A stretch of 64,000 bases of DNA from Desulfovibrio sp. Huiquan2017 (GTDB lineage: Bacteria; Desulfobacterota; Desulfovibrionia; Desulfovibrionales; Desulfovibrionaceae): the NCBI RefSeq assembly GCF_017351175.1, contig NZ_JAFMPN010000013.1, forward strand, positions 62,001 through 126,000, given 5' to 3'. Of this stretch, positions 1-64,000 are shown one piece after another. Position 1 is the first letter of the stretch. Each line of letters begins with the position of its first letter. The notes below the pieces were generated by a model, which did not search any database, was not told the DNA's origin, and saw only the letters and a program-made list of their open reading frames with translations. A program made the translations under genes and the position numbers.

Positions 1-1
1 T

Positions 2-442
2 CATCTTTTTGATGCTGGTCACCAAATCCAGAAAAACACCTGGGTCCGTTCAACTGTCCCCCTGATAGACCAGGCCCAAGAGGCGGTCGCTGCAAACAAG
101 TTTCCGCTTTTTGTGGCGGAAGGCACTTCCCAGCAGAAAATGAAGAAAATCCAGCATAGCGCCTATCTTCATAAGGGGTTGCGAAGCCTTGCCGAAATTT
201 CAGGGTCGATCTTCACCTATGGTGTTTCTTTTTCAGAGAATGACGAACACATCCTCCGGACCATTGAGATGGGCAAGGTGAAATCCATATTCGTCGGATT
301 GTATGGGGATGAAAACAGCGAATCCAACCAGCGTATCCGTTCTCGGGTGGACCAGATGGTTTTGCTTCGGAGAGATAGCCCAAGACGAAACGACTTGGCC
401 GTTTTCTACTTCGATTGTGCAAGCGCCGCTGTATGGGGGTAA
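2..442 (+). CDS. DUF4917 family protein, 5' end outside window
   Basis: The reading frame is open from base 2, so the gene begins before the window and only the last 146 residues are seen. Visible features are HLFDAGHQIQKNTW at the start, FVAEGTSQQKMKKI near residue 40, then a YGVSFSENDEHILRTI and SIFVGLYGD region. This pattern fits the C-terminal half of DUF4917 proteins, a family of unknown activity that I recall as common in accessory and defence regions. The next gene starts 6 bases after its stop, so the two are probably one transcript leading into hsdR. The sequence is AT-richer than the core genes to the right, which fits horizontal transfer. The family call is from memory of motifs, not a search. 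Confidence 0.65.
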   Translation, partial: HLFDAGHQIQKNTWVRSTVPLIDQAQEAVAANKFPLFVAEGTSQQKMKKIQHSAYLHKGLRSLAEISGSIFTYGVSFSENDEHILRTIEMGKVKSIFVGLYGDENSESNQRIRSRVDQMVLLRRDSPRRNDLAVFYFDCASAAVWG

Positions 443-448
443 TCCAGA

Positions 449-1216
449 GTGAAAGCGAAAGAGACCGTCGAGTTTTTGAAAAAGAGTTTACCGGCAGTAT
501 TCATCATTCATTACTCTTGCCAGAATCTGAATGACGCAAATGAAGGGTACTCGCCGCGGGTGACATCTATCGCTGTGCTGCACATCGATAGCGATACGAT
601 GCATAGTTTTTCCATTCACCTCATCGCGGAAATCGAAGGCATTGCGAGAGACAATATCTCTGACCATTACGACGCGCTCGAAGCCAAGATGCTTGGCAAA
701 TTTTTTGCCTTTGTTGGTGCTCACCAAGATGCCTACTGGCTTCATTGGAATATGACCAATATCAATTATGGATTTGAAGCAATCGAGCATCGATACCGAG
801 TCCTCACGAAGGAAGAGCCTCCCCATATTGAAGATTCCAGGCGATACAACCTGTCGGCATTGATACAGGCCATCTACGGGAACAAGTGTGTGGATGATCC
901 CAAAATGTTAAAGCTCATGGAACTTAATGGTGGGAAAAAGCGTGATTTCCTTACGGGTCAAGAGGAAGTGCAGGCTTTTGTAAATAAGGAATATGTCAAA
1001 CTTCATAAGTCTACGATGACGAAGGCATATTGGTTTAAGAGCATGTTCTTTCGATTGGCCAAGGGGAGGGTAAATACCCAGAGATCCAACTGGCGAGTGA
1101 AAATCAATCGCGCGACCGAACATTGGTTTGCAAAATTACTTGGATTTGTTGCCGTCATAGTTACGATTGTCCAAATTTTAATCCTCGCATTCCGAGCGGT
1201 TGGGACGGGGGGCTAG
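449..1216 (+). CDS. hypothetical protein with C-terminal membrane anchor
   Basis: GTG start, 255 residues. The soluble part (about 1-225) has no motif I can name. The C-terminus has one hydrophobic helix (about residues 229-249, GFVAVIVTIVQILILAF), suggesting a tail-anchored cytoplasmic protein. It lies between the DUF4917 gene (6-base gap) and hsdR (2-base gap), so the three are almost certainly co-transcribed. Low GC content compared with hsdR suggests a different origin from the restriction gene. Genes of this kind inserted between type I restriction genes are often extra defence genes; that role here is inference only. Confidence 0.6.
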   Translation: MKAKETVEFLKKSLPAVFIIHYSCQNLNDANEGYSPRVTSIAVLHIDSDTMHSFSIHLIAEIEGIARDNISDHYDALEAKMLGKFFAFVGAHQDAYWLHWNMTNINYGFEAIEHRYRVLTKEEPPHIEDSRRYNLSALIQAIYGNKCVDDPKMLKLMELNGGKKRDFLTGQEEVQAFVNKEYVKLHKSTMTKAYWFKSMFFRLAKGRVNTQRSNWRVKINRATEHWFAKLLGFVAVIVTIVQILILAFRAVGTGG

Positions 1217-1218
1217 CA

Positions 1219-4200
1219 ATGTTCGATTTCAAGGAATACGCCGCCTCCCAAGCCCCTGCCCTGATCCTGTTGGAGCAGATCGGCTACGAGTACGTTCCGC
1301 CCAACAAGGCCCTGGCCATGCGTGGGGGGCGCAAGTCCATGCCGGTCCTGCTGGACGTGTTGGAGGCCCGGTTGCGGGAGATGAATTCCATCTCCTTCAA
1401 GGGGCAGGAGCATGAGTTCTCGGATGCCAATATCGCGCGGGCCGTGCGGGAAATCGCTCAGGTGCCGTTCGACAGCCTGATCGCCACCAGCGAACAGGTC
1501 TATGACCTGCTCACCCTCGGCATCAGCCTGGAGCAGACCATCGATGGGTCCGTGAAAAGTCATTCCCTGAAATACATCGATTGGGAACACCCGGAAAACA
1601 ACGTCTACCACGTTTGCGACGAATTCGAGTTCGAGCGGCGCCACTCCGATGCCGTCCGCCGGCCGGACATCGTGCTTTTCGCCAACGGCATTCCCGTAGC
1701 CATCATCGAGTGCAAGCGGCCCGACCAGCGCGGGGCCATCAAGGAAGGCATCAGCCAGCACCTGCGCAACCAGCGGGTCACGGAAATCCCGGAGTTGTAC
1801 ATCTACAGCCAGATATTGCTTTCAATCAGCCAGAATCGGGCCATGTACGCCACCACGGACACGGATGCGAAGTTCTGGTCGATCTGGAAGGAAGAGGACG
1901 CTGACGGCCAAAATGAAGCCCTGAGCGCCATCGTCAACACGCCCTTGGTCGAAGCGCAACGGTCCCGGCTCATGGCCGAGGCCACGGACGAACAGCGGGA
2001 AGCCCTGACACGTATCCTCACTTCCGGGCATCGCACCCCCACGCCGCAGGACAAGACCCTGCATTCCCTCCTGCGCCCGGAGCGGCTTCTGGAACTCATA
2101 TACGGTTTCATCATCTACGACAGCCGCATCAAGAAAATCGCCCGCTACCAGCAATATTTCGCGGTCAAGGCCACGGTGGATCGGGTCACCGACGTCAAAG
2201 GCGACAGCCGCCGGAGGGGCGGGGTCATCTGGCATACCACGGGATCGGGCAAGTCGCTGACCATGGTCATGCTTGCCAAGGCCCTTGCACTCGATCCCCG
2301 CATCAAGAATCCCAAGGTGGTCATCGTCACCGACCGCATCGACCTGGACAACCAGATTTCCAAGACCTTCAAGGCGTGCGGCAAAGACGTGGTCCAGGCC
2401 CGGACCGGGGAACACCTGCTCAAGCTCATTGCCGGGGAACGTGCCTCCATCGTTACCACCATCATCGACAAATTCGAGACCGTGGCCAACAAGCGCACCA
2501 AGGACGAGGACCGGAACATCTTCGTGCTGGTGGACGAAAGCCATCGCAGCCAATACGGCCAAAGCCATGCCAAGATGCGCGTGGTCTTCCCCAACGCCTG
2601 CTATATCGGCTTCACGGGCACGCCGCTCCTGAAGAAGGAGAAGAGCACGGCCGACCAGTTCGGCGGTTTCATCCACAAATACACCATGAACCAGGCTGTC
2701 CAGGACCGGGCCGTGGCCCCGCTCAGGTACGAAGGACGCATGAGCGAACTGCACGGGGACGATGCCGAGTTGGACAAGTGGTTCGATCGTATCACCGAGG
2801 GGCTGACTCCAGAGCAGAAACGCGACCTTAAAAAGAAGTTCAAGCAGGCCGAGCAGCTCTTTTCCGCCGAGTCGCGTATCGCCGAAGTCGCCTATGACAT
2901 CGCCCAACATTTCAAGCAGTTTTGCAAGGGGACCGGCAAGAAGGCCCAGTTCGCCGTTGCCAGCCGTTCGGCGGCTTTGGCTTACCTGCGGTGTTTCGAG
3001 GAACAGGACGAAGTCTCCGTGGCCGTGGTCATGTCTTCCCCTGACAGCCGAGAGGGGAACACCTCCACCGATGAATCCAAGATGCCCGAGGTGCAGGTGT
3101 TCTGGAACGACATGATGCGCCGGTACGGCAACGAGAAGCAGTATCTCGAAAGCATCATCAACGCATTCAACCACAATGACGATCCCGAAATCCTGATCGT
3201 CATCGACAAGCTTCTAACCGGGTTCGACGCGCCCCGGAACAGCGTCCTTTACCTGGACAAGAACCTCAAGGAGCACAACATCCTTCAGGCCATCGCCCGG
3301 GTGAACCGTTTGTGGGACGGCAAGGATTACGGCCTGGTGGTGGATTACCGGGGCATCTTCGGAGCCTTGAATGAAGCCATCGACACCTATGCCGCCCTGG
3401 AAAAGGAAGGGTTCGACCGGGCCGACATCGAGAACACCATTCTCGACGTCAGCGGCGAGATCGAACAGCTCAAGGCCAGGCATGCCAATGTCTGGGAGAT
3501 TTTCAAGGAAGTCGGGAACAAGGCGGACATCGAGGCCATGCAACTGGCCCTGGAACCGGAAGACATCCGGGAGCGATTTTACGACGCCCTGCGCCTTTTT
3601 GCCAACACCCTGCAACTGGCGCTGAGCAGCGCGCGGTTTCTCGACAATACGCCCGAAAAGACGATCCGCCGGTACAAGGCCGATTTGAAGGATTTCCTGA
3701 ACCTTCGCAACGCCGTCAAGCATCGGTTCGGCGAGGCCGTGGATTACTCGGCCTACGAGCAGCAGCTCAAGAACATGGTCAGCAAACACATCGGAGCGGA
3801 TGCCGTGCAGGAGGTGGTCGCCCCGGTGGATATCTTTGCCGTGGACGCCTTCGAGCAACAGCTGGAGCTGATCCAGGGGGATGCCGCCAAGGCCGATCAC
3901 ATCGCGGCCAGGGTGAAGAAAACGATCACCGTTCGGATGGACGAGGACCCGGTCCTCTTCAAACGCCTGTCGGAAATCATCAACGAAACCATCAGCAGCC
4001 ATCGTGCGCACCGGCTTTCCGATGCCGAATATCTCGGCAAGATGCGGGGACTGCTGGATGACTTGCAACAGGGGGAACGTGGCAACCTGCCGCCGTCCCT
4101 CAAGGGCAAGGACGAAGCCGCCGTTTACTTCGGAATCCTGGGGGAAATGCTGGAAGGGCAGATCGCTGAAGCTTCCTTGCCCCAGATGGCGATATCCATA

Positions 4201-4392
4201 GACGACGCCGTAACATCCAGGAAAATCAGGGATTGGAGCGACAATATTGATATTGTCAACGAAATGAAGAACGATATTGAAGACGTTTTGTATGACGCTT
4301 CGGAATCATTCGGTGTAACATTCCCCGGCGAAGTGATAGATGCTGTCATCGACAAATTGATTCTTGTTGCCAAGAGACGTGACCTTGCCTGA
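1219..4392 (+). CDS. hsdR: type I restriction enzyme R subunit (HsdR)
   Basis: ATP-dependent translocase and nuclease subunit of a type I restriction-modification enzyme, 1057 residues from the ATG at 1219; this start follows the previous stop directly and gives a normal HsdR N-terminus. The N-terminal nuclease domain shows a PD-(D/E)xK pattern (RRPDIVLF near residue 149 and IIECKRP near 164). The SF2 helicase motor has Walker A HTTGSGKS near 340, DEAD-type VDESHRSQYG near 438, FTGTPLL, and motif VI QAIARVNRLWDG. A helical C-terminal region follows, where R subunits usually dock on HsdM. No hsdM or hsdS is in the window; they would have to lie upstream of base 1. The end overlaps the start of the metallopeptidase gene. 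Confidence 0.93.
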   Translation: MFDFKEYAASQAPALILLEQIGYEYVPPNKALAMRGGRKSMPVLLDVLEARLREMNSISFKGQEHEFSDANIARAVREIAQVPFDSLIATSEQVYDLLTLGISLEQTIDGSVKSHSLKYIDWEHPENNVYHVCDEFEFERRHSDAVRRPDIVLFANGIPVAIIECKRPDQRGAIKEGISQHLRNQRVTEIPELYIYSQILLSISQNRAMYATTDTDAKFWSIWKEEDADGQNEALSAIVNTPLVEAQRSRLMAEATDEQREALTRILTSGHRTPTPQDKTLHSLLRPERLLELIYGFIIYDSRIKKIARYQQYFAVKATVDRVTDVKGDSRRRGGVIWHTTGSGKSLTMVMLAKALALDPRIKNPKVVIVTDRIDLDNQISKTFKACGKDVVQARTGEHLLKLIAGERASIVTTIIDKFETVANKRTKDEDRNIFVLVDESHRSQYGQSHAKMRVVFPNACYIGFTGTPLLKKEKSTADQFGGFIHKYTMNQAVQDRAVAPLRYEGRMSELHGDDAELDKWFDRITEGLTPEQKRDLKKKFKQAEQLFSAESRIAEVAYDIAQHFKQFCKGTGKKAQFAVASRSAALAYLRCFEEQDEVSVAVVMSSPDSREGNTSTDESKMPEVQVFWNDMMRRYGNEKQYLESIINAFNHNDDPEILIVIDKLLTGFDAPRNSVLYLDKNLKEHNILQAIARVNRLWDGKDYGLVVDYRGIFGALNEAIDTYAALEKEGFDRADIENTILDVSGEIEQLKARHANVWEIFKEVGNKADIEAMQLALEPEDIRERFYDALRLFANTLQLALSSARFLDNTPEKTIRRYKADLKDFLNLRNAVKHRFGEAVDYSAYEQQLKNMVSKHIGADAVQEVVAPVDIFAVDAFEQQLELIQGDAAKADHIAARVKKTITVRMDEDPVLFKRLSEIINETISSHRAHRLSDAEYLGKMRGLLDDLQQGERGNLPPSLKGKDEAAVYFGILGEMLEGQIAEASLPQMAISIDDAVTSRKIRDWSDNIDIVNEMKNDIEDVLYDASESFGVTFPGEVIDAVIDKLILVAKRRDLA

Positions 4393-5122
4393 TTTGCCCG
4401 CCCGCGGTTCCGTGCATTACGGGACCACCAGAATCGATTACTCCATCCGGCCAGCGACCAGGAAGACCTTGGCCATCCATGTCTTCCCTGATGGTTCCGT
4501 CGTCACGGATGCGCCTCGGACGGCGACCGAAGATGAGATAGCGGCCAAGGTGAAAAGCCGGGGAGCATGGGTCCTTAAGCAGCAGAGGATCTTCGCGGCC
4601 TATCCCCCGGCCATCCCGGCCAGGCGATATGTCTCCGGCGAGGAAGTCAGGTATCTGGGACGGCAATATCGGTTGAAGCTGCTGGTTGGTCTCGAACGTT
4701 CAGCCAAGCTCAAGGGAGCGCATCTGGAAGTGACCCTCCTGGCCCAGGATGGCGCAGATGTGGCCAAGAAACTGGTGGATGCCTGGCTTCGTGATCGGGC
4801 GGATGCGATTTTCCATTCCCTGATGGGATCGTGTGTGGAAAGGGCCTCTGGGGTTGGCATGAAAACCGTTCCAGAGTGGCGAATGCTTCGGATGCTGAAG
4901 CGTTGGGGAAGCTGTACCAATAGCGGTACGATCATCCTGAACCCCGAGCTCGTCGCAGCGCCGAAGGATTGCATCGAGTACGTGATTTCCCACGAACTTT
5001 GCCATTTGCGTGTCAGGAACCACTCGGCAGCGTTTTATAGGCTGTTGTCCCGAGTCGTCCCAAAATGGGAACACCTTAGGATGAAGTTGAATCGGGCAGT
5101 TGAGCTTCGTCTCGAATATTGA
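4379..5122 (+). CDS. YgjP-like (DUF45) zinc metallopeptidase
   Basis: About 247 residues. The catalytic segment is ISHELCHLRVRNHSAAFY, giving HExxH plus a downstream His, preceded by RMLKRWGSCTNSGTIILNP, the standard signature of the DUF45/YgjP (SprT-related) family. The start is uncertain: GTG 4379 is chosen because it sits inside the end of hsdR, but TTG codons at 4364, 4385 and 4394 are also in frame. Genes of this family are very often the last gene of type I restriction operons; the function there is unknown, possibly turnover of the restriction subunit. Overlap with hsdR implies translational coupling. Confidence 0.85.
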   Translation: MTLPDLPARGSVHYGTTRIDYSIRPATRKTLAIHVFPDGSVVTDAPRTATEDEIAAKVKSRGAWVLKQQRIFAAYPPAIPARRYVSGEEVRYLGRQYRLKLLVGLERSAKLKGAHLEVTLLAQDGADVAKKLVDAWLRDRADAIFHSLMGSCVERASGVGMKTVPEWRMLRMLKRWGSCTNSGTIILNPELVAAPKDCIEYVISHELCHLRVRNHSAAFYRLLSRVVPKWEHLRMKLNRAVELRLEY

Positions 5123-5207
5123 TGCAGAATATTCGGATCGCTATTTAACATATCGAATAGGTGCCCAGTTGTTGTAGAAAAGATCGCACTACCTAATGGT
5201 CTAATCC

Positions 5208-6086
5208 CTAGGAGTTGTCTCCAGGGACGTACATTTTTATTTGATTGTTTTCGAATACAAATTTTCCATCCGGTTCACGAACGCCGGCTGGTAGCTGCGC
5301 CACTTCTGATTGCAGTTCTCTCGCAGCTCTGTGAACATCTTTGAATTTGGGTTCCACCATGTTTTCGAGGAATTGAATTGTTTTATGCTTAATTTCCCCC
5401 TTGAGGCCGGACACGTCCCGTTTCAATTTTTTGATGTCCTGAAGGTGAGCTTCTGAGAGGTTACAAAGAGAAACAACTTCATCCGTCAGCAACTCTCTTG
5501 TCCGGTCGAACGCATCAAAAGCAGCCACTATAGAGACAGCGCCATCCTTTTTATCAATATCAACCCCTTCTATTTTCATGGGATTATTCCCACCATTTGC
5601 GATCAAGTTGGCATTGTAGTTCACCACACTCATAAGTTTTTTCAATGCATATCGCATAGCATTCCCATCGTTAACGAGCCCATTAATATTGCGCATATTT
5701 TGGTAATGGGTGGAAAGGCTTGAAGCATGAATTTTAACATTACGCATTGACGAATCGATGATTTCAGCAGACAACCTCATCCGGTTTATTTCGCTTTGAA
5801 CAGCTAACAACTGGTAAGATTCACGAATACTTTTTGCGTTCTTTTCAATTCTTTCGTCATGCTCAGATAGTCTGGATTCCATGTCGACAGAGGGAAGGTT
5901 GACAAAATCAGGGGCACACGCATCGCTATTTGGGTCCCCACTGCAGTCGTCCATGACCCTTTTTAATCGGTCGTATACGATTACAGTTCTCTCATCAGAG
6001 ATTATTTCGTAGACTTTTTTTACGACTTTCTTGACTGCTGATCCGATCGTTTTGATCCCATCCCAGAGATCGGAGAACATTCCCAT
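5208..6086 (-). CDS. unknown coiled-coil protein with amphipathic N-terminus
   Basis: 292 residues from the ATG at 6086, preceded by a GAGGGA-like ribosome site; a TTG at 6107 is an alternative. I do not recognise the family. The first 30 residues (FSDLWDGIKTIGSAVKKVVK) form a strongly amphipathic, positively charged helix like those that bind or insert into membranes. The middle (about 65-235) is mostly helical with heptad-like spacing. There is no clear enzyme motif, and only three Cys (two in the first 60 residues). It is AT-rich and lies 160 bases downstream of the methyltransferase on the same strand, so it may be the last gene of the XRE-methyltransferase operon. A membrane-active effector or toxin is one possibility; this is a guess. 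Confidence 0.6.
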   Translation of the reverse strand: MGMFSDLWDGIKTIGSAVKKVVKKVYEIISDERTVIVYDRLKRVMDDCSGDPNSDACAPDFVNLPSVDMESRLSEHDERIEKNAKSIRESYQLLAVQSEINRMRLSAEIIDSSMRNVKIHASSLSTHYQNMRNINGLVNDGNAMRYALKKLMSVVNYNANLIANGGNNPMKIEGVDIDKKDGAVSIVAAFDAFDRTRELLTDEVVSLCNLSEAHLQDIKKLKRDVSGLKGEIKHKTIQFLENMVEPKFKDVHRAARELQSEVAQLPAGVREPDGKFVFENNQIKMYVPGDNS

Positions 6087-6248
6087 AGGTCCCTCACAAA
6101 AATGCAATAGATTGGCTTTCCGACGATTGGCGATAGCGAGTGTCGCTCAAATCTGAGGCACGTGAAACATAAATTAGTACCAGTTAGTCGTAATAATAGA
6201 TCCAAGTCAATGGCTGTGCCCGGTCATGAAGAAATGGTCCAAGAATAT

Positions 6249-6977
6249 TTACTTTTCCCCTAGAATCCTGTCCCATGCTGCAATGTGGTTTCGGAATCCG
6301 TACTCGACCATCTCGAATTTCCTGCCCATTTTTTTGGCTGCAACCCCAAGCGTTCCGGTGCCAGCGAAGGGATCAAGAATGGTGTCGCCTTCTTTGCTCA
6401 ATGCGGCAACCAGATCTTCGACCACTTTCAGTGGTTTTTGTGTGGGATGAAGGGCTTTTTCGCCTTTTTTCTCTGACCACTCTTCGTCGGGGTCAGGCAT
6501 CAGCCGTTCTTTCCCCGATGTTTTCCCAGTGACCATATGATTTTTGTAGTATTTTTGATCATCGAAAAATGAGTCTTCCGAGCACGCATGCAACCCAAGT
6601 TCGAAGCTCTCCTGAAACATACCCTTGTTGAACCCGACAGAGTCGGGCTTGCACCAGGCAAACTTGCGCAGTTTAGGGAAGTAGCGCGAAAGCTCCCGAT
6701 ACCAATCGCCGAATTGAAAATCCGAGCAAAATACAAAGACATTGCCGCCAGGTTTCAGAACACGATGGAATTGATAAGCCAGAACGTCGATCCGCAGCTT
6801 TTTGCAATCCCAATCCTTGCCGGCAATTCCGATCTCGTAAGGTGGGTCTGTGATTATGGCCTCGTACCTGTGAGCAGGGCAATTCCCCAAAAATAGAAAT
6901 GCGTCATTGTTGTGAATGTCGCCATCTTTAGACGACGAGGTTGCCCCAAGATGGTCTTGTTTCCGTAAATCAATCAC
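6249..6977 (-). CDS. site-specific DNA methyltransferase (N4/N6 type)
   Basis: 242 residues. Catalytic motif IV IITDPPYEIG is near residue 40, and the S-adenosylmethionine-binding motif ILDPFAGTGTLGVAA is near 205, preceded by HPTQKP. The order DPPY before FxGxG is that of the beta-class amino-methyltransferases (adenine N6 or cytosine N4). Its start overlaps the end of the XRE gene by 4 bases, so the two are translationally coupled. No cognate restriction gene is obvious; the coiled-coil gene downstream is the only neighbour. It may be an orphan methylase protecting the island or part of an unrecognised system. The specificity cannot be read from sequence. Confidence 0.88.
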   Translation of the reverse strand: MIDLRKQDHLGATSSSKDGDIHNNDAFLFLGNCPAHRYEAIITDPPYEIGIAGKDWDCKKLRIDVLAYQFHRVLKPGGNVFVFCSDFQFGDWYRELSRYFPKLRKFAWCKPDSVGFNKGMFQESFELGLHACSEDSFFDDQKYYKNHMVTGKTSGKERLMPDPDEEWSEKKGEKALHPTQKPLKVVEDLVAALSKEGDTILDPFAGTGTLGVAAKKMGRKFEMVEYGFRNHIAAWDRILGEK

Positions 6978-7462
6978 GAGTCACCTGCCACCGGTTCCCC
7001 ATATGTTGGCTTTTGGTTCTTCAAGATAAATTCCCGCATTCGATCAAGCGATTTTGAGCTCAGTCCCGGATTGAGAATTTTGCGGCGTTTGGCTCGTAGT
7101 TTCGCGTCGTTCGTCGAGTGGCACTGATCGGCTGCATGGGCCATTTCCGGGTCATTTTCCAGTATGCTCATGAGCGCCCGATAAGTGTCGTTGTGCATGG
7201 CGACGAGAACAATTCGAACGAACTCCGGCACAGGAAGATCATAGGCTAGGGAGAAGTCCAGTACCCGATCCAGCGGAATCGAAGCGTTCCCCTTTTCAAT
7301 CTGGGATATAAACGAGCTGGTGCACCCCAACTTCTGGGCGACCCATCTGAGGGGCTTGCCCTGAGCCTCCCGCACAATCTTCAGATAAAGCCCGACTTCT
7401 TCCTTCAGCAATTGTTCCGGGGTCTTCACAGGGGTGAGGTCAACGACATCATCTTCAGCCAT
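6974..7462 (-). CDS. XRE-family helix-turn-helix regulator
   Basis: 162 residues. Residues about 27-80 form a Cro/C1-type HTH (YLKIVREAQGKPLRWVAQKL then TSSFISQIEKGNASIP). The C-terminal half is charged and lacks a known ligand domain. It is the first gene of a tight pair with the DNA methyltransferase, the layout of controller proteins in restriction-modification systems that delay and then balance methylase expression. A near-perfect palindrome about 30 bases upstream is a likely self-operator. It is longer than classic C proteins (about 80-100 residues), so it may instead be an element maintenance repressor. Confidence 0.85.
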   Translation of the reverse strand: MAEDDVVDLTPVKTPEQLLKEEVGLYLKIVREAQGKPLRWVAQKLGCTSSFISQIEKGNASIPLDRVLDFSLAYDLPVPEFVRIVLVAMHNDTYRALMSILENDPEMAHAADQCHSTNDAKLRAKRRKILNPGLSSKSLDRMREFILKNQKPTYGEPVAGDS

Positions 7463-7491
7463 GGTTAATCAACCACCTTGTTAACAGGATT

Positions 7492-7507
7492 AAGCAACTA
7501 GTTACTT
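7492..7507. promoter_or_regulatory. candidate operator of the XRE regulator
   Basis: AAGCAACT followed directly by AGTTACTT forms a 16-base palindrome with one mismatch pair. It lies 30 bases upstream of the XRE start codon in an AT-rich segment with further GTTACTT and AGCAAGG copies (for example GTTACTT at 7551-7557). The position and symmetry fit binding by the XRE protein to its own promoter. No binding data exist; this is inference from position. Confidence 0.5.
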
Positions 7508-7665
7508 AGCAAGGTTAATAAATAAGTTGATAATCAGTAGCAAGGGTTTTGTTACTTCTTGGGGTGGATGCGTGAGCAGGGACATGAGAATATCCCTTGA
7601 GCCGGAGTCGAACCCGCCATCCCTCTCACCGTCGCCTGCGGTAATCACGGCGCAAGTAAAGTCGT

Positions 7666-7717
7666 CGGGGCAAGGCCGGACCGCGAAGCGTCCGCCCGCA
7701 GGGCTTGCCTTGCCCCG
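7666..7717. repeat. 11-bp inverted repeat enclosing smaller hairpins
   Basis: CGGGGCAAGGC (7666-7676) pairs perfectly with GCCTTGCCCCG (7707-7717). Between them CGGAC/GTCCG and CCC/GGG can form two inner hairpins, giving a three-way junction. It is a plausible RNA fold or recombinase site; no named RNA family fits. Confidence 0.5.
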
Positions 7718-8172
7718 GCGGCTGCTTGCGTCACGCTCGCGGCAAAATGGGTGGGAGGGGCAGAAACCCTGCCGCCGGAGCTTGCGCGAAGGTTTTGCGG
7801 CGTCATAGGGTGGGGTATATCCACCGGATAATTCCGTAACCCAAAGGAGGTGAAACGCACTTACCGCGCGTCATAAGTTCACGACGTTAGTCTGAACTGA
7901 TGACGCATGAAGAAGCCTTGAGCTTCAACGATCCACGCGCCGTTTTCCAAACAAACGGCCATTTCAGAATCCAAACACGCAGGCTGTAACGCAGCACCCG
8001 CCGATGGTGGAATGGCAAGTATCTACGCTTGTCATTGCCGCACTTCCCCTACGGCTGCCATCCAATCCGCAAGACGTACGCGCTTGCGGGGCAGCACCCC
8101 TTATTGACTGGGTCTTCCGGAATCTTCTTCCAATGGGAAACGGGCATTCATTCTTCCCTTAGCTGGTGATGC

Positions 8173-8257
8173 GTGGCGGGTTTACCGCCACAGGCAGGTC
8201 TTTCCCGGCTGACGGGAAAAGTCCGATCTGCTTGGTCCCGGGGCACTGCCCCGAACC
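8173..8257 (+). repeat. three consecutive hairpins upstream of the first recombinase
   Basis: GTGGCGG/CCGCCAC (8173-8179, 8185-8191), TTTCCCG/CGGGAAA (8201-8207, 8213-8219) and CGGGGC/GCCCCG (8239-8244, 8248-8253, extended by GGT/ACC) follow one another and end 20 bases before the ATG of the recombinase. None has a T run, so they are not simple terminators. They could form a structured 5' leader or recombinase arm sites. Confidence 0.55.
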
Positions 8258-8278
8258 TTTAACGGAAGGAGAATTCCA

Positions 8279-9238
8279 ATGGGAAAATCCGACAGCCTCA
8301 AGTTTGCGGCGAACCGGGCAACTTTGTCCGGGCCAAAATCGAAACAACACCGAATCCGCCAGACGGCCCGCCATTTCGTCGATGTTTTGCGCCAGGCGAA
8401 CATGGGGGTCGAGAAGTGGACCAAGGTGACAAACAGGCACTTCCAGAGCGTGGCGGACACCATGCGTGCGGACGGCGTGGGCGACGGCAGGATTGCCGAA
8501 GTCTTCACCGCTGCCCGCCACGTCTGCCGAGCCTACGAGAACGACAATATCAGCAATAGCAACGCGACCTTCGGGGTGCGGCGCGGCTCCATCGCCAATC
8601 AGGCGTCCCGCGCGGTCATCCCGGATATGGTGAAAGAATCCCTGGCCAGCATGCGGAACGACGCGTCGTTCCGGCATGCCGGCCGGGCGGCGGCTCAGAT
8701 CGAGCTGATGTATGAGCTCGGGCTGCGTCGGGAAGAATCAGCCAAGCTGGACCTGCCCAACGATTGGGACCGGGAAAACCATAGCCTTCTCGTTCAGTAC
8801 GGGACAAAGGGCGGCAGGCCTCGGACCCTGCATGGTCTGTCCCGGCAACAGGAAGCGGCTCTTGAACGAGCCGAGGAATACGTGTCCCCCTCCAACAGGA
8901 AGGGTCTCCACAACCTCATGCCCGAGGGCATGGGCGACAACTGGCTGCACCGGCTGGACTATGCGGCCAGGAAACACGGCCTTGCCGGTAAGAATGCCGG
9001 AGGAACCTTGCACGGTCTTCGGCACGAAAGGTTTCATCAAATGTATGTGAATCACGCGGGCTTTGAGCCGCCCAACCAGCACGAGAGCGTGCAGGTGTTC
9101 CAGGAGGCAGCCCAGGCAACGGTCGGGGACGAATGGCCCCGGCTTGACAACGAAGCGCGAGACGCCATCGAGGAAGCGGCAGGGCATTCCCCCGGTCGCC
9201 GTGACATATCGAACGCCTATCTGGGCAGTTCCTATTAG
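8279..9238 (+). CDS. tyrosine recombinase, integrase-domain protein
   Basis: 319 residues, ATG preceded by GGAAGGAG. The N-terminal part (about 20-110) is a helical SAM-like DNA-binding domain. The catalytic part shows box I Arg in ELGLRREESAK (near 153), a Lys in QYGTKGGRPR, the HxxR box in TLHGLRHERFHQMY (near 250), a later His in AAGHSPGRRD and the nucleophile Tyr in SNAYLGSS at the C-terminus. This arrangement resembles the Integrase_1 branch found in integrative elements. It is a different lineage from the second recombinase 440 bases downstream and is followed by its own terminator. Its role could be excision, resolution or integration of the same or a nested element. Confidence 0.85.
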   Translation: MGKSDSLKFAANRATLSGPKSKQHRIRQTARHFVDVLRQANMGVEKWTKVTNRHFQSVADTMRADGVGDGRIAEVFTAARHVCRAYENDNISNSNATFGVRRGSIANQASRAVIPDMVKESLASMRNDASFRHAGRAAAQIELMYELGLRREESAKLDLPNDWDRENHSLLVQYGTKGGRPRTLHGLSRQQEAALERAEEYVSPSNRKGLHNLMPEGMGDNWLHRLDYAARKHGLAGKNAGGTLHGLRHERFHQMYVNHAGFEPPNQHESVQVFQEAAQATVGDEWPRLDNEARDAIEEAAGHSPGRRDISNAYLGSSY

Positions 9239-9242
9239 ATGC

Positions 9243-9276
9243 GGCCCCGCCATTTCTTGGCGGGGTCGTTTTTTTA
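9243..9276 (+). terminator. rho-independent terminator
   Basis: CCCCGCCA (9245-9252), loop TTTCT, TGGCGGGG (9258-9265), then a run of seven T. It lies just after the stop codon of the first recombinase. Confidence 0.9.
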
Positions 9277-9383
9277 TTCTTTTCCCCCTCCAGCCGTTTG
9301 ACTTTGCACATGCCGGGAGTGTTGAACTGGTGTGTTGAGCGTCAGGATGTCCGGCTCGACGAAACCGGTTGAAGGTCGTGAAC

Positions 9384-9650
9384 GTGGATAGTGTGTTAAC
9401 GGTTAAACAAGTTGCCCAGCTTTTGGGAATTTCCGAAAGCCTTGTCAGGCGTCGCGATATGAAGGTTCGTTTGAAGGCCTTCATTGTCGGAACGCGTGGA
9501 ATCCGCTTCCTTCGGGAAAACGTGGAGGCTTACCGGGCACGGAACACCGTTGGGGAATCGGACCAGCCAGACGATATCCCCATGCCTAAAAAACGGCAGC
9601 GGAAGAATTTGACCGACAAACACAAGCTATGGCAGCGTGAATCCCGGTAA
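9384..9650 (+). CDS. excisionase-like helix-turn-helix protein
   Basis: About 88 residues. SVLTVKQVAQLLGISESLV followed by RRRDMKVRLKAF and GIRFLRENVEAYRA is the winged-HTH layout of excisionase/MerR-like DNA-binding proteins. GTG 9384 is preferred because GAAGG lies 8 bases before it; TTG 9369 and GTG 9378 are alternatives. A basic tail (KKRQRKNLTDKHK) follows the domain. It ends 29 bases before the second recombinase, so the pair probably acts as recombination directionality factor plus integrase. Confidence 0.75.
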   Translation: MDSVLTVKQVAQLLGISESLVRRRDMKVRLKAFIVGTRGIRFLRENVEAYRARNTVGESDQPDDIPMPKKRQRKNLTDKHKLWQRESR

Positions 9651-9679
9651 GCGGCCTTCCCTATTAAGGAGAAAGGACA

Positions 9680-10765
9680 ATGCCTTACAAGGAAAAAAGA
9701 CGGTGGCGTGGGTCCGTGCGCTTTACGCCATCCGACGGTTCGCCTCAGATCAGGCGCACCCAGCTCTTTGACAAGATGAAAGACGCGGAAAAATGGGAAA
9801 ACAAGACCCGAGAAGCCTTGGAGCTCGCGGATGCGGAAAAACGAAAGGACATGCATCGCGTGGGCCTGGAAGTCCTGGTCGGGGATTGGGCGAATGCCTA
9901 CATGGATTACGCCACGGCCACTTGGTCGAAGGGAAGCTGCTCGGATAAGCGCCTTGCGTTTCGGCGTTTGTTCGAAATGACGGTGCGTCCCAATCAGTTG
10001 GTTCATGAGATCACCCCGGTGATGGCCCTGAACCACCTGAGTCGGCTCAAGCAGCAGACCACGGGAAACACGGCCAATCGGGACCGGAAAAACCTTGCCG
10101 CCGCCTGGAAGTGGGGTGCGCGGTATTTGGGAATGGACAAGACGAATCCGTTCCGATCCGTGGACAAGTTCCCCGAGCAGCGCCACCCGAGGTGGGTTCC
10201 GCCCCTTGAGGACTTCCGCAAGGTCGTGGATGTGGCAACGCCCTTGCAACGGCAACTGCTTCTGCTGGCGTTCCACACGGCTGCCCGCCGGGGCGAATTG
10301 TGGAAGCTCAAGTGGTCGGAAGTCAATCTGGCCACGGGCATGATCGGTTTCTGGACCAACAAGCGCAGAAGCGGGAATGCCGAGTTCGATGAGTTGCCCA
10401 TCTCGGGCATGCTCAGGGCGCACCTTGCCGAATGGAAGTTGATATCCAGGGATGAGGAACTGGTGTTCGGAAGCCGGTTCGAAGGCCTTCTGGACATCAA
10501 TAACCGCTGGCTGCGGCGGCTGTGCGCCGATGTTGGCGTGAGGAACTTCGGTTATCACGGAATCCGCCACCTGTCCGCCAGCATCGCCATCCATAACGGG
10601 GCGACTATCGTGGAAGTGCAGCAGTTGCTGCGTCACAAGTCCATTGCGACGACCCAGCGGTACATCCACAAGGTCAAGAAAAGCACCGGCGCGGTGGATG
10701 CCCTGGACGCGGCCTGGCGTGATGACGGGGACAGGGAACCGCCCGCCCTGAAGTTGGTCCGGTGA
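9680..10765 (+). CDS. int: tyrosine integrase of a tRNA-Glu-targeted element
   Basis: 361 residues, ATG preceded by AAGGAG. The N-terminal arm and core-binding domains span about 1-170; the catalytic domain shows Arg in FHTAARRGELWKL (near 204), Lys in the TNKRRSG strand turn, HxxR in YHGIRHLSAS (near 296), the third His in LLRHKSIATTQRY and Tyr in that motif (near 328). This is a complete R-K-H-R-H-Y set, so an active phage-type integrase. The gene ends 85 bases from the 3' end of tRNA-Glu, the usual position of an integrase in an element inserted at a tRNA 3' end. Upstream lies the excisionase-like gene. Confidence 0.92.
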   Translation: MPYKEKRRWRGSVRFTPSDGSPQIRRTQLFDKMKDAEKWENKTREALELADAEKRKDMHRVGLEVLVGDWANAYMDYATATWSKGSCSDKRLAFRRLFEMTVRPNQLVHEITPVMALNHLSRLKQQTTGNTANRDRKNLAAAWKWGARYLGMDKTNPFRSVDKFPEQRHPRWVPPLEDFRKVVDVATPLQRQLLLLAFHTAARRGELWKLKWSEVNLATGMIGFWTNKRRSGNAEFDELPISGMLRAHLAEWKLISRDEELVFGSRFEGLLDINNRWLRRLCADVGVRNFGYHGIRHLSASIAIHNGATIVEVQQLLRHKSIATTQRYIHKVKKSTGAVDALDAAWRDDGDREPPALKLVR

Positions 10766-10812
10766 TGCTGACGTGGCACTCGAGCCACGCGGACGAGCCA
10801 CGCAAACAAGAA

Positions 10813-10840
10813 ACGGGTTACGGCATTCACCGTAACCCGT
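10813..10840. terminator. strong hairpin between integrase and tRNA-Glu
   Basis: ACGGGTTACGG (10813-10823) and CCGTAACCCGT (10830-10840) form a perfect 11-bp stem with a 6-base loop. Reading leftward it is followed by TTTCTTGTTT, so it fits a terminator for the leftward tRNA transcript; rightward it may also end the integrase message. It lies on the element side of the presumed attachment site. Confidence 0.7.
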
Positions 10841-10850
10841 TGATTTGTCT

Positions 10851-10926
10851 TGGCGTCCCCAAGGGGGTTTGAACCCCTGTTGCCGGCGTGAGAGGCCGGA
10901 GTCCTAGGCCACTAGACGATGGGGAC
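10851..10926 (-). tRNA. tRNA-Glu (anticodon CTC)
   Basis: 76 bases including an encoded CCA end. The acceptor arm GTCCCC pairs with GGGGAC, the anticodon stem CCGGC/GCCGG encloses CTCTCAC (anticodon CTC), and the T arm is AGGGGTTCAAACCCCC. The 3' end faces the integrase gene, making it the likely attachment site of the island. Confidence 0.95.
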
Positions 10927-10932
10927 GCATTT

Positions 10933-11008
10933 TGGTGGGTCGTACTGGGCTCGAACCAGTGACTCTCTGCTTAAAAGGCAGATACTCTACCAACTGAGTT
11001 AACGACCC
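10933..11008 (-). tRNA. tRNA-Lys (anticodon TTT)
   Basis: 76 bases with encoded CCA. The acceptor arm GGGTCG pairs with CGACCC; the anticodon arm CTGCC TTTTAAG GGCAG-type stem-loop gives TTT; the T arm is ACTGGTTCGAGCCCAGT. It lies 6 bases upstream of tRNA-Glu on the same strand, so both are processed from one transcript. Confidence 0.95.
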
Positions 11009-11133
11009 ATGACCCTTCAGGGAAGGTATGAGTATCTATTTGGCTTTCTGGTGTCAAGCATATTCTGTAACTTCGGAGGAATATGGATTTCTCTTTGCAA
11101 CCGCTCGGAATGTCTGTAGATAAAAAGTTTTTC

Positions 11134-11161
11134 TTGCAAAAATATTCTGTCGTGCTATGAT
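11134..11161 (+). promoter_or_regulatory. sigma-70-like promoter for the PaaK-like gene
   Basis: TTGCAA (11134-11139) and TATGAT (11156-11161) are separated by 16 bases, about 47 bases before the ATG at 11209. The region is clearly AT-richer than its surroundings. Confidence 0.6.
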
Positions 11162-11208
11162 CCCGCTCCCCATTAGAAATGGGAATCAAGCCACCAAGGA
11201 GCACACAT

Positions 11209-12474
11209 ATGACACGAAAAGACCGTACCGAGGGAATCTATTCCCGCCGCGAGGTGCTCGACGAGTCCGAGCGCAGGCAATACTGCCAGTTGCAGTTGAA
11301 GGAGTTGCTCTCCTATGCCTACCGTTACTCCGAGGACGTCAAGAAGCGGTTCGACCGCGCTCAGTTCAACGTGGACAAGTTCCGCACTCTGAACGACCTC
11401 AAGCATATCCCCATCATTAAGAAGAAGGAACTCATCTTTCTCCAGTCCATGGGGCCCCGTCTCGGCGGGTTGCTGACCAAGGATCTGGGCGAGCTTCAGC
11501 GCGTCTTCCTCTCCCCCGGCCCGATCTTCGATCCCGAGGACCGCTCCGAGGACTATTGGGGGTGGACCGAAGGCTTCTATGCCGCGGGCTTCCGCTCCGG
11601 CGACCTGGCCCAGATCACCTTCAACTACCACCTGGCTCCGGCCGGGCTGATGTTTGAAGAGCCCCTGCGCAACCTGTCCTGCGCCGTGGTGCCCGCCGGG
11701 CCCGGCAACACCAACTCCCAGATCGAAATCATGCAGAAGCTGCGTGTCACCGGCTACGTGGGCACTCCCAGCTATCTCATGCACCTGGCCCAGAAGGCCG
11801 AGGAAGCGGGCCTGTCTCTGCGCAAGGACCTGTTCCTCGAAGTGGCCTTCGTCACCGGCGAAAAGTTCTCCGAGAAGATGCGCTCCACCCTGGAGAAGAA
11901 ATTCGACTGCATCATGCGCCAGGGCTACGGCACTGCGGACGTGGGCTGCATCGGCTACGAATGTTTCCACAAGTCCGGCCTGCACCTGTCCAACCGCGCC
12001 TATGTGGAAATCTGCCATCCCGACACCGGCATCCCGCTCAAGGACGGCGAGGTCGGCGAGATTGTGGTTACCGCCTTCAACCGGACCTATCCGCTCATCC
12101 GGCTGGCCACGGGCGATCTCGGCTATCTGGACCGCGCCCCGTGCGCCTGCGGCCGTACTTCCCCGCGCCTGGGCGGCATCGTCGGCCGCGTGGATACCAC
12201 CGCGCGCATCAAGGGCATGTTCGTCTACCCGCATCAGGTGGAGCAGGTCATGGCCCGGTTCGAAGAGGTCAAGCGCTGGCAGATCGAAGTCACCAACCCC
12301 GGCGGCATCGACGAGATGATCCTGTCCATCGAGGCGGGCCAGTTCAACCAGGAGGACGAACTCCTCCACCTCTTCCGCGAGAAGATCAAGCTGCGCCCCA
12401 TCCTCAAGGTTCTCGCCCCCGGCACCCTGCCCCCGCAGATCCGGCCCATCGAGGACAAGCGCACCTGGGATTAA
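11209..12474 (+). CDS. phenylacetate-CoA-ligase-family AMP-forming ligase
   Basis: 421 residues from the ATG at 11209 (AAGGAG 8 bases upstream). It resembles PaaK-type adenylate-forming enzymes that activate aromatic or other acids to CoA thioesters: QGYGTADVGCIGYEC (adenylate region), TYPLIRLATGDLGYL (TGD motif) and GRVDTTARIKGMFVYP (hinge and C-terminal strand). The usual nucleotide-binding loop (S/T-S-G-T-T-G) is replaced by VFLSPGPIFDPED, so either this is a divergent subfamily or the activity differs. A C-x-C pair (CACGRTSPRLGG) resembles the zinc-knuckle-like turn of PaaK. It is single-gene, between its own promoter and terminator. The substrate cannot be read. Confidence 0.8.
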   Translation: MTRKDRTEGIYSRREVLDESERRQYCQLQLKELLSYAYRYSEDVKKRFDRAQFNVDKFRTLNDLKHIPIIKKKELIFLQSMGPRLGGLLTKDLGELQRVFLSPGPIFDPEDRSEDYWGWTEGFYAAGFRSGDLAQITFNYHLAPAGLMFEEPLRNLSCAVVPAGPGNTNSQIEIMQKLRVTGYVGTPSYLMHLAQKAEEAGLSLRKDLFLEVAFVTGEKFSEKMRSTLEKKFDCIMRQGYGTADVGCIGYECFHKSGLHLSNRAYVEICHPDTGIPLKDGEVGEIVVTAFNRTYPLIRLATGDLGYLDRAPCACGRTSPRLGGIVGRVDTTARIKGMFVYPHQVEQVMARFEEVKRWQIEVTNPGGIDEMILSIEAGQFNQEDELLHLFREKIKLRPILKVLAPGTLPPQIRPIEDKRTWD

Positions 12475-12499
12475 CCATCCATCAAAGCTCATAAAAAAA

Positions 12500-12530
12500 C
12501 CGCCCGACGAATCCGTCGGGCGGTTTTTTT
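12500..12530 (+). terminator. rho-independent terminator
   Basis: CCGCCCGACG (12500-12509), loop AATC, CGTCGGGCGG (12514-12523), followed by seven T; A run on the other side, so it could work in both directions. Confidence 0.92.
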
Positions 12531-12718
12531 GATGCCTCTGCCCCCCCCCCCAGAACGTTTTGTCGCCGCTTTCGCGGGGGCGGAGCACGGTATGTCGTGC
12601 CGCTCCGCACACAGGTTTCCCGACCCGTTGATGTGCTTTTGCGGAGAAGCACGCTCTGTCGTGTCCAGCCCCGCGAAGCGGTGCCAAGAAGTTTAGGAAA
12701 AGGAGGGGATGGGGGTCC

Positions 12719-12771
12719 GGGGGAAGGGGAGGAAACAACCCTTTCCAAAGGGTTTTTCCTCCCCTTCCCCC
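12719..12771. repeat. long imperfect inverted repeat in a convergent intergenic region
   Basis: The purine-rich arm from 12719 (GGGGGAAGGGGAGGAAA, then ACCCTTT) pairs with the arm ending at 12771 (AAAGGGT, then TTCCTCCCCTTCCCCC), with only a 2-base mismatch bulge and a tiny loop: about 24 paired bases. It lies between the convergent PaaK-like and BASS genes. The rest of 12531-12792 has a C11 tract at 12541 and no gene. It may terminate the leftward or rightward transcript or be a REP-like element. Confidence 0.6.
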
Positions 12772-12792
12772 GGCCGCCGGAGGCTGCTCCCC

Positions 12793-13779
12793 CTACGCGG
12801 GTTGGCGGAGCATCTCCTCGGGAAGGCCGAAGACCTTGGGGGTGAAACGGACGTACCATGCGGCGGACTGGACCTGGACGATATAGGCCATGGCGATGAC
12901 CAGGGCGGCGTCCGAGCCCTGCGTGCCGAAGGCGTTGATGGCGATGGCGAGCGCGATGGACAGATTGCGCATGACCGAGCCGTAGACCAGGGCGATGGCG
13001 TCGCCGCGCGGCAACATGGATTTGCCGATGACCGTGGAGAGCAGGAAGTTGAAGCCGTAGAGCAGGATGAGCGGCACGAGGATGTCCAAAAGCACGCCGG
13101 GCGCGGCCGCGATGGTTCTGGCCTTGAGGGCCAGGGCCACGAACACGATGCCGAGCACGCCCACGGTGGACAACCCCGGGAATTTCGGGCCGATATCGCG
13201 TTGGAACGTCTGTTGGCCGTAGCGTTTCACCAGGAATCTTTGGGTCAGGTAGCCCAGGGCCATGGGCAGGAAGACGATGAACAGGATTTGCCGGAACACG
13301 GCGGCCAACTGCATCTGGATGGCCGTGCCCATGAGGAGCTTCACATAGAGCGGGGTGGCCAGGGATCCGACAATGAGCCCGATGACCGTCATCTTGACCG
13401 CGGCGGACATGTTTCCCTTGGCGAATCCGGTCCAGGAGATGGTCATGCCGCTGGTCGGCACCAGTCCGGCCAGGAGCAGGCCCAGGGCCATGTACGGATT
13501 GTCCCGGAAAAAGAGGAGGCCTACGGCGAAAGTCAGGAAGGGGATCAGCCCGAAGTTGATGAGCTGGGTCAGGATTTGCGCCTTGCCGTCGCCCCCCTCA
13601 AAGACCTTGCGGACCTTGAGCGTGACCATCATGGGGTAGACCATGAGGAAGGTGAACGGGATGATCGCGGTCTTGAGCCAGCCGGTATCCGCCCACAGCC
13701 CGTAGGCGAAGCCGACGACCATCATGGCGGGGATGGCGTAGATCAGGTTTTTGGTCAGTTTCTGCAATATGCCGAACAT
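12793..13779 (-). CDS. BASS-family transporter (bile acid:sodium symporter/ArsB-ACR3-like)
   Basis: 328 residues from the ATG at 13779 with AAGGAG upstream. Nine to ten hydrophobic segments span the protein, starting with LIYAIPAMMVVGFAYGL. Conserved BASS-type helix-break regions are visible: GLVPTSGMTISWTGFAKGN (about 125-145) and YGSVMRNLSIALAIAINAFG (about 275-295). Members move organic anions with sodium, or arsenite in the ACR3 branch; the substrate is not evident. It lies 20 bases downstream of the small zinc-ribbon gene and is likely co-transcribed with it, divergent from a Crp/Fnr regulator. Confidence 0.82.
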   Translation of the reverse strand: MFGILQKLTKNLIYAIPAMMVVGFAYGLWADTGWLKTAIIPFTFLMVYPMMVTLKVRKVFEGGDGKAQILTQLINFGLIPFLTFAVGLLFFRDNPYMALGLLLAGLVPTSGMTISWTGFAKGNMSAAVKMTVIGLIVGSLATPLYVKLLMGTAIQMQLAAVFRQILFIVFLPMALGYLTQRFLVKRYGQQTFQRDIGPKFPGLSTVGVLGIVFVALALKARTIAAAPGVLLDILVPLILLYGFNFLLSTVIGKSMLPRGDAIALVYGSVMRNLSIALAIAINAFGTQGSDAALVIAMAYIVQVQSAAWYVRFTPKVFGLPEEMLRQPA

Positions 13780-13799
13780 GGATACTCCTTGCGCGTTGA

Positions 13800-14018
13800 T
13801 TATTCCTGGCCCGACCCGGCCATCTCGGTCTCGCGACATTCGGGGTCGGAACAGCAGGGAGCCTCGCCGTCCCGGTAGACGACCACCCCATTGCGCACGG
13901 GTTCGACGATGAACCGTCTGGAACATTCTTCGCAATTGACGTAGAAAGAAGCGTAACCGTCGAATTCACCCGCCTCCCGGCCGGCATTGCAATACGGACA
14001 ACGGATGGTTGCACTCAT
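13800..14018 (-). CDS. small cysteine-rich zinc-ribbon protein
   Basis: 72 residues with IRCPYC near the start, NCEECSRRF in the middle and CCSDPEC near the end: the first two CxxC pairs make a classic zinc ribbon, and the C-terminal Cys cluster may bind metal or arsenite. RBS GGAGGT lies upstream. It is the first gene of a pair with the BASS transporter and divergent from the Crp/Fnr gene. The function is unknown; the metal-binding role is inferred from Cys spacing. Confidence 0.75.
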   Translation of the reverse strand: MSATIRCPYCNAGREAGEFDGYASFYVNCEECSRRFIVEPVRNGVVVYRDGEAPCCSDPECRETEMAGSGQE

Positions 14019-14081
14019 GGGGGACCTCCTTGTTTTTGCTTGTTCTTACCCCCAAAATAGGCACCTGTCGGACCCTGCGCA

Positions 14082-14095
14082 TTGATCTCGATCAA
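14082..14095. promoter_or_regulatory. FNR-type operator
   Basis: TTGATCTCGATCAA matches the FNR/DNR consensus TTGAT-N4-ATCAA exactly. It lies 28 bases before the Crp/Fnr start codon and 64 bases upstream of the divergent zinc-ribbon gene, so it could serve autoregulation and control of the transporter pair. Confidence 0.75.
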
Positions 14096-14123
14096 CCCTC
14101 AGCCTTTTTCCCCGGGAATTGTC

Positions 14124-14771
14124 ATGCAGCCCATCGACCTCAGAAACGAAATCAGCGCCTTGCCCATCTTCGCTCGGCTCGAAGACGCCCAGCTCGACCG
14201 CCTGGCCTCCCATGCCGAGGTCCTGCGTTTTCCCAAACGCTCCCTTTTCTTCAGCGAGGACAACGCCGCCCGGGGGCTGCACGTGCTCTTGTCCGGGCAG
14301 GTAAAACTCTTCCGCCTGGCCGAGGACGGCAAGGAGCAGACCATTTTCGTGTTCGGCCCTGGTGAGCCGTTCTGCCTGTGCTCCACCTTTTCCGACGGCA
14401 AACTGCCCGCCAATCTCGGCGCGCTTGAGGACAGCCGCGTCCTGTTCATCCGTCCCGCGGAGTACGAACGCCTCGTGCGCGAAGACCCGTCCATCCTCCT
14501 GACCATGATGCGGGTCATGTCGCGGCGGCTCAAGGACGCCATGGACATGATCGACTCCCTGTCCCTCAAACAGGTCCCTTCGCGGCTTATGGCCTACTTC
14601 GAAAGTCGCCACCAGGGCGGCCGCGTGACCCTGGACCTCTCCCAGCGCGAACTCGCCAAGATCATCGGCATCACCCCGGAAGCGCTTTCCCGCACCCTGC
14701 GCAAAATGACCGACAGCAACGACATCATCATGGACGGCAACGATATCATCCTTCCTCATCTGGAGGCCTAG
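14124..14771 (+). CDS. Crp/Fnr-family transcription regulator
   Basis: 215 residues from the ATG at 14124. The N-terminal cyclic-nucleotide-like beta barrel spans about 15-115 (LHVLLSGQVKLFRLAEDGKE, FGPGEPFCLCSTF); a dimer helix is near 125-145; the winged HTH is at 165-215 (LDLSQRELAKIIGITPEALS). The Cys pattern of iron-sulfur FNR is absent, so sensing may be by haem (as in HcpR/DNR) or another ligand. A perfect FNR-like site upstream suggests it controls itself; a similar half-site arrangement upstream of hcp makes an HcpR-like nitrosative-stress role possible but unproven. Confidence 0.88.
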   Translation: MQPIDLRNEISALPIFARLEDAQLDRLASHAEVLRFPKRSLFFSEDNAARGLHVLLSGQVKLFRLAEDGKEQTIFVFGPGEPFCLCSTFSDGKLPANLGALEDSRVLFIRPAEYERLVREDPSILLTMMRVMSRRLKDAMDMIDSLSLKQVPSRLMAYFESRHQGGRVTLDLSQRELAKIIGITPEALSRTLRKMTDSNDIIMDGNDIILPHLEA

Positions 14772-14819
14772 GACGACCTCCCCGAGGGGGGGGGAGCCGA
14801 AGCACAACCCCGATTCCAG

Positions 14820-14875
14820 CCTGGGAGCCTTTTGCGATTGAAAAAGGTTCCCAGGACTCCCCAAAACGTTTTGGG
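14820..14875. repeat. intergenic inverted-repeat element (copy 1)
   Basis: CCTGGGAGCCTTTT (14820-14833) pairs with AAAAGGTTCCCAGG (ending 14855), followed by the perfect 16-base palindrome CCCAAAACGTTTTGGG (14860-14875). A related element with arms CCGGAGGATCTTTT/AAAAGGTTCTCCGG occurs at 50591-50620. The rest of 14772-15041 has no gene. Confidence 0.6.
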
Positions 14876-15041
14876 CGTCTTTGGCAGGGGCGAGCGGAGA
14901 GGGTTGCGCGGATTGTCCGGGCGGAGAGCATGGGGGTGACGCGGCAGGGCGACGCCTTGCCCGCGGAGACGCCCGTCCGGCGAAGGCTCTCTTTTGGGAG
15001 AGAGCGCCGGAGGCGTCATTCCTTTGGGAGGGGGAACCGGG

Positions 15042-15803
15042 TTATCCCAATCTTCTGGCGAATTCCGAGACGATGATGGCCCCGGCCTGGGCGACGTTGA
15101 GGGAGTCGAATTCCCGCTGGAAGGGGATGTGGAGGCTGTGGTGGGCGAATTTGGCGACGCCGGGCCGGATGCCTTTTTCCTCGTTGCCGAGGATGAGCAC
15201 GGCGGGTGTGTGAAGGGTGGCGGTATAGACGTTTTCGGAGTCGGAAGTCATGCGGGCGCAATAGAGGGTATAGTCGTAGTTGACGCAGTCCTTCATGGCG
15301 TTGGCGAGATTGCCGACCTTGGCCACGGGCAGTTTGTTCAGGGCTCCCGCCGAGGAGCGTACGGCCCCGGCCCCGATGTAGGCGCCATGGTGTTGGCAGA
15401 CGATGAGGCCCGCGCCGCCCAGGGCGTGGACGGTACGGGCGAGCACGCCGACGTTGCCGGTATCCTGGACCTGGTCCAGGGCGACGATCAGCGGCAGGGG
15501 GGCCTGCGGGGCCTGTTCCAGGAGCTGTTCGAGGGGCGTATAGTCGAGGGCGGCGCAGCGGGCGGCCACACCCTGGTGGTTGCCCCGGAACATGTAGTCC
15601 AATTCCTTTGCCGAGACCGATTTGTAGGGCACCTGGGCGGTCCGGCAGATTTCGAGGATTTCCTCCATGGCCTGGTCGCGCCGGCCCTTGCGGAAGGCGA
15701 CGAAATCCACCTTCTGCGGGGAATCCAGCAGCAGCTCTTTGACCGGTTTGTTGCCAACTACGTAGATTTTAGAGTCTTTTTTTGTCCGGTCATGGTCTTG
15801 CAT
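15042..15803 (-). CDS. rlmB: 23S rRNA 2'-O-ribose methyltransferase (RlmB/TrmH type)
   Basis: 253 residues. The N-terminal RNA-binding domain covers about 10-95 (YVVGNKPVKELLLDSPQKVD, FRGNHQGVAARCA). The knotted SPOUT methyltransferase domain shows ALDQVQDTGNVGVLARTVHA (motif 1), LILGNEEKGIRPGV (motif 2) and IPFQREFDSLNVAQAGAIIV (motif 3). By family it methylates the ribose of G2251 in 23S rRNA in RlmB enzymes; a tRNA or other rRNA target is possible. It is single-gene, facing away from mltD. Confidence 0.88.
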   Translation of the reverse strand: MQDHDRTKKDSKIYVVGNKPVKELLLDSPQKVDFVAFRKGRRDQAMEEILEICRTAQVPYKSVSAKELDYMFRGNHQGVAARCAALDYTPLEQLLEQAPQAPLPLIVALDQVQDTGNVGVLARTVHALGGAGLIVCQHHGAYIGAGAVRSSAGALNKLPVAKVGNLANAMKDCVNYDYTLYCARMTSDSENVYTATLHTPAVLILGNEEKGIRPGVAKFAHHSLHIPFQREFDSLNVAQAGAIIVSEFARRLG

Positions 15804-16006
15804 TCTCGAATCCTTATGATAAACACGGAAAAATGTTGCACATGGTTGCGTTCGACAAAGGGGTCTAGTAGGCGTTTATCGCTCCTATTGCAATCCATGG
15901 CAAGGTGGGCTAGCTGGAAGCCTTGCGCAACCGGCACTCATGATTTTTTCTAGACTTTTCAAAGCCGGGCTTATCTGATAATGGTGTGCCGAAGTCGGAG
16001 GATCGC

Positions 16007-17632
16007 TTGAGAGTTAACAACTATACATATTTACTTGCGGTGAGCCTGCTCATCGCAAGTCTGGCCGCAGGGTGTGCGCCCAAGACGCCCCAGGACGCGG
16101 CCCCACCCGTGGCGGAGACCACCGAGAACCTCGTGCCGGATGATGCCGAGGCGCTCGAACCCGAGATCGAAGCCGCGCCCGAGGTGGCTCCCGGTGAGGA
16201 CCTGACTCAGACCGAGCAGGCCGTGCTTAACCAGCGTTTCGGCCTGTTGTTCGACCTGGAGCCCCACGAGAACGAGGAAGTCGAACTTTTCTTCACCTAC
16301 TACAACCACAAGGCGCGCAAGACCATGGAACGCTGGTTGCAGCGTTCCCAGCCGTATCTGCCCTACGTGCGCCGGGTCTTCACCCAGTATGGGCTGCCCC
16401 AGGACCTGGTCCTGCTCCCGTTCGTGGAATCCGGCTACAACGTCCGGGCCTATTCCTGGGCTGGCGCGGGCGGCATGTGGCAGTTCATGCGCGGCACGGG
16501 CAAGCTGTACGGGCTCAAATCCGACTGGTGGATCGACGAGCGTCGCGATCCCTACAAAGCCACGGACGCCGCCGCCCGGCACCTGCGGGACCTGTATGAC
16601 AAGTTCGGCGACTGGTATCTGGCCCTGGCCGCGTACAACGCGGGCGAGGGCAAGATCTCCCGCGCCCTGAAACAGGCCAACTGCGACGACTTCTTCGAAC
16701 TGACAGAAAAGAACCGCAAGCTCTCCCGGCGCACCCGGCTGAAACAGGAAACGCGCCACTACGTGCCGAAGTTTATCGCCATTTCCAAGATCTTCCAGAA
16801 CCTCGATACCCTGGGCTTTGAGCCCGTGTCCTGGGATATGGAATACGACCTCACCAAGGTCGAGGTGCCCGGCGGCACCGATCTGCTCGCCCTGGCCCGG
16901 GCGGGCGGCATGACCTGGTCGGAGTTCCACGACCTGAACCCCGCCTTTCGCCGTCAGGTCAGCCCTCCGCACATGGAGGCCGTGGCCTACCTGCCCGTGG
17001 ACAAGGCCGACAAGATGCTCGCGTACCTGGCCGAGCCCGGTTCCCGGCCGTATGCGGGCTACACCCGCTATCGCGTGCGTTCCGGTGATTCCTGGTGGGT
17101 CATCTCCCGGCGCTACGGCGTGCCCATCAACGTGCTCAAGAGCGTGAACAACACCCGTTCCAACGCCTTGCACCCCGGCCAGTACGTCATGGTCCCCGGC
17201 CGCGGGTCGAGCAAGACCGCCGTGGCCGCCGCGGCGTCCGATTCGTCCTCGTCCACGGCCCAGACCCGCGCCATCGCCGCCAAACGCGGCAACTACGTGG
17301 TCCGTTCCGGCGACACCCTGTGGACCATCGCCCAGACCTTCAACACCACGGTGTCCACCCTCAAGAAGTCCAACGGGCTGCGTTCCAGCCGCCTCAAGGT
17401 CGGCCAGAAGCTCTACATCCCCAACAGCACGGACGCGGCCACCAAGCAGGCCGTCAAGGACGCGGGCAAAGTCAAGACCCAGCTCGTTCACTACAAGGTC
17501 CGGCGCGGCGACAACCTCTATTCCATCTCCCGCAAGTTCGGCGTCAAGGTTTCCGACCTCTGTCATTGGAACGCCATCAGCACCAAGACCACCATCTACG
17601 CGGGCCAGCAGCTCAAGGTCTACGTCCAGTAG
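16007..17632 (+). CDS. mltD: lytic murein transglycosylase with LysM repeats (MltD-like lipoprotein)
   Basis: 541 residues from the TTG at 16007, chosen because GGAGGA lies just before it; GTG 15986 is an alternative. A lipoprotein signal ends in SLAAGC (lipobox), so the enzyme is lipid-anchored in the envelope. The SLT domain (about 105-270) shows the catalytic Glu in VLLPFVESGYNVRAYSWAGA and AYNAGEGKISRAL. Three LysM domains follow near 350, 430 and 500 (YRVRSGDSWWVISRRYGV, YVVRSGDTLWTIAQTF, YKVRRGDNLYSISRKFGV). It cleaves peptidoglycan glycan strands. A terminator follows. Confidence 0.93.
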   Translation: MRVNNYTYLLAVSLLIASLAAGCAPKTPQDAAPPVAETTENLVPDDAEALEPEIEAAPEVAPGEDLTQTEQAVLNQRFGLLFDLEPHENEEVELFFTYYNHKARKTMERWLQRSQPYLPYVRRVFTQYGLPQDLVLLPFVESGYNVRAYSWAGAGGMWQFMRGTGKLYGLKSDWWIDERRDPYKATDAAARHLRDLYDKFGDWYLALAAYNAGEGKISRALKQANCDDFFELTEKNRKLSRRTRLKQETRHYVPKFIAISKIFQNLDTLGFEPVSWDMEYDLTKVEVPGGTDLLALARAGGMTWSEFHDLNPAFRRQVSPPHMEAVAYLPVDKADKMLAYLAEPGSRPYAGYTRYRVRSGDSWWVISRRYGVPINVLKSVNNTRSNALHPGQYVMVPGRGSSKTAVAAAASDSSSSTAQTRAIAAKRGNYVVRSGDTLWTIAQTFNTTVSTLKKSNGLRSSRLKVGQKLYIPNSTDAATKQAVKDAGKVKTQLVHYKVRRGDNLYSISRKFGVKVSDLCHWNAISTKTTIYAGQQLKVYVQ

Positions 17633-17652
17633 CCGCGATATGCGCATTCAAA

Positions 17653-17692
17653 AAGTCCCGTCCGGCGCAATGTGCCGGACGGGACTTTTTTT
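17653..17692. terminator. bidirectional rho-independent terminator
   Basis: AAGTCCCGTCCGGC (17653-17666), loop GCAATGT, GCCGGACGGGACTT (17674-17687), with T runs outward on both strands. It serves mltD and the convergent HD-GYP gene. Confidence 0.92.
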
Positions 17693-17829
17693 GCGCCCTC
17701 CATCTCGCTTTTTCGCATATCCCGCGTTGCTTCGCGGAGAAGGGCGAACGGCGTAAAAGCCTCCCGGCCCGGTGACGGGTCGAACGCCTTTTGCTCGATG
17801 GGGGGCGGCGCACGGCCGCGCGCGGGTCG

Positions 17830-18810
17830 CTAGATGATTTCGGCGCCGCTCAAGACCGCGACGAACCGTTTGAAGACGCCCATATCGACGTTTTCGCGCA
17901 TCTCGTTGCGGATGAGGGAAAGGGCCTCGTAGGGCTCCATGGCCTCGGCGTAGGGGCGGTCGGTGGTCAGGGCGTCGTAGATGTCGGACAGGGAAATGAT
18001 CCGCACGGGAACGGGCACGTTGTCGCCCATGATGCCCGCCGGGTAACCGGAACCGTCGAGGGTCTCGTGGTGGAACAGGATGCAGTTGATCGTATTCTGG
18101 GTCATGGGCAGGTGCGCGCACATGGACACGCCATGCACCGGATGTTCCTTGACGATTTCGCGCTCGGAGGTGGTCAGCGGGCCGCGTTTGTTCAGGATGC
18201 GCTTGGGAATCTTGGCCTTGCCCACGTCGTGCAGCAGCGCCCCCAGGCCGTATTCGAAGACCTCGGTCTCGGTCATCTCGTAGGTGTGGAACAGGGCCAC
18301 GGAATAGACGAACACCTGCATGCAATGGGTGTACGTCTTGTAATCGTGCGAGATGAACGGCGCCACGGCGGACAGGGAATTGTCCTTGGCCAGGAATTTG
18401 ATCGAGTTGCGCACGATTTCGGTGATGCGGTCGAAATGTCGCGCCCGCAGGGCGCTCGGCAACTTGCGGTCGAACACGTCCTGCATGACCATGGTCGAGG
18501 CCTCGAAGAATATCCGCGAACGGGCATCGATGGGCAGCGTCTCGTCCAGCAGGATTCGACCCAGGTTGCACTCGATGTATTTTTCATATTCCGCCCGCTC
18601 CGCGCCCTGGACGTATACTTCCTCGATCCCGTTTTGGTGCAGGGCCTGGCGGTGGCGGTTGGTGAATTTCTGGCCGGAAGCGGTGTAAAGGACAAAGTCC
18701 CCGCCTTGCCAGAGATAGACGGAAAAATTCCCCAAGGCTTCCGGAAACAGCATCACCGGAGAAACGGGAAAGTAGGATACCGGCCGAGCGGCGCGGGAGT
18801 TTGTATCCAT
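17830..18810 (-). CDS. HD-GYP domain phosphodiesterase
   Basis: 326 residues. The N-terminal half (1-140) has no named domain. The C-terminal HD-GYP domain shows LLHDVGKAKIPKRIL and HHETLDGSGYPAG, the full metal-binding and GYP motifs of enzymes that hydrolyse cyclic di-GMP. No membrane segment is apparent. It faces mltD across a shared terminator and has no operon partner. The complete motifs suggest it is active. Confidence 0.9.
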   Translation of the reverse strand: MDTNSRAARPVSYFPVSPVMLFPEALGNFSVYLWQGGDFVLYTASGQKFTNRHRQALHQNGIEEVYVQGAERAEYEKYIECNLGRILLDETLPIDARSRIFFEASTMVMQDVFDRKLPSALRARHFDRITEIVRNSIKFLAKDNSLSAVAPFISHDYKTYTHCMQVFVYSVALFHTYEMTETEVFEYGLGALLHDVGKAKIPKRILNKRGPLTTSEREIVKEHPVHGVSMCAHLPMTQNTINCILFHHETLDGSGYPAGIMGDNVPVPVRIISLSDIYDALTTDRPYAEAMEPYEALSLIRNEMRENVDMGVFKRFVAVLSGAEII

Positions 18811-19020
18811 TTCCCGGTTTCATATAATATTCACTGGATGATTGCTAGCGAAAATCGGGAAAACGTCTAGAGCATAAAGACTTGTCGATTCCGCGCGCAA
18901 TGCCCGTGCCGCATCGCTTGCCAGCCGCTATTCCGAAGCCGTACGGTCCAACGGGTTTCTTGTACAAATAAGCGGAACGTGCTACTGTCGGCCATATCTT
19001 TATCCAGGAGCCCCCCCCGC

Positions 19021-19782
19021 ATGAAAAGACTCGTGACCCTCTGCCTGCTGCTTCTCTCCGCCTCCGCCGCCTGGGCCGGGACCCCCCTTCGCTTCGCGAC
19101 GAATGAGGACCTTGCGCCCTACTCCATGGTCATTGACGGGGTGCCCACCGGCATCGACGTGGATGTTTTCACCGAGGCCGCCCGTCGGGCCGGATTGGAT
19201 ATCGAAATCAAGGCCTATCCCTTGAAAACCGTCCTCGCCATGGTCCGGGACGGCCGGTGCAGCGGGGCCATCACCCTGTTCCGCAACGCCGAACGCGACG
19301 GCTACGCCTTGTTCCTGGACTCCGCCCCGGTTCATTACAGCGATTACGTGCTCTTCACCAAGGTCGGCGACCGCTTTCCCTTCAATGGATACGACGATCT
19401 GAAGGGCAAGGTCATCGGCCTGACCGTCGGCCTGGATCTCGGCCCGGAGTTCGCGGCCGCCCGCGCCAAGGGCGACATGCTCGTCAAGGAGTACCCCGAC
19501 CAGCGCGCCATCCTCGCCGGGCTGCTCGGCGGTGAAATCGACGCCTTCGCCGGGAACATCGACGTCACCTACTACCGCCTCAAGGACATGGGCCTGACCA
19601 GTTCCGTGGTCTACCTCCCCCACAAGCTTTTGACCGACAAGCCTTCCTACGCCGTGCTCTCCCGGGCCGCCAACCTCCCTGACGGGGACGGCATCGCCCA
19701 GGCCCTGGAAACGGCCCTCGACCAGATGAATCGGGACGGCACCTACAACACCATCGCCCGCCGCTACCTGCTGCGCTTCTAG
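19021..19782 (+). CDS. periplasmic solute-binding protein, family 3 type
   Basis: 253 residues from the ATG at 19021. A signal peptide (KRLVTLCLLLLSASAAWA) precedes a type II periplasmic-binding fold: LRFATNEDLAPYSMV, GIDVDVFTEAARRAGLDIEI, FPFNGYDDLKGKVIGLTVG, GEIDAFAGNIDVTYY. Such proteins bind amino acids or other small polar solutes for ABC uptake. No permease or ATPase gene is nearby, so it may be an orphan or a sensor partner; the ligand is unknown. Confidence 0.87.
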   Translation: MKRLVTLCLLLLSASAAWAGTPLRFATNEDLAPYSMVIDGVPTGIDVDVFTEAARRAGLDIEIKAYPLKTVLAMVRDGRCSGAITLFRNAERDGYALFLDSAPVHYSDYVLFTKVGDRFPFNGYDDLKGKVIGLTVGLDLGPEFAAARAKGDMLVKEYPDQRAILAGLLGGEIDAFAGNIDVTYYRLKDMGLTSSVVYLPHKLLTDKPSYAVLSRAANLPDGDGIAQALETALDQMNRDGTYNTIARRYLLRF

Positions 19783-19862
19783 CGCCTCAGGCAAGCGAGA
19801 CGCCGCTTCCGGCCCGGCCACGGGCGAACGCTCCGTCCGTCGAGGGCTCCGGCCCGGCGGCG

Positions 19863-21167
19863 TTAGCTCTCTTGCGGCACCGGCAGTGAGAAGGTGAAGG
19901 TGCTGCCCTGTCCGATTCGGCTTTCGGCCCAGATGCGCCCGCCGTGGTCCTCGACGATGTGCTTGCAGATCGTCAGGCCGAGTCCCGTGCCTGTCGGGCG
20001 GTTGGAGAGGTGTTCGCCGACCTGGGTGAATTCTTCGAAGATGGATTCGAGCAGCTCGGGGCGAATGCCCATGCCGGTATCGGTCACGCTGATGCGCACG
20101 GCGTCGTTCTCAAGGCGGGCGGCGCAGGTGACGGTCCCCCGGGTGGTGAATTTCACGGCGTTGGAGAAGAGGTTGACCATGACCTGCATGAGCCGGTCGG
20201 TGTCGCCGTTGACCTCGGGCAGGTCGGGCTCGATGTCGAGGCGAAGGGAAAGGTCGGTGTCGTCGAACAGGGCGGAGGTGACTTCCACGGTCCGGCGGAT
20301 GAAGGTTTCTGGCTGGACGGGGGCCATGACGTATTCAACGCGGTTGGCCTCCATCTTGGCCAGGTCGAGGACGTCGTTGATGAGCAGGGTCAGCCGCCGC
20401 CCTTCGCCCGCGATGATTTCGAGGTTCTTGCGGACGACCTCCATTTCCTTTTTCACGTGTGGGTCGGCGGTCTGCGCCACGGCCGGGAATATGGTGCTGA
20501 CGAGCTTTTTGCTGGTGATCTTGGCGAAGCCGAGCACGGCGGTCAGGGGCGTGCGCAGCTCATGGGACACGGTGGACAGGAATTCGGATTTGGCTCGATT
20601 GGCGCGGTCGAGTTCGCGGGTCCGCTCGCGGACGCGGAGCTCGAGTTGGTCGTGGCTTCGTTTAAGGGCGCGTTCGGTGCGTTTGCGATCGCTGATGTCG
20701 CGGGCCACGATGATGGCCTGGCGACGGTCCTGGAAGGAGACCAGGCTGAGGGTCAGGTCCACGGGGATCGAGGAGTTATCCGGGCAGGTGGGGCGGAAGA
20801 ATTCCGTTTCCATGCGGACGGTCTTGGTCTCGTTGTGGAAGAGATTGTCCGCATGGCGGCGGATGTGCGGCGGCAGGATGTCCTTGAAGAGCAGGCCCCG
20901 AAGGTGGCCCGTATCGCAGCCGAGAAAGGAATCGGCGGCGCCGGAGATGTCCAGGATCAGGCCGGTGTCGGCGTCCACCACGAAGATGGCGTCGTTGACC
21001 CGGTCGAGCAGGGCGCGGAAATGTTCGAGCTCGTCGAGACGGCTCTTGAGTTCCGGGTAATAGCTCTTGCTGATGGACCGCTTGCCCAACCCGATGAGCT
21101 TTTCGCGCTCGTCCGCCTGTTCCGGGGCGGGGTCAGCAGCTTTGCCTGAATATTTCGATGAGGTCAT
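19863..21167 (-). CDS. soluble PAS sensor histidine kinase
   Basis: 434 residues, no membrane segment. A PAS domain covers about 45-165 (LDRVNDAIFVVDADTGLILD, ARDISDRKRTERALKRS), a coiled coil leads to HisKA with SEFLSTVSHELRTPL (phospho-His near 202), and the ATP domain shows NLFSNAVKFT, DTGMGIRPEL and GTGLGLTICKHIV. It overlaps the downstream end of the iron alcohol dehydrogenase gene by 35 bases, so both are likely one transcript. No response regulator is adjacent. Confidence 0.92.
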   Translation of the reverse strand: MTSSKYSGKAADPAPEQADEREKLIGLGKRSISKSYYPELKSRLDELEHFRALLDRVNDAIFVVDADTGLILDISGAADSFLGCDTGHLRGLLFKDILPPHIRRHADNLFHNETKTVRMETEFFRPTCPDNSSIPVDLTLSLVSFQDRRQAIIVARDISDRKRTERALKRSHDQLELRVRERTRELDRANRAKSEFLSTVSHELRTPLTAVLGFAKITSKKLVSTIFPAVAQTADPHVKKEMEVVRKNLEIIAGEGRRLTLLINDVLDLAKMEANRVEYVMAPVQPETFIRRTVEVTSALFDDTDLSLRLDIEPDLPEVNGDTDRLMQVMVNLFSNAVKFTTRGTVTCAARLENDAVRISVTDTGMGIRPELLESIFEEFTQVGEHLSNRPTGTGLGLTICKHIVEDHGGRIWAESRIGQGSTFTFSLPVPQES

Positions 21168-22302
21168 CGGCTGTGGGGTGTTTGGGGTTGGTCAGCATGC
21201 AGGGGTCCGCCAGAGCCTTCCGGGCCAGCAGGGGCATGTCCTCCGGGGTCATGCCCAGTTCGCACAGGGTATGGGTCACGCCCACGTCCCGCTTCAGGTC
21301 GCGGATGATGTCCAGGGTGCATTTCCTGGCTTCTTCGTGCGGGGTCCCCGGGGGGATGTCGGCGCCGAGGATTACGCCCATCCGCCGGTATTTTTCAGGC
21401 TCCGCGTCGAAATTGTAGTCGATGACGTGGTCCAGGAGGATGGCGTTGCACAGGCCATGGGGCAGGTCCAAAAGGCCGCCCAGGCTGTGGGCCATGGCGT
21501 GGACCGCGCCGAGTATGGCGTTGGAGAAGGCCAGTCCCGCGTAGGTGGAGGCGAGCATCATCCCGGTGCGCGCCTCCATGTCGTCGGGACGGCTCACGGC
21601 GTGGCGGAGGTGTTTGCGGATGAGCCGCATGGCCTCCAGGGCATTCAGGTCGGTGACGGCCGAGGCGGCGTTGGAGACGAAGGCCTCGGCCGCGTGGGTC
21701 AGGGCATCCAGGCCGGTGTGGGCGGTGAGCTCGGCGTCCATGGTCAGGGTCAGGCGGGGGTCGATGAGGGCCACGTCCGGGACCATGGTCTTGGAGACGA
21801 TGGCTATTTTGACGCTCCGGTTGGTGTCGTTGATGATGCAGAACTGGGAGATGTCCGCGGCGGTCCCCGCAGTGGTGGGGATGCAGATGAGCGGCGGTCC
21901 CGGGCGTTCCACGTTATCCACGCCCTCGAATTCAAGCACGTGCCGGTCGTTGGTGCAGACGATGCCGATGGCCTTGGCGCAATCCATGGGCGACCCGCCA
22001 CCCACGGCCACCAGGGAGTCGCATCCTTCGCGGCGGTAGACCTCGGCCCCGGCCATGACCTCGTCGTGGCGGGGGTTGGGCGTCACGTCCGCGAACACGG
22101 CACAGGCCACCCCCTCGCGGGTCAGGGAATCCACGACCGCTCCGGTGCAGCCCATCGATTCGAGGTCCGGCCCGGTGACCACCAAAGCCTTTTTAATGGA
22201 TAGGTTGGCGGCATACTGCCCGGCCAGCAGAGACGCGCCCGCGCCGAAGACGAATTCCGGGGCCACGAATTTGCGTAATTGTCCATATTCCGTGCCGGAC
22301 AT
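21133..22302 (-). CDS. iron-containing alcohol dehydrogenase
   Basis: 389 residues. The dehydroquinate-synthase-like Rossmann part shows VAVGGGSPMDCAKAIGI (near 98) and PTTAGTAADISQFC (near 141). The metal site is visible as DPRLT, THAAEAFVS and the GAVHAMAHSLGGLLDLPHG segment (near 265-285, His ligands), then a C-terminal helical domain. It converts primary alcohols and aldehydes with NAD(P), as in sulfate reducers growing on ethanol or similar. It is co-transcribed with the PAS kinase downstream through a 35-base overlap. Confidence 0.92.
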   Translation of the reverse strand: MSGTEYGQLRKFVAPEFVFGAGASLLAGQYAANLSIKKALVVTGPDLESMGCTGAVVDSLTREGVACAVFADVTPNPRHDEVMAGAEVYRREGCDSLVAVGGGSPMDCAKAIGIVCTNDRHVLEFEGVDNVERPGPPLICIPTTAGTAADISQFCIINDTNRSVKIAIVSKTMVPDVALIDPRLTLTMDAELTAHTGLDALTHAAEAFVSNAASAVTDLNALEAMRLIRKHLRHAVSRPDDMEARTGMMLASTYAGLAFSNAILGAVHAMAHSLGGLLDLPHGLCNAILLDHVIDYNFDAEPEKYRRMGVILGADIPPGTPHEEARKCTLDIIRDLKRDVGVTHTLCELGMTPEDMPLLARKALADPCMLTNPKHPTADDLIEIFRQSC

Positions 22303-22389
22303 GGTCTTCCTCCTTTCCGAAAGAGCGGACGTCCGGGCCGCGATGAATGGATCTTCCCATCATCTAGGACAAGGATATGGGGTGGGAAT

Positions 22390-25300
22390 TCATTCGTCCA
22401 TGATTTTCATGAGATTGCGCACTTCCTCCTGGAAGCGCGCGAAGGCCGTGTCCGCATCGTTCTCCGCCCGGCAGGCCGAGACCAGGGTGGCGGCGGCCAG
22501 GGACGCCGCATTGGCGCCGACGGCCGTGCACACGGATTGGGCCGTGGCCGCCAGTTCTCCGGCCTTGCCCGGGTCGCCCGAGCCCAGCGCCTGTTCCAGT
22601 TCCTCGCACAGCAGGGCGAGTTCGGATCTGGCGGTGACCAGAAAGTCGGCGAAGATGGCCTCGTCCACGCCGAGGTGCTCCATGGCGGCGTCCGGAGTCC
22701 AGGGGGCCAGGGCGTCCAGGGGTTCGGTTTCGGGCCGGGCGGTGGCCGCGTCCGGCGGCGGAGGCGCAGGCAGGGCCCCGATGAGCCGGTTGATGATCAC
22801 GGCCAACTCGTGGAAGTCCACGGGTTTGGCCACATAGTCGTCCATGCCCGCGTCCAGGCTCTTGTCCCGGAATTCCTTCAGCGCGTGAGCCGTGACCCCG
22901 ATGATGGGGATGTTTGGGTCCGGGATGGGACCTCCGGGCACGGCCGAGCGGATGGCCTTGGTGGTGGAGATGCCGTCGAGCACCGGCATTTCGATGTCCA
23001 TGAGGATGAGATCGAAGGGCTCGCGCTTGAGCAGGTCCAGAACTTCGAGGCCGGTCTTGGCCACGGCGTAGGTATAGCCCATGTCTTCGAGCTTGAGGGT
23101 GGTGACCATGACGTTGACGTCGTTGTCTTCGGCCACCAGCACGCGCACGGGCCGGACGGGGGCCTCTGGCCGCCGGTTGTCGCTCTCGACGGGCAAGGGG
23201 CAGGAGAAGCCGGGTTCGAACCAGACGGTGAAGGAGAAGACGCTGCCCTTGCCCACGGTGGATTCGACTGAAATGGCGCCGCCCATGAGGGATATGAGCT
23301 GCCGGCAGATGGCCAGCCCCAGGCCGGTTCCGCCGAAGGCGCGGGTGGTCTGGGAAAAGCTCTGGAAGATAGAGTCCATGAACTCGTGCGGGATGCCGAT
23401 GCCCGTATCCTCCACGGCAAAGGCCACGCCCAGGGTTCGCACCTCGTCCGGGGCCGGACCTTCGGCGGGCCGGACGCGGATGGCGATGGTCCCCCGGTGG
23501 GTGAACTTGATCGCGTTGCCCGCCAGGTTGACGAGCACCTGGCGGAGGGACAGGGGGTCGCCCTTGACGCAATGGGGCACGGTCTCGCCGATTTCGAGGA
23601 CCATGTCGAGCCCCTTCTGGCGAGCCTGGATCTCCAGCCCTTTGATGGTCGTGCGTATGTGAAACGGCAGATCGAAGTCCACGTTGTCGAGTTCGAGCTT
23701 TTGCGCCTCGATTTTGGACAGGTCGAGGATGTCGTTGATGATGGACAGGAGGTGCTGGGCCGAGTCCTTGACGGTCTTGAGGTAGTCGCGCTGGTTGTCG
23801 GTCAGGTCGGTTTGCAGGGTGATTTCGGTCATGCCCACGATGGCGTTCATGGGTGTGCGGATCTCATGGCTCATGGCGGCCAGGAATTCGGATTTGGCTC
23901 GGTTGGCGGCTTCGGCGTCCTCGCGGGTGCGCAGCAGATCCTCCTGGGCCTTGCGGTTCTCGGTGACGTCGTCCCAAGCCCAGATGACGCCCTTGGACAG
24001 GTCCTTGGCGTCCACGGTCTTGGCGTACATGCGGCACCAGATCGTGGAGCCGTTCCTGCTTCGGAAGGCCTGCTCCGTGTTGAATTCGCCGCGTTCGGCC
24101 AGGGCGGTCTTGGCCGCCAGGGCGAACTCGTCCTCGGTCTGGTAGTGGCCGAGCAGCAGGTCCAGGGAATTGGCCAGGATTTCCTCCGGGGTATAGCCGA
24201 AGATTTCCGCGCCCTGTCGGTTGATGGTCACAATGCGGTGGCCCACGGACATGGCGATGCCCATGAGGGAATTTTCCAGGATGGCCTCGAATTTGACCAG
24301 GTTCTGGCGGATGGCGTTTTCCGATTCCTTGCGCGCCGAGATGTCGCGGACGTTGGCCAGGATGACCTCTTCGCCCCGGTAGGTGATCCGGGTCAGGTGG
24401 ATTTCCACGTCGAACTCCCGGCTCTCCCCGTAGCGGCGTACGCGCCATTCCAGGTTGTAGGGTTTGCCGCGCAGGACCTCGCGCATGATCCCGGCCATGG
24501 TGTGCAGGGGGTTGTCCGGGCTGGACAGGTCCCGGGCCAGGGAGACTTCCGAGAGGGGCACATCCTCCAGGCCGAACATCTCGATGGTGCGTTGGTTGAT
24601 CTCCAGGATGCGGCCGTGCCCGTCGTGGATGAGGATGGCGTCATAGGCGAAGTCGAAGATGGTTCGCAGGATTTCCTCGGACTCGCGCAATTCGCTGGTC
24701 CGCTCCTTGACGCGTTCCTCCAGCGTGCGGTGGGCGTTGCGCAGTTCCTTTTCAGCCCGCCGTCTGCGAACGATGTTCAGGATCAGGGCCAGGATGATCA
24801 GGAATTGCAGGGCGCCGAGTCCGCCCACGCCCAGGAACATGGCCGAATGCTCGCGGTAGAAGGAGTCGGGCCGGTTGATGACGGTGCTGCCCGCCGGGAG
24901 CCGGGCCGGGTCGATGTCGAACCGTTTGATCTGGGCGTAATCGAACTTGGGGGCGTAGACGCTGCCCTGGACGACCGGGATCTCGTGCGGGGCACCTCCA
25001 GCCAACACGTGCAGGGCTATTTGCGCCATGGCCCGGCCTTGGTCCTGGCCGTTGGAGAGCATGCCGCCGACGATGCCGTGGCCCAGGTCCGTGTCGAGGA
25101 TGCCGTAGACGGGCACCGCGGCGCGTGCCGAGACCGCTTTGGCCACCTCGTTCTTGTCGTAGAACCGGCCCGTATTGTCCCGGTTGAAGACGCTGAGCAG
25201 GATCACGGCGTCGGGCGGGAGTTTGGCCGCGCGGTCCAGAATGTCGGCCAGCCCGGTGTTCTTGCAGAATTCCACGTTGACGGCCGGAGTCAGGCCGAGG

Positions 25301-25890
25301 AGCTGCTCGCGGATGGAGGCGCCCACGGCCCGCCCCGTACAGGTGTAGTCGTTGACCACGAATACGGTCCTGGTCCCCGGGTTGAGCCTGAGGGCGCAAT
25401 CTATGGTTTGCCGGGCGTCCAGGACCTCGGCCACGCCCGTGAACAGGGGAAAATGTTCGAGTTGGCCGGGCCGGAAGAAGTTCACGCCGCCAAAGACTAC
25501 CGGGACGCCCGGAAAGAGTTCGTCGTGGTGCCGGCGCAGGAATTCGTAGGCGGCGTTGTCCGTGCCCAGGATCAGGTCGAGGTGCACGGTCTTATACTTG
25601 TGGGCGTAGATATTCTTGAGCTGCCGCTCGTAGTGTTCGTTGAACTCCACCCGCTTGGTGTCCATGTATTCCACATGCAGGGTCATGTCTGTTTCGCGGG
25701 GCCGGAGCACGGCCAGCAGGCCCTGGGAAACCTCGTCGGTCCAGCCGAAGCCCTGATGGTAGGAATTGAGCAGGAGAATCTGTTTTCGTTCCGCGGCCCG
25801 GCCCGTGGCGGGCGCAAGCAGGATCGCCAGCGCCAGAAGGGCGAGCAGGAGGGGGCTTGAGCCCCGAAGGGAACGTACCGTTTGTTTCAT
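22390..25890 (-). CDS. hybrid sensor histidine kinase with periplasmic binding domain and degenerate Hpt
   Basis: 1166 residues. A signal peptide is followed by a periplasmic ABC-sub-bind-like sensor (about 35-335, ILLLNSYHQGFGWTDEV), one transmembrane helix (about 345-368), two PAS domains (near 405-530 and 535-655), HisKA (SEFLAAMSHEIRTPMNAIVG), HATPase (NLAGNAIKFTHRG, GGTGLGLAICRQL), a receiver (VRVLVAEDNDVN, LILMDIEMP) and a C-terminal Hpt-like four-helix domain. In the Hpt the expected A-H-x-L-K-G segment reads AATAQSVCTAVGA, so the phosphorylated His is missing. Phosphate would then have to leave by another route. A related periplasmic domain occurs at 59216-60313. Confidence 0.93.
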   Translation of the reverse strand: MKQTVRSLRGSSPLLLALLALAILLAPATGRAAERKQILLLNSYHQGFGWTDEVSQGLLAVLRPRETDMTLHVEYMDTKRVEFNEHYERQLKNIYAHKYKTVHLDLILGTDNAAYEFLRRHHDELFPGVPVVFGGVNFFRPGQLEHFPLFTGVAEVLDARQTIDCALRLNPGTRTVFVVNDYTCTGRAVGASIREQLLGLTPAVNVEFCKNTGLADILDRAAKLPPDAVILLSVFNRDNTGRFYDKNEVAKAVSARAAVPVYGILDTDLGHGIVGGMLSNGQDQGRAMAQIALHVLAGGAPHEIPVVQGSVYAPKFDYAQIKRFDIDPARLPAGSTVINRPDSFYREHSAMFLGVGGLGALQFLIILALILNIVRRRRAEKELRNAHRTLEERVKERTSELRESEEILRTIFDFAYDAILIHDGHGRILEINQRTIEMFGLEDVPLSEVSLARDLSSPDNPLHTMAGIMREVLRGKPYNLEWRVRRYGESREFDVEIHLTRITYRGEEVILANVRDISARKESENAIRQNLVKFEAILENSLMGIAMSVGHRIVTINRQGAEIFGYTPEEILANSLDLLLGHYQTEDEFALAAKTALAERGEFNTEQAFRSRNGSTIWCRMYAKTVDAKDLSKGVIWAWDDVTENRKAQEDLLRTREDAEAANRAKSEFLAAMSHEIRTPMNAIVGMTEITLQTDLTDNQRDYLKTVKDSAQHLLSIINDILDLSKIEAQKLELDNVDFDLPFHIRTTIKGLEIQARQKGLDMVLEIGETVPHCVKGDPLSLRQVLVNLAGNAIKFTHRGTIAIRVRPAEGPAPDEVRTLGVAFAVEDTGIGIPHEFMDSIFQSFSQTTRAFGGTGLGLAICRQLISLMGGAISVESTVGKGSVFSFTVWFEPGFSCPLPVESDNRRPEAPVRPVRVLVAEDNDVNVMVTTLKLEDMGYTYAVAKTGLEVLDLLKREPFDLILMDIEMPVLDGISTTKAIRSAVPGGPIPDPNIPIIGVTAHALKEFRDKSLDAGMDDYVAKPVDFHELAVIINRLIGALPAPPPPDAATARPETEPLDALAPWTPDAAMEHLGVDEAIFADFLVTARSELALLCEELEQALGSGDPGKAGELAATAQSVCTAVGANAASLAAATLVSACRAENDADTAFARFQEEVRNLMKIMDE

Positions 25891-25942
25891 GACGACCCTT
25901 GCGGCAAGAGGAACAGCTCGTTGTGTAGCAGATGCGCGGGGA

Positions 25943-26650
25943 TTAATAAAGACGCCCCGCCCGTTGGTCCCGGCGTGGCGTGCAGCCGCACCGGCCGGGC
26001 AGGGTCTCCAGCAGCCGGACTCCTTCCGGGGTGTCGATGCGCGCGGTCATGCGCGGCGGTTCCATGGGCGGCAGGGGGTGCACCTCGACCATGTCCACCG
26101 GGCCCACCGCGTCCAGGACGGAGCCGAGCCATTCAGGATACGGGTGGTGGATATCCAGGCCGAGCAGGCGGCACCCGAGGTCGGGCATGGCCAAAGCCGG
26201 ATGGGGCCCGGCCTGCCATTGGATGGCGTAGGGCAGCATGCCCGAGGCCAACAACCGCCCGTCCGAGGGCAGGGCGAATCGCCAATTGAGCTCTCCTCGA
26301 CTGATCGGCGTGGCCTGGCCGAAGGACACCGGGGCCGCGCCCAGAAAGGCGTCGAGGTCGTCGGTGTTGACCACCCAGGCCAGGAAGGCGGGCGAACGGT
26401 CCAGCCGCTCGCGCACGAAGGGATCGTCCAGGCCGAACCAGCGAGGCTTGGCCGGGATCGGTCCGTCCGGGTTGATGGCGATGACCTCCAGGAACATTTC
26501 CTCGCCGATGCGCATGACATGGTTGCGCGTGCCCATGGTCTCATGCACCCCGCCGCGCGGCACGCGCACGCCGAGCGTCTTTTCGGCCCAGGCCACGCCG
26601 CGTTCCATGTCCGTGGCCGCGATGACGATGTGATCCAGTCTGGTGTGCAT
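25943..26650 (-). CDS. VOC-superfamily glyoxalase-like protein
   Basis: 235 residues from the ATG at 26650 (AAGGAGGGGA upstream). TRLDHIVIAATDMERGVAW opens a glyoxalase-like (PF13468-type) domain; EMFLEVIAIN and the internal repeat of the fold follow. Members bind a divalent metal and act on varied small molecules; no substrate can be assigned. It lies divergent from hcp and downstream of nothing obvious; an upstream extension to 26815 lacks coding character. Confidence 0.75.
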   Translation of the reverse strand: MHTRLDHIVIAATDMERGVAWAEKTLGVRVPRGGVHETMGTRNHVMRIGEEMFLEVIAINPDGPIPAKPRWFGLDDPFVRERLDRSPAFLAWVVNTDDLDAFLGAAPVSFGQATPISRGELNWRFALPSDGRLLASGMLPYAIQWQAGPHPALAMPDLGCRLLGLDIHHPYPEWLGSVLDAVGPVDMVEVHPLPPMEPPRMTARIDTPEGVRLLETLPGRCGCTPRRDQRAGRLY

Positions 26651-26806
26651 TTCTGTCCCCTCCTTGCGTCCGGGCCGGGCCGCCGATCCGGGCGGCGCAA
26701 TGGTGATTGTTGTGTAGTGTCGGGAAAATAGCGCTTTCGCGCACGAACCACAACTCGTTGTGCCGGAAGGTGCGCCTTCAACTATTTTCGCTTTCCCTTC
26801 CCGTTT

Positions 26807-26820
26807 TTGACTCAAGTCAT
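26807..26820 (+). promoter_or_regulatory. FNR/HcpR-like operator upstream of hcp
   Basis: TTGACTCAAGTCAT is an inverted repeat TTGAC-N4-GTCAt of the form described for HcpR/FNR-type regulators controlling hcp genes. It lies 72 bases upstream of the hcp ATG and fits activation from a promoter in between. Confidence 0.6.
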
Positions 26821-26892
26821 ACTTTCGCTCCGCGTTTCGGGCTACACCCGTAACCAGTCAAGGCATTTCAACGAAAACCAAGGAGCGACACC

Positions 26893-28500
26893 ATGTTTTG
26901 TTATCAATGCGAACAAGCCGCCAAGGGCGGTTGCACCAAGATCGGCGTGTGCGGCAAGACCGATTCCACCGCCACCCTCCAGGACCTTCTCCTTTACCTG
27001 GCCAAAGGCCTCGCCCAGGTGGCCTGCGCGGCCCGCGAGCAGGGCATTGAGGATGCGAAGGTCAACCGTTTCACCGTCAAGGCGGTCTTTTCCACCCTGA
27101 CCAACGTAAATTTCGACGACGCCCGGTTCGTTGCCCTGATCGACGAGTGCGTCTCCCTGCGCGACGGGCTCAAGGCCCGGCTGTCCGGCGTGGCTTTCGA
27201 TGGTCCGGCCGCGCTGGTCCCCGCCCGGGACACCGCCGGCCTGGTGGCCCAGGGCCGGGAGGTCGGCATCAAGAACGACCCCGAGCCCGATCCGGACATC
27301 AAGTCCCTGAAGGACACCCTGACCTACGGCCTCAAAGGCGTGGCCGCCTATGCCGACCACGCGGCCATCCTCGGCCATGAGGATGACGGGCTCTATGCCG
27401 GGATTCAGTCCCTGCTGGCCGCCACCCTGGCCACGGGCCTGACCCTGGAGCAGGCCGTGGAGGCCGGGCTCGAATGCGGGCGCATCAATATCCGGGCCAT
27501 GGAGCTCCTGGACGAGGCCAATACCACCACCTACGGCCATCCCGTGCCCACCGAGGTCAAGCTCGGCCCGAGCGCGGGCAAGGCGATCCTGGTCTCGGGC
27601 CACGACCTCAAGGACCTTGAGACCCTGCTCAAGCAGACCGAAGGCAAGGGCATCAACATCTACACCCACGGCGAAATGCTCCCCTGTCACGGCTATCCCG
27701 AACTGCACAAGTACCCGCACCTGGCCGGGCACTACGGCACCGCCTGGCAGAACCAGAAGAAGGAGTTCGCCGAGTTCCCGGGGGCCATCCTGATGACCAC
27801 CAACTGCATCCAGGACCCCAAACACTATATCGGGAACATCTTCACCACCGGCCTTGTGGGCTGGCCCGGCGCGGTCCATGTGGGCAATGACGATTTCACC
27901 CCGGTCATCGAGCGGGCGCTTGCCCTGCCTGGATTTACCGAGGATATCGATAAGGGATCGGTCATGACCGGATTCGCTCGCAACGCCGTCCTGTCCGTGG
28001 CCGACAAGATCATCGACGCGGTCAAGTCCGGCGACATCCGCCACTTCTTCCTGGTGGGCGGCTGTGACGGCGCCAAGCCCGGCCGCAACTACTACACCGA
28101 GTTCGTGGAGCGCGCCCCGGCCGACACGGTCATCCTGACGCTCGCCTGCGGCAAGTTCCGCTTCTTCGACAAGCAGCTCGGCGACATCGGCGGCATTCCG
28201 CGCCTGCTCGACGTGGGGCAGTGCAACGACGCCTATTCCGCGGTCCAGATCGCCCTGGCCCTGGCCAAGGCCTTCGACTGCGGGGTCAACGACCTGCCTC
28301 TGTCCCTGGTCCTTTCCTGGTACGAGCAGAAGGCCGTGGCCATCCTCCTTTCCCTGCTGGCCCTGGGCATCAAGAACATCAAGCTCGGCCCTTCCCTGCC
28401 GTCCTTCATTACCCCCAACGTCCTCAATTACCTGGTGGACAACTACAACATCGCCCCCATCTCCACTCCCGAGGCCGATCTGGCCGAAATCCTGGGCTGA
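26893..28500 (+). CDS. hcp: hybrid cluster protein (hydroxylamine/NO reductase)
   Basis: 535 residues. The N-terminal Cys pattern CYQCEQAAKGGCTKIGVCGK (CX2CX7CX5C) binds the cubane cluster. Hybrid-cluster ligands are visible in HGEMLPCHGYPEL, TTNCIQDPK, GCDGAKPGRNYYTE and LACGKFRFF. Family members reduce hydroxylamine and, more likely in the cell, nitric oxide, protecting anaerobes from nitrosative stress. A ferredoxin-like partner is not adjacent. Control by an FNR/HcpR-type regulator is suggested by the upstream operator; the Crp/Fnr gene at 14124 is a candidate. Confidence 0.96.
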   Translation: MFCYQCEQAAKGGCTKIGVCGKTDSTATLQDLLLYLAKGLAQVACAAREQGIEDAKVNRFTVKAVFSTLTNVNFDDARFVALIDECVSLRDGLKARLSGVAFDGPAALVPARDTAGLVAQGREVGIKNDPEPDPDIKSLKDTLTYGLKGVAAYADHAAILGHEDDGLYAGIQSLLAATLATGLTLEQAVEAGLECGRINIRAMELLDEANTTTYGHPVPTEVKLGPSAGKAILVSGHDLKDLETLLKQTEGKGINIYTHGEMLPCHGYPELHKYPHLAGHYGTAWQNQKKEFAEFPGAILMTTNCIQDPKHYIGNIFTTGLVGWPGAVHVGNDDFTPVIERALALPGFTEDIDKGSVMTGFARNAVLSVADKIIDAVKSGDIRHFFLVGGCDGAKPGRNYYTEFVERAPADTVILTLACGKFRFFDKQLGDIGGIPRLLDVGQCNDAYSAVQIALALAKAFDCGVNDLPLSLVLSWYEQKAVAILLSLLALGIKNIKLGPSLPSFITPNVLNYLVDNYNIAPISTPEADLAEILG

Positions 28501-28506
28501 TGATCG

Positions 28507-28538
28507 GGCCCGCCGGCATACGTCGGCGGGCCTTTTTT
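28507..28538 (+). terminator. rho-independent terminator of hcp
   Basis: GGCCCGCCG (28507-28515), 8-base loop, CGGCGGGCC (28524-28532), then six T, starting just after the hcp stop codon. Confidence 0.92.
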
Positions 28539-28699
28539 CACATCCGGCCATCCCATCGTTTCCTGATTACCGGGATTTCGATGGCACTTGCGGCGGGAGC
28601 CCTCGCCCCGGCTGGCGTCCGCCCGCCGGGTGTGCTAGCCTGGATCGGCCGCATCCGCTTTCGGGGTGGGGCGCAACGCCAACAAAACAGGAGAGCGCA

Positions 28700-29047
28700 A
28701 TGAAGAATATACGCTATACGGATGTGGACCCCGTGGAGATGAAAGTGGCCGGACCGGGTGTGACGGGGCGGGTGGTCATCGGCAAGGCCGACGACGATGT
28801 GAATTTCTGCATGCGGGTCATTGAATTGGAGCCCGGCGCGCAGATTCCTCCACACTCCCACCCGTGGGAGCATCAACAGTTTTATCATGCGGGCACCGGC
28901 TATGCGGTCGTAAACGGCGAGAAGGCCGACCTCGGCCCCGGCAGCGTCGTCTACGTGGCCCCGGACGAGGAGCATCACGTGGTCAATACCGGCGACATCC
29001 CCATGGTCCTCATCTGTCTCATCCCCAAAGGCATCCCCGAGATCTAG
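28700..29047 (+). CDS. small cupin-domain protein
   Basis: 115 residues, RBS GGAG upstream. Both cupin motifs are present: IPPHSHPWEHQQFYHAGTG (about 50-68, His and Glu metal ligands) and GSVVYVAPDEEHHVVNTGD (about 84-102). It is a single-domain beta barrel that probably binds a divalent metal. Such proteins range from isomerases to small-molecule sensors; no substrate is evident. It stands alone between the hcp terminator and the signalling cluster. Confidence 0.88.
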   Translation: MKNIRYTDVDPVEMKVAGPGVTGRVVIGKADDDVNFCMRVIELEPGAQIPPHSHPWEHQQFYHAGTGYAVVNGEKADLGPGSVVYVAPDEEHHVVNTGDIPMVLICLIPKGIPEI

Positions 29048-29210
29048 GCCGCGCGAGCGGAGGCGGGGAAGGGGACGGCGTCGGCCCGGGCCGAGCCTTC
29101 CCGTTCCCGCCCGGATCCCGCCGCTGCCGTGCGATAAGGGATAATAGAACAATTGATTTTTTGAGGGGAATGGGAGATATCTCAAAAAGTATCAACGAAG
29201 ACGGGGCGAC

Positions 29211-30449
29211 ATGAGCATGGATTACCTTGACGGCCGCGACGATGCGGTTCTGACGATTCTCAAGATTACGGACGAGGTCAACCAACTCAAGGACGTGGAC
29301 ACCATCCTTGACAAGATCCTCTATGAGTCCAGGCGGTTTTCCGGCGCGGACGCCGGGTCCATCTTCCTGGTGGAGGACGGGCGGCTGATCTTCGGCTATG
29401 TCCAGAACGACACGCTGTTCAAGACCGAGGCCGCCAACTCCGCCCTGTATCAGAATTTCGGCATCCCCATCAGCGAAGAGTCCATCGTCGGCTACGTGGC
29501 CAAGACCCGGCAGAATCTGGTCATCGACGACGCCTACGAACTCGACCCGACCCTTCCGTTTTCCTTCAATAAATCCTTTGACGAAAAGTCCGGTTTCCGG
29601 ACCACCAGCATGCTGACCATTCCGCTCATCGCCCAGGAGAGCCGTCTGGTCGGGGTTCTGCAACTGATCAACGCCAAGAACGAGTCCGGCGCGGTGGTGC
29701 CTTTTTCCGACGAGGCCAAAACCTACATTCCGCTTTTCTGCAACAATGCCTCCGTGGCCATCGAGCGCGGCATCATGAACCGTGAACTCATCCTGCGCAT
29801 GATGCAGATGGCCGAGTTGCGTGACCCCGCGGAAACCGGGGCCCACGTCCAGCGGGTGGGCGCGTACTGCGCCGAAATCTACGGCACCTGGGCCGCCCGC
29901 CGGGGCCATTCGGGCAAGGAGATAAAGGGCATCCGGGACAACCTGCGCCTGGCCGCCATGCTCCACGACGTGGGCAAGGTCGGCATCTCGGACGCCATCC
30001 TCAAGAAGCCCGCCAAGCTGACCAACGAGGAATACGACATCATGAAATGGCATACGGTCTACGGGGCTCGGCTCTTCAGGAACCAGACCTCGGAGCTGGA
30101 CCGCATGTCCATGGAGATCGCTCTGTGCCACCATGAGAAGTGGGCGGCGCCGGGCTACCCCTCCATCCCCCTGGACCAGGTCTGGGCCAAGGCCCCGGAT
30201 CTCGGCGGCGCGCCCTTGAACGGCGAAGCCATCCCCCTGACCGCGCGCATCTGCGCGGTAGCCGACGTGTATGACGCCCTGGCGTCGCCCCGGTCGTACA
30301 AGGATCCCTTCCCGGATGAGAAGTGCCTGGGAATCCTGGAAAAGGACGCGGGCACGCATTTCGATCCGGAGATTGTGGAAATCTTTTTCGAGATTTTCGA
30401 CGTCATCAAGGCAATCCGCGTCAAGTGGGCGGAGACCCCGAGGACATGA
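29211..30449 (+). CDS. GAF and HD-GYP domain protein
   Basis: 412 residues. A GAF domain covers about 20-175 (ADAGSIFLVEDGRLIFGYVQ, TSMLTIPLIAQESRLVGVLQ). The HD-GYP domain follows: MLHDVGKVGISDAIL, HHEKWAAPGYPS, ADVYDALASPRSYK. A 15-residue insertion after the GYP motif (about 320-335) is unusual. The domain should hydrolyse cyclic di-GMP under control of the GAF ligand. It is the first gene of a run with the HD protein 4 bases downstream and the EAL-HDOD gene. Confidence 0.92.
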   Translation: MSMDYLDGRDDAVLTILKITDEVNQLKDVDTILDKILYESRRFSGADAGSIFLVEDGRLIFGYVQNDTLFKTEAANSALYQNFGIPISEESIVGYVAKTRQNLVIDDAYELDPTLPFSFNKSFDEKSGFRTTSMLTIPLIAQESRLVGVLQLINAKNESGAVVPFSDEAKTYIPLFCNNASVAIERGIMNRELILRMMQMAELRDPAETGAHVQRVGAYCAEIYGTWAARRGHSGKEIKGIRDNLRLAAMLHDVGKVGISDAILKKPAKLTNEEYDIMKWHTVYGARLFRNQTSELDRMSMEIALCHHEKWAAPGYPSIPLDQVWAKAPDLGGAPLNGEAIPLTARICAVADVYDALASPRSYKDPFPDEKCLGILEKDAGTHFDPEIVEIFFEIFDVIKAIRVKWAETPRT

Positions 30450-30453
30450 GCGC

Positions 30454-31365
30454 ATGGCACCGTCTGAGATGAAGCTGTATGACTATGTGGACCCGGTGGA
30501 CGCCGAGTGCGTGCGCCGGGAGGTCGAGGACCTCATGCGGGCGTTTTTCCCCGGCTATGACGGCGCGATCTTCCGAAACGCCTTCGCCGATGTGGAGCGT
30601 CTTTTCGCGGGTGGGTATCCCGGTTACCGGGCGAGCAACACCAAGTACCACAACTTCGAGCACACCTGTTCCGTGGTCCTGGCCGCCGTCCGGCTGGTTT
30701 ACGGGGCCATGGTCCGGGGCGAGACCTTTGCCGAAGGCGACTGTCTCAAGGGGTTGCTGGCCGCGCTCTTCCACGATGTGGGCCTGATCCAGGACGAGGA
30801 CGACGTCCAGGGCACCGGAGCGAAGCATACCGTGGGCCACGAGGAGCGGTCCATCCAGTTCATGCGCTGCTACCTGGCCGACGCCCTGTCCGAGCAGGAC
30901 GTCGAGGACATCGCCGATTGCATCCGCTGCACCATCCTGGCCATGTCTCCGGGCAAGATAGCCTTCCGCACGGACGCCATGCGCCAGATGGGGTATTTCA
31001 CGGGCACGGCCGATCTGCTGGCCCAGATCGCGGACCGTTACTACCTGGAAAAGCTCCTCCTGCTCTTCGAGGAATTCAAGGAGGCCAAGCTGCCCGGCTA
31101 CGGCAACGCCTTTGATCTTGTGCTCAAAACCCGGTCCTTTTACAAGGACGTGGCCCGCAAGCGGCTGGACCGCGAGTTCCAGGGCGCGGACCGTTACATG
31201 CTCGCCTATTCGCGATCGTGGCTGAGCGTGGACAAGGATCTCTACCGCGAGGCCATAGAGCGCAATCTTGCCTACTTGGACAAAATACTGGCCGAATGCA
31301 ACGGCGATCTGGATGAATTCGTTGCCAAACTCCGCCGAAACTACGTCAACGAGCCTCTCTGCTGA
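30454..31365 (+). CDS. HD-domain phosphohydrolase-like protein
   Basis: 303 residues from the ATG at 30454, 4 bases after the previous stop. HD-type ligands are YHNFEHTCSVVLA (near 66) and ALFHDVGLIQDEDD (near 106), then a His in GHEERSIQF. No GYP motif is present. It resembles metal-dependent phosphohydrolases acting on nucleotides; the true substrate is unknown. Its tight linkage with GAF-HD-GYP and EAL-HDOD genes suggests a role in signalling. Confidence 0.8.
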   Translation: MAPSEMKLYDYVDPVDAECVRREVEDLMRAFFPGYDGAIFRNAFADVERLFAGGYPGYRASNTKYHNFEHTCSVVLAAVRLVYGAMVRGETFAEGDCLKGLLAALFHDVGLIQDEDDVQGTGAKHTVGHEERSIQFMRCYLADALSEQDVEDIADCIRCTILAMSPGKIAFRTDAMRQMGYFTGTADLLAQIADRYYLEKLLLLFEEFKEAKLPGYGNAFDLVLKTRSFYKDVARKRLDREFQGADRYMLAYSRSWLSVDKDLYREAIERNLAYLDKILAECNGDLDEFVAKLRRNYVNEPLC

Positions 31366-31413
31366 ACGGTTCACACCCGGCATCCCGCCAGGCCTGAAGG
31401 GAGACGACAACGC

Positions 31414-32664
31414 ATGCACGGCAACACAGAAGCCTTCGAATCCATGTTTATCGCGCGCCAACCTGTTTTCGCGCCGGATGAGTCCGTGTGGGGCTACGAG
31501 CTGCTTTTTCGTTCCGGTCTCGACAACGTGGCCATCATCGGCGACGAGTCCCAGGCCACGGCTTCGGTCATCGCCGACGGCTTGACCCTGGCCACCGACG
31601 GCTTGGATTCCAAGGCCCGGATCCTCATCAATTTTCCGGAAGAATTGCTTGTATCCGACGCGGGTTTCGCCCTGCCCAAGGACCGTTGCGTGATCGAGAT
31701 CCTGGAAAACGTCCGGCCGGACAAACAGAATCTGGACGCGGTCCGGCGGCTCAAGGGTGCGGGATACGTCCTGGCCGTGGACGATTTCTTCGGCCAGGAG
31801 GAACTGCGGCCCTTTGTGGAATTGGCCGACATCATCAAGGTGGACATCCTGGCTTTGGGCACCGACCGGGCGCATATCGAGAGCACCCTTGCCGGACTGC
31901 CCCGGGACGTGAGCGTACTGGCCGAGAAGGTTGAGGACAACGAGACCTTCAACACCCTGCGGGACATGGGATTTTCCCTGTTTCAAGGGTTTTTCTTCAG
32001 CCGCCCCGAAATCATCCCCGGGCGCAAGCTGACCGCTGCCGAGACCACTCGGCTCCAGGTCCTCGGCGAACTGGCCAAGCCGGATTTCGAGCCCGCCCGA
32101 CTGGCCGACATCATCCAGTCCGATCCGAGCCTGACCTACCGCCTCTTCCGCTATATCAACTCCGCCGGGTTCGGCCTGACCAAGAAGATCACCTCGGTCA
32201 AGCGGGCCATCGATATGCTGGGCATGGTCCGAGTCAAGCAGTGGCTGCGCAGCGTGATCCTCGCCGACCTCAACCCGTCGCCCAAGGCTGGAGAACTGGC
32301 CTACCTAGCCGTGCATCGGGCCAAATTCCTGGAATCCGTCTGCTCCTTCTCCAACCGGCAGACCTGCAAGGCCGACAGCCTGTTCATGACCGGCCTTTTC
32401 TCCCTGCTGGACGCCATGCTCGGCATGAGCATGAACGACATTCTCAAATCCCTGCCCCTGGAAGAGGATGTGGTCGAGGCCCTCAACGGGTCCGGCGACT
32501 TCTACGACCTCCTGCGGCTGGCCGCCACCTACGAGCGCGGCCAATGGGGTGAGACCGCGCAGCGGCTCAAGCGGCTCTCTCTGGATTCCTTTCAGGCCGA
32601 ACTGCTCTACATCCAGTCCCGAAGCTGGGCCCAGAAAACGCTCGGCTACTCCAAGGCCAAATAA
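31414..32664 (+). CDS. EAL-HDOD (YuxH-type) signalling protein
   Basis: 416 residues. The N-terminal EAL-like domain (about 1-200) begins MFIARQPVFAPDESVWGYEL and has a degenerate EAL site (YELLFR, DDFFGQEE), as is usual for the YuxH family, so cyclic di-GMP hydrolysis is doubtful. The C-terminal HDOD domain (about 205-400) lacks HD residues and likely mediates protein contacts (LTYRLFRYINSAGFGLTKKI). Third gene of the signalling run. Confidence 0.88.
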   Translation: MHGNTEAFESMFIARQPVFAPDESVWGYELLFRSGLDNVAIIGDESQATASVIADGLTLATDGLDSKARILINFPEELLVSDAGFALPKDRCVIEILENVRPDKQNLDAVRRLKGAGYVLAVDDFFGQEELRPFVELADIIKVDILALGTDRAHIESTLAGLPRDVSVLAEKVEDNETFNTLRDMGFSLFQGFFFSRPEIIPGRKLTAAETTRLQVLGELAKPDFEPARLADIIQSDPSLTYRLFRYINSAGFGLTKKITSVKRAIDMLGMVRVKQWLRSVILADLNPSPKAGELAYLAVHRAKFLESVCSFSNRQTCKADSLFMTGLFSLLDAMLGMSMNDILKSLPLEEDVVEALNGSGDFYDLLRLAATYERGQWGETAQRLKRLSLDSFQAELLYIQSRSWAQKTLGYSKAK

Positions 32665-32707
32665 TCCGCCGAATCCATCCCGGATCCCTCGTCCGCGATT
32701 GATTTAG

Positions 32708-32725
32708 ACATTTTCATGAAAATGT
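32708..32725. promoter_or_regulatory. perfect 18-bp palindrome upstream of murI
   Basis: ACATTTTCA followed by TGAAAATGT is an exact 18-base palindrome, 48 bases before the murI start codon and just downstream of a possible -35 (TTGATT). It may be an operator; no regulator can be named. Confidence 0.5.
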
Positions 32726-32773
32726 GTAGACTCCGGGGCGCAACGGGGGCGCACCTCCCGGGGAGTGTAAAAA

Positions 32774-33613
32774 ATGAAGAATCAGGCAGAGTTGCCCATA
32801 GGCGTGTTCGATTCGGGAGTGGGTGGGCTGACCGTGCTCAAGGCCTTGCGTGAGCGCATGCCGTGCGAGGACATCATCTACCTCGGCGATACCGCCCGGC
32901 TGCCCTACGGCACCAAATCGGCCCAGACCATCGTCCGCTACGGCGTGCAGTGCGGCGCGGAATTGATCAAGCGCGGTATCAAGCTGCTCGTGGTGGCCTG
33001 CAACACCGCCTCGGCCGTGGCCCTGGACGCCCTGCGCGAGGCCAATCCCGGCGTGCCCGTCATCGGCGTGGTCGAACCCGGCGCGCAGGCCGCCTGCCGG
33101 GCCTCCGACAACCAGGCAATAGCCGTCATCGCCACGGAATCCACCATTGCGGGCGGAGCCTACCAGCGGGCCATCCACGCCATCCGGCCCCAGGCGCGCA
33201 TCCTCGGCCATCCCTGTCCGCTGTTCGTGGCCCTGGCCGAAGAGGGCTGGACGGACGGGCAGATACCCGAAGCCGTGGCCGCCCGCTATCTCGACCCGCT
33301 GTTCAGACCCGCGTCCGGCACCGGACATCCGGTTATTCCCGACACCCTCGTCCTCGGCTGCACGCATTTTCCCCTGCTCGCCCCGGCCATCCGCAACGTC
33401 GTTCCCTCGCACACCACCATTGTCGATTCCGCCGCCACCACCGCCGAAACCGTGTACCGGGAACTGGACCGGCTCAATCTCGACCGGCCCGGGAGCGATT
33501 GCGGTTCCACCGCCTACCTCACCACCGACGACGTTCCCCGCTTTGCCCGCACCGGTTCCCGGTTCCTCGGCACCCCCATTGCCGAAACGGACGTGGAGTT
33601 GGTCGATCTGTAG
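32774..33613 (+). CDS. murI: glutamate racemase
   Basis: 279 residues. The family motifs are GVFDSGVGGLTVLKAL (near 8), VACNTASAVALDAL (catalytic Cys near 76) and LVLGCTHFPLLAP (second catalytic Cys near 196). It makes D-glutamate for peptidoglycan. The length is normal. It is transcribed alone, with an 18-base palindrome upstream. Confidence 0.95.
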   Translation: MKNQAELPIGVFDSGVGGLTVLKALRERMPCEDIIYLGDTARLPYGTKSAQTIVRYGVQCGAELIKRGIKLLVVACNTASAVALDALREANPGVPVIGVVEPGAQAACRASDNQAIAVIATESTIAGGAYQRAIHAIRPQARILGHPCPLFVALAEEGWTDGQIPEAVAARYLDPLFRPASGTGHPVIPDTLVLGCTHFPLLAPAIRNVVPSHTTIVDSAATTAETVYRELDRLNLDRPGSDCGSTAYLTTDDVPRFARTGSRFLGTPIAETDVELVDL

Positions 33614-34057
33614 GATTCGGACGCGGAGAAAGGCCTTAAGGGAAAGCGTTCGTCGGGCAGGACGTTGTCTCGCGCCCGCTCAACGCCGAGGGCCTTGAGA
33701 CGTTCGCGTTCGTTGCGCCCGGATGCATGTCGCGGCGGAAGGTTCGGCCGAAGTGCTCTCCTGCCGTGCCGGTGGGGGATTTCGCTTTTGGAAGGGGGGA
33801 AGAATAACAACCGTTTCCGTCTCGAAGCGCCACAAAAACGCTTCGGGGAGGTGCCCACTCTCGTCTGCGGAAGCCGGACCATTGTCTCCCGAAGGGGCGC
33901 GTACGCACCGCTTCCCCATGAAATCCACCTGTGCCGGCGCAACGTCATTTGCCCGGTTCCCGCACGTCCCCCCCCCGGCACATCCCGCATGTCCGTGCCG
34001 AAAGCGGAGGCGTCTCAATCTTTTTGGAGGGGTCGAGGCGGGACCTCGGTTTCCGGC
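33614..34057. other. 444-base intergenic region without gene
   Basis: The region lies between the ends of convergent murI and the HDOD gene. No frame has coding character. It contains a hairpin CGAAGCG/CGCTTCG near 33820-33845 and GC-rich low-complexity text like the other intergenic gaps. Confidence 0.5.
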
Positions 34058-35278
34058 CTAGAAAAAGGCGCTCATGACGATGTCGATCTGCTCGGCGTAT
34101 TGGCTGACGGCCTGGTGCAGGGTGGCTTCCGGATCCAGTCCGAGGAGTTCCCAGGCTTGTTCGTCGAGGCCGGGCATGACGTACATGCCGCCCTGGGCGA
34201 CTTCCACGGCATTGGTCAGGTTGTCGGCCACGTGGATGATCGCCGGTTCGAGAGGGTTGGGGTATTCCATGGGATTGTGGTGGTAGTTGATCATCACGGC
34301 CAGACTTTCGGGAAATTTCCAGGCCGCGAGCAGGGGCTCGCTGATGTCCGTGTGGCAAAAGTCCATGATGGTCTGTTCGGCTTCGACCAGGGGCAAGCTG
34401 TTCTCGCGAGCGAAGAGCATGGCCTCGGTGGAGGCGTAGGGCAGTTTCTTGAACAGGATGAGTCGTCCCACATCATGCAGCAGGCCGCCGATGAAGAACC
34501 GTTCCGGTGACAGGCCGTTTTGGGTTCCGGCGAGCATGCGGGCGAAGATGCCGCAGGTGATGGAGTGCCGCCAGAAGGATTGCATGTCCACGAGTTCGGG
34601 CGGGATGTCCTTGAAATAGTTGATGGCCGAGATGCCGAGCGCCAGAGTGGACAGCTCCTTGCCGCCCACCAGGGCCACGGCCCGGGTGATGGAGTCGATG
34701 GTCTGGGGAAAACCGTAGAGAGGCGAGTTGACCAGCTTCAGGAGTTTGGCGGACAGGCTGAAATCGGTGCTGACCACCTTGGCGATGCGGTCGGCCGAGG
34801 CGGCATCGTCTTCGAGCACTTCCTTGATGCGGAAGAAGATGTCCGGAAAGCTGGCCAGTTCGGTCTCGTGTTCCACGATGGTTTCCGGCGTGCCCATGCC
34901 TTTGGTGAAGATGTCGCCCAGGTGTTCGACGTTGGCGGCCCGGCGCGTGTCCCGGTCCGGCAGCCGCCAGCCGCTCGCCACGGCGCGGGCGGTCAGTTCC
35001 AGGGCGATGTGGAACATTTCGATGACGGCCGGGTGGTCAGGATTCACGTAGAGGAAGAATTCGCGGACATAGTCCTCGATGGACAACAAATCGTCCTCGG
35101 TCAGATCGGACAGGTCCGGGGTCACTTCGGCCTCGGCCACGCCCATGCCGCGGAGCAGTTCGAGCTGCCGGTCGGACAGTTCGGTGCCGCTCTTGAAGAG
35201 CAGCCTGCCGTCCCTGGCGACCAGGTCGGAAGCCAGAATCATGCCCGCCTTGAGTTCGTCCATGCGCTTTGTGCCCAT
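34058..35278 (-). CDS. HDOD-domain protein
   Basis: 406 residues. The first 50 residues (MDELKAGMILASDLVARDGR) resemble the small N-terminal domain often found before HD-GYP regions. The HDOD domain spans about 150-370 (FSLSAKLLKLVNSPLYGFPQ, GGLLHDVGRLILFK). It is a regulatory scaffold without evident enzyme activity, although an HD pair is present. It lies 3 bases downstream of cheR and is co-transcribed; the pair suggests a role in chemotaxis or signalling output. Confidence 0.88.
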   Translation of the reverse strand: MGTKRMDELKAGMILASDLVARDGRLLFKSGTELSDRQLELLRGMGVAEAEVTPDLSDLTEDDLLSIEDYVREFFLYVNPDHPAVIEMFHIALELTARAVASGWRLPDRDTRRAANVEHLGDIFTKGMGTPETIVEHETELASFPDIFFRIKEVLEDDAASADRIAKVVSTDFSLSAKLLKLVNSPLYGFPQTIDSITRAVALVGGKELSTLALGISAINYFKDIPPELVDMQSFWRHSITCGIFARMLAGTQNGLSPERFFIGGLLHDVGRLILFKKLPYASTEAMLFARENSLPLVEAEQTIMDFCHTDISEPLLAAWKFPESLAVMINYHHNPMEYPNPLEPAIIHVADNLTNAVEVAQGGMYVMPGLDEQAWELLGLDPEATLHQAVSQYAEQIDIVMSAFF

Positions 35279-35281
35279 AGC

Positions 35282-36154
35282 CTACTCCTCCTTCTTGTAT
35301 GCGATGGCGCCCGCGTTGTGGACCGGCCTGAACGACTGGGAAACCTTGTGCAGGGATTCGGAATGTCCCACCAGCAGGTAGCCGCCGGGCAACAGATTGT
35401 CGTAGAAGGCCTGCACGACCTTGCGTTTCATGGCGTCGTCGAAATAGATGATCACGTTGCGGCAAAAGATGATGTGGGACCGGGGGACGCGTTTCACGGC
35501 CAGGGCGTCGTTCAGGTTCATAGGCAGAAAGTTGACCAGCTTGCGGATGCGCGGGTCGAGTTCCCAGCCGCCTTCCACTTCCTTGAAGTATCGTTTGCGG
35601 ATCGTGTCCGGCGTGGTTTTGAAGGCGTATTCGGTGTAGATGCCCGTCCTGGCCTTGCTGATCATCTCCTCGGACAGGTCCACGGCGGTGATGGAGATCT
35701 TCCAGCGGGCTATTTCCGCCTTGAGGGTTTCCAGCAGCAGGAAGACCAGGGTGTAGGGCTCTTCGCCGGACGAGCACCCGGCGGACCAGATGTTCAGTTC
35801 GAGCCTGCCCGTCTTGCGTTGGCGGTCGAGCACCTCTTTGAGCAGGTTGTCGCGGAAGGATTCAAGCTGCTTGGTGTCCCGGCAGAAGCTGGTCTCGTTG
35901 GTGGTGACCAACTCGAAAAGTTGTTTGAGCTCCTGGCCCCGGTCCACCCGGAGGAATTTGATGTAGTCGGTAAAGCTGGTCAGGCCGAGTTGGCCGAGCC
36001 GTCGGGAAAAGCGGCTTTCAAAGAGATACTTGCGCTTCTCGTCGATATAGATGCCGCTCTTGTCGTAGACGAAGTCGCGCAGTTGGAGAAATTCCTCCTC
36101 CGTGATCTTGACGCTCTTCCGCAAGGTGTTGGATTTGCTAAACAACAAGCTCAT
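35282..36154 (-). CDS. cheR: chemotaxis receptor methyltransferase CheR
   Basis: 290 residues. The N-terminal helical domain (about 15-75) is followed by the SAM-dependent domain with SAGCSSGEEPYTLVFLL (near 130), ITAVDLSEEMISKAR and FLPMNLNDALAVKR, IIFCRNVIIYF. It methylates glutamates of chemoreceptors. The gene order cheR-HDOD is unusual, as no cheB or receptor is adjacent; the nearest MCP is at 56.6 kb. Confidence 0.93.
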   Translation of the reverse strand: MSLLFSKSNTLRKSVKITEEEFLQLRDFVYDKSGIYIDEKRKYLFESRFSRRLGQLGLTSFTDYIKFLRVDRGQELKQLFELVTTNETSFCRDTKQLESFRDNLLKEVLDRQRKTGRLELNIWSAGCSSGEEPYTLVFLLLETLKAEIARWKISITAVDLSEEMISKARTGIYTEYAFKTTPDTIRKRYFKEVEGGWELDPRIRKLVNFLPMNLNDALAVKRVPRSHIIFCRNVIIYFDDAMKRKVVQAFYDNLLPGGYLLVGHSESLHKVSQSFRPVHNAGAIAYKKEE

Positions 36155-36259
36155 TCATCGTAGTCCTGTTCGAGAAAATCGGGCGATGCGCCACCATGGC
36201 TATTACTGTACATGACTGGGCCAAGACTAGTATTAATTGCCCAAAATAACGGGCTGAGA

Positions 36260-37345
36260 CTATCCGGCGGCGTAGGTCCGGACCGGTTCCCGGCCGCACA
36301 GGGCACGCGCCGCGCCTTCGGCCAGGGCGGCCATCTCCACCTCGCCGGGGACCACTTCCACCGGGCCAAGGAATCCCACTTGGCGGGTGATTTCCTCCAC
36401 CAGGGGCTGGCTCCGGGAAAGCCCGCCGGTCAGGGCCACACCTGCCAAGTCCAGCCGCCCCCTCTCATCGGTCAGGGCCGGGGCCATGGAGACGATGTAC
36501 CGGGCGATGCCGTAGGCCATGGCCTGGAAGACGAGCTCGGCGTGTTCGTCGCCCTGGGCCATGCGGGCCAGGGCCACGCGCGGGTCGTTGGTGCCCAGAT
36601 GGGCGACCAAGCCGCCCCGGCTCAGGATGGTCGCGCGCAGCTCGGCGTGGTCGTGCCGCCCGCTGTGGACCATGTCCAGGACCGGCACCAGGGGCAATCC
36701 TCCGGTGCGTTCCGGGGTGAACGGCCCTTCGCCGTCCAGGGCGTTGATGACGTCCACCACCTTCCCCCGGCGATGCGCGCCGATGGATACACCGCCGCCC
36801 ATGTGGCAGACGATGAAATTGGATTGCTCGTACGTCACGCCCAATCGCTCGGCCACGATGCGGGCCACCCCGCGTTGGTTCAGGGCATGGAAGATGGATC
36901 GCCGTTCAAGTCCGGGCAGGCCCGTCAGTCGGGCCTTGTCCATCATTTCGTCGGTGACCACCGGGTCCACCACGTAGGCGGGCACGCCCCAATGCCTGGC
37001 CAGGGCCAGGGCCAGCATGCCGCCCAGGTTGCAGGCGTGTTCGCCATACCTGGCGCTCCGCAGGTCGTCAACCATTCCATCGGACACTTCGTAAACGCCG
37101 CCTTCCAGAGGGCGAAGCAGGCCGCCCCGGGCGACCACCGCCGTGATGCGTTTCGGGTTCGAGCCGGTCTTGCCCAGGAATTCGGCGACCATGCGCATGC
37201 GGAATTCGAATTGGTCGGCCACCCGGGCGAATCCGACCATGTCCTCGCGCGGGTGTTGGAGTTCTTCGGCGGCCAGGGTGTCGCCGCCGCGGTACAGGGC
37301 TACCTTGGTGGATGTGGAGCCGGGGTTGATGACCAGGATGCTCAT
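36260..37345 (-). CDS. buk: butyrate kinase
   Basis: 361 residues from the ATG at 37345. ASKHA-fold motifs: LVINPGSTSTKVALYRG at the start, VARGGLLRPLEGGVYEV, VCHMGGGVSIGAHRRGKVVD (near 205) and VALTGGLSRSQPLVEEI (near 315). Paired with a phosphate butyryltransferase upstream (4-base overlap), it converts acyl phosphates to acids with ATP gain. In this family branched short-chain acids are also substrates. Confidence 0.93.
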   Translation of the reverse strand: MSILVINPGSTSTKVALYRGGDTLAAEELQHPREDMVGFARVADQFEFRMRMVAEFLGKTGSNPKRITAVVARGGLLRPLEGGVYEVSDGMVDDLRSARYGEHACNLGGMLALALARHWGVPAYVVDPVVTDEMMDKARLTGLPGLERRSIFHALNQRGVARIVAERLGVTYEQSNFIVCHMGGGVSIGAHRRGKVVDVINALDGEGPFTPERTGGLPLVPVLDMVHSGRHDHAELRATILSRGGLVAHLGTNDPRVALARMAQGDEHAELVFQAMAYGIARYIVSMAPALTDERGRLDLAGVALTGGLSRSQPLVEEITRQVGFLGPVEVVPGEVEMAALAEGAARALCGREPVRTYAAG

Positions 37346-38286
37346 GACCGGATCCTCCCGGACAGGACTGAAGCCAGGGCGATGGAGTGGAACTTGGACG
37401 CGTCCGAGTCGCCCCGGGACGGGACCACCACCGGGACCCGGCTGCCCACGACCACGGCGGCCATGACGCAGCCGCACAGGGTGGACAGGGACTTGTAGAG
37501 CACGTTGCCCGCCTCGATGTTTGGCGTCACCAGGATGTCCGCGTTGCCCGCTACCGGGCTGTCGAATCGTTTGGTGGCGGCCGCTTTGCGGGATACGGCC
37601 AGGTCCAGGGAAAGCGGCCCGAGAATCTCGGCGTCCCCGAACTGTCCCTGTCGGGCCATTTTGGTCAGGATGTCGCCGTCCAGGGTGGCGGGCATGGCCG
37701 GATAGTTGATCTTTTCCGTGGCCGCAAGAATAGCCGCCTTGGGGACCTTTATGCCGAGCATGCGGGCCACTTCCAGGGCATTCTTGAGAATCTCCACCTT
37801 GCGTTGCAGGGACGGCGCGATGTTCACGCCCGGGTCGGTCAGGAGCATCAGCCGTCCATCCACCGGGGACTCGAAGGCGGCCACATGGCTGAGGATGCGT
37901 CCGCCGTGGGGCACGCCGGTCTCCTTGTTGAGCACCGCCTTGAGCAGGGTGGCCGTGGGTACCAGCCCCTTCATGATCAGTTGGGCCTCGCCCTCGCGGA
38001 AGAGCCGGACCGTCTCGAACACGGCCTCCGCGTCGTCGGCGACATGCACCTGCCGGAAGGGCGAGATGTCCAACCCCCGCTCGTCCGCGATGCGCTGCGT
38101 CTCTTCCATGTTGCCGACCAGAATGGGCTCGGCCACGCCGCGCTCATAGGCCTCGATGCCCGCCCGGAGCACGAAGCCCTCGGCGGACCGGGCGATAGCC
38201 ACCCGGGGCATGGTCCCGGAGCGGCCCAGGTCCAAGGCGGCCCGCACCAACTCGTCCAGGCTGGTAATTGGAGAAAAATCTGACAC
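37342..38286 (-). CDS. ptb: phosphate butyryltransferase
   Basis: 314 residues. PTA_PTB-fold landmarks are AEPILVGNMEETQRIA, AQLIMKGLVPTATLLKAVLN (near 104), LLTDPGVNIAPSLQRKVEIL (near 147) and ILVTPNIEAGNVLYKSLS. It exchanges CoA for phosphate on butyryl or branched acyl-CoA. It overlaps buk and follows the ilvN-like gene without a gap. Confidence 0.92.
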   Translation of the reverse strand: MSDFSPITSLDELVRAALDLGRSGTMPRVAIARSAEGFVLRAGIEAYERGVAEPILVGNMEETQRIADERGLDISPFRQVHVADDAEAVFETVRLFREGEAQLIMKGLVPTATLLKAVLNKETGVPHGGRILSHVAAFESPVDGRLMLLTDPGVNIAPSLQRKVEILKNALEVARMLGIKVPKAAILAATEKINYPAMPATLDGDILTKMARQGQFGDAEILGPLSLDLAVSRKAAATKRFDSPVAGNADILVTPNIEAGNVLYKSLSTLCGCVMAAVVVGSRVPVVVPSRGDSDASKFHSIALASVLSGRIRS

Positions 38287-38766
38287 CTATTCATCCCCGC
38301 GCTTGAGCGCGATCATCCCGGAGCGACACATGGACTTGATCCCGTAGGGCACGAGCATCTTGATCAGCCCGTCCACGCGTTCCTGGTCGCCGGAGAGTTC
38401 CACTGTGATGGTCTCCCGTCCCATGCCCACCACGTTGGCCCGGAAGACCTCGAAGACCTGCATCAACTGGCCGGTCTGCGCGGGGTCCATGGCCACCTTG
38501 ATCATGACCAGTTCGCGGTCCACGAAATCCTTGCGCGACAGATCGTCCAACTGGATGACCACGTCCAGGGAGCCCAGGTAGCGGCCCACCTTGTCGATGG
38601 CCTCGTCGTCGCCGTCCACGCACAGCACGATGCGGGACACCTGCGGGTTCTCGGTCTCCCCGGCGGCCAGGGAAAGGATGTTGGCGTCATATTTGCCGCA
38701 CTCCCGGGCCATCATGGCCAGGACGCCGGGTTCGTTGCGGCACAGGGCGGACAATGTGCGTTTCAA
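38287..38766 (-). CDS. IlvN-like ACT-domain protein (acetolactate synthase small-subunit type)
   Basis: 159 residues. The start is TTG at 38766 with GGAG 7 bases upstream, giving MKRTLSALCRNEPGVLAMMA, the standard IlvN beginning. An ACT domain covers about 3-75 and the C-terminal domain has DRELVMIKV and SMCRSGMIALKRG. IlvN normally regulates the acetolactate synthase catalytic subunit, but no ilvB gene is adjacent. It is the first gene of the ptb-buk operon (its stop abuts ptb), so it may sense branched-chain amino acids for that pathway. Confidence 0.82.
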   Translation of the reverse strand: MKRTLSALCRNEPGVLAMMARECGKYDANILSLAAGETENPQVSRIVLCVDGDDEAIDKVGRYLGSLDVVIQLDDLSRKDFVDRELVMIKVAMDPAQTGQLMQVFEVFRANVVGMGRETITVELSGDQERVDGLIKMLVPYGIKSMCRSGMIALKRGDE

Positions 38767-38916
38767 GGGAAATCTCCTTGCTGGTTGTCGTGCGTGAATT
38801 CCACGCTCGAACACAATACGCGATACTCGGGCCATTGCAACTCGCGGGACGCCGCCTCCGCCTTTCGCCGCTTTCGGCTGGCGACAACCTGCAAGGCCGT
38901 GTATAGTGCTCCCATC

Positions 38917-40341
38917 GTGATCCATTTTATCCGCGAAAAACGTTGGTTTTTCCTCACCTTGGCCATCCAGGCCGCCATGCTGCTCCTGCCTGCCCCCGAG
39001 GGTGTCACGCCCGACGGCTGGCGCGTGCTGGTCATGACCGTGGGCGCGACCATCCTGTTCATCACCGAGCCCATCCCCCTGCCCGCCGTGGCCCTGCTCA
39101 TCGTCCTGGGCCAGGTCTTTCTCCTGGGGTTGGACTCCTCCCTGGTGGCCCGCTCCCTGATGAAGGACTCGGTCCTGTTCATCATGGGTTCGCTCATGCT
39201 CGCCGTGGCCCTGGTCAAGCAGAAGCTCGACAAGCGGCTGGCCCTGCTCATCGTCAGGATCACGGGCTCCGGGACCTACGCCATCGCTTTCGGCCTCTCC
39301 GTCTTTTCCGGCCTGCTCGCTTCGTTCATCGGCGAACACACCGTGGCCGCCATGATGCTGCCCGTGGCCCTGTCCCTGATCCAACTGGCCACCGACGATC
39401 AGAACCAGCAGCGCGCCCTGGGCGTGCTCTTCCTTTTCTCCATTTCCTACGCCTGCGCCATGGCGGGAATCGGCACCCCGTCCGGCGGCGCGCGCAATGC
39501 TATTATGATCGATTATTTACGGGATTTCTTCTACGCCGCCGACGATCCGGAAACTTATCGATATTCCGTCTCCTACCTGCACTGGATGATCTACGCCTAC
39601 CCCATCTTCCTCATCCAGTTGCCGCTGATGCATCTCATTCTGCGCAAGACCTTCAAGACCGATTTGGGCGACCTCGGCCCGGCCGTGGAAAAGCTCAAGG
39701 AGCAGGTGGGCACCGAAGGGGCGCTGACCGGCCGCCACTACGTGGCCATCCTGCTCTTCCTCCTGACCCTGGTGGGTTGGGTCGGTTTTTCCTCCCAATA
39801 CGGCATGGGCACCATCGCCATCCTCGGCGCGGTCCTCTTTCTGGTCACGGGCCTGGTCCGCTGGCAGGACCTCAACTCGGGCGTCAACTGGGGCGTGGTC
39901 CTGCTCTATGCCGCCGCCATTTCGCTCGGCGTGCAGATGCGCGATACCGGCGCGGCCGCCTGGGTCGCGTCCATGTTCATGGACGCCCTCGCTCCGGTCG
40001 GCCTCAACTCCGGCCTGGGCCTGCTGGCCGCGGTCATGTTCCTGACCACCTTCATCACCAACACCATGTCCAACGGCGCGGCCGTGGCCGTGCTCGGTCC
40101 CATCGTCCTGACCATCGCCCTGGCCACCGAGACCAACCCCCTGGCCGTGGGCATGGTCACCGCCGTTTCCAGCGCGTTCGCCTACTTCACCGTCATCGGT
40201 ACCCCGGCCTCGACCATCGTATATTCCTCGGGCTACCTGCGCTCCTCGGATTTCATGAAAGTGGGCTGGCGTATGGCCCTCATGTCCTTTATCGTGCTCC
40301 TCACGGCATCCAAACTGTACTGGCCCCTGATCGGCCTCTAG
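38917..40341 (+). CDS. DASS/SLC13-family anion transporter
   Basis: About 474 residues with 11-12 hydrophobic segments. DASS marks: SFIGEHTVAAMMLPVALSL (near 140), ATITEP-like FITEPIPLPAVALL (near 45), FITNTMSNGAAVAVLGPI (near 378) and FTVIGTPASTIVYSSGY. It imports sulfate, dicarboxylates or related anions with sodium. GTG 38917 is preferred but GTG 38899 is possible, and neither has a good ribosome site. It is coupled to a universal stress gene whose ribosome site overlaps its stop codon. Confidence 0.85.
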   Translation: MIHFIREKRWFFLTLAIQAAMLLLPAPEGVTPDGWRVLVMTVGATILFITEPIPLPAVALLIVLGQVFLLGLDSSLVARSLMKDSVLFIMGSLMLAVALVKQKLDKRLALLIVRITGSGTYAIAFGLSVFSGLLASFIGEHTVAAMMLPVALSLIQLATDDQNQQRALGVLFLFSISYACAMAGIGTPSGGARNAIMIDYLRDFFYAADDPETYRYSVSYLHWMIYAYPIFLIQLPLMHLILRKTFKTDLGDLGPAVEKLKEQVGTEGALTGRHYVAILLFLLTLVGWVGFSSQYGMGTIAILGAVLFLVTGLVRWQDLNSGVNWGVVLLYAAAISLGVQMRDTGAAAWVASMFMDALAPVGLNSGLGLLAAVMFLTTFITNTMSNGAAVAVLGPIVLTIALATETNPLAVGMVTAVSSAFAYFTVIGTPASTIVYSSGYLRSSDFMKVGWRMALMSFIVLLTASKLYWPLIGL

Positions 40342-40350
40342 GAGTTGCCC

Positions 40351-41283
40351 ATGAACAAGGACGACAAGCTGCGAATCCTCATCTGCATCGGCGGCGGCCC
40401 CGAAGCTTACGCAGGATTGCGCTACGCCGTCCGGCTATCCAAGACTTCCTGCGCCGACATCGCCCTGCTCTATGTCCGCCCCCTGGACAGCGGGATGAAC
40501 TCCGGCGGCATGGAGGTGCGCGTGGCCCGCGAGAACGTCCTGGACTGGGGCCTGGAACTGCCCGGGCTGCGCCAGCTCAAGGCCGCCCGCGACATCCTCG
40601 TGGAACTGGGCGAAATCGACCCCGGGCATAACCGTGAATGGAAATATCGCGAACTCACGGGCGACCCGGCGGGCGAATACGTCCGCGACTATGAAAACCC
40701 CTGCGGCGGCGTCATTTCCCTCCGTTTGCGCACCGCCTCGGACGTAACCTCCGCCGTGTCCGACGAGGCCAAGCGGTTCCACGCCGACGTGGTCATCGTC
40801 GGGGCTTCGCCCGAACCCTTGACCGGCCTCAGGAAATTTCTCTCCCGAAAGCCGCTCGCCTTCAAGATCGCCGCCCATGCCCATTGTTCGGTCATCGTCG
40901 CCCGGAACCTCGAACCCGGCCGCAACCACTTGGTTTGCGTCCAGGATACCGACCAGTCCCGGGCCATGCTCCCTATAGTCAGCCGCTATTTTCAGTCCTG
41001 CCGGTATCCCTTGTCCATTCTGTCCGTGGCCCCCACCAAAGAAGACCTCGCTTCGGCGCAGAAAGCCGCCCAGGAGGCCGCCCATATCCTCACCGAACTC
41101 GGCACGGCGCCCGCCGAAATTCTCGTCGAGGTCGGCGATCCCGTGGAAACCATCATCACCATCGGCTACGATTTCTCCCTCATCCTCGCCTCCGAATCGC
41201 TCAAGCCTTGGTTCGCCAAAGGATTCAGCGTCTCCCATGAAGTTGTCGAAAAGGCCCGCAATTCGGTCATGATCGTGAAATGA
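40351..41283 (+). CDS. tandem universal-stress-protein domain protein
   Basis: 310 residues from the ATG at 40351; GGAG at 40341-40344 touches the stop of the transporter gene, so translation is coupled. Two USP-like folds are visible: LRILICIGGGPEAYAGLRYA (about 8-180, ending VVIVGASPEPLTGLRKFLSR and HCSVIVARN) and NHLVCVQDTDQSRAMLPIV (about 190-310, ending NSVMIVK). USPs bound to membrane transporters commonly regulate them; a role in control of the DASS transporter is inferred from position. Confidence 0.82.
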   Translation: MNKDDKLRILICIGGGPEAYAGLRYAVRLSKTSCADIALLYVRPLDSGMNSGGMEVRVARENVLDWGLELPGLRQLKAARDILVELGEIDPGHNREWKYRELTGDPAGEYVRDYENPCGGVISLRLRTASDVTSAVSDEAKRFHADVVIVGASPEPLTGLRKFLSRKPLAFKIAAHAHCSVIVARNLEPGRNHLVCVQDTDQSRAMLPIVSRYFQSCRYPLSILSVAPTKEDLASAQKAAQEAAHILTELGTAPAEILVEVGDPVETIITIGYDFSLILASESLKPWFAKGFSVSHEVVEKARNSVMIVK

Positions 41284-41373
41284 GGGGGGAGCCGCGCACG
41301 CCCGGCCGCCGGTCTTGCGCGGTGGGGCGGGGCAAGGTAGTCTGCTCGGCAAACCTGAAGCCAAGGAGTCGAG

Positions 41374-42165
41374 ATGGCCACTTTCCCACCCGTCACCCTG
41401 CTGGTTCGCAATATCGGCAAGTCCGCCCAGTTCTACAAGAAGGCTTTGGGGTTCGATCTCGCCTGGAACGGGCTGTTGGTCGGCCCTTACGGGCAGTCCC
41501 TGCGCCTGGCGGAGGGACGGGACGCCACGGCCGGGGGATGCGTCATCGTCACCCTGGAGGTGCCGGACGTGGCCCGGGCGGTGGAGGGCATCCTGGACAA
41601 CGGCGGCGGCCGGGCCGAGAAATTGATGGGCGACGAGCCGTTGTATCTCGGGCCGGACGGGGAAATGCTCGCCCTGGCCGGGCGCGGGCTGCCGGGCGCG
41701 GAGCGGATCCGGTTGGTGGTCTATGATTTCGACGGGGTCATGACGGACAACCGGGTATTGACCGATCAGGACGGCCGCGAGGCCGTCAGCGCCAACCGCA
41801 GCGACGGCCTGGGGGTGGGGCTGATCCGGCGGCTGGGCATCAAGCAGGTCATTCTGTCCACCGAGGCCAACCCGGTGGTCAAGGCCCGGGCGGACAAGAT
41901 CGGCCTGGACGCGCTCCACGGCATTCGCGACAAGGGGTCCGCCTTGCTCCATCTGGCCGAAAAACATCAGATTTCCGTGGGCGACATGCTCTATGTGGGC
42001 AACGACGTCAACGACGCCGACGCCATGGGGCTGGCCGGGTTCAAGGCCGCGCCCGCCGACGCCCATCCGTCCATCCTGGCCCTGGCCGATTACGTGACCG
42101 AGGCCAAGGGCGGCCGGGGCGTGGTCCGCGAACTGGCCGACGTGCTGGCCGCAGCGCGCGCATAA
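41374..42165 (+). CDS. VOC domain fused to a KdsC-like HAD phosphatase
   Basis: 263 residues, ATG with AAGGAG 7 bases upstream. Residues 1-105 form a glyoxalase-like VOC domain (TLLVRNIGKSAQFYKKALGF, PLYLGPDGEMLALAG). Residues about 112-263 form a HAD phosphatase of the KdsC/sialic-acid type: LVVYDFDGVMTDNRVLTDQ (nucleophile Asp), QVILSTEANPVVKARA (motif II Ser/Thr), KG at motif III and YVGNDVNDADAMGLAG (motif IV). KdsC dephosphorylates KDO 8-phosphate; here the fusion partner could give different specificity. The frame is uninterrupted, so the fusion is not a sequencing artefact by appearance. Confidence 0.85.
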   Translation: MATFPPVTLLVRNIGKSAQFYKKALGFDLAWNGLLVGPYGQSLRLAEGRDATAGGCVIVTLEVPDVARAVEGILDNGGGRAEKLMGDEPLYLGPDGEMLALAGRGLPGAERIRLVVYDFDGVMTDNRVLTDQDGREAVSANRSDGLGVGLIRRLGIKQVILSTEANPVVKARADKIGLDALHGIRDKGSALLHLAEKHQISVGDMLYVGNDVNDADAMGLAGFKAAPADAHPSILALADYVTEAKGGRGVVRELADVLAAARA

Positions 42166-42684
42166 CTACTTCCGGGGATGGGTCCTGCGCCACCGGGAGG
42201 GCGTCATGTCGAGGCCGCCCTTGCGCCAGAAGCCCCGTTGTTCCCGGCGGGCCTCGTCTTCGGCCTGTCGAAAGCGAGCGAAGTAGCGGGTGTTGGGCCT
42301 GACCCGAAAGGGAATGGCCAATCCGGCACGGACGAGTTCTTCGTTGAGCATCAGGCCACCGGCATGGACATAGGCCAGGGTGCGCCCGTAGTGGTCGCGG
42401 CGTTCCGTGTCGAACTCCAGCTGCAAAGGCTTGTCCCGGCAGAAATTCCGGGTGAAGTCCCGGGCCTTGCGGCTGTATTCCTGCCTGTATTCCGGAGCGT
42501 CCACGCCGATGAGCCGGAGTTCCAGGGTGCGCCCCTGGTACTCCACGCGCAGGGAATCGCCGTCGAGAACCCGGATGAGTCGGGCCGTGCCGTCTCCGGC
42601 CGGAGCTGTCCGAAACGCGAGCAGGCAACCGAAAAGGCAAGCGAGGGCGGCGAGATGGACCCAAAGGGGGTTGTGGCGGCGCAT
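42166..42684 (-). CDS. thermonuclease-family (SNase-like) protein
   Basis: 172 residues from the ATG at 42684. A short hydrophobic N-terminus (LAALACLFGCLLAF) suggests export or a membrane anchor. The SNase fold shows RLIRVLDGDSLRVE, LRLIGVDAPEYRQEY and RDHYGRTLAYVH, with the catalytic Arg, Glu and Arg. It would cut nucleic acids outside the cytoplasm with calcium. It ends directly against the VOC-HAD gene. Confidence 0.88.
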   Translation of the reverse strand: MRRHNPLWVHLAALACLFGCLLAFRTAPAGDGTARLIRVLDGDSLRVEYQGRTLELRLIGVDAPEYRQEYSRKARDFTRNFCRDKPLQLEFDTERRDHYGRTLAYVHAGGLMLNEELVRAGLAIPFRVRPNTRYFARFRQAEDEARREQRGFWRKGGLDMTPSRWRRTHPRK

Positions 42685-42745
42685 GCCTTGAGTATAGACT
42701 GTTTCGCCACGTCCTTCCAGTAGACCACAACCCCGGAGGCCCCTT

Positions 42746-43576
42746 ATGGAATTGACTTTTCTCGTGGACAATAATGCGCTGGTGGGCAGCCCCTGTCTGG
42801 CCGAGGCCGGGTTGTCCATGTTCATCGAGGCGGACGGGCGACGGGTGTTGTTCGACACCGGCTATTCGGACGCGTTTTTGGTCAATGCCCGGCGTAAGGG
42901 CGTGGATCTGCTGCGTCTGGACTGGATCGCCTTGTCCCACGGCCATTTCGACCATACCTGGGGCCTGGGCATGCTCTTGCGGCAGTATTGCGAGTCGGGC
43001 GTTCGGGACATTCCCCGGCCGGGCCTGCTGGCCCACCCCAAGGCCTTGGTGACCAAGCGGTACCGGGGCATCCCGGAATTCGGGCCCCTGCTGTCACGGG
43101 AGAAGCTGGAGAGTTATTTCGACCTGACGCTTTCGGACCAGCCGGTCCGCCTGTCGGATTCGCTGGTGGGCCTGGGCGAGATTGAACGGGTCATGGACTT
43201 CGAGCAATCGGCGACTCTGGGCGAGCGGCTGGAGGACGGCGCATTCGTGCCGGACGATATCCCGGACGACACGGCCCTGGCCTATGTTTCGGACACGGGG
43301 CTGGTAGTCATCGCGGGCTGCGCCCATTCAGGCATCTGCAACACCGTGGAGCAGGCCAGGCGGGTGACGGGCGTGGACCGGGTGCGCGCCGTGCTCGGCG
43401 GGTTTCACCTGCAAAACGCCGGACCCGAACGGCTCGGCCCCACGGCCGACTATCTGGCGGCCCTGAACCTGGAAGGGCTGTGGTGCTGCCACTGCACGGA
43501 CCTGGCGGCCAAGATCGCCCTGGCCGCCAAATGCCCGGTCAAGGAAGTGGGCTCGGGCCTGACCCTGGCGTTCTAG
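42746..43576 (+). CDS. metallo-beta-lactamase-fold hydrolase
   Basis: 276 residues. The metal motif LSHGHFDHTWGLG lies near 72-84, and VVIAGCAHSGICNTVEQAR near 190. These mark the branch annotated as dihydropterin-ribofuranosylaminobenzene phosphate synthase-like MBL proteins, whose real substrates are mostly unknown. It is divergent from the nuclease gene and single. Confidence 0.88.
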   Translation: MELTFLVDNNALVGSPCLAEAGLSMFIEADGRRVLFDTGYSDAFLVNARRKGVDLLRLDWIALSHGHFDHTWGLGMLLRQYCESGVRDIPRPGLLAHPKALVTKRYRGIPEFGPLLSREKLESYFDLTLSDQPVRLSDSLVGLGEIERVMDFEQSATLGERLEDGAFVPDDIPDDTALAYVSDTGLVVIAGCAHSGICNTVEQARRVTGVDRVRAVLGGFHLQNAGPERLGPTADYLAALNLEGLWCCHCTDLAAKIALAAKCPVKEVGSGLTLAF

Positions 43577-43612
43577 CAAGGGAGGGCCGCCCGAAAACGT
43601 CTCCCTGCCGCA

Positions 43613-43763
43613 TTAACGCTTGTCCTTCATGTCCTGCTGGTATTCGCGGTTGCGGGCGTGTTCGTCCTTTTGCATCTCCGCCGCGTCCCTGGACGAGGAG
43701 GAAGGGCGGTTTTCATGGCCCGCCCCCCGGTTGATGGAGATGCCCTGTCCGCTCGCCCATTTG
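43613..43763 (-). pseudogene. possible start-less remnant of a phage-type small gene
   Basis: A leftward frame reads EALFKWASGQGISINRG, then GHENRPSSSSRDAAEMQKDE and ends NREYQQDMKDKR before TAA. It has amino-acid use like a protein but no start codon downstream of the terminator at 43764-43787, which cuts it off from the capsid genes. It may be the tail of a gene once continuous with the capsid cassette. Weak evidence. Confidence 0.3.
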
Positions 43764-43787
43764 AAAAGGGCCTCCCGAAGGAGGCCC
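43764..43787 (-). terminator. rho-independent terminator of the capsid cassette
   Basis: Read leftward: GGGCCTCC, loop TTCG, GGAGGCCC, then TTTT. It lies about 50 bases after the stop of the small capsid-associated gene. Confidence 0.85.
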
Positions 43788-43836
43788 GTGGGAAGGCGGG
43801 GGACAAGCCCCCTACATCCGACTTTGGCGATGTCCG

Positions 43837-44082
43837 TTAGGCGGTGATCACGGTGACCGTGCCGCCCGTGTCGGCGGCGACCATCAGGTCGATGGCCGCG
43901 GCCCGGTTCACGCCGGTGCAGGCGATGACGATGTCTCCGGTCTCGAGATTGTAGTCTTCCGCCGCCTGGTCGAAGTATCCGGCCTCGGCCACGGTGGCCG
44001 CGTCGTCCTCGGAGCGGTAGATGAACAGTTGCTGGCCGGGCACTCCGCCCATGAGCCGCATGTCTTCGCTGATGTATGCCAT
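43837..44082 (-). CDS. small capsid-associated protein
   Basis: 81 residues, ATG with AAGGAG upstream. The sequence [20 protein letters not shown] then [20 protein letters not shown] and [20 protein letters not shown] has no named domain. Small genes of this type, with a GYF...GD...  pattern, occur next to capsid genes; the head-decoration role is inference. It follows the capsid gene by 43 bases and precedes a terminator. Confidence 0.65.
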
Positions 44083-44125
44083 GGTTGGTTTCTCCTTTTG
44101 CGGTTGGTTGATGTCCGTTGCGGTC

Positions 44126-44959
44126 CTAGTCGATGGCCGCGTCGTCGTCGCACTGGATTTCGACCACGCCGTCCGGGTCGATGAGGCAGGCTCCGGCCGA
44201 GAGCATGTGGTCCACCAGGTGGGCGGCCTTTTCCGGCACCCAGTCCACGAAGGCCTGGACTTTCTGGCCTTCGGCCAGGCCCGCCGCGTTGCGGTGGTAG
44301 ACGTAGCACTTGCGCATGCCCGCCTCGTCGAGCGGCAGGCCGGTGTGGAACATCCAGGTGATGCCCAACCAGGTGCGGGACTCGGTGCCCTTGAGCCAGG
44401 CATATTGCTCGCCCGCGTAGTCGCTGGACTTGAACTCCTGGATGTTCAGCAGCTCGTTCCACTGGTGCGGACCGACCACGGCGAAGCGGTGGCCGTCGTC
44501 GGGCACGTCGTTGGCGTTGAGCGTACCGAAGGCCTGGAGGATCTTGTCCTTGGTCAGGCCGGTGGCGGCTTCGGCGACCACGTTGGCGGCCCCTTCGAGC
44601 TTGGTGATGATCAACTCGTCGATCTTGCGGCCCAGCGCCCAGGCGCCCGCGTTGGCGGCCACCTGCTTCTCGTCGCTCTTGTCCTTGAGCTCGTCGAGCT
44701 TGTCGATGTACTCGGCGGCGTACCAGTCGGACAGGGTGCAGGACACGTTGGAGTGGTTGAGGTTCATGAGCGGCACATTGCCGTGGCGGGTCTTTTTCCC
44801 GGCCGCGCCCTTGCCGACCTTCTGGAAGACGCACTTGGAGCCCTCCACCTCGGTCTGGAGGCGCACGGTCTGGCGCATCTTGGAGCCCTGGGCCTGGTAT
44901 GCCTGGTGCACCATTTCGACATATTGGGTGACAAAGGCGTTGCTGACAGTCGTGGACAT
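44126..44959 (-). CDS. phage major capsid protein
   Basis: 277 residues from the ATG at 44959 (AAGGAG upstream). [68 protein letters not shown] and [20 protein letters not shown] match the Phage_capsid_2 (HK97-fold) family. It is intact, with good ribosome site and a downstream partner, but no portal, terminase, protease or tail gene is nearby: the neighbours are an MBL-fold hydrolase and a tRNA-modifying enzyme. It could be a prophage relic, one part of a scattered gene-transfer agent, or a domesticated shell protein. Confidence 0.85.
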
Positions 44960-45213
44960 TGATTTCTCCTTGTCCGTTGCGGTTGATACAGGCCGGGTGT
45001 CCGGGCTGCGTCCGCCTGTCGGGTGTCCGGGACGGACTCGCGAACCGTTCGCGGGCCGTTCCGGGCCGGGTGAGGGACCTCCGGGCCGGGTGGCAAAGCC
45101 TAGCACGGGTTTTTTACAACCCACTGTTTTGTCGAAGAATGTCAGGGAAAAAGAATCGAGAGGTATAAAAAAGCAACTTGACAGGGTGGCCAATCCAGGC
45201 AGATTCGGGCGTG

Positions 45214-46260
45214 ATGCAACCGATCGAAGATTCTCAGAAGGCGGCCCTGGCCGGACGGCTGGACCGCCCCTTGTCCGTGGGCGGCAGGACCGTGGCCAAC
45301 CGATTGTGGCTCGCGCCCCTGGCCGGGCTGGGGCATGTGGCCTATCGCGAGGTGCTCGCCGAATACGGCGGGTGCGGGCTGATGTTTACCGAGATGTGCG
45401 GGGCCAAGAGCGTGCCCACCGAGAACCGGTACGTCTCCCCGGTCTTCCGCTGGCGCGACGAGGAGTTGTCCCGCCTGGTCTGCCAGGTGGCGGGGTCCAC
45501 CCCGGAGCAGATGATCCCGGCCGCCCGGCGCGTGCAGGACTGCGGTTTCTTCGGCTTCGACATCAATATGGGTTGTTCGGTCTCCGGTATCGTCAAGAAG
45601 AACGCGGGCGCGGCCCTGCTCAAGGATCCGGACGCCGCCTTGCGCGTGGTCGAGGGGGTGCGCAAAGCCATCTCCATCCCTCTGTTCGTCAAGTTCCGCA
45701 CCGGTTGGACCCCGGACGTCGAGCCCGCCGCGCGGCTCGCCCGCCGGTTCGAGGACGCGGGCGTGGACTGCCTTGTTTTTCATCCGCGCATGGCCCCGGA
45801 CAAGCGGACCCGGCCGCCGGTCCGCGAGCACATCAAGGCCATCGTGGACGCCGTGTCCATCCCGGTCCTGGGCAACGGCGACGTGGTTGCACCCGGGGAC
45901 TGCCTGGACATGCTCGAAACCACGGGCTGCGCCGGGGTTTCAGTCGGCCGCATGGCCATCGCCCGCCCCTGGCTCTTCGCCGAGTGGACTACGGGCCACA
46001 CCCCGCCCGCCACCTGTTTCCGCGATTACGCCATGCGCCTGGCCGACGCCCTGGACCAACATTTCGACCCGGTGCGGGCGCTGAAACGCTACCGGCTGTT
46101 CACCATCTATTTCGCGGCCAACTTTACCTTCGGCCACGCGCTGCAATCCTGGTTCCTCAAGGCGAAGACCATGGATGAAATACGTTCAGTCATACGAGAA
46201 CACGTTCATCCCGACCTTCAATTGGTAAGGCGCCCCAATTTCAGCCTCTACAACATCTGA
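45214..46260 (+). CDS. dus: tRNA-dihydrouridine synthase
   Basis: 348 residues from the ATG at 45214; GTG 45211 and TTG 45178 are alternatives and no ribosome site is strong. FMN-dependent TIM-barrel motifs: LWLAPLAGLGHVAYREVL, DINMGCSVSGIVKKNAGAAL (catalytic Cys near 130), FVKFRTGWTPDV, VLGNGDVVAPGDCL and GVSVGRMAIARPWLF. It reduces uridines in tRNA D-loops; DusB-like by overall pattern. The cyclase gene follows in 12 bases. Confidence 0.9.
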   Translation: MQPIEDSQKAALAGRLDRPLSVGGRTVANRLWLAPLAGLGHVAYREVLAEYGGCGLMFTEMCGAKSVPTENRYVSPVFRWRDEELSRLVCQVAGSTPEQMIPAARRVQDCGFFGFDINMGCSVSGIVKKNAGAALLKDPDAALRVVEGVRKAISIPLFVKFRTGWTPDVEPAARLARRFEDAGVDCLVFHPRMAPDKRTRPPVREHIKAIVDAVSIPVLGNGDVVAPGDCLDMLETTGCAGVSVGRMAIARPWLFAEWTTGHTPPATCFRDYAMRLADALDQHFDPVRALKRYRLFTIYFAANFTFGHALQSWFLKAKTMDEIRSVIREHVHPDLQLVRRPNFSLYNI

Positions 46261-46272
46261 CGGAGGAAAGCC

Positions 46273-46908
46273 ATGCAGGCCATCGACCTCAGCCATACCA
46301 TCCGCACCGGGATGCCCGTCTATCCCGGCGACGCATCGCCCAACGTGCGGCGGACGCATTTCATCAAGAAGCACGGGTTCGCCCAGACCTCCCTGGACCT
46401 GCCCACCCATGCCGGAACCCACGTGGACGCGGCCGCGCATCTGTTCCTCGAAGCCCCCACCCTGGATTGGCTCGGCCCGGACAACTTCACCGGCTGGGGC
46501 GCGGTCCTGGACCTGACCGCCCTGTCCGGTCCGGTCATCGATCAGCCGGTCCTCGCGCCCCTAGGCGATATGGACGGCCTGGATTTCGTCCTGCTGCGCA
46601 CGGGCTGGGACCGGCACTGGAACACCGACCGCTATTACCGGGATTTCCCCGCCCTGACCGAGACCGGGGCCAGGTTTCTGGCCGGACTCGGCCTCAAGGG
46701 CGTCGGCCTCGACACCCCCTCGCCCGACCCCGTGGATTCCCATGAGCTGCCCGCTCACCGCATCCTTTTCGATCACGGCCTGGTCATCGTCGAAAACCTC
46801 ACTCGCCTGGGAGATCTGCCGTCCGAGAGCTTCCTCTTCTGCTGCCTGCCCTTGAAGATAGCCGACGGCGAAGCGTCACCCTGCCGCGCCGTGGGCATCG
46901 CCCTGTAG
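46273..46908 (+). CDS. cyclase/kynurenine-formamidase-family hydrolase
   Basis: 211 residues. IDLSHTIRTGMPVYPGD at the start and LDLPTHAGTHVDAAAH (near 46) carry the HxGTHxDxxxH metal site with the first Gly replaced by Ala; FVLLRTGWDRHWN follows. These enzymes hydrolyse amides or cyclise polyketides. It is co-transcribed with dus. The substrate is unknown. Confidence 0.87.
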   Translation: MQAIDLSHTIRTGMPVYPGDASPNVRRTHFIKKHGFAQTSLDLPTHAGTHVDAAAHLFLEAPTLDWLGPDNFTGWGAVLDLTALSGPVIDQPVLAPLGDMDGLDFVLLRTGWDRHWNTDRYYRDFPALTETGARFLAGLGLKGVGLDTPSPDPVDSHELPAHRILFDHGLVIVENLTRLGDLPSESFLFCCLPLKIADGEASPCRAVGIAL

Positions 46909-47019
46909 CGCGAATCCGCCGCGCAGCCGCGAAACCGTTCAGGGCCGAAGCGTAATCTCGATGCGCTTCGGCCCTGAATGGTTTTGGCGTTTCCGCCGGT
47001 CTCGCTTCGCAGAGGACGG

Positions 47020-48384
47020 CTAGGGGCATCCGCTCAGGATGTCGCGCACGATCCGCAACCCTTTCTCCAATTGATCCGGCGACTCCGTGCCGGTCAGCGA
47101 TACGCGGGCGGCGTTGGGGGCGGGGCTCTGGCCGACGGTGAACTTCTCGGCCCCGAAGACGTTGACTCCGCGTTTGGCGGCGGCCTGTTCCAGGGCTTGG
47201 CCGGTCCAGGGGGCGGGCAGTTCGAGCCAGAGGAAGAAGCCGGATCGTTTGCCCCGGAAGCGCAGGCCGTCGAGCGCGTCGCAGGCGAGCATGTAGCGTC
47301 GGGCGGCCTCGGCCCGTTTGGCGGCCACCACGCGGTCGGCGGTGCCGTCCTGGATCCACATGGCGCAGAGCTCCACATTGAGGGGCGGGGCCATCCAGAT
47401 GGTGTTGAGCACGGCCTGGGCCAGGGGCTTGAGCAGGTGCTGGGGAGCGACGACAAAGGCCACCCGCAGACCGGCGGCCAGGGATTTGGACATGCCCGCG
47501 ATGTAGACGCCGCGATGCGGCACGCGGTTGCCCACCGGGGCGATGCGGCCGGGGTCGGTCAGGTCGTAGGCGTCGTCCTCGACGACGATGAGATCGTGCC
47601 GGTCGGCCAGGCGGGCGATCTCGTTGCGCCGCGCGTCGGGCAAGGTGACGGTTGTGGGATTGTGCACGCCGGGCATGAGGTAAAGGGCCCTGATCTCGTC
47701 GCGGCGGCAGGCGGCGTCGAGGGCGGCCGGGTCCATGCCGCGCTCGTCCATGGCCACGGGCACCAGCCGCAGGCCGAGCATGGCGGCCAGGGTCTTCAGG
47801 CCGGGGTAGGTCAGGGCGTCCACGGCCACCCGGTCGCCGGGGCGCAACAAGCCGCCGAGAACGCAGGTCAGGGCGTGCTGGGACCCGGCGCAGACGATGA
47901 TGTCCTCGGCCCGAGCCGGGACGTTGAACCGTTCGGCCCAGAGCGCGCCCGCCTTGCGGTGCTCGGCCATGCCGCGCGGGTCGGAGTAGCGCAGCAGGGC
48001 GGCCGGGTCCTTGCGCCGGGCGATGCGCCGGAATGCGTCGGTGATTTCCGGGTCCAGGCGGTCGAGAGGGTTGATGAGCCCGAGTTCGAGCATGCCGGGT
48101 GCGCACGGCTCGAAGGAGACCATGGAGGAATTGGTCGCCGCGTCCGAGGTGACGAAGGTCCCGCGTCCCACCGTGGCCGAGACCAGGCCGCGCTTTTCCG
48201 CCTCGCGGTAGCCGCGCGTGACCGTGGACACGTTCAGGCCCAGCGCGTCGGCCAGGTCGCGGTGGGTGGGCAGCCGCTCGCCGGGAGCGAGCCCCCCGGA
48301 CGCGATGTCCCGTTCGATGGCGTCCGCCAACGCCGCATACAGGGGGCCTTCGCCTCGAACCAGCGCGGGTGCGTATATTGTCAT
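47020..48384 (-). CDS. MocR-type regulator (GntR HTH fused to aminotransferase)
   Basis: 454 residues from the ATG at 48384. The winged HTH (about 10-75) shows PLYAALADAIERDIASGGLA, RLPTHRDLADALGLNVSTVT. The fold-type I aminotransferase domain (about 100-450) shows GSQHALTCVLGGL, PGVHNPTTVTLPDARR, VVEDDAYDL and the PLP Lys in IAGMSKSLAAGLRV. It binds DNA in a PLP- or amino-acid-dependent manner. The start codon lies within a 9-base inverted repeat, so it probably represses itself; divergent lysE is a likely target. Confidence 0.93.
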   Translation of the reverse strand: MTIYAPALVRGEGPLYAALADAIERDIASGGLAPGERLPTHRDLADALGLNVSTVTRGYREAEKRGLVSATVGRGTFVTSDAATNSSMVSFEPCAPGMLELGLINPLDRLDPEITDAFRRIARRKDPAALLRYSDPRGMAEHRKAGALWAERFNVPARAEDIIVCAGSQHALTCVLGGLLRPGDRVAVDALTYPGLKTLAAMLGLRLVPVAMDERGMDPAALDAACRRDEIRALYLMPGVHNPTTVTLPDARRNEIARLADRHDLIVVEDDAYDLTDPGRIAPVGNRVPHRGVYIAGMSKSLAAGLRVAFVVAPQHLLKPLAQAVLNTIWMAPPLNVELCAMWIQDGTADRVVAAKRAEAARRYMLACDALDGLRFRGKRSGFFLWLELPAPWTGQALEQAAAKRGVNVFGAEKFTVGQSPAPNAARVSLTGTESPDQLEKGLRIVRDILSGCP

Positions 48385-48420
48385 GCAGACAATATATTCA
48401 TTGACTACACACAAAGTCAA
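48374..48420 (-). promoter_or_regulatory. MocR promoter and operator, probably leaderless
   Basis: Leftward -35 TTGACT (48415-48420) and -10 TATATT (48391-48396) are 18 bases apart. The -10 is 6 bases before the ATG, so transcription should start at about the A of the start codon. TATATTGTC and GACAATATA (48374-48382, 48388-48396) form a perfect 9-base inverted repeat around the start codon. TTGACT at 48401 with AGTCAA at 48415 forms a second repeat that also offers a rightward -35 towards lysE. Confidence 0.7.
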
Positions 48421-48491
48421 CCGTAGGCCTCTAGGGACGAAAAATCGCAGCAGGATCGCCCGAAAGCGGGACGGTCCGGGGAGTTACCGCC

Positions 48492-49085
48492 ATGAACATG
48501 GAAACTTACGCCGCCTTCGTCCTCTTCGTCATTGTCATGACCGGCACGCCCGGCGCGGGCAACCTGACCATGATGGGCATCGGCCAGACCACGGGCTTCA
48601 GGTCCGCCATCCCCTTTTTGATCGGGACCACCGTGGGCGCGGTCAGCCTGGACTCCACGGTGGCGCTCGGCCTGGGCAAGCTCATTCAGACGTCGCCCGG
48701 CCTTTCGACGATAATGAAGGTTTGCGGAACGTGTTACATTCTGTATCTCGGCTGGAAGCTGTTGAGCATGCGGCTGGGCAATCATGCGGTGGCCCGCCGG
48801 TTCTCCTTCTGGGAGGGCGTTGTCCTGCACCCGCTCAATCCCAAGAGCTGGGCCATGGCCCTGGTCGGGTTCGGCATGCTGGCCGATCCGGCCGTGCCGC
48901 TTCTCAGGCAGGTGGCCGTTTTTGTCCTGACCTTCATGGTCTTCCAGGTGTCCTTCCACTCGATCTGGGGGCTGGCCGGGGCCGCCATCCTGCGTACCTT
49001 CAAGTCCCCGGCCATACTTACCGGGGTCAACTGTGCGCTCGTGGCGGTCATGGTCGGGGCGACCGTGTACGCCCTGTTCGTCTAG
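48492..49085 (+). CDS. LysE-family amino-acid exporter
   Basis: 197 residues with about six membrane helices. [20 protein letters not shown] near residue 16 is the LysE/RhtB signature region, and [20 protein letters not shown] is another family motif. It likely exports an amino acid or related amine. It is divergent from the MocR regulator, which is a common partnership for such exporters. Its end overlaps fumC by 4 bases, tail to tail. Confidence 0.88.
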
Positions 49086-50470
49086 CCCTTGGGGCGGATC
49101 ATCTGTTCCGGCACCACCACGCGGTCGAAATCCTCGGCCGAGACCAGTTTGAGCTCCAGGGCCGCCTCACGCAGGCTTTGCCCGGTCTTGTGGGCGTGCA
49201 GGGCGATCTTGGCCGCCTTGTCATAGCCGATGACCGGGGTCAGGGCCGTGACCAGCATGAGCGAATGGGCCACATGCGCCGCGATGCGGTCCCGGTCCGG
49301 CTCCAGCCCCTTGAGCAGGTGCTCGGTGAAGCTGCGCATGCCGTCGCCCAGCAGGCGTACCGAGTGGAGCACGTTGCGGACGATCAACGGCTTGTAGGCG
49401 TTCATTTCCAGGGCGCCGCCCGTGCCGCCCAGGGTCACGGCCAGATCGTTGGCAATGACCTGGAGGCTGATCATGGTCAGCGCCTCGCACTGAGTCGGGT
49501 TGACCTTGCCCGGCATGATCGACGACCCCGGTTCGTTGGCCGGGATGACCAATTCGCCCAACCCGGCGCGTGGCCCGCAGGCCAGCAGCCGGATGTCCGA
49601 ACCGATCTTGTTCAGGGAGTTGGCCAGGGTCTTGAGGGCCGCCGACAGGTGCACCAGCGCGTCGTGGCTGCCCTGGGCCGCGAACCGGTTGCGCGCCGGG
49701 ACGAACGGCAATCCGGTCAGTTCCGCGATTCGCTCCACGGCCGCTTCGGCGAATCCGGGCCAACTGTTCACCCCGGTGCCCACCGCCGTGCCGCCCAGAG
49801 GCAGTTCGAACACGGATTCCAGGGCCTCCCGGATGCGCCGTCCGTCGTCCTCCACCAGCGCGGCATACCCGGAGAATTCCTGGCCCAGGGTTAGGGGCGT
49901 GGCGTCCTGCATGTGCGTGCGCCCGATCTTGACGATCTCCGCCCAGGCCTCGGCCTTGGCCGAAAGCGTTCCGAAAAACTCCGCCAATGCGGGCATAAGG
50001 CGTTCAATAACTTCTGTTGCAACAGCCATATACATGACTGACGGAAAGTTATCGTTAGTTGACTGGCTTAAGTTGACGTGGTCGTTGGGGTGAACCGGCG
50101 TTTTGGAGCCGAGAGGTTCGCCCGCCAACTGCGAGCAACGGTTGGCGATGACTTCGTTGACATTCATGTTGAACTGTGTGCCGCTGCCCGAGATCCACAC
50201 CGGCAACGGGAACATGTCCGCGTGCCCGCCCGCCAGAATTTCGTCGCACGCCGTCACGATCAGATTCCGCCGGTCCGCATCCAGCTTCTTGGCCGTACCG
50301 TTGGCCAGGGCGCACCCCTTCTTCAGGTAGGCATACGCCCGGATCATCTCCCGGGGCATCAACTCCCCGTCGATGGTGAACAGTTCCAGCGCCCGTTGCG
50401 TCTGCGCTCCCCACAACGCCTTTCCCGGCACCTGGACTTCACCCAGGCTGTCCGTCTCGGTTCGAAACAT
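49082..50470 (-). CDS. fumC: class II fumarate hydratase
   Basis: 462 residues. Motifs: [20 protein letters not shown] at the N-terminus, [17 protein letters not shown] (near 95), TSxND-type [16 protein letters not shown] (near 135), GGTAVGTG and the active loop [16 protein letters not shown] (near 317). It interconverts fumarate and malate, in the reductive or oxidative TCA arm. It is transcribed alone, ending tail to tail with lysE. Confidence 0.95.
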
Positions 50471-50590
50471 GCGACCTCCACGATCTGGTTTTCACCCACC
50501 GTAGCGCATTCGGGACGGCCGCTCAACAGGGAGGATGAGATTTTCCGGGCGGGTGCGTCTTTGACGGCTGGGACGCCGCCCCAGACCCCG

Positions 50591-50620
50591 CCGGAGGATC
50601 TTTTGGAAAAGGTTCTCCGG
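50591..50620. repeat. intergenic inverted-repeat element (copy 2)
   Basis: CCGGAGGATCTTTT (50591-50604) pairs with AAAAGGTTCTCCGG (50607-50620) with two mismatches. The right arm shares 11 of 14 bases with the element at 14842-14855, suggesting one dispersed family. The gap 50471-50716 has no gene. Confidence 0.55.
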
Positions 50621-50716
50621 AGGCCGCCTTCCTGCCCCGCGTTACCCGGACCACGCAAAGACGGCCTGCCCGGCAATCGCCGGGCAGGCCGTCCGTGTTT
50701 ACAGGCCGGTCGCGTG

Positions 50717-52276
50717 TCATCGCCGCAAATTGGCGGCGATGGAGACCAGATCCAGGCGGACGGACTCGGGCAGGGCGCGGTAGGGCTGCATGACCGTGCC
50801 GGGATAGCCGTCGGTGATGATCTGGAGGGACCGTTCGGGTTCGAGGGAGAACCGTCCCAGGTCCGGGGGCGCGGGCTGGAGGGTCAGGCCGAATTCCGAG
50901 GGTCGTCCGGTGAGCCCGTGGCAGGTGGCGCAGGTGTTTTTCCAGATGTCGCGAGCCGGTTCGCCGACTTCGCGCCGGGGCACGGTGGTCGGCCCGAACA
51001 GGCTGAAGCTCTTGTCCATCCGGTCGAGCAGCGAGTCGATCTTGTCTTTGTCGAAAACCGTGAAGTAGGGCATGCCCGAGCCGGGCACGCCGGTCAGGAT
51101 CATGGAGCGGACGTAGTCCCGGTCCGCGCGGACCGCGGCCAGGTCCTCGGGACGGATGAGCAACCGTTTGGCGGCCGGTCCGTCGCCCAGGCCGCCCACG
51201 CCGTGGCAGGGCTGGCAGCTTTTTTCATAGATGGTCGTGCCGTTGTCGTAGACCGTGGCGAGCTTGAGGCGGAAGGTCTTCAGCGCGGATTCGCGGAAGC
51301 GGTCCAGGTCGGCGGACTCTCGGGTCAGTTCCGCGCGGGCCTCCTTGTGCAGGGTCATGAGGGTGGCGTCTTGGAGGGATTGGCGGGCGGCGAGCATGGA
51401 CACGAAGACCAGCGGCAGGAGGACGAGCAGGGCGCGTCCGGTCCGGGCGGGGGCCGGGGTTTGGGCCGTGGCGGGGCGCAGGGTCCAGGCCATGGCCATG
51501 GCCGCTATGGTGCCGAGGGTCACGGAAGTCAGCACGGGCCAGTTGAATACGTCGGCCACGGTGAAGAGCAGGGGGGCTCCCACCGCCACCTGGAAGAGGA
51601 TGCCGCCGAACAGCCATGCGTGTAGCCGGGCGCGTTTGTCCGGGGCCTGCCCGGCGGTGAAGAACAGGTGGAAGGCCGCGCCGAAGACCACGGCCGCGCC
51701 GAGCACGTGCAGGTAGCGCAGGATCCAGTGCGGCAGGTAGACGGAAGTCGGCGACAGGGCCTTGGCCGCGAAGGCGGTCCACTCGCCGGGGCGCTCCATC
51801 AGGGACAGGGCTCCGGTGAAGATGGCCGGGACCGTGAGCAGCGCGCCCAGTCCGATGGCGCCGCTGAGAAACGGCAGCCAGGGGCGGGAAAGCATTTTGT
51901 GCTCGAACAGCTCGATGGCCAGGAAGGCGAGGATGAGCAGGGGGATGACCGCGAGCCAGGTGAAGGCGTACAGGCCGGTGGCCGTGAAGAAGCCCAGTGA
52001 ATAGATCACCTGGATGATCAGCAGGGGGCCCACGCCGAGGACCACGGCCAGGCTCTTGAGGCCCAGGTGGGATTTGACCATCCTCTGGTTCCAGCCCATG
52101 TCGGTTCGGTCGGCGGCGCAGCAGTCGCGCAGGAAGAAGACGAAGCCGAGCATGGCCGTGCCGAGCATGAGCAGGACGAAGAGCAGGTGCAGGCCGAAGG
52201 TGACGAAGAGCAGGATGCGCAGCCAGATCTCGGGGAGCGGCAGCGCGAGGAACAGGTCTTTCCAGGGTTCCATCAC
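50717..52276 (-). CDS. membrane dihaem cytochrome c, third gene of the tsdA operon
   Basis: 519 residues. The N-terminal half holds eight or so membrane helices (from LRILLFVTFGLHLLFVLLML), with His residues that could bind haem b, resembling a highly diverged bd-type subunit. The C-terminal half (about 330-519) has two class I cytochrome c domains with CQPCH near 354 and CATCH near 448, each followed by a Met-containing segment (SGMPYF, GTVMQPY). It overlaps the bd-like gene by 4 bases and would pass electrons between a soluble or periplasmic donor and the membrane. Confidence 0.82.
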   Translation of the reverse strand: MMEPWKDLFLALPLPEIWLRILLFVTFGLHLLFVLLMLGTAMLGFVFFLRDCCAADRTDMGWNQRMVKSHLGLKSLAVVLGVGPLLIIQVIYSLGFFTATGLYAFTWLAVIPLLILAFLAIELFEHKMLSRPWLPFLSGAIGLGALLTVPAIFTGALSLMERPGEWTAFAAKALSPTSVYLPHWILRYLHVLGAAVVFGAAFHLFFTAGQAPDKRARLHAWLFGGILFQVAVGAPLLFTVADVFNWPVLTSVTLGTIAAMAMAWTLRPATAQTPAPARTGRALLVLLPLVFVSMLAARQSLQDATLMTLHKEARAELTRESADLDRFRESALKTFRLKLATVYDNGTTIYEKSCQPCHGVGGLGDGPAAKRLLIRPEDLAAVRADRDYVRSMILTGVPGSGMPYFTVFDKDKIDSLLDRMDKSFSLFGPTTVPRREVGEPARDIWKNTCATCHGLTGRPSEFGLTLQPAPPDLGRFSLEPERSLQIITDGYPGTVMQPYRALPESVRLDLVSIAANLRR

Positions 52277-53628
52277 TTGACCTCCCCTTGCAGTTGCGGC
52301 CTGGGCAGGGTGTCCTTGTTGGCCATGGAATAGAGGTAGGTGGACATGGTCAGGCGTTCCTCCTCGGACCCGTTGAACGGGGTCATGAACGGCACCATGC
52401 TTTCGGTGATGGCGGTCATGGCGTTGACGCTTTCGAGCGTTCGGCCGCGCAGCCGCACGGTGATGTCGTTGATGCCGCCGATGGTGTGGCAGACCCCGCA
52501 GTTGGCGTCGAAAAGCGCGCGTCCCGCACGGGCCGCCGGGGCCTTGTCCGTGGTTTCGTTGACCCAGTCCAGGGTGGCCAGCAGCGGGCGGTCTTCGGCC
52601 TTGGAAGCCTCGTGGCGGACCATGCGTGATTGGTTGGCGTACATGTAGCCGGGCAGGAGGTAAGGCCCGCGCACGAACTCGCGCACCCGCTCGAACTCGG
52701 CCACCAGGCCCACGGACAGGATCAGGGCGGGCAGGAACAGGATCATGGCGGCCCCGCGGCGCTTGAGCAGCCCGGCCACGGCGGCCAGGGCCAGGCAGGC
52801 CACGGCCGCTCCGTTGAGCACGGGCAACAGATTCGGCGTCTGGGACCAGACGGAGGTGGCCACCGAGAACTTCCAGTGGGTCAGGTAGGTCCCGGGGATG
52901 CGGGAGAAGTAGATCCAGGCGAACAGGGCCGTGCCGGCCATGGCCGCAAGCATGACCAGACCGGTGGCGCGGAAGACCCGTCCGCGTTCATCGGCCGAGC
53001 CCCGGAACCGCCAACCGGTCCAGCCGAGGATGAGCAGCGCGCCCAAGGCGATGCCGGCGAAAATGCGCAGCATGAACTGGGGCACGAAGGTCGGGTTGAA
53101 GTAGGCCTGGGTAAACGTGCCGCCCTGGGGCCAGCCGTCCGGGGTGAGCATGAAGCCGAGGATGCCGGAGATGAGTACGGCGGAGCTCAGGGCTACGGCC
53201 ACGTAGCCCCAGCCCACGGCCATGAGCAGACGCGGGCGGCGCTCGGCGAGGCGGTCCCAGAGGAAATAATAGATGAGCAGGAAGACCACCTCGGTGGTGA
53301 AGGCCCACCACTCGATGAACCAGGGCCAGAAGAAGAGGTGGATGAGCGAGCCGATGCCCTCGGGCGCGAGAATGCCGGTGATGAACCAGATGCCCACACC
53401 GGTCACCGCGCCCACCGAAGTGGTGATGACCACCACGGGCTTGAGCAGGGCGCGCGCGGTCTCTCCCCAGAATCGCCCATGGCCCGTGGCCGCCAGGTTT
53501 TGGAAGAGGACAATGAGGATGGTCATGCCGATGGCCACGCCGTGGCTGATGAGCACGTGGAGAACGGCGTTCAGGGCGATGGTCATGCCGTCGCCGAGAA
53601 CGGGAACGTGAATCAGGGGGAAGGTCAT
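52273..53628 (-). CDS. bd-oxidase-like subunit I with fused haem c
   Basis: 451 residues. About nine membrane helices. His 24 or 29 (VLHVLISHG) matches the high-spin haem ligand region of CydA, and FIEWWAFTTEVVFLLIYYF with WDRL matches the helix bearing the two conserved Glu (here 106 and 113). The C-terminus (about 360-451) has a cytochrome c motif CGVCH near 375. The quinol-binding Q loop of classic CydA is not evident, so electrons probably come from cytochrome c. It resembles the c-containing branches of the bd superfamily; activity is unknown. Overlaps tsdA by 4 bases. Confidence 0.82.
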   Translation of the reverse strand: MTFPLIHVPVLGDGMTIALNAVLHVLISHGVAIGMTILIVLFQNLAATGHGRFWGETARALLKPVVVITTSVGAVTGVGIWFITGILAPEGIGSLIHLFFWPWFIEWWAFTTEVVFLLIYYFLWDRLAERRPRLLMAVGWGYVAVALSSAVLISGILGFMLTPDGWPQGGTFTQAYFNPTFVPQFMLRIFAGIALGALLILGWTGWRFRGSADERGRVFRATGLVMLAAMAGTALFAWIYFSRIPGTYLTHWKFSVATSVWSQTPNLLPVLNGAAVACLALAAVAGLLKRRGAAMILFLPALILSVGLVAEFERVREFVRGPYLLPGYMYANQSRMVRHEASKAEDRPLLATLDWVNETTDKAPAARAGRALFDANCGVCHTIGGINDITVRLRGRTLESVNAMTAITESMVPFMTPFNGSEEERLTMSTYLYSMANKDTLPRPQLQGEVK

Positions 53629-54512
53629 TTCTTGGCCTCCCCGGGCAGCGGGATGACCCGCTCGATCTTGTTCGGATGGGTGGCCTTGAACTTGGGCCGG
53701 GGTTGTCCATGCGCGTAGGCGGCCACGTCCAGGGCCTCCTCCTGGGTCAAGCTCGGGCTGGACTTGGGCATGAAGCGCCAGGCGAAGACCGAGAAGGTCC
53801 GGATGCGATTCATGCCCGCGCCGTCGTTATAGGCGCCGTCGCCCCACAGGGGCGGGGCGATGGGCGTGCCGTGCCCGTCGTCGCCGTGGCAGCGCGCACA
53901 GACGTCCTTGTAGACGGTCGCGCCCGCTTCGGCGTCGGGCTTGTGGTCGTTTTCCAGATGGTGGGCCAGGGCCGCCCACGGCGGGGTTGAGTAGATGGGG
54001 ATGCCCTTGGATATCCATTGGTAATAGACCAGCAGGGACTGCATGATCTGGCTGTCGGCGGCCGGGGCCTTGCCGTCCATGCTGCGTTCGAAACAGCCTT
54101 GGGTGCGCAGGGCCAGGTCGGCGGTGTATTCACGGCGGCCTCGGTAGAGCGGGTATTTGGCCCCCACCCCCACCAGCGAGATGGTGTCCTTGCTCCGTCC
54201 GCCGTCAAAATGGCAGTTGGTGCAGGCCATGTCGTTGCCCACGTACCCGGGCGCGTATTTCTTGGTCTCGGTCATGATCTTGTAGCCGAGCATGACCATG
54301 GGCCTGATCTGTTCCGGGGCGTCTTCGGGCGCAGGGGGGTTGAAAACCGGCTCAAGGGGCGCGGGGACCGTTCCCGTGGTCGGACCCGTAGCGGTCGGAC
54401 CGGCTGTCCTGGGCATGGGCGCGGACCATTGGAAGAAAAAGACCAGCCATGCGCCGAAAATCAACAACAAGACAACCAGGGTCAGAGAGAAAAACAGTTT
54501 TGCTTGGTTCAT
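53625..54512 (-). CDS. tsdA: TsdA-like thiosulfate dehydrogenase/tetrathionate reductase
   Basis: 295 residues. One N-terminal membrane anchor (about 7-28) holds it on the periplasmic side. Haem motifs CTNCH (97-101) and CARCH (205-209) are present. GCFERSMDG (Cys 140) is the segment that in TsdA supplies the unusual Cys ligand of the active-site haem, and PPLWGDGAYNDGAGMNR (219-235) is the family signature; MP at 248 may ligate haem 2. TsdA joins two thiosulfates to tetrathionate or the reverse. It is the first gene of a three-gene overlapping operon. Confidence 0.87.
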   Translation of the reverse strand: MNQAKLFFSLTLVVLLLIFGAWLVFFFQWSAPMPRTAGPTATGPTTGTVPAPLEPVFNPPAPEDAPEQIRPMVMLGYKIMTETKKYAPGYVGNDMACTNCHFDGGRSKDTISLVGVGAKYPLYRGRREYTADLALRTQGCFERSMDGKAPAADSQIMQSLLVYYQWISKGIPIYSTPPWAALAHHLENDHKPDAEAGATVYKDVCARCHGDDGHGTPIAPPLWGDGAYNDGAGMNRIRTFSVFAWRFMPKSSPSLTQEEALDVAAYAHGQPRPKFKATHPNKIERVIPLPGEAKK

Positions 54513-54793
54513 GGGATCTCCATTTGAACAGGCTGGATCGACAAAATCGGCGGCGTCCGCCCCGGACCGAGGCCGGGACCGCCGGAGGACAGTCTATGCG
54601 ATGTTTGGGTAGTTGTTCAACCGTCCGTGGCGAAAGTCACCCAAAAGTGCTCCTTCCCGGGCGCTCCGTCAACGCCCATCCGAATGGATGGGGTATCTCA
54701 TCCGGAACCATCATTTTCTGGACATTTTCGAGACAGTTGGTCTACGGATTGCCTAGGATCAGGCGCAGCCATTAGTCAATGGGAGCCGGGAGC
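54513..54793. other. divergent intergenic region between tsdA and the DAC-like gene
   Basis: 281 bases with no gene. A hairpin CCCATCC/GGATGGG (54675-54692) lies in the middle. Promoters for both directions are expected here; no clear -35/-10 pair was identified. Confidence 0.4.
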
Positions 54794-56218
54794 ATGTCGC
54801 AAGCATCGTTCGAAAACATTTGCATTTTCCATATCCTGGACGGTCTTCGGGACGGATTGTCTCATTTTTCGCCCCCGAGCCGGGTGGCGGTCATCTACGC
54901 CGTGAACCGTGGCGATCCGCTGCGCATCTGCGATCCGCAGGGGCTGCTTGAGGGACATGAGCCGAAGTTGCAGGACTATTTTCTCTACTCCAGCCGTTGG
55001 CGGGGCCGTGACGAATTCCTCGAGGGCGTGCGCGTGCTCAGCCAGGAGGAGATCGGCCTGGACCTGGCCGGGCTGATCACCCTGGGGGCGCGCTCCAACG
55101 CCGTGAGCTACCAGATGTGGTTCACCGAGGAGCACCCGAACCTGTGCTCGCCGGGCCCCACCAGAAACTGGCTGGAATACGCGGCCGAGCTGCTTTCCCA
55201 GCATTTCTCCATCGGCAACGTCATGGGCCTGGATACGGCCGGGTTCATGCTTCAGCATTGCGCCATTCACGCCATCCGCGACTTTATCGTGGATGAACGC
55301 TCCCGCCTGGGGTGGCTGGATACCAAGATCCGGGTCTATCCCTTCCTGGACGCCCTGCTCGGTGTGTCGGCCACCAAGGAGGAGGGGGCCGCGCCCCGGG
55401 GCCGCATCGTGGTGGTGGAGCCCAACCAGTTGGATCAGGTCCGGTTCATCTGCCGTTTCCCCGAGCACGAGCAGCCCAAGACCGCGAATTTCAAGCACGT
55501 GCGCAAGCTGTTGCAGGCGGTGGAGGACTCGGGACGGGTCCTGGTCTCGAACGGCACCTCGGTGCTGGGCATCGCCATCGGGCCCATGCCCGGCGCATAT
55601 CTTGCGGCCCAGTTCTCCGGCTCCTACGGGTTCCTGTGGATCCGCAACCAACTGGTGTGCAGCTTTTCCGACGGACGGTTCCAGTCCTCCAATCTACGGG
55701 CCAACCTGGTCCAATTGGAGGAACAGTTCCTGGAGACGGACATGACCATGGAGAAACAGAACGCCCTGTTCAAGATCGTCACCACCATGGTCAACCGGGT
55801 ACGCGACCGCAAGCACGGCTGCACCTTGGTGGTGGACATGGGCCGCGAGCCCCTGACCATGTCCGGCCAGCACCTGGAGGAACCCCTGGACCTGACCCGG
55901 AGCAGCCACCTCAAACTGGCCTGTTCCCTGTCCAGGCTCGACGGGGCCGTGCACATCGGCCGGGACCTTAGGCTGCACGGCTTCGCTTGCCTCATGGACG
56001 GACGCAGCGTGCCGGGCGAGAACCGGGCGCGGGGTGCGCGTTTCAATTCCGCCTTGCGTTTCACCGCCGATCACGAGCAACTGGTGGTCGTGGTCGTGTC
56101 CTCGGACCGCCCCGTGTCCATCATCAAGGACGGGGTGGAACTGACCGCGCTGTGCCATTTCCAGAATATCTGCGGCCTACATCGGCCTCCTTTGCTGGCC
56201 GAGTGGGTCATGAGCTAA
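54794..56218 (+). CDS. diadenylate-cyclase-like (DisA_N) protein with altered active site
   Basis: 474 residues from the ATG at 54794 (GGGAG 8 bases upstream); ATG 54779 lacks a ribosome site. The N-terminal 300 residues match no domain I know. The C-terminal part (about 365-460) aligns with the DAC domain: LDGAVHIGRDLRLHGFACL carries the DGA motif near 383, but the GTRHR motif reads GARFNSALRFTADHE near 414, losing the His and second Arg. Cyclic di-AMP synthesis is therefore doubtful; nucleotide binding or a new product is possible. The small membrane gene follows by 21 bases. Confidence 0.75.
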   Translation: MSQASFENICIFHILDGLRDGLSHFSPPSRVAVIYAVNRGDPLRICDPQGLLEGHEPKLQDYFLYSSRWRGRDEFLEGVRVLSQEEIGLDLAGLITLGARSNAVSYQMWFTEEHPNLCSPGPTRNWLEYAAELLSQHFSIGNVMGLDTAGFMLQHCAIHAIRDFIVDERSRLGWLDTKIRVYPFLDALLGVSATKEEGAAPRGRIVVVEPNQLDQVRFICRFPEHEQPKTANFKHVRKLLQAVEDSGRVLVSNGTSVLGIAIGPMPGAYLAAQFSGSYGFLWIRNQLVCSFSDGRFQSSNLRANLVQLEEQFLETDMTMEKQNALFKIVTTMVNRVRDRKHGCTLVVDMGREPLTMSGQHLEEPLDLTRSSHLKLACSLSRLDGAVHIGRDLRLHGFACLMDGRSVPGENRARGARFNSALRFTADHEQLVVVVVSSDRPVSIIKDGVELTALCHFQNICGLHRPPLLAEWVMS

Positions 56219-56239
56219 GGGCGGGGCCGGTTTTCGATC

Positions 56240-56467
56240 ATGCGCGCCGACTGGATGTCCGATCCTCTGTTCTGGGTCCTGGCCCTGCCCGCCCTAGCCG
56301 CGTCCGGCCTGCTCGTCCAGATGGTCCTGTCCCTGTTTCGCTGCTGCGCCTCTTTCAAGCTCCGGGGCCGGTCCGTGCAGCTCAAGTGGTGGATGATCCC
56401 GGCCACTTCGGCTCTGTGCGTCCTGCTTTGGTCTCTGGCCGCCCTGTACGCCGCCTTGGTGGCCTGA
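56240..56467 (+). CDS. small two-helix membrane protein
   Basis: 75 residues with two hydrophobic helices (about 10-32 and 50-73) joined by a basic loop (CCASFKLRGRSVQLKW). No family recognised. It follows the DAC-like gene by 21 bases and is probably co-transcribed; it may anchor or regulate that protein. Confidence 0.6.
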   Translation: MRADWMSDPLFWVLALPALAASGLLVQMVLSLFRCCASFKLRGRSVQLKWWMIPATSALCVLLWSLAALYAALVA

Positions 56468-56644
56468 CTCTCCGCCCGCCGGGAATCATTACGATTGTCG
56501 ATGTCACAACAACGACATCCGAATTTTACGTTCCCGTTACGTCTCTGTAACAAATCGGGTCGCCAAAATTGTGTTCGAAGGTACGCTCCCCCCTTCCGAT
56601 AAAGGTATCCGAACGGCCCGGCGGCGCCGTTGCAAGGGGGGACA

Positions 56645-59194
56645 ATGCGACTCAGCGTAAAGATGATTTTGTTTTGCCTGCTGGTGGGGATCGTGCCCCT
56701 GGCGGGCATGGCGGGCTACAGCCTGCACAACGCCTCGGTCAGCATGAAGGAGCAGTCCTTCAGCAAGCTGGTCTCCCTTCAGGAGGCCAAATCCCATGAA
56801 CTGGACGGGCTGACCGAACTGTGGAACCGGGACATCACCATGTATTCCGAGGCCAAGTACGTGTACAGCGCCCTGGTCCGGCTTCGGGACATCATTTTCT
56901 ATGCGGCCGAACCCGGTCAGCCCATGGACTTGGCCAACGAGGACTACGCGCACGCCCTGAAGCGGGTCGTGCCGGAATTCACCCCGTGGCTCAAGGTCTG
57001 CGGCTATGCCGACGCCCTGATCCTGGACGACACCGGGCGCATCGTCTTTGCGGCGGCCGAAGGCAAGGAACTGGGCCGGGACATCGCCAAAGGGGACCTG
57101 GCCGACAGCCAGCTTTTGCCTGCCTGGAAGCGGGCCCTCAAGGGCGAAACCGTGTTCGTGGACTTCGCCCCCTACAGGCCGTTGGACGGGCGGCCGTGCG
57201 CCTTTATCGCCGCCCCCATCCGGCGTTACGGGCAGGGCATCGAGGGCGTGGCCATGCTGCGCATTCCCATCGAATCCGTGAACAAGGTCATGCGCACCCG
57301 GGCAGGCATGGGCGAGACCGGCGAGGCATATCTGGTGGGTACGGACGGGCGCATGCGCTCGGATATGTATTCCGATTCCGCGGGCCACAGCGTGATCGCC
57401 TCCTTTGCCGACACGCAGTCGGGCGGCATGCGTTCCGAGCCCGCCCTGCGTGCCCTGGGTGGCGGGATCGGACGTATGGACAGCGTGGATTTCCGGGGCC
57501 GCGAGGTCCTGGCGGCTTATTCCCCGGTCAAGGTGGGCGACACCGTCTGGGGCCTGGTGGCCAAGATCGACGCCGCCGAGGCCCTGGATCCGGTGCGCAA
57601 GCTGGAGAACGCGGCCCTGGTCGTGACCGGCGGCTCCGTGGCGGGCATTGTCCTGGTCACCCTGTTCTTTTTGCGCCTGGTCCTGCTCAAGCCGCTCAAG
57701 GCGCTGCGCGTCTATGCGGGCCGGGTGGCCGAAGGCGACCTGGAGACCCGGCCGCGCGGACGGTTCAAGGGCGAGCTCGGCGAGGTCACCGAGGCCATCG
57801 AACGGATGGTCCACAACCTGGGCGAGAAAATGGGCGAAGCCGAAGGGGCCTCGCGCCTGGCCCAGACCCGCGCCGCCGAAGCCGAGGCCGCCGCGGTCCG
57901 GGCCGAGAGCGAGCGCCGGGCGCGCACGGACGCGGCCCGCGCCCAGCGCGAGGGCATGCTTCAGGCGGCGGGCATGCTGGAGACCGTGGTCTCGGGCATG
58001 CGCGAGGCCTCGGCCACGGTGAACCAGGAGTCCGGCAGGATCATGGAGGGGGCCAACAGCCTGAGCGCCCGGGTGGAGACCACGGCGGCCTCCATGGAGG
58101 AGTTGGCCGGGTCCATCCGCGAGGTGGCCGGGAACGCCGAAACCGCGTCCCGGGATGCGGGCAACGCCCGGCAACGGGCCCAGGAAGGGTCCGAAGTGGT
58201 CCGGCGCACCGTGGAGTCCATCGGCGACGTCCACGCCATCACCGAAAGGCTCAAGGAACAGGTGGCCAACCTGGGAACCAAGGCGGATTCCATCGGCAAG
58301 GTCATGAACGTCATTTCCGACATCGCGGACCAGACCAATCTTCTGGCGTTGAACGCGGCCATCGAGGCGGCCCGCGCGGGCGAGGCCGGGCGCGGGTTCG
58401 CGGTGGTGGCCGACGAGGTGCGCAAGCTCGCCGAGAAGACCATGGCCGCCACCCGCGAGGTGGGCGGGTCCATCGCGGCCATCCAGGGGGACGTGCGCGA
58501 GAACATCAAGGGCATGGACCTGGCCGCGGACAAGGTGAACGTGGCCAACCGGCTGGCCGGGGAATCGGGCCGGGCCCTGAGTGAAATCATGGGATTTTTC
58601 GAGACCGTCACCGGCCAGGTGTCGGCCATTGCCGCAGCGAGCACCCAGCAGTCCAACGCGGGCGAGGAGATCAACCGGGCCGTGAGCGAAGTGGACGCGG
58701 TTTCCACCCAAACCGCCGAGGCGGTGGCCCAGACCGGTGGGGCCATCGGCGAGCTGACCGGCCAGATCGAGACCCTGTCAAAGCTCTACGGGCTGTTCAT
58801 GCTGCTCGGCGAGGGCGTGGTCCAGAAGCAGGTGGAGTCCCTGGCCAAGGCCCCGGACCTGGCCGTGCCCGAAAAGCGGCTCGCCCTTCTCCAGCGGGTG
58901 GTCCGGGACAACCCGAGCCTGGAAACGGCTTGGCTCATCGATTCCCGGGGCGTGCTGGTCACGGAATTCGCCACGGCCCACGGTTCCCCGGGCAACGGTT
59001 CGGGCGGACCGGGCACCAATTGGGCGGACCGCGACTGGTTCCGCGAGCCCATGCGCACGGGCGAGAGTTTTATCTCGAACATCTATTATTCAAAGACGAT
59101 AGACGACTATTGCCTGACCGTGGCCACGCCCGTGAAGGACGGCGGGGGCCACATCCTTTCGGTTCTGGCCGTGGACGTCCGCCATGTGGGCTAG
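56645..59194 (+). CDS. methyl-accepting chemotaxis protein with an extra C-terminal Cache-like domain
   Basis: 849 residues from the ATG at 56645 (AAGGGGGG upstream). TM1 lies at about 7-25, a periplasmic dCache-like sensor at 30-320 ([20 protein letters not shown]), TM2 near 323-345, HAMP to 400, then the signalling hairpin with [20 protein letters not shown] and [13 protein letters not shown]. After the signalling domain, residues about 725-849 form a second Cache/PDC-like domain ([55 protein letters not shown]) with no membrane segment between, so it should be cytoplasmic. Full architecture is unusual. Confidence 0.92.
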
Positions 59195-59215
59195 CCTGCG
59201 GCGTTCGGGGTGTCT

Positions 59216-60313
59216 TCAGGACTTGGAGCGGCGGCGCAGGAGCACGAGCAGGACGATCAGCCCGGCCAGCCCCACGGCCCAGGCCAGGCCGGTGACCGGC
59301 AGGACCGGACGTTCCTGTACCGTGCCCGCGGGCGGATTAACCACCTCGGCCGAGTCCGGGGCATGCAGCCCGAAGCGGGCCAGGGCCGTGCCGTCGAAAC
59401 GCAGCGCCGGCCGACTGGGCGGGGGCAGCATCTCGCGCACGTTCTCGCCGCCGAGGATCTTGCGGACGACGCGGGCCGCGTCCGCGCCCACGTCCTTGGC
59501 CGAAATCATCCATCCGCCCACGGCCCCGGTTCCGAAGACCGCGTCGTCCAGGAGATAGACGGGCGCGTCCGCCCGTTCCCGGATGAGCGCGGCCATCTCC
59601 TCGTTAGAGATCGGGGAACCGTCCCGGTCCTCGGCAAAGCCCAGGAACAGGACCGTGCCCGTGGAGGGGACGCTGGCCAGGGTGTCGCCCAGGCCCTTCA
59701 GGTCGAGCCCCCGGTCGTCTCCCGGTTCGAAGCCGGGGAATAGGATTTGCGCGCGGTTGAGGTAGGGGCGCATGGCCTCGTTGACCAGCTCCATGCGGCG
59801 GGCCGCCTCGGGCGTGCGGTCGGCGACGGCCACGAGCAGGCGGGTGGCGGGACGCATGGCGAAGATGAGGTCCACGCTCCGGCGCACGGCGCAGTCCGTG
59901 GCGATGCCCGTATAGTTGCCGCATTCGGACAGCTCTTCGGGATCGGGCCGGGCCATGGCACAATAGATCACCGGGGCTTCGGGAAAAAGCCCCGCATACT
60001 TGCGGACGAAGGCGAAGGCCAGGGGCCCTTCGGCCACCACGGCTTTAGGCGCGTCTCCGGCCAGGTCCTCGGACAATCGGTCGTAGACCGCGTCGTAGGC
60101 GTCCTCGTCCGTGCCGTCGGCCGTGAGAAACGCCTGGCGCACGGAAGCCGTGCCGCCGAGCCCCTCGATCAGTCCCGAAGCCAGCCGTTGGTTCCAAGGG
60201 GTGGGCCCGACCCCGGAATGGAGCAGAAGCACCTCGTCCGCACGGGCCGGCCCGCAGAGGGTCAGCAGCCAGGTCAAGGCCAGAAAGACCATCAACCGAT
60301 AATGTATAACCAT
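59216..60313 (-). CDS. orphan ABC-substrate-binding-like sensor protein with C-terminal anchor
   Basis: 365 residues. A signal peptide (LMVFLALTWLLTLCGPARA) leads to a periplasmic-binding fold: VLLLHSGVGPTPWNQRLASG, APVIYCAMARPDPEELSECG, STGTVLFLGFAEDRDG, APVYLLDDAVFGTGAVGGWM. This is the same type of domain as at the N-terminus of the hybrid kinase at 22390-25890, but no kinase follows. The C-terminus is VLPVTGLAWAVGLAGL..., a hydrophobic helix and RRRSKS, resembling an LPxTG sorting signal. It faces the MCP tail to tail and may act with it. Confidence 0.8.
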   Translation of the reverse strand: MVIHYRLMVFLALTWLLTLCGPARADEVLLLHSGVGPTPWNQRLASGLIEGLGGTASVRQAFLTADGTDEDAYDAVYDRLSEDLAGDAPKAVVAEGPLAFAFVRKYAGLFPEAPVIYCAMARPDPEELSECGNYTGIATDCAVRRSVDLIFAMRPATRLLVAVADRTPEAARRMELVNEAMRPYLNRAQILFPGFEPGDDRGLDLKGLGDTLASVPSTGTVLFLGFAEDRDGSPISNEEMAALIRERADAPVYLLDDAVFGTGAVGGWMISAKDVGADAARVVRKILGGENVREMLPPPSRPALRFDGTALARFGLHAPDSAEVVNPPAGTVQERPVLPVTGLAWAVGLAGLIVLLVLLRRRSKS

Positions 60314-60380
60314 TTTTTAAAATAGGGTATTTTTATATCGTCAGTTACCGAAAGTCGTCGATACGGCGCTTCGATCCCGT

Positions 60381-61427
60381 CTAGTTTGGTGCGGAACAGA
60401 CCCGGTTTCGGCCCGAGTTCTTGGCCTGGTACAGGGCGGCATCGGCGGCGCCGATCAGTTCCCCGACGGACCAGCCGACCTTCATGCGGGCGACGCCCAC
60501 GGATACGGTGAAGTTGATGGGCGTGTCCCCGAGTTTGCCGTTGGTCCGCACGCGGAAGTCGTAGCGCTCCACGTCTGCCCGCAGGGCCTCGGCAGTGGCG
60601 GAAGCGCGGCCGAGGTCCATGTCCCGCAGGACCACGACCAGCTCCTCCCCGCCATAGCGGGCCGCGAAGCCGCTGTGCCGGATGGCGTGGGTGTTGACGA
60701 TGCGGGCCAGGGCGCGGAGCACGTCGTCCCCCGCCTGATGCCCGTAGGTGTCGTTGACCTTCTTGAAGTGGTCCACGTCGATCATCATCAGGGTCAAGGG
60801 CGTGCCGGTGCGGGCGAATTCCTCCACCGTTTCTCTGAGATGGGCCTCCAGAGATCGGCGGTTGTGCAGGTCGGTCAGCAGGGGATCGAACTCGGCGGTC
60901 ACGCGGAAGTGCTCGGCCTTGGCGTTGAGCGCGCGCGTTTCCTCGCGGAATTCCTCGATGATCTCTTTAAACATGCCGCGCACCCTGGACAGAATGTGGG
61001 ACTTCTGAGCGCCTTCCCGGATGACCTCCACGGTCTCCTCCTGGAAGGTGTTCAACCGAATATCCTGGCGCGTGCTGGCCCCGTGCATGGACGAGATCAT
61101 CTCGTTCATTTCGTTGATGAGCAGCCCGGCGGTGCGCTTTTCCACGGCCAGGGCTTCCTCCATTTCCAGGGCCCCGATGGTCTGCATCAGGTATCCGTCG
61201 AGCAGGGCTATGACCGTTTCCAGCCGCTTTTCGGAGAAATCGTTCTCCATGAGCTGCTCGCAGATCTCGAACTGAATCTCGGATTTTTTGTCGTCGGAAT
61301 AGATGCTCAACCGGGAGAGCAGGTTGCGCACGAACAGGATGACGGCCATCCAGTCCGCCTCGTGGGGGTTGTCGCTCTGATGAAAATTTTTGAAAAATCG
61401 GTCGATTTCGCTCGGGCTTTTGGACAT
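60381..61427 (-). CDS. GGDEF-domain diguanylate cyclase
   Basis: 348 residues from the ATG at 61427. The N-terminal 180 residues are helical and cytoplasmic with no named domain. The GGDEF domain (about 190-345) has FDPLLTDLHNRRSLEAHLRE, MMIDVDHFKKVNDTYGHQAG and RYGGEELVVVL (GGEEL, active), and ends NSGRNRVC. An RxxD inhibitory site is not seen at the usual place. It makes cyclic di-GMP. Single gene. Confidence 0.92.
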   Translation of the reverse strand: MSKSPSEIDRFFKNFHQSDNPHEADWMAVILFVRNLLSRLSIYSDDKKSEIQFEICEQLMENDFSEKRLETVIALLDGYLMQTIGALEMEEALAVEKRTAGLLINEMNEMISSMHGASTRQDIRLNTFQEETVEVIREGAQKSHILSRVRGMFKEIIEEFREETRALNAKAEHFRVTAEFDPLLTDLHNRRSLEAHLRETVEEFARTGTPLTLMMIDVDHFKKVNDTYGHQAGDDVLRALARIVNTHAIRHSGFAARYGGEELVVVLRDMDLGRASATAEALRADVERYDFRVRTNGKLGDTPINFTVSVGVARMKVGWSVGELIGAADAALYQAKNSGRNRVCSAPN

Positions 61428-62039
61428 CGTCGGAATTCCCCGGAGTGAAGGACTTGAAAAAAACCGGTCATGCAGCGGGCCGGACAAAAATGTCGCCTTT
61501 TCGGCTTGATAGCATCCGTTGTCGTTCCGGTACAAGCGGAAAGGAGGCGAAGGGACATAAAAAAGTGCGCCTTGCCGGGTTACCCGGCGGGCATCAGGGA
61601 CGGCATTTCAAAATTTTACTGTATGACGTCCTGGTGCGTTTGTGTTTGGCGCACGGTGCTCTTTCTGTGAGCGGGGCGACTCCTTTCGCCATATGTATTG
61701 TCGAAGCAATCGGTGTCTATTTCCTCCCATCCTCCGTCTGAGTGTCTCGTTTTCCTCTGTCGAGGACCTCTGCCATTGATTCAAATATACGCTCCCCGGG
61801 AAAACGGCGCAAGGGTTCGCGTTGTGCAAACAGCCTTCTTGGCCGCAACCGTTGGTCAGGCCTGGAAATAAAAATGCATTTTTACGAGAAAGCCGGGGGA
61901 GTCACCGGACAGGGACAGGCAAAAAAGACAAGATCCAATTATGCCAATATATTGTGCCCGCCGACGAAAGGCAAGCACAAAGGCGAATATCCCCCCGAGA
62001 GGGATATTCACATCCCGGCTGTGGTTCGGAAAACGGCGG
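61428..62039. other. 612-base intergenic region with a 9-bp hairpin
   Basis: No frame has a good start, ribosome site and family. GAATATCCC (61985-61993) and GGGATATTC (62001-62009) form a perfect stem; GCCGGG/CCCGGC lies near 61575. The AT content is higher than in the neighbours. A regulatory RNA or promoter region is possible. Confidence 0.45.
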
Positions 62040-62306
62040 TTAGCCGTCCGCAAAGGGGTCGCTGATCAGCTCCAGGACCCGGGCGCGGTCCAACTGGTGT
62101 ACCCCCGCGCCTTCGGCAGCCAGTGCGTGGCCTATCTCGCCCAGGCTCTGATCGGCCTCGGCCGCCTCCCGGCGGCCCAGGTTCCGGGACACGGCGGTTA
62201 TGGCGTCGTCCAGGCTTTCACCGGCCCGGGCCTTGAGTTGCTCGATGCGTTCGCGGGAGGCCCCGGCAAGGGGGGTCTGGGATGCGATGGATTGGATAGC
62301 GGGCAT
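62040..62306 (-). CDS. small hypothetical protein
   Basis: 88 residues, ATG with GAAGGAGA upstream, so probably real. It is helical and acidic-polar (SRERIEQLKARAGESLDDAI, GRREAAEADQSLGEIGHAL) without Cys or membrane helix. No family recognised; small helical proteins of this kind include anti-sigma and flagellar accessory factors, but no specific evidence supports that. Confidence 0.6.
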   Translation of the reverse strand: MPAIQSIASQTPLAGASRERIEQLKARAGESLDDAITAVSRNLGRREAAEADQSLGEIGHALAAEGAGVHQLDRARVLELISDPFADG

Positions 62307-62471
62307 TTTCGTCTCCTTCGTGTTGGCTGCCGGGACGGAAGCAAAACCTGTGCCTGATGAAAATATTCATGTGATGCAGTATGTTGTCGAGAATAGTGTG
62401 ATTTCGGGGCGGCATGTTTTTCCGCCCGCCGGGGGGGGGCGGGGACGAGAGGGGGGCGGCCGGGCTGCCGT

Positions 62472-63308
62472 TTACCGGGACCGGTCCGGGAGCCCGCGCA
62501 GATACCGGCTCAATCCCTCGGCATAGCCCGAGGAGGCCAGGAAGCCGCAATTGTGATCCCCGGACAAGGCCCAGAAAAGCTTGGGCCCGCCATACCCTTC
62601 GAACAGACTCCGGCCCATGGCGTAGGGGACCAGGTCATCCTCCGGGCTGTGCAGGAACAGGGCGGGGATTCGAACCCCGGCCAGGGCGCGCTTATTGTCG
62701 TAGTGGTGGCGCACCAGCCAGTGGACCGGCAGCCAGGGATATCGGGCCGCCCCCATGTCCGCCACCGAGGTGAAGGTGGATTCCAGGATCAGCCCGCCGG
62801 GCTTTGTGTCCGCATCGGTCAAATCCGCCGCCAGCCGGGCGGCCACGCCCCCGCCCAGACTGCGCCCGAACAGGATTACATCTTCGGGCGCAAAGCCCTT
62901 CTCCCGCACCAGCCAGTCCCAGGCGGCCCGGGCGTCGCTGCGCGTGGCCTTTTCCGATGGCCTGCCTTCGCTCGATCCGTAGCCCGAATAGTCGAAGGCC
63001 AGCACCGAAAGGCCGAGTTCGTGAAATATTCCATACGTCGCCATCAGATGTGAAACGTTGCCCCCGTTGCCGTGGCACAAGAGCAGGACGCGGTCCGCGC
63101 CCGGGCGCGGCAGCCACCACCCGTGGATGCGCGTGCCCAGCCCGTTCGTCAGCCATACATCCTCGTACCGGAGGCCGGCCTGATCCGGCCGCGCGGCCCA
63201 TTCTTTGCGCGGGCAATAGACCAGCCCGCGCTGATTACAGAACACCCAGGCGGCGAGGCCCGCGTAGACCGCCATCGCGGCCGCGACTATGTCCCAAATT
63301 GTCCACAT
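62472..63308 (-). CDS. membrane-anchored alpha/beta hydrolase (BEM46/ABHD13-like)
   Basis: 278 residues from the ATG at 63308. One N-terminal helix (about 5-24, DIVAAAMAVYAGLAAWVF) anchors it. The hydrolase core shows LLLCHGNGGNVSHLMATYGI (oxyanion region), AFDYSGYGSSEGRPSE, the nucleophile elbow LFGRSLGGGVAARL (Ser near 147), Asp in HSPEDDLVPY and His in SGDHNCGFL. The Ser-Asp-His triad is complete. The substrate, probably an ester or thioester, is unknown. Confidence 0.87.
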   Translation of the reverse strand: MWTIWDIVAAAMAVYAGLAAWVFCNQRGLVYCPRKEWAARPDQAGLRYEDVWLTNGLGTRIHGWWLPRPGADRVLLLCHGNGGNVSHLMATYGIFHELGLSVLAFDYSGYGSSEGRPSEKATRSDARAAWDWLVREKGFAPEDVILFGRSLGGGVAARLAADLTDADTKPGGLILESTFTSVADMGAARYPWLPVHWLVRHHYDNKRALAGVRIPALFLHSPEDDLVPYAMGRSLFEGYGGPKLFWALSGDHNCGFLASSGYAEGLSRYLRGLPDRSR

Positions 63309-63381
63309 GCCCGGACCATAACATTGAGAAGCACGTTTGTGCACCCTTTCCATTTCCCGCACCTTGTTCTATTTTGCCGCC

Positions 63382-63987
63382 ATGGACATCGCAGGCATCA
63401 TTTTGGCCGGGGGCCTCGGCACCCGCATGGGCCATGTCAAAAAAGCGTTTTTGACCATCAGCGGCCGGACCATCCTCGATCGGCTGTTGGCGGTGTATCG
63501 CCCCTTGTTCTCCGAAATCCTCATCGCCGCGCGCGACAAGGACGACTACGGAGCGTATGACCTGCCCGTGGCCGAAGACCGATTCCCGGCCCGCTCGTCC
63601 ATGACCGGCATCCATGCGGGATTGACCGCCATGCGGGCTTCCCATGGGTTCATGGCCGCCTGCGACGGCCCGTTCCTCCAGTCCGGCCTGGTCCGGGCGC
63701 TCCTTGCCCAGGCCGCGCCTGAAGACGATGTGGTCATTCCCAGCAAGGATGACGGTTACCTCGAACCCCTTTGCGCCATCTATTCCAAGCGCTGCATCCC
63801 GCACATCGAAGCCCAGCTCGACCAGGAAAACTACCGCATCGTCTCCTTTTTCGAGCGCGTCCGGGTCAAGCCTGTTCCGGTCTCCCTGCTCCAGGCGGGC
63901 GATCCCCACCATATCTCCTTCTTTAACGTCAATTCCCCGGACGATTTGCGCCAGGCCGAGCGCCTGGCCGCCGAACTCGGGGTGTAG
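63382..63987 (+). CDS. mobA: molybdenum cofactor guanylyltransferase
   Basis: 201 residues from the ATG at 63382. GIILAGGLGTRMGHVKKAFL is the nucleotide-binding loop, and RSSMTGIHAGLTAM and FMAACDGPFLQSGLV mark the GTP and metal sites. It links GMP to molybdopterin for formate dehydrogenases and similar enzymes, which are abundant in sulfate reducers. Length is normal. It ends 13 bases before the end of the window. Confidence 0.9.
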   Translation: MDIAGIILAGGLGTRMGHVKKAFLTISGRTILDRLLAVYRPLFSEILIAARDKDDYGAYDLPVAEDRFPARSSMTGIHAGLTAMRASHGFMAACDGPFLQSGLVRALLAQAAPEDDVVIPSKDDGYLEPLCAIYSKRCIPHIEAQLDQENYRIVSFFERVRVKPVPVSLLQAGDPHHISFFNVNSPDDLRQAERLAAELGV

Positions 63988-64000
63988 GCGTCTCCGCCCG

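Follow-up and report, generated by a model that had tools for sequence, protein, structure and literature searches.

Gene organization and the TsdA-like cytochrome

The window, i.e. the whole stretch of 64,000 nucleotides of Desulfovibrio sp. Huiquan2017 DNA that was analysed, harbours three adjoining genes on the minus strand, to which all features below refer: gene A (53625..54512), encoding a TsdA-like dihaem cytochrome c of 295 aa, gene B (52273..53628), encoding a CydA-like membrane subunit of 451 aa that ends in a monohaem cytochrome c domain, and gene C (50717..52276), encoding a membrane subunit of 518/519 aa in which a predicted CydA fold is joined to a dihaem domain of the cytochrome c type. 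The original prediction had described three leftward genes with 4-base overlaps. The minus-strand positions and the overlap of A and B (ATGA, 53628-53625) hold, whereas the overlap of B and C depends on the start of C, i.e. it spans 4 bases only with GTG 52276 and a single base (TGATG) with ATG 52273, the codon next after it, to which homologues align. Neither a sigma-70 promoter nor a convincing terminator was found in the surroundings of the operon. The source genome contains dsrA, well above its cut-off, and therefore encodes dissimilatory sulfite reductase, as a sulfate reducer should; it holds TsdA as a single copy and an ordinary CydAB elsewhere (G000:C11).

The product of gene A matches the A. 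vinosum TsdA structure (phmmer 1e-35) and PF21342 (SoxA/TsdA, above cut-off) and contains GCFERSMDG with Cys140, PPLWG and GAGM, which bears out its earlier reading as TsdA-like. The haem-1 motif CTNCH (residues 97-101, 54210..54224) is invariant in 45 A proteins, as is Cys140 (54093..54095), the putative catalytic distal ligand of haem 1 and counterpart of A. vinosum Cys96 and C. jejuni Cys138 (PMC5146829, PMC9562282). The haem-2 motif CARCH (205-209, 53886..53900) is kept in all 44 complete A proteins together with Met248 (53769..53771), the distal haem-2 ligand, which corresponds to A. vinosum Met209 and C. jejuni Met255. These matching haem-ligand positions are proven in the TsdA enzymes of both species (PMC5146829, PMC6879331, PMC9562282). 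Haem 2 of A should be of the His/Met, C. jejuni type, because the position of A. vinosum Lys208 (described, as is the Met ligand, in PMC6879331) is taken by Phe247 in A and by Phe, Asn or Tyr, never Lys, among the A proteins compared. The substrate-pocket residues Arg126 and Arg136 are present in the A protein of the window and both are kept in most A proteins, with one Desulfovibrio subclade having lost the two.

The N-terminus of A has a strongly hydrophobic stretch (around residues 6-30) without a signal-peptidase motif, shared by nearly all members, which we read as an uncleaved membrane anchor. Judged by both CXXCH haem motifs, Cys140, the His/Met haem 2 and this putative anchor, A is a complete TsdA, with interconversion of thiosulfate and tetrathionate as its predicted activity.

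Two membrane subunits related to CydA

Gene B had been described as CydA-like with a fused CGVCH haem, and both parts of this description stand: the protein matches Cyt_bd_oxida_I (PF01654) with 59 bits at a cut-off of 26, and carries CGVCH at residues 377-381 (52486..52500). Its predicted model (pLDDT 77, eight predicted TM helices) aligns with E. coli CydA with a Z-score of 26.9 over 309 residues, while alternative complex III and NrfD-type chains score well below CydA. Based on an alignment of 75 B relatives, a set which takes in distant paralogues, several residues are kept in every sequence, i.e. His24 (53557..53559), equivalent to the active-site haem ligand His19 of E. coli CydA, Glu106 to Glu113 (53290..53313), equivalent to Glu99 to Glu107, as well as Glu313 and Glu317 (52678..52692), each with an Arg at +3. 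One of the latter two corresponds to Glu445, the ligand of haem b595: MAFFT picks Glu313 (VAEFER versus VAEYGR in E. coli), and a weaker HMMER alignment picks Glu317. The CXXCH of the haem-c motif and Met415, the likely distal ligand of this haem, are also invariant in the 75 relatives.

The original prediction of a bd-superfamily partner without an obvious quinol loop agrees with the predicted model of B, in which the Q-loop is missing and TM6 and TM7 are joined by a linker of about 23 residues. The haem ligands give a divided picture, i.e. the residues of the O2 site are present but those of haem b558 are missing: His186 aligns with Leu187, and the TM7 region has no invariant Met that could stand for Met393. 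With the O2-site residues kept, and the Q-loop and the b558 His gone, as throughout the 75 relatives, B has probably lost quinol entry, for which the haem c would be a natural substitute.

The model of C is better than that of B (pLDDT 87.5) and likewise has eight TM helices. Residues 12-313 match CydA chains with Z-scores of 23-26 (26.1 over 298 residues), the C-terminus matches dihaem cytochromes c, and a profile match makes C homologous to B with 96.6% probability. Sequence comparison with a single E. coli CydA or CydB alone proved too weak to place C, which was settled instead by its predicted fold and its profile match to B. The two haem-c motifs, CQPCH (353-357, 51203..51217) and CATCH (448-452, 50918..50932), confirm the dihaem part of the earlier description of C as a membrane dihaem cytochrome; that C is merely a cytochrome does not hold, since the membrane part has the CydA fold in the predicted model.

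Across 83 partner subunits, which include some near-duplicates and some proteins from other systems without haem c, the TM1 residue His29 (52187..52189; HLLFVLLMLGTAML aligns with HFLFVPLTLGMAFL of E. coli CydA), Gln88, His189 in the TM5 RYLH motif (51707..51709), Met293 and Arg297 are invariant and Arg186 is nearly so. The catalytic Glu residues of CydA are not conserved in C-type partner subunits. C has no Pfam or profile match to CydB (Cyt_bd_oxida_II), and its fold matches CydA and CydB chains alike. We infer that C stands in for CydB, does not itself reduce O2 and may hold a low-spin b haem. The haems c of B and C would lie in the periplasm, because each model has eight TM helices. Together, B and C look like the complete core, without CydB, of an oxidase belonging to the cytochrome-c-linked bd class (OR-C).

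Distribution and inheritance of the operon

Among 199 Desulfovibrionaceae genomes, a B of this type was found in 18, and exactly the same 18 carry a stand-alone TsdA, always adjacent; the only other TsdA-like match in the family is a long fusion protein. The same holds for 13 of 395 Desulfobacterota genomes (one of the 13, G485, being frame-shifted), in which this B and this TsdA type always occur side by side, while all other matches are long fusion proteins with a TsdA part or, in one case, a fragment. Thus, the three genes proved to be jointly conserved in 18/18 and 13/13 carriers, respectively. The order A-B-C is kept in all 18 Desulfovibrionaceae carriers and in most loci of other lineages, well beyond what chance would give, and recurs in loci of metagenome-assembled genomes from Desulfarculaceae, Nitrospirota and others. 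In the tree of the relatives sampled, B proteins of the TsdA-linked type form one clade of 44 rows with a support of 100; the B of the window was left out as a duplicate, and its nearest relatives fall inside this clade. A-B-C is an inherited unit across several phyla.

Only one of 17 genomes of the source genus harbours the operon. A recent horizontal gain is unsupported by base composition, the GC content of the operon body (0.66-0.68) being equal to that of its surroundings.

Relatives of B and C without TsdA exist in many Desulfobacterota, and one locus (L031) has B and C with a DsrC-like gene instead of A. Both findings would suit a general cytochrome c oxidase, i.e. B and C oxidising several periplasmic cytochromes, with TsdA as one donor or merely co-regulated and without a dedicated complex, and the extra haems of C could take electrons from other donors. 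However, A is strictly adjacent to and co-occurs with this B clade, it carries the predicted membrane anchor, and the divergence of A, B and C is correlated (r 0.89-0.94, confounded by species history), which makes a general oxidase improbable. A dedicated chain from TsdA to the oxidase, as first proposed, is probably the best reading of the conserved trio, the TsdA identity of A and the lack of a Q-loop in B.

A predicted thiosulfate:O2 oxidoreductase and its relation to known systems

We consider it fairly probable that A, B and C form a membrane-anchored thiosulfate:O2 oxidoreductase complex, and infer its physical association, electron path, direction and acceptor as follows. A would convert two thiosulfate to tetrathionate at the His/Cys haem, and the electrons would leave via the His/Met haem towards the haems c that C and B expose to the periplasm. 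At its bd-type dihaem site, B would reduce O2 to water, fed by haem c and not by quinol, with C taking the place of CydB and contributing electron-carrying haems. For the cell, the complex would remove O2 using a high-potential donor, as a potential of +198 mV is too positive for menaquinone to take the electrons. This is the value given for the thiosulfate/tetrathionate couple (PMC9562282). The oxidase class would also be expected to withstand the cell's own sulfide; E. coli bd oxidases tolerate sulfide levels that stop haem-copper oxidases (PMC9774590).

Further indications of the direction come from the neighbouring genes, as sulfur-oxidation genes lie near about half of the loci outside Desulfovibrionaceae. 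A SoxB-like gene overlaps the end of C in two of them (L011 and L014; TIGR04486, 352 bits, below the cut-off of 550), SorA- and SorB-like proteins occur near the operon in L014, L024, L025 and L033 (below cut-offs where scored), and further neighbours are DsrE, TauE and a CysP/ModA-like binding protein. Because of the SoxB-like, SorAB and DsrE neighbours in these other lineages, the evidence favours thiosulfate oxidation over tetrathionate reduction, and the originally suggested use of tetrathionate as acceptor in reverse becomes less likely. Experiments support a route of thiosulfate oxidation in Erythrobacter flavus in which SoxB acts after TsdA (PMC7608252).

The reverse reaction would make the operon a quinol:tetrathionate reductase, with menaquinol delivering electrons through an unrecognised site in B/C and the haems c to A, which would reduce tetrathionate to thiosulfate in anaerobic respiration. 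Electron transfer from menaquinol to tetrathionate is downhill, and the carriers are mainly anaerobes, Desulfovibrio and Bilophila among them. TsdA is moreover reversible, and haem 2 of A resembles that of the C. jejuni enzyme, which works as a tetrathionate reductase (PMC5146829, PMC6879331). Nevertheless, the features of B run contrary to the needs of a quinol dehydrogenase, as all O2-site residues examined are retained and there is no Q-loop, and the SoxB-like and SorAB genes beside the operon in other lineages indicate oxidation; we therefore regard this alternative as unlikely. That the acceptor is a small molecule other than O2, for instance NO, or that the site serves mainly O2 detoxification without useful thiosulfate turnover, would suit the mostly anaerobic hosts and the role that canonical bd oxidases can play in O2 and NO detoxification (PMC10839748), but is very unlikely, as no sequence feature favours NO over O2 and the link to TsdA implies that electrons are supplied in a sustained way.

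Counted against the oxidase reading are the bidirectionality of TsdA and the haem 2 of the C. jejuni (tetrathionate reductase) type, as well as the absence of sulfur-oxidation genes adjoining the operon in the Desulfovibrionaceae loci, the locus L031 without A and the loss of the substrate Arg residues in a Desulfovibrio subclade.

Returning to the thiosulfate:O2 oxidoreductase, it is tempting to speculate, at slightly less than even chances, that TsdA is wired directly to a bd-type oxidase which consists of two CydA-fold subunits, needs no quinol and tolerates sulfide, in a respiratory supercomplex with five haems c, i.e. a one-complex chain from thiosulfate to oxygen in sulfate reducers and sulfur-metabolising Nitrospirota. 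If true, such a supercomplex would account for aerobic thiosulfate oxidation in anaerobes. The operon would then be a genetic candidate for O2-dependent thiosulfate oxidation by sulfate reducers and would serve to mark cryptic sulfur cycling where oxic and anoxic zones meet. The cytochrome-c-linked bd oxidases, an uncharacterised class, would thereby gain a natural electron donor and become testable with a simple substrate.

All parts are members of known families, and it is their wiring that appears new. In the papers that could be searched, TsdA and bd-type oxidases were mentioned only separately, with no link between them, and no CydA-fold partner with two haems c was found.

The canonical quinol oxidase CydAB, also present in the source genome, shares with B the fold and the active-site His and Glu residues, whereas in B both the Q-loop and the ligands of b558 are missing, no CydB is recognisable and haems c are added. 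A paralogous octahaem system of Desulfovibrionaceae, B'+C' (source copy L066:6050-9607), likewise combines a CydA-like N-terminus with a haem c and a C-like partner, but the C-terminus of B' is MtrC/F-like and carries another seven haems, C' has no haem c and there is no TsdA. For the OR-N CydAA' of Nitrospira and Nitrospinota, we know of no link to TsdA. It resembles B and C in having two CydA-type subunits thought to draw electrons from cytochrome c (PMC10839748), but belongs to another class.

With TsdA and TsdBA of A. vinosum, C. jejuni and M. purpuratum, A shares the dihaem fold, the His/Cys haem 1, the predicted His/Met haem 2 and, in most members, the substrate Arg residues, while differing in its putative membrane anchor and in its partners, which are two subunits of the bd superfamily and not TsdB or a soluble cytochrome c. 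The OR-C class was reportedly defined by Murali et al. in 2021, presumably by a CydA without a quinol site and with a C-terminal haem c, a definition which B fits. The classes of the bd superfamily, including OR-C, are named in PMC13189123 and PMC10839748. B and C share with OR-C the CydA fold, the lack of a quinol loop, the fused haem c and the partner membrane subunit; in contrast to that class, C bears two extra haems c, TsdA is part of the operon and B forms a clade of its own among the relatives sampled.

Substrate-pocket changes in A and genes nearby

In a Desulfovibrio subclade (loci L008, L009, L046-L049 and L051), the TsdA-like dihaem cytochrome A retains the Cys and both haems, while both substrate-pocket Arg residues (Arg126 and Arg136 of the window protein) are gone and replaced by Ser/Asn and Lys. 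Judging from these residues, a changed substrate is possible in this subclade.

In the window, the divergent neighbour of A (54779-56218, plus strand) encodes a protein that combines a diadenylate-cyclase domain with the sensor domains DACND and DACNH. Elsewhere, a MauG/CCP peroxidase is fused to a SoxA/TsdA-like part in proteins with four haems (L010:11579-13510, L018:11618-13528, L084:1301-3211 and L100:5927-8056); in three of the four loci, the fusion gene lies near the A-B-C operon.

Incomplete operons and unusual hosts

The membrane subunits B and C also occur where TsdA is absent (L031:7416-10929, with a DsrC-like gene directly upstream). In L016, tsdA is reduced to its end (7653-7988) upstream of intact B and C genes, reflecting either a rearrangement or an assembly fault. 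The operons of a Methanoperedens MAG (L017) and a Bacteroidetes MAG (L013) are nested within Nitrospirota sequences, a placement due to either mis-binned contigs or transfer.

A second CydA-like system

The genome of the window harbours a second system, i.e. a CydA-like protein with a C-like partner (L066:6050-9607; G000:C17), which is widespread in the Desulfovibrionaceae (around 110 of 199 genomes). Its CydA-like protein carries eight CXXCH motifs in most members and an MtrC/MtrF-like C-terminus (PF22113), and the C-like partner is devoid of haem c. This system could represent an unrecognised O2-linked complex. Of note, D. vulgaris lacking both known oxidases is described as behaving unexpectedly well at low O2 (PMC4383621).
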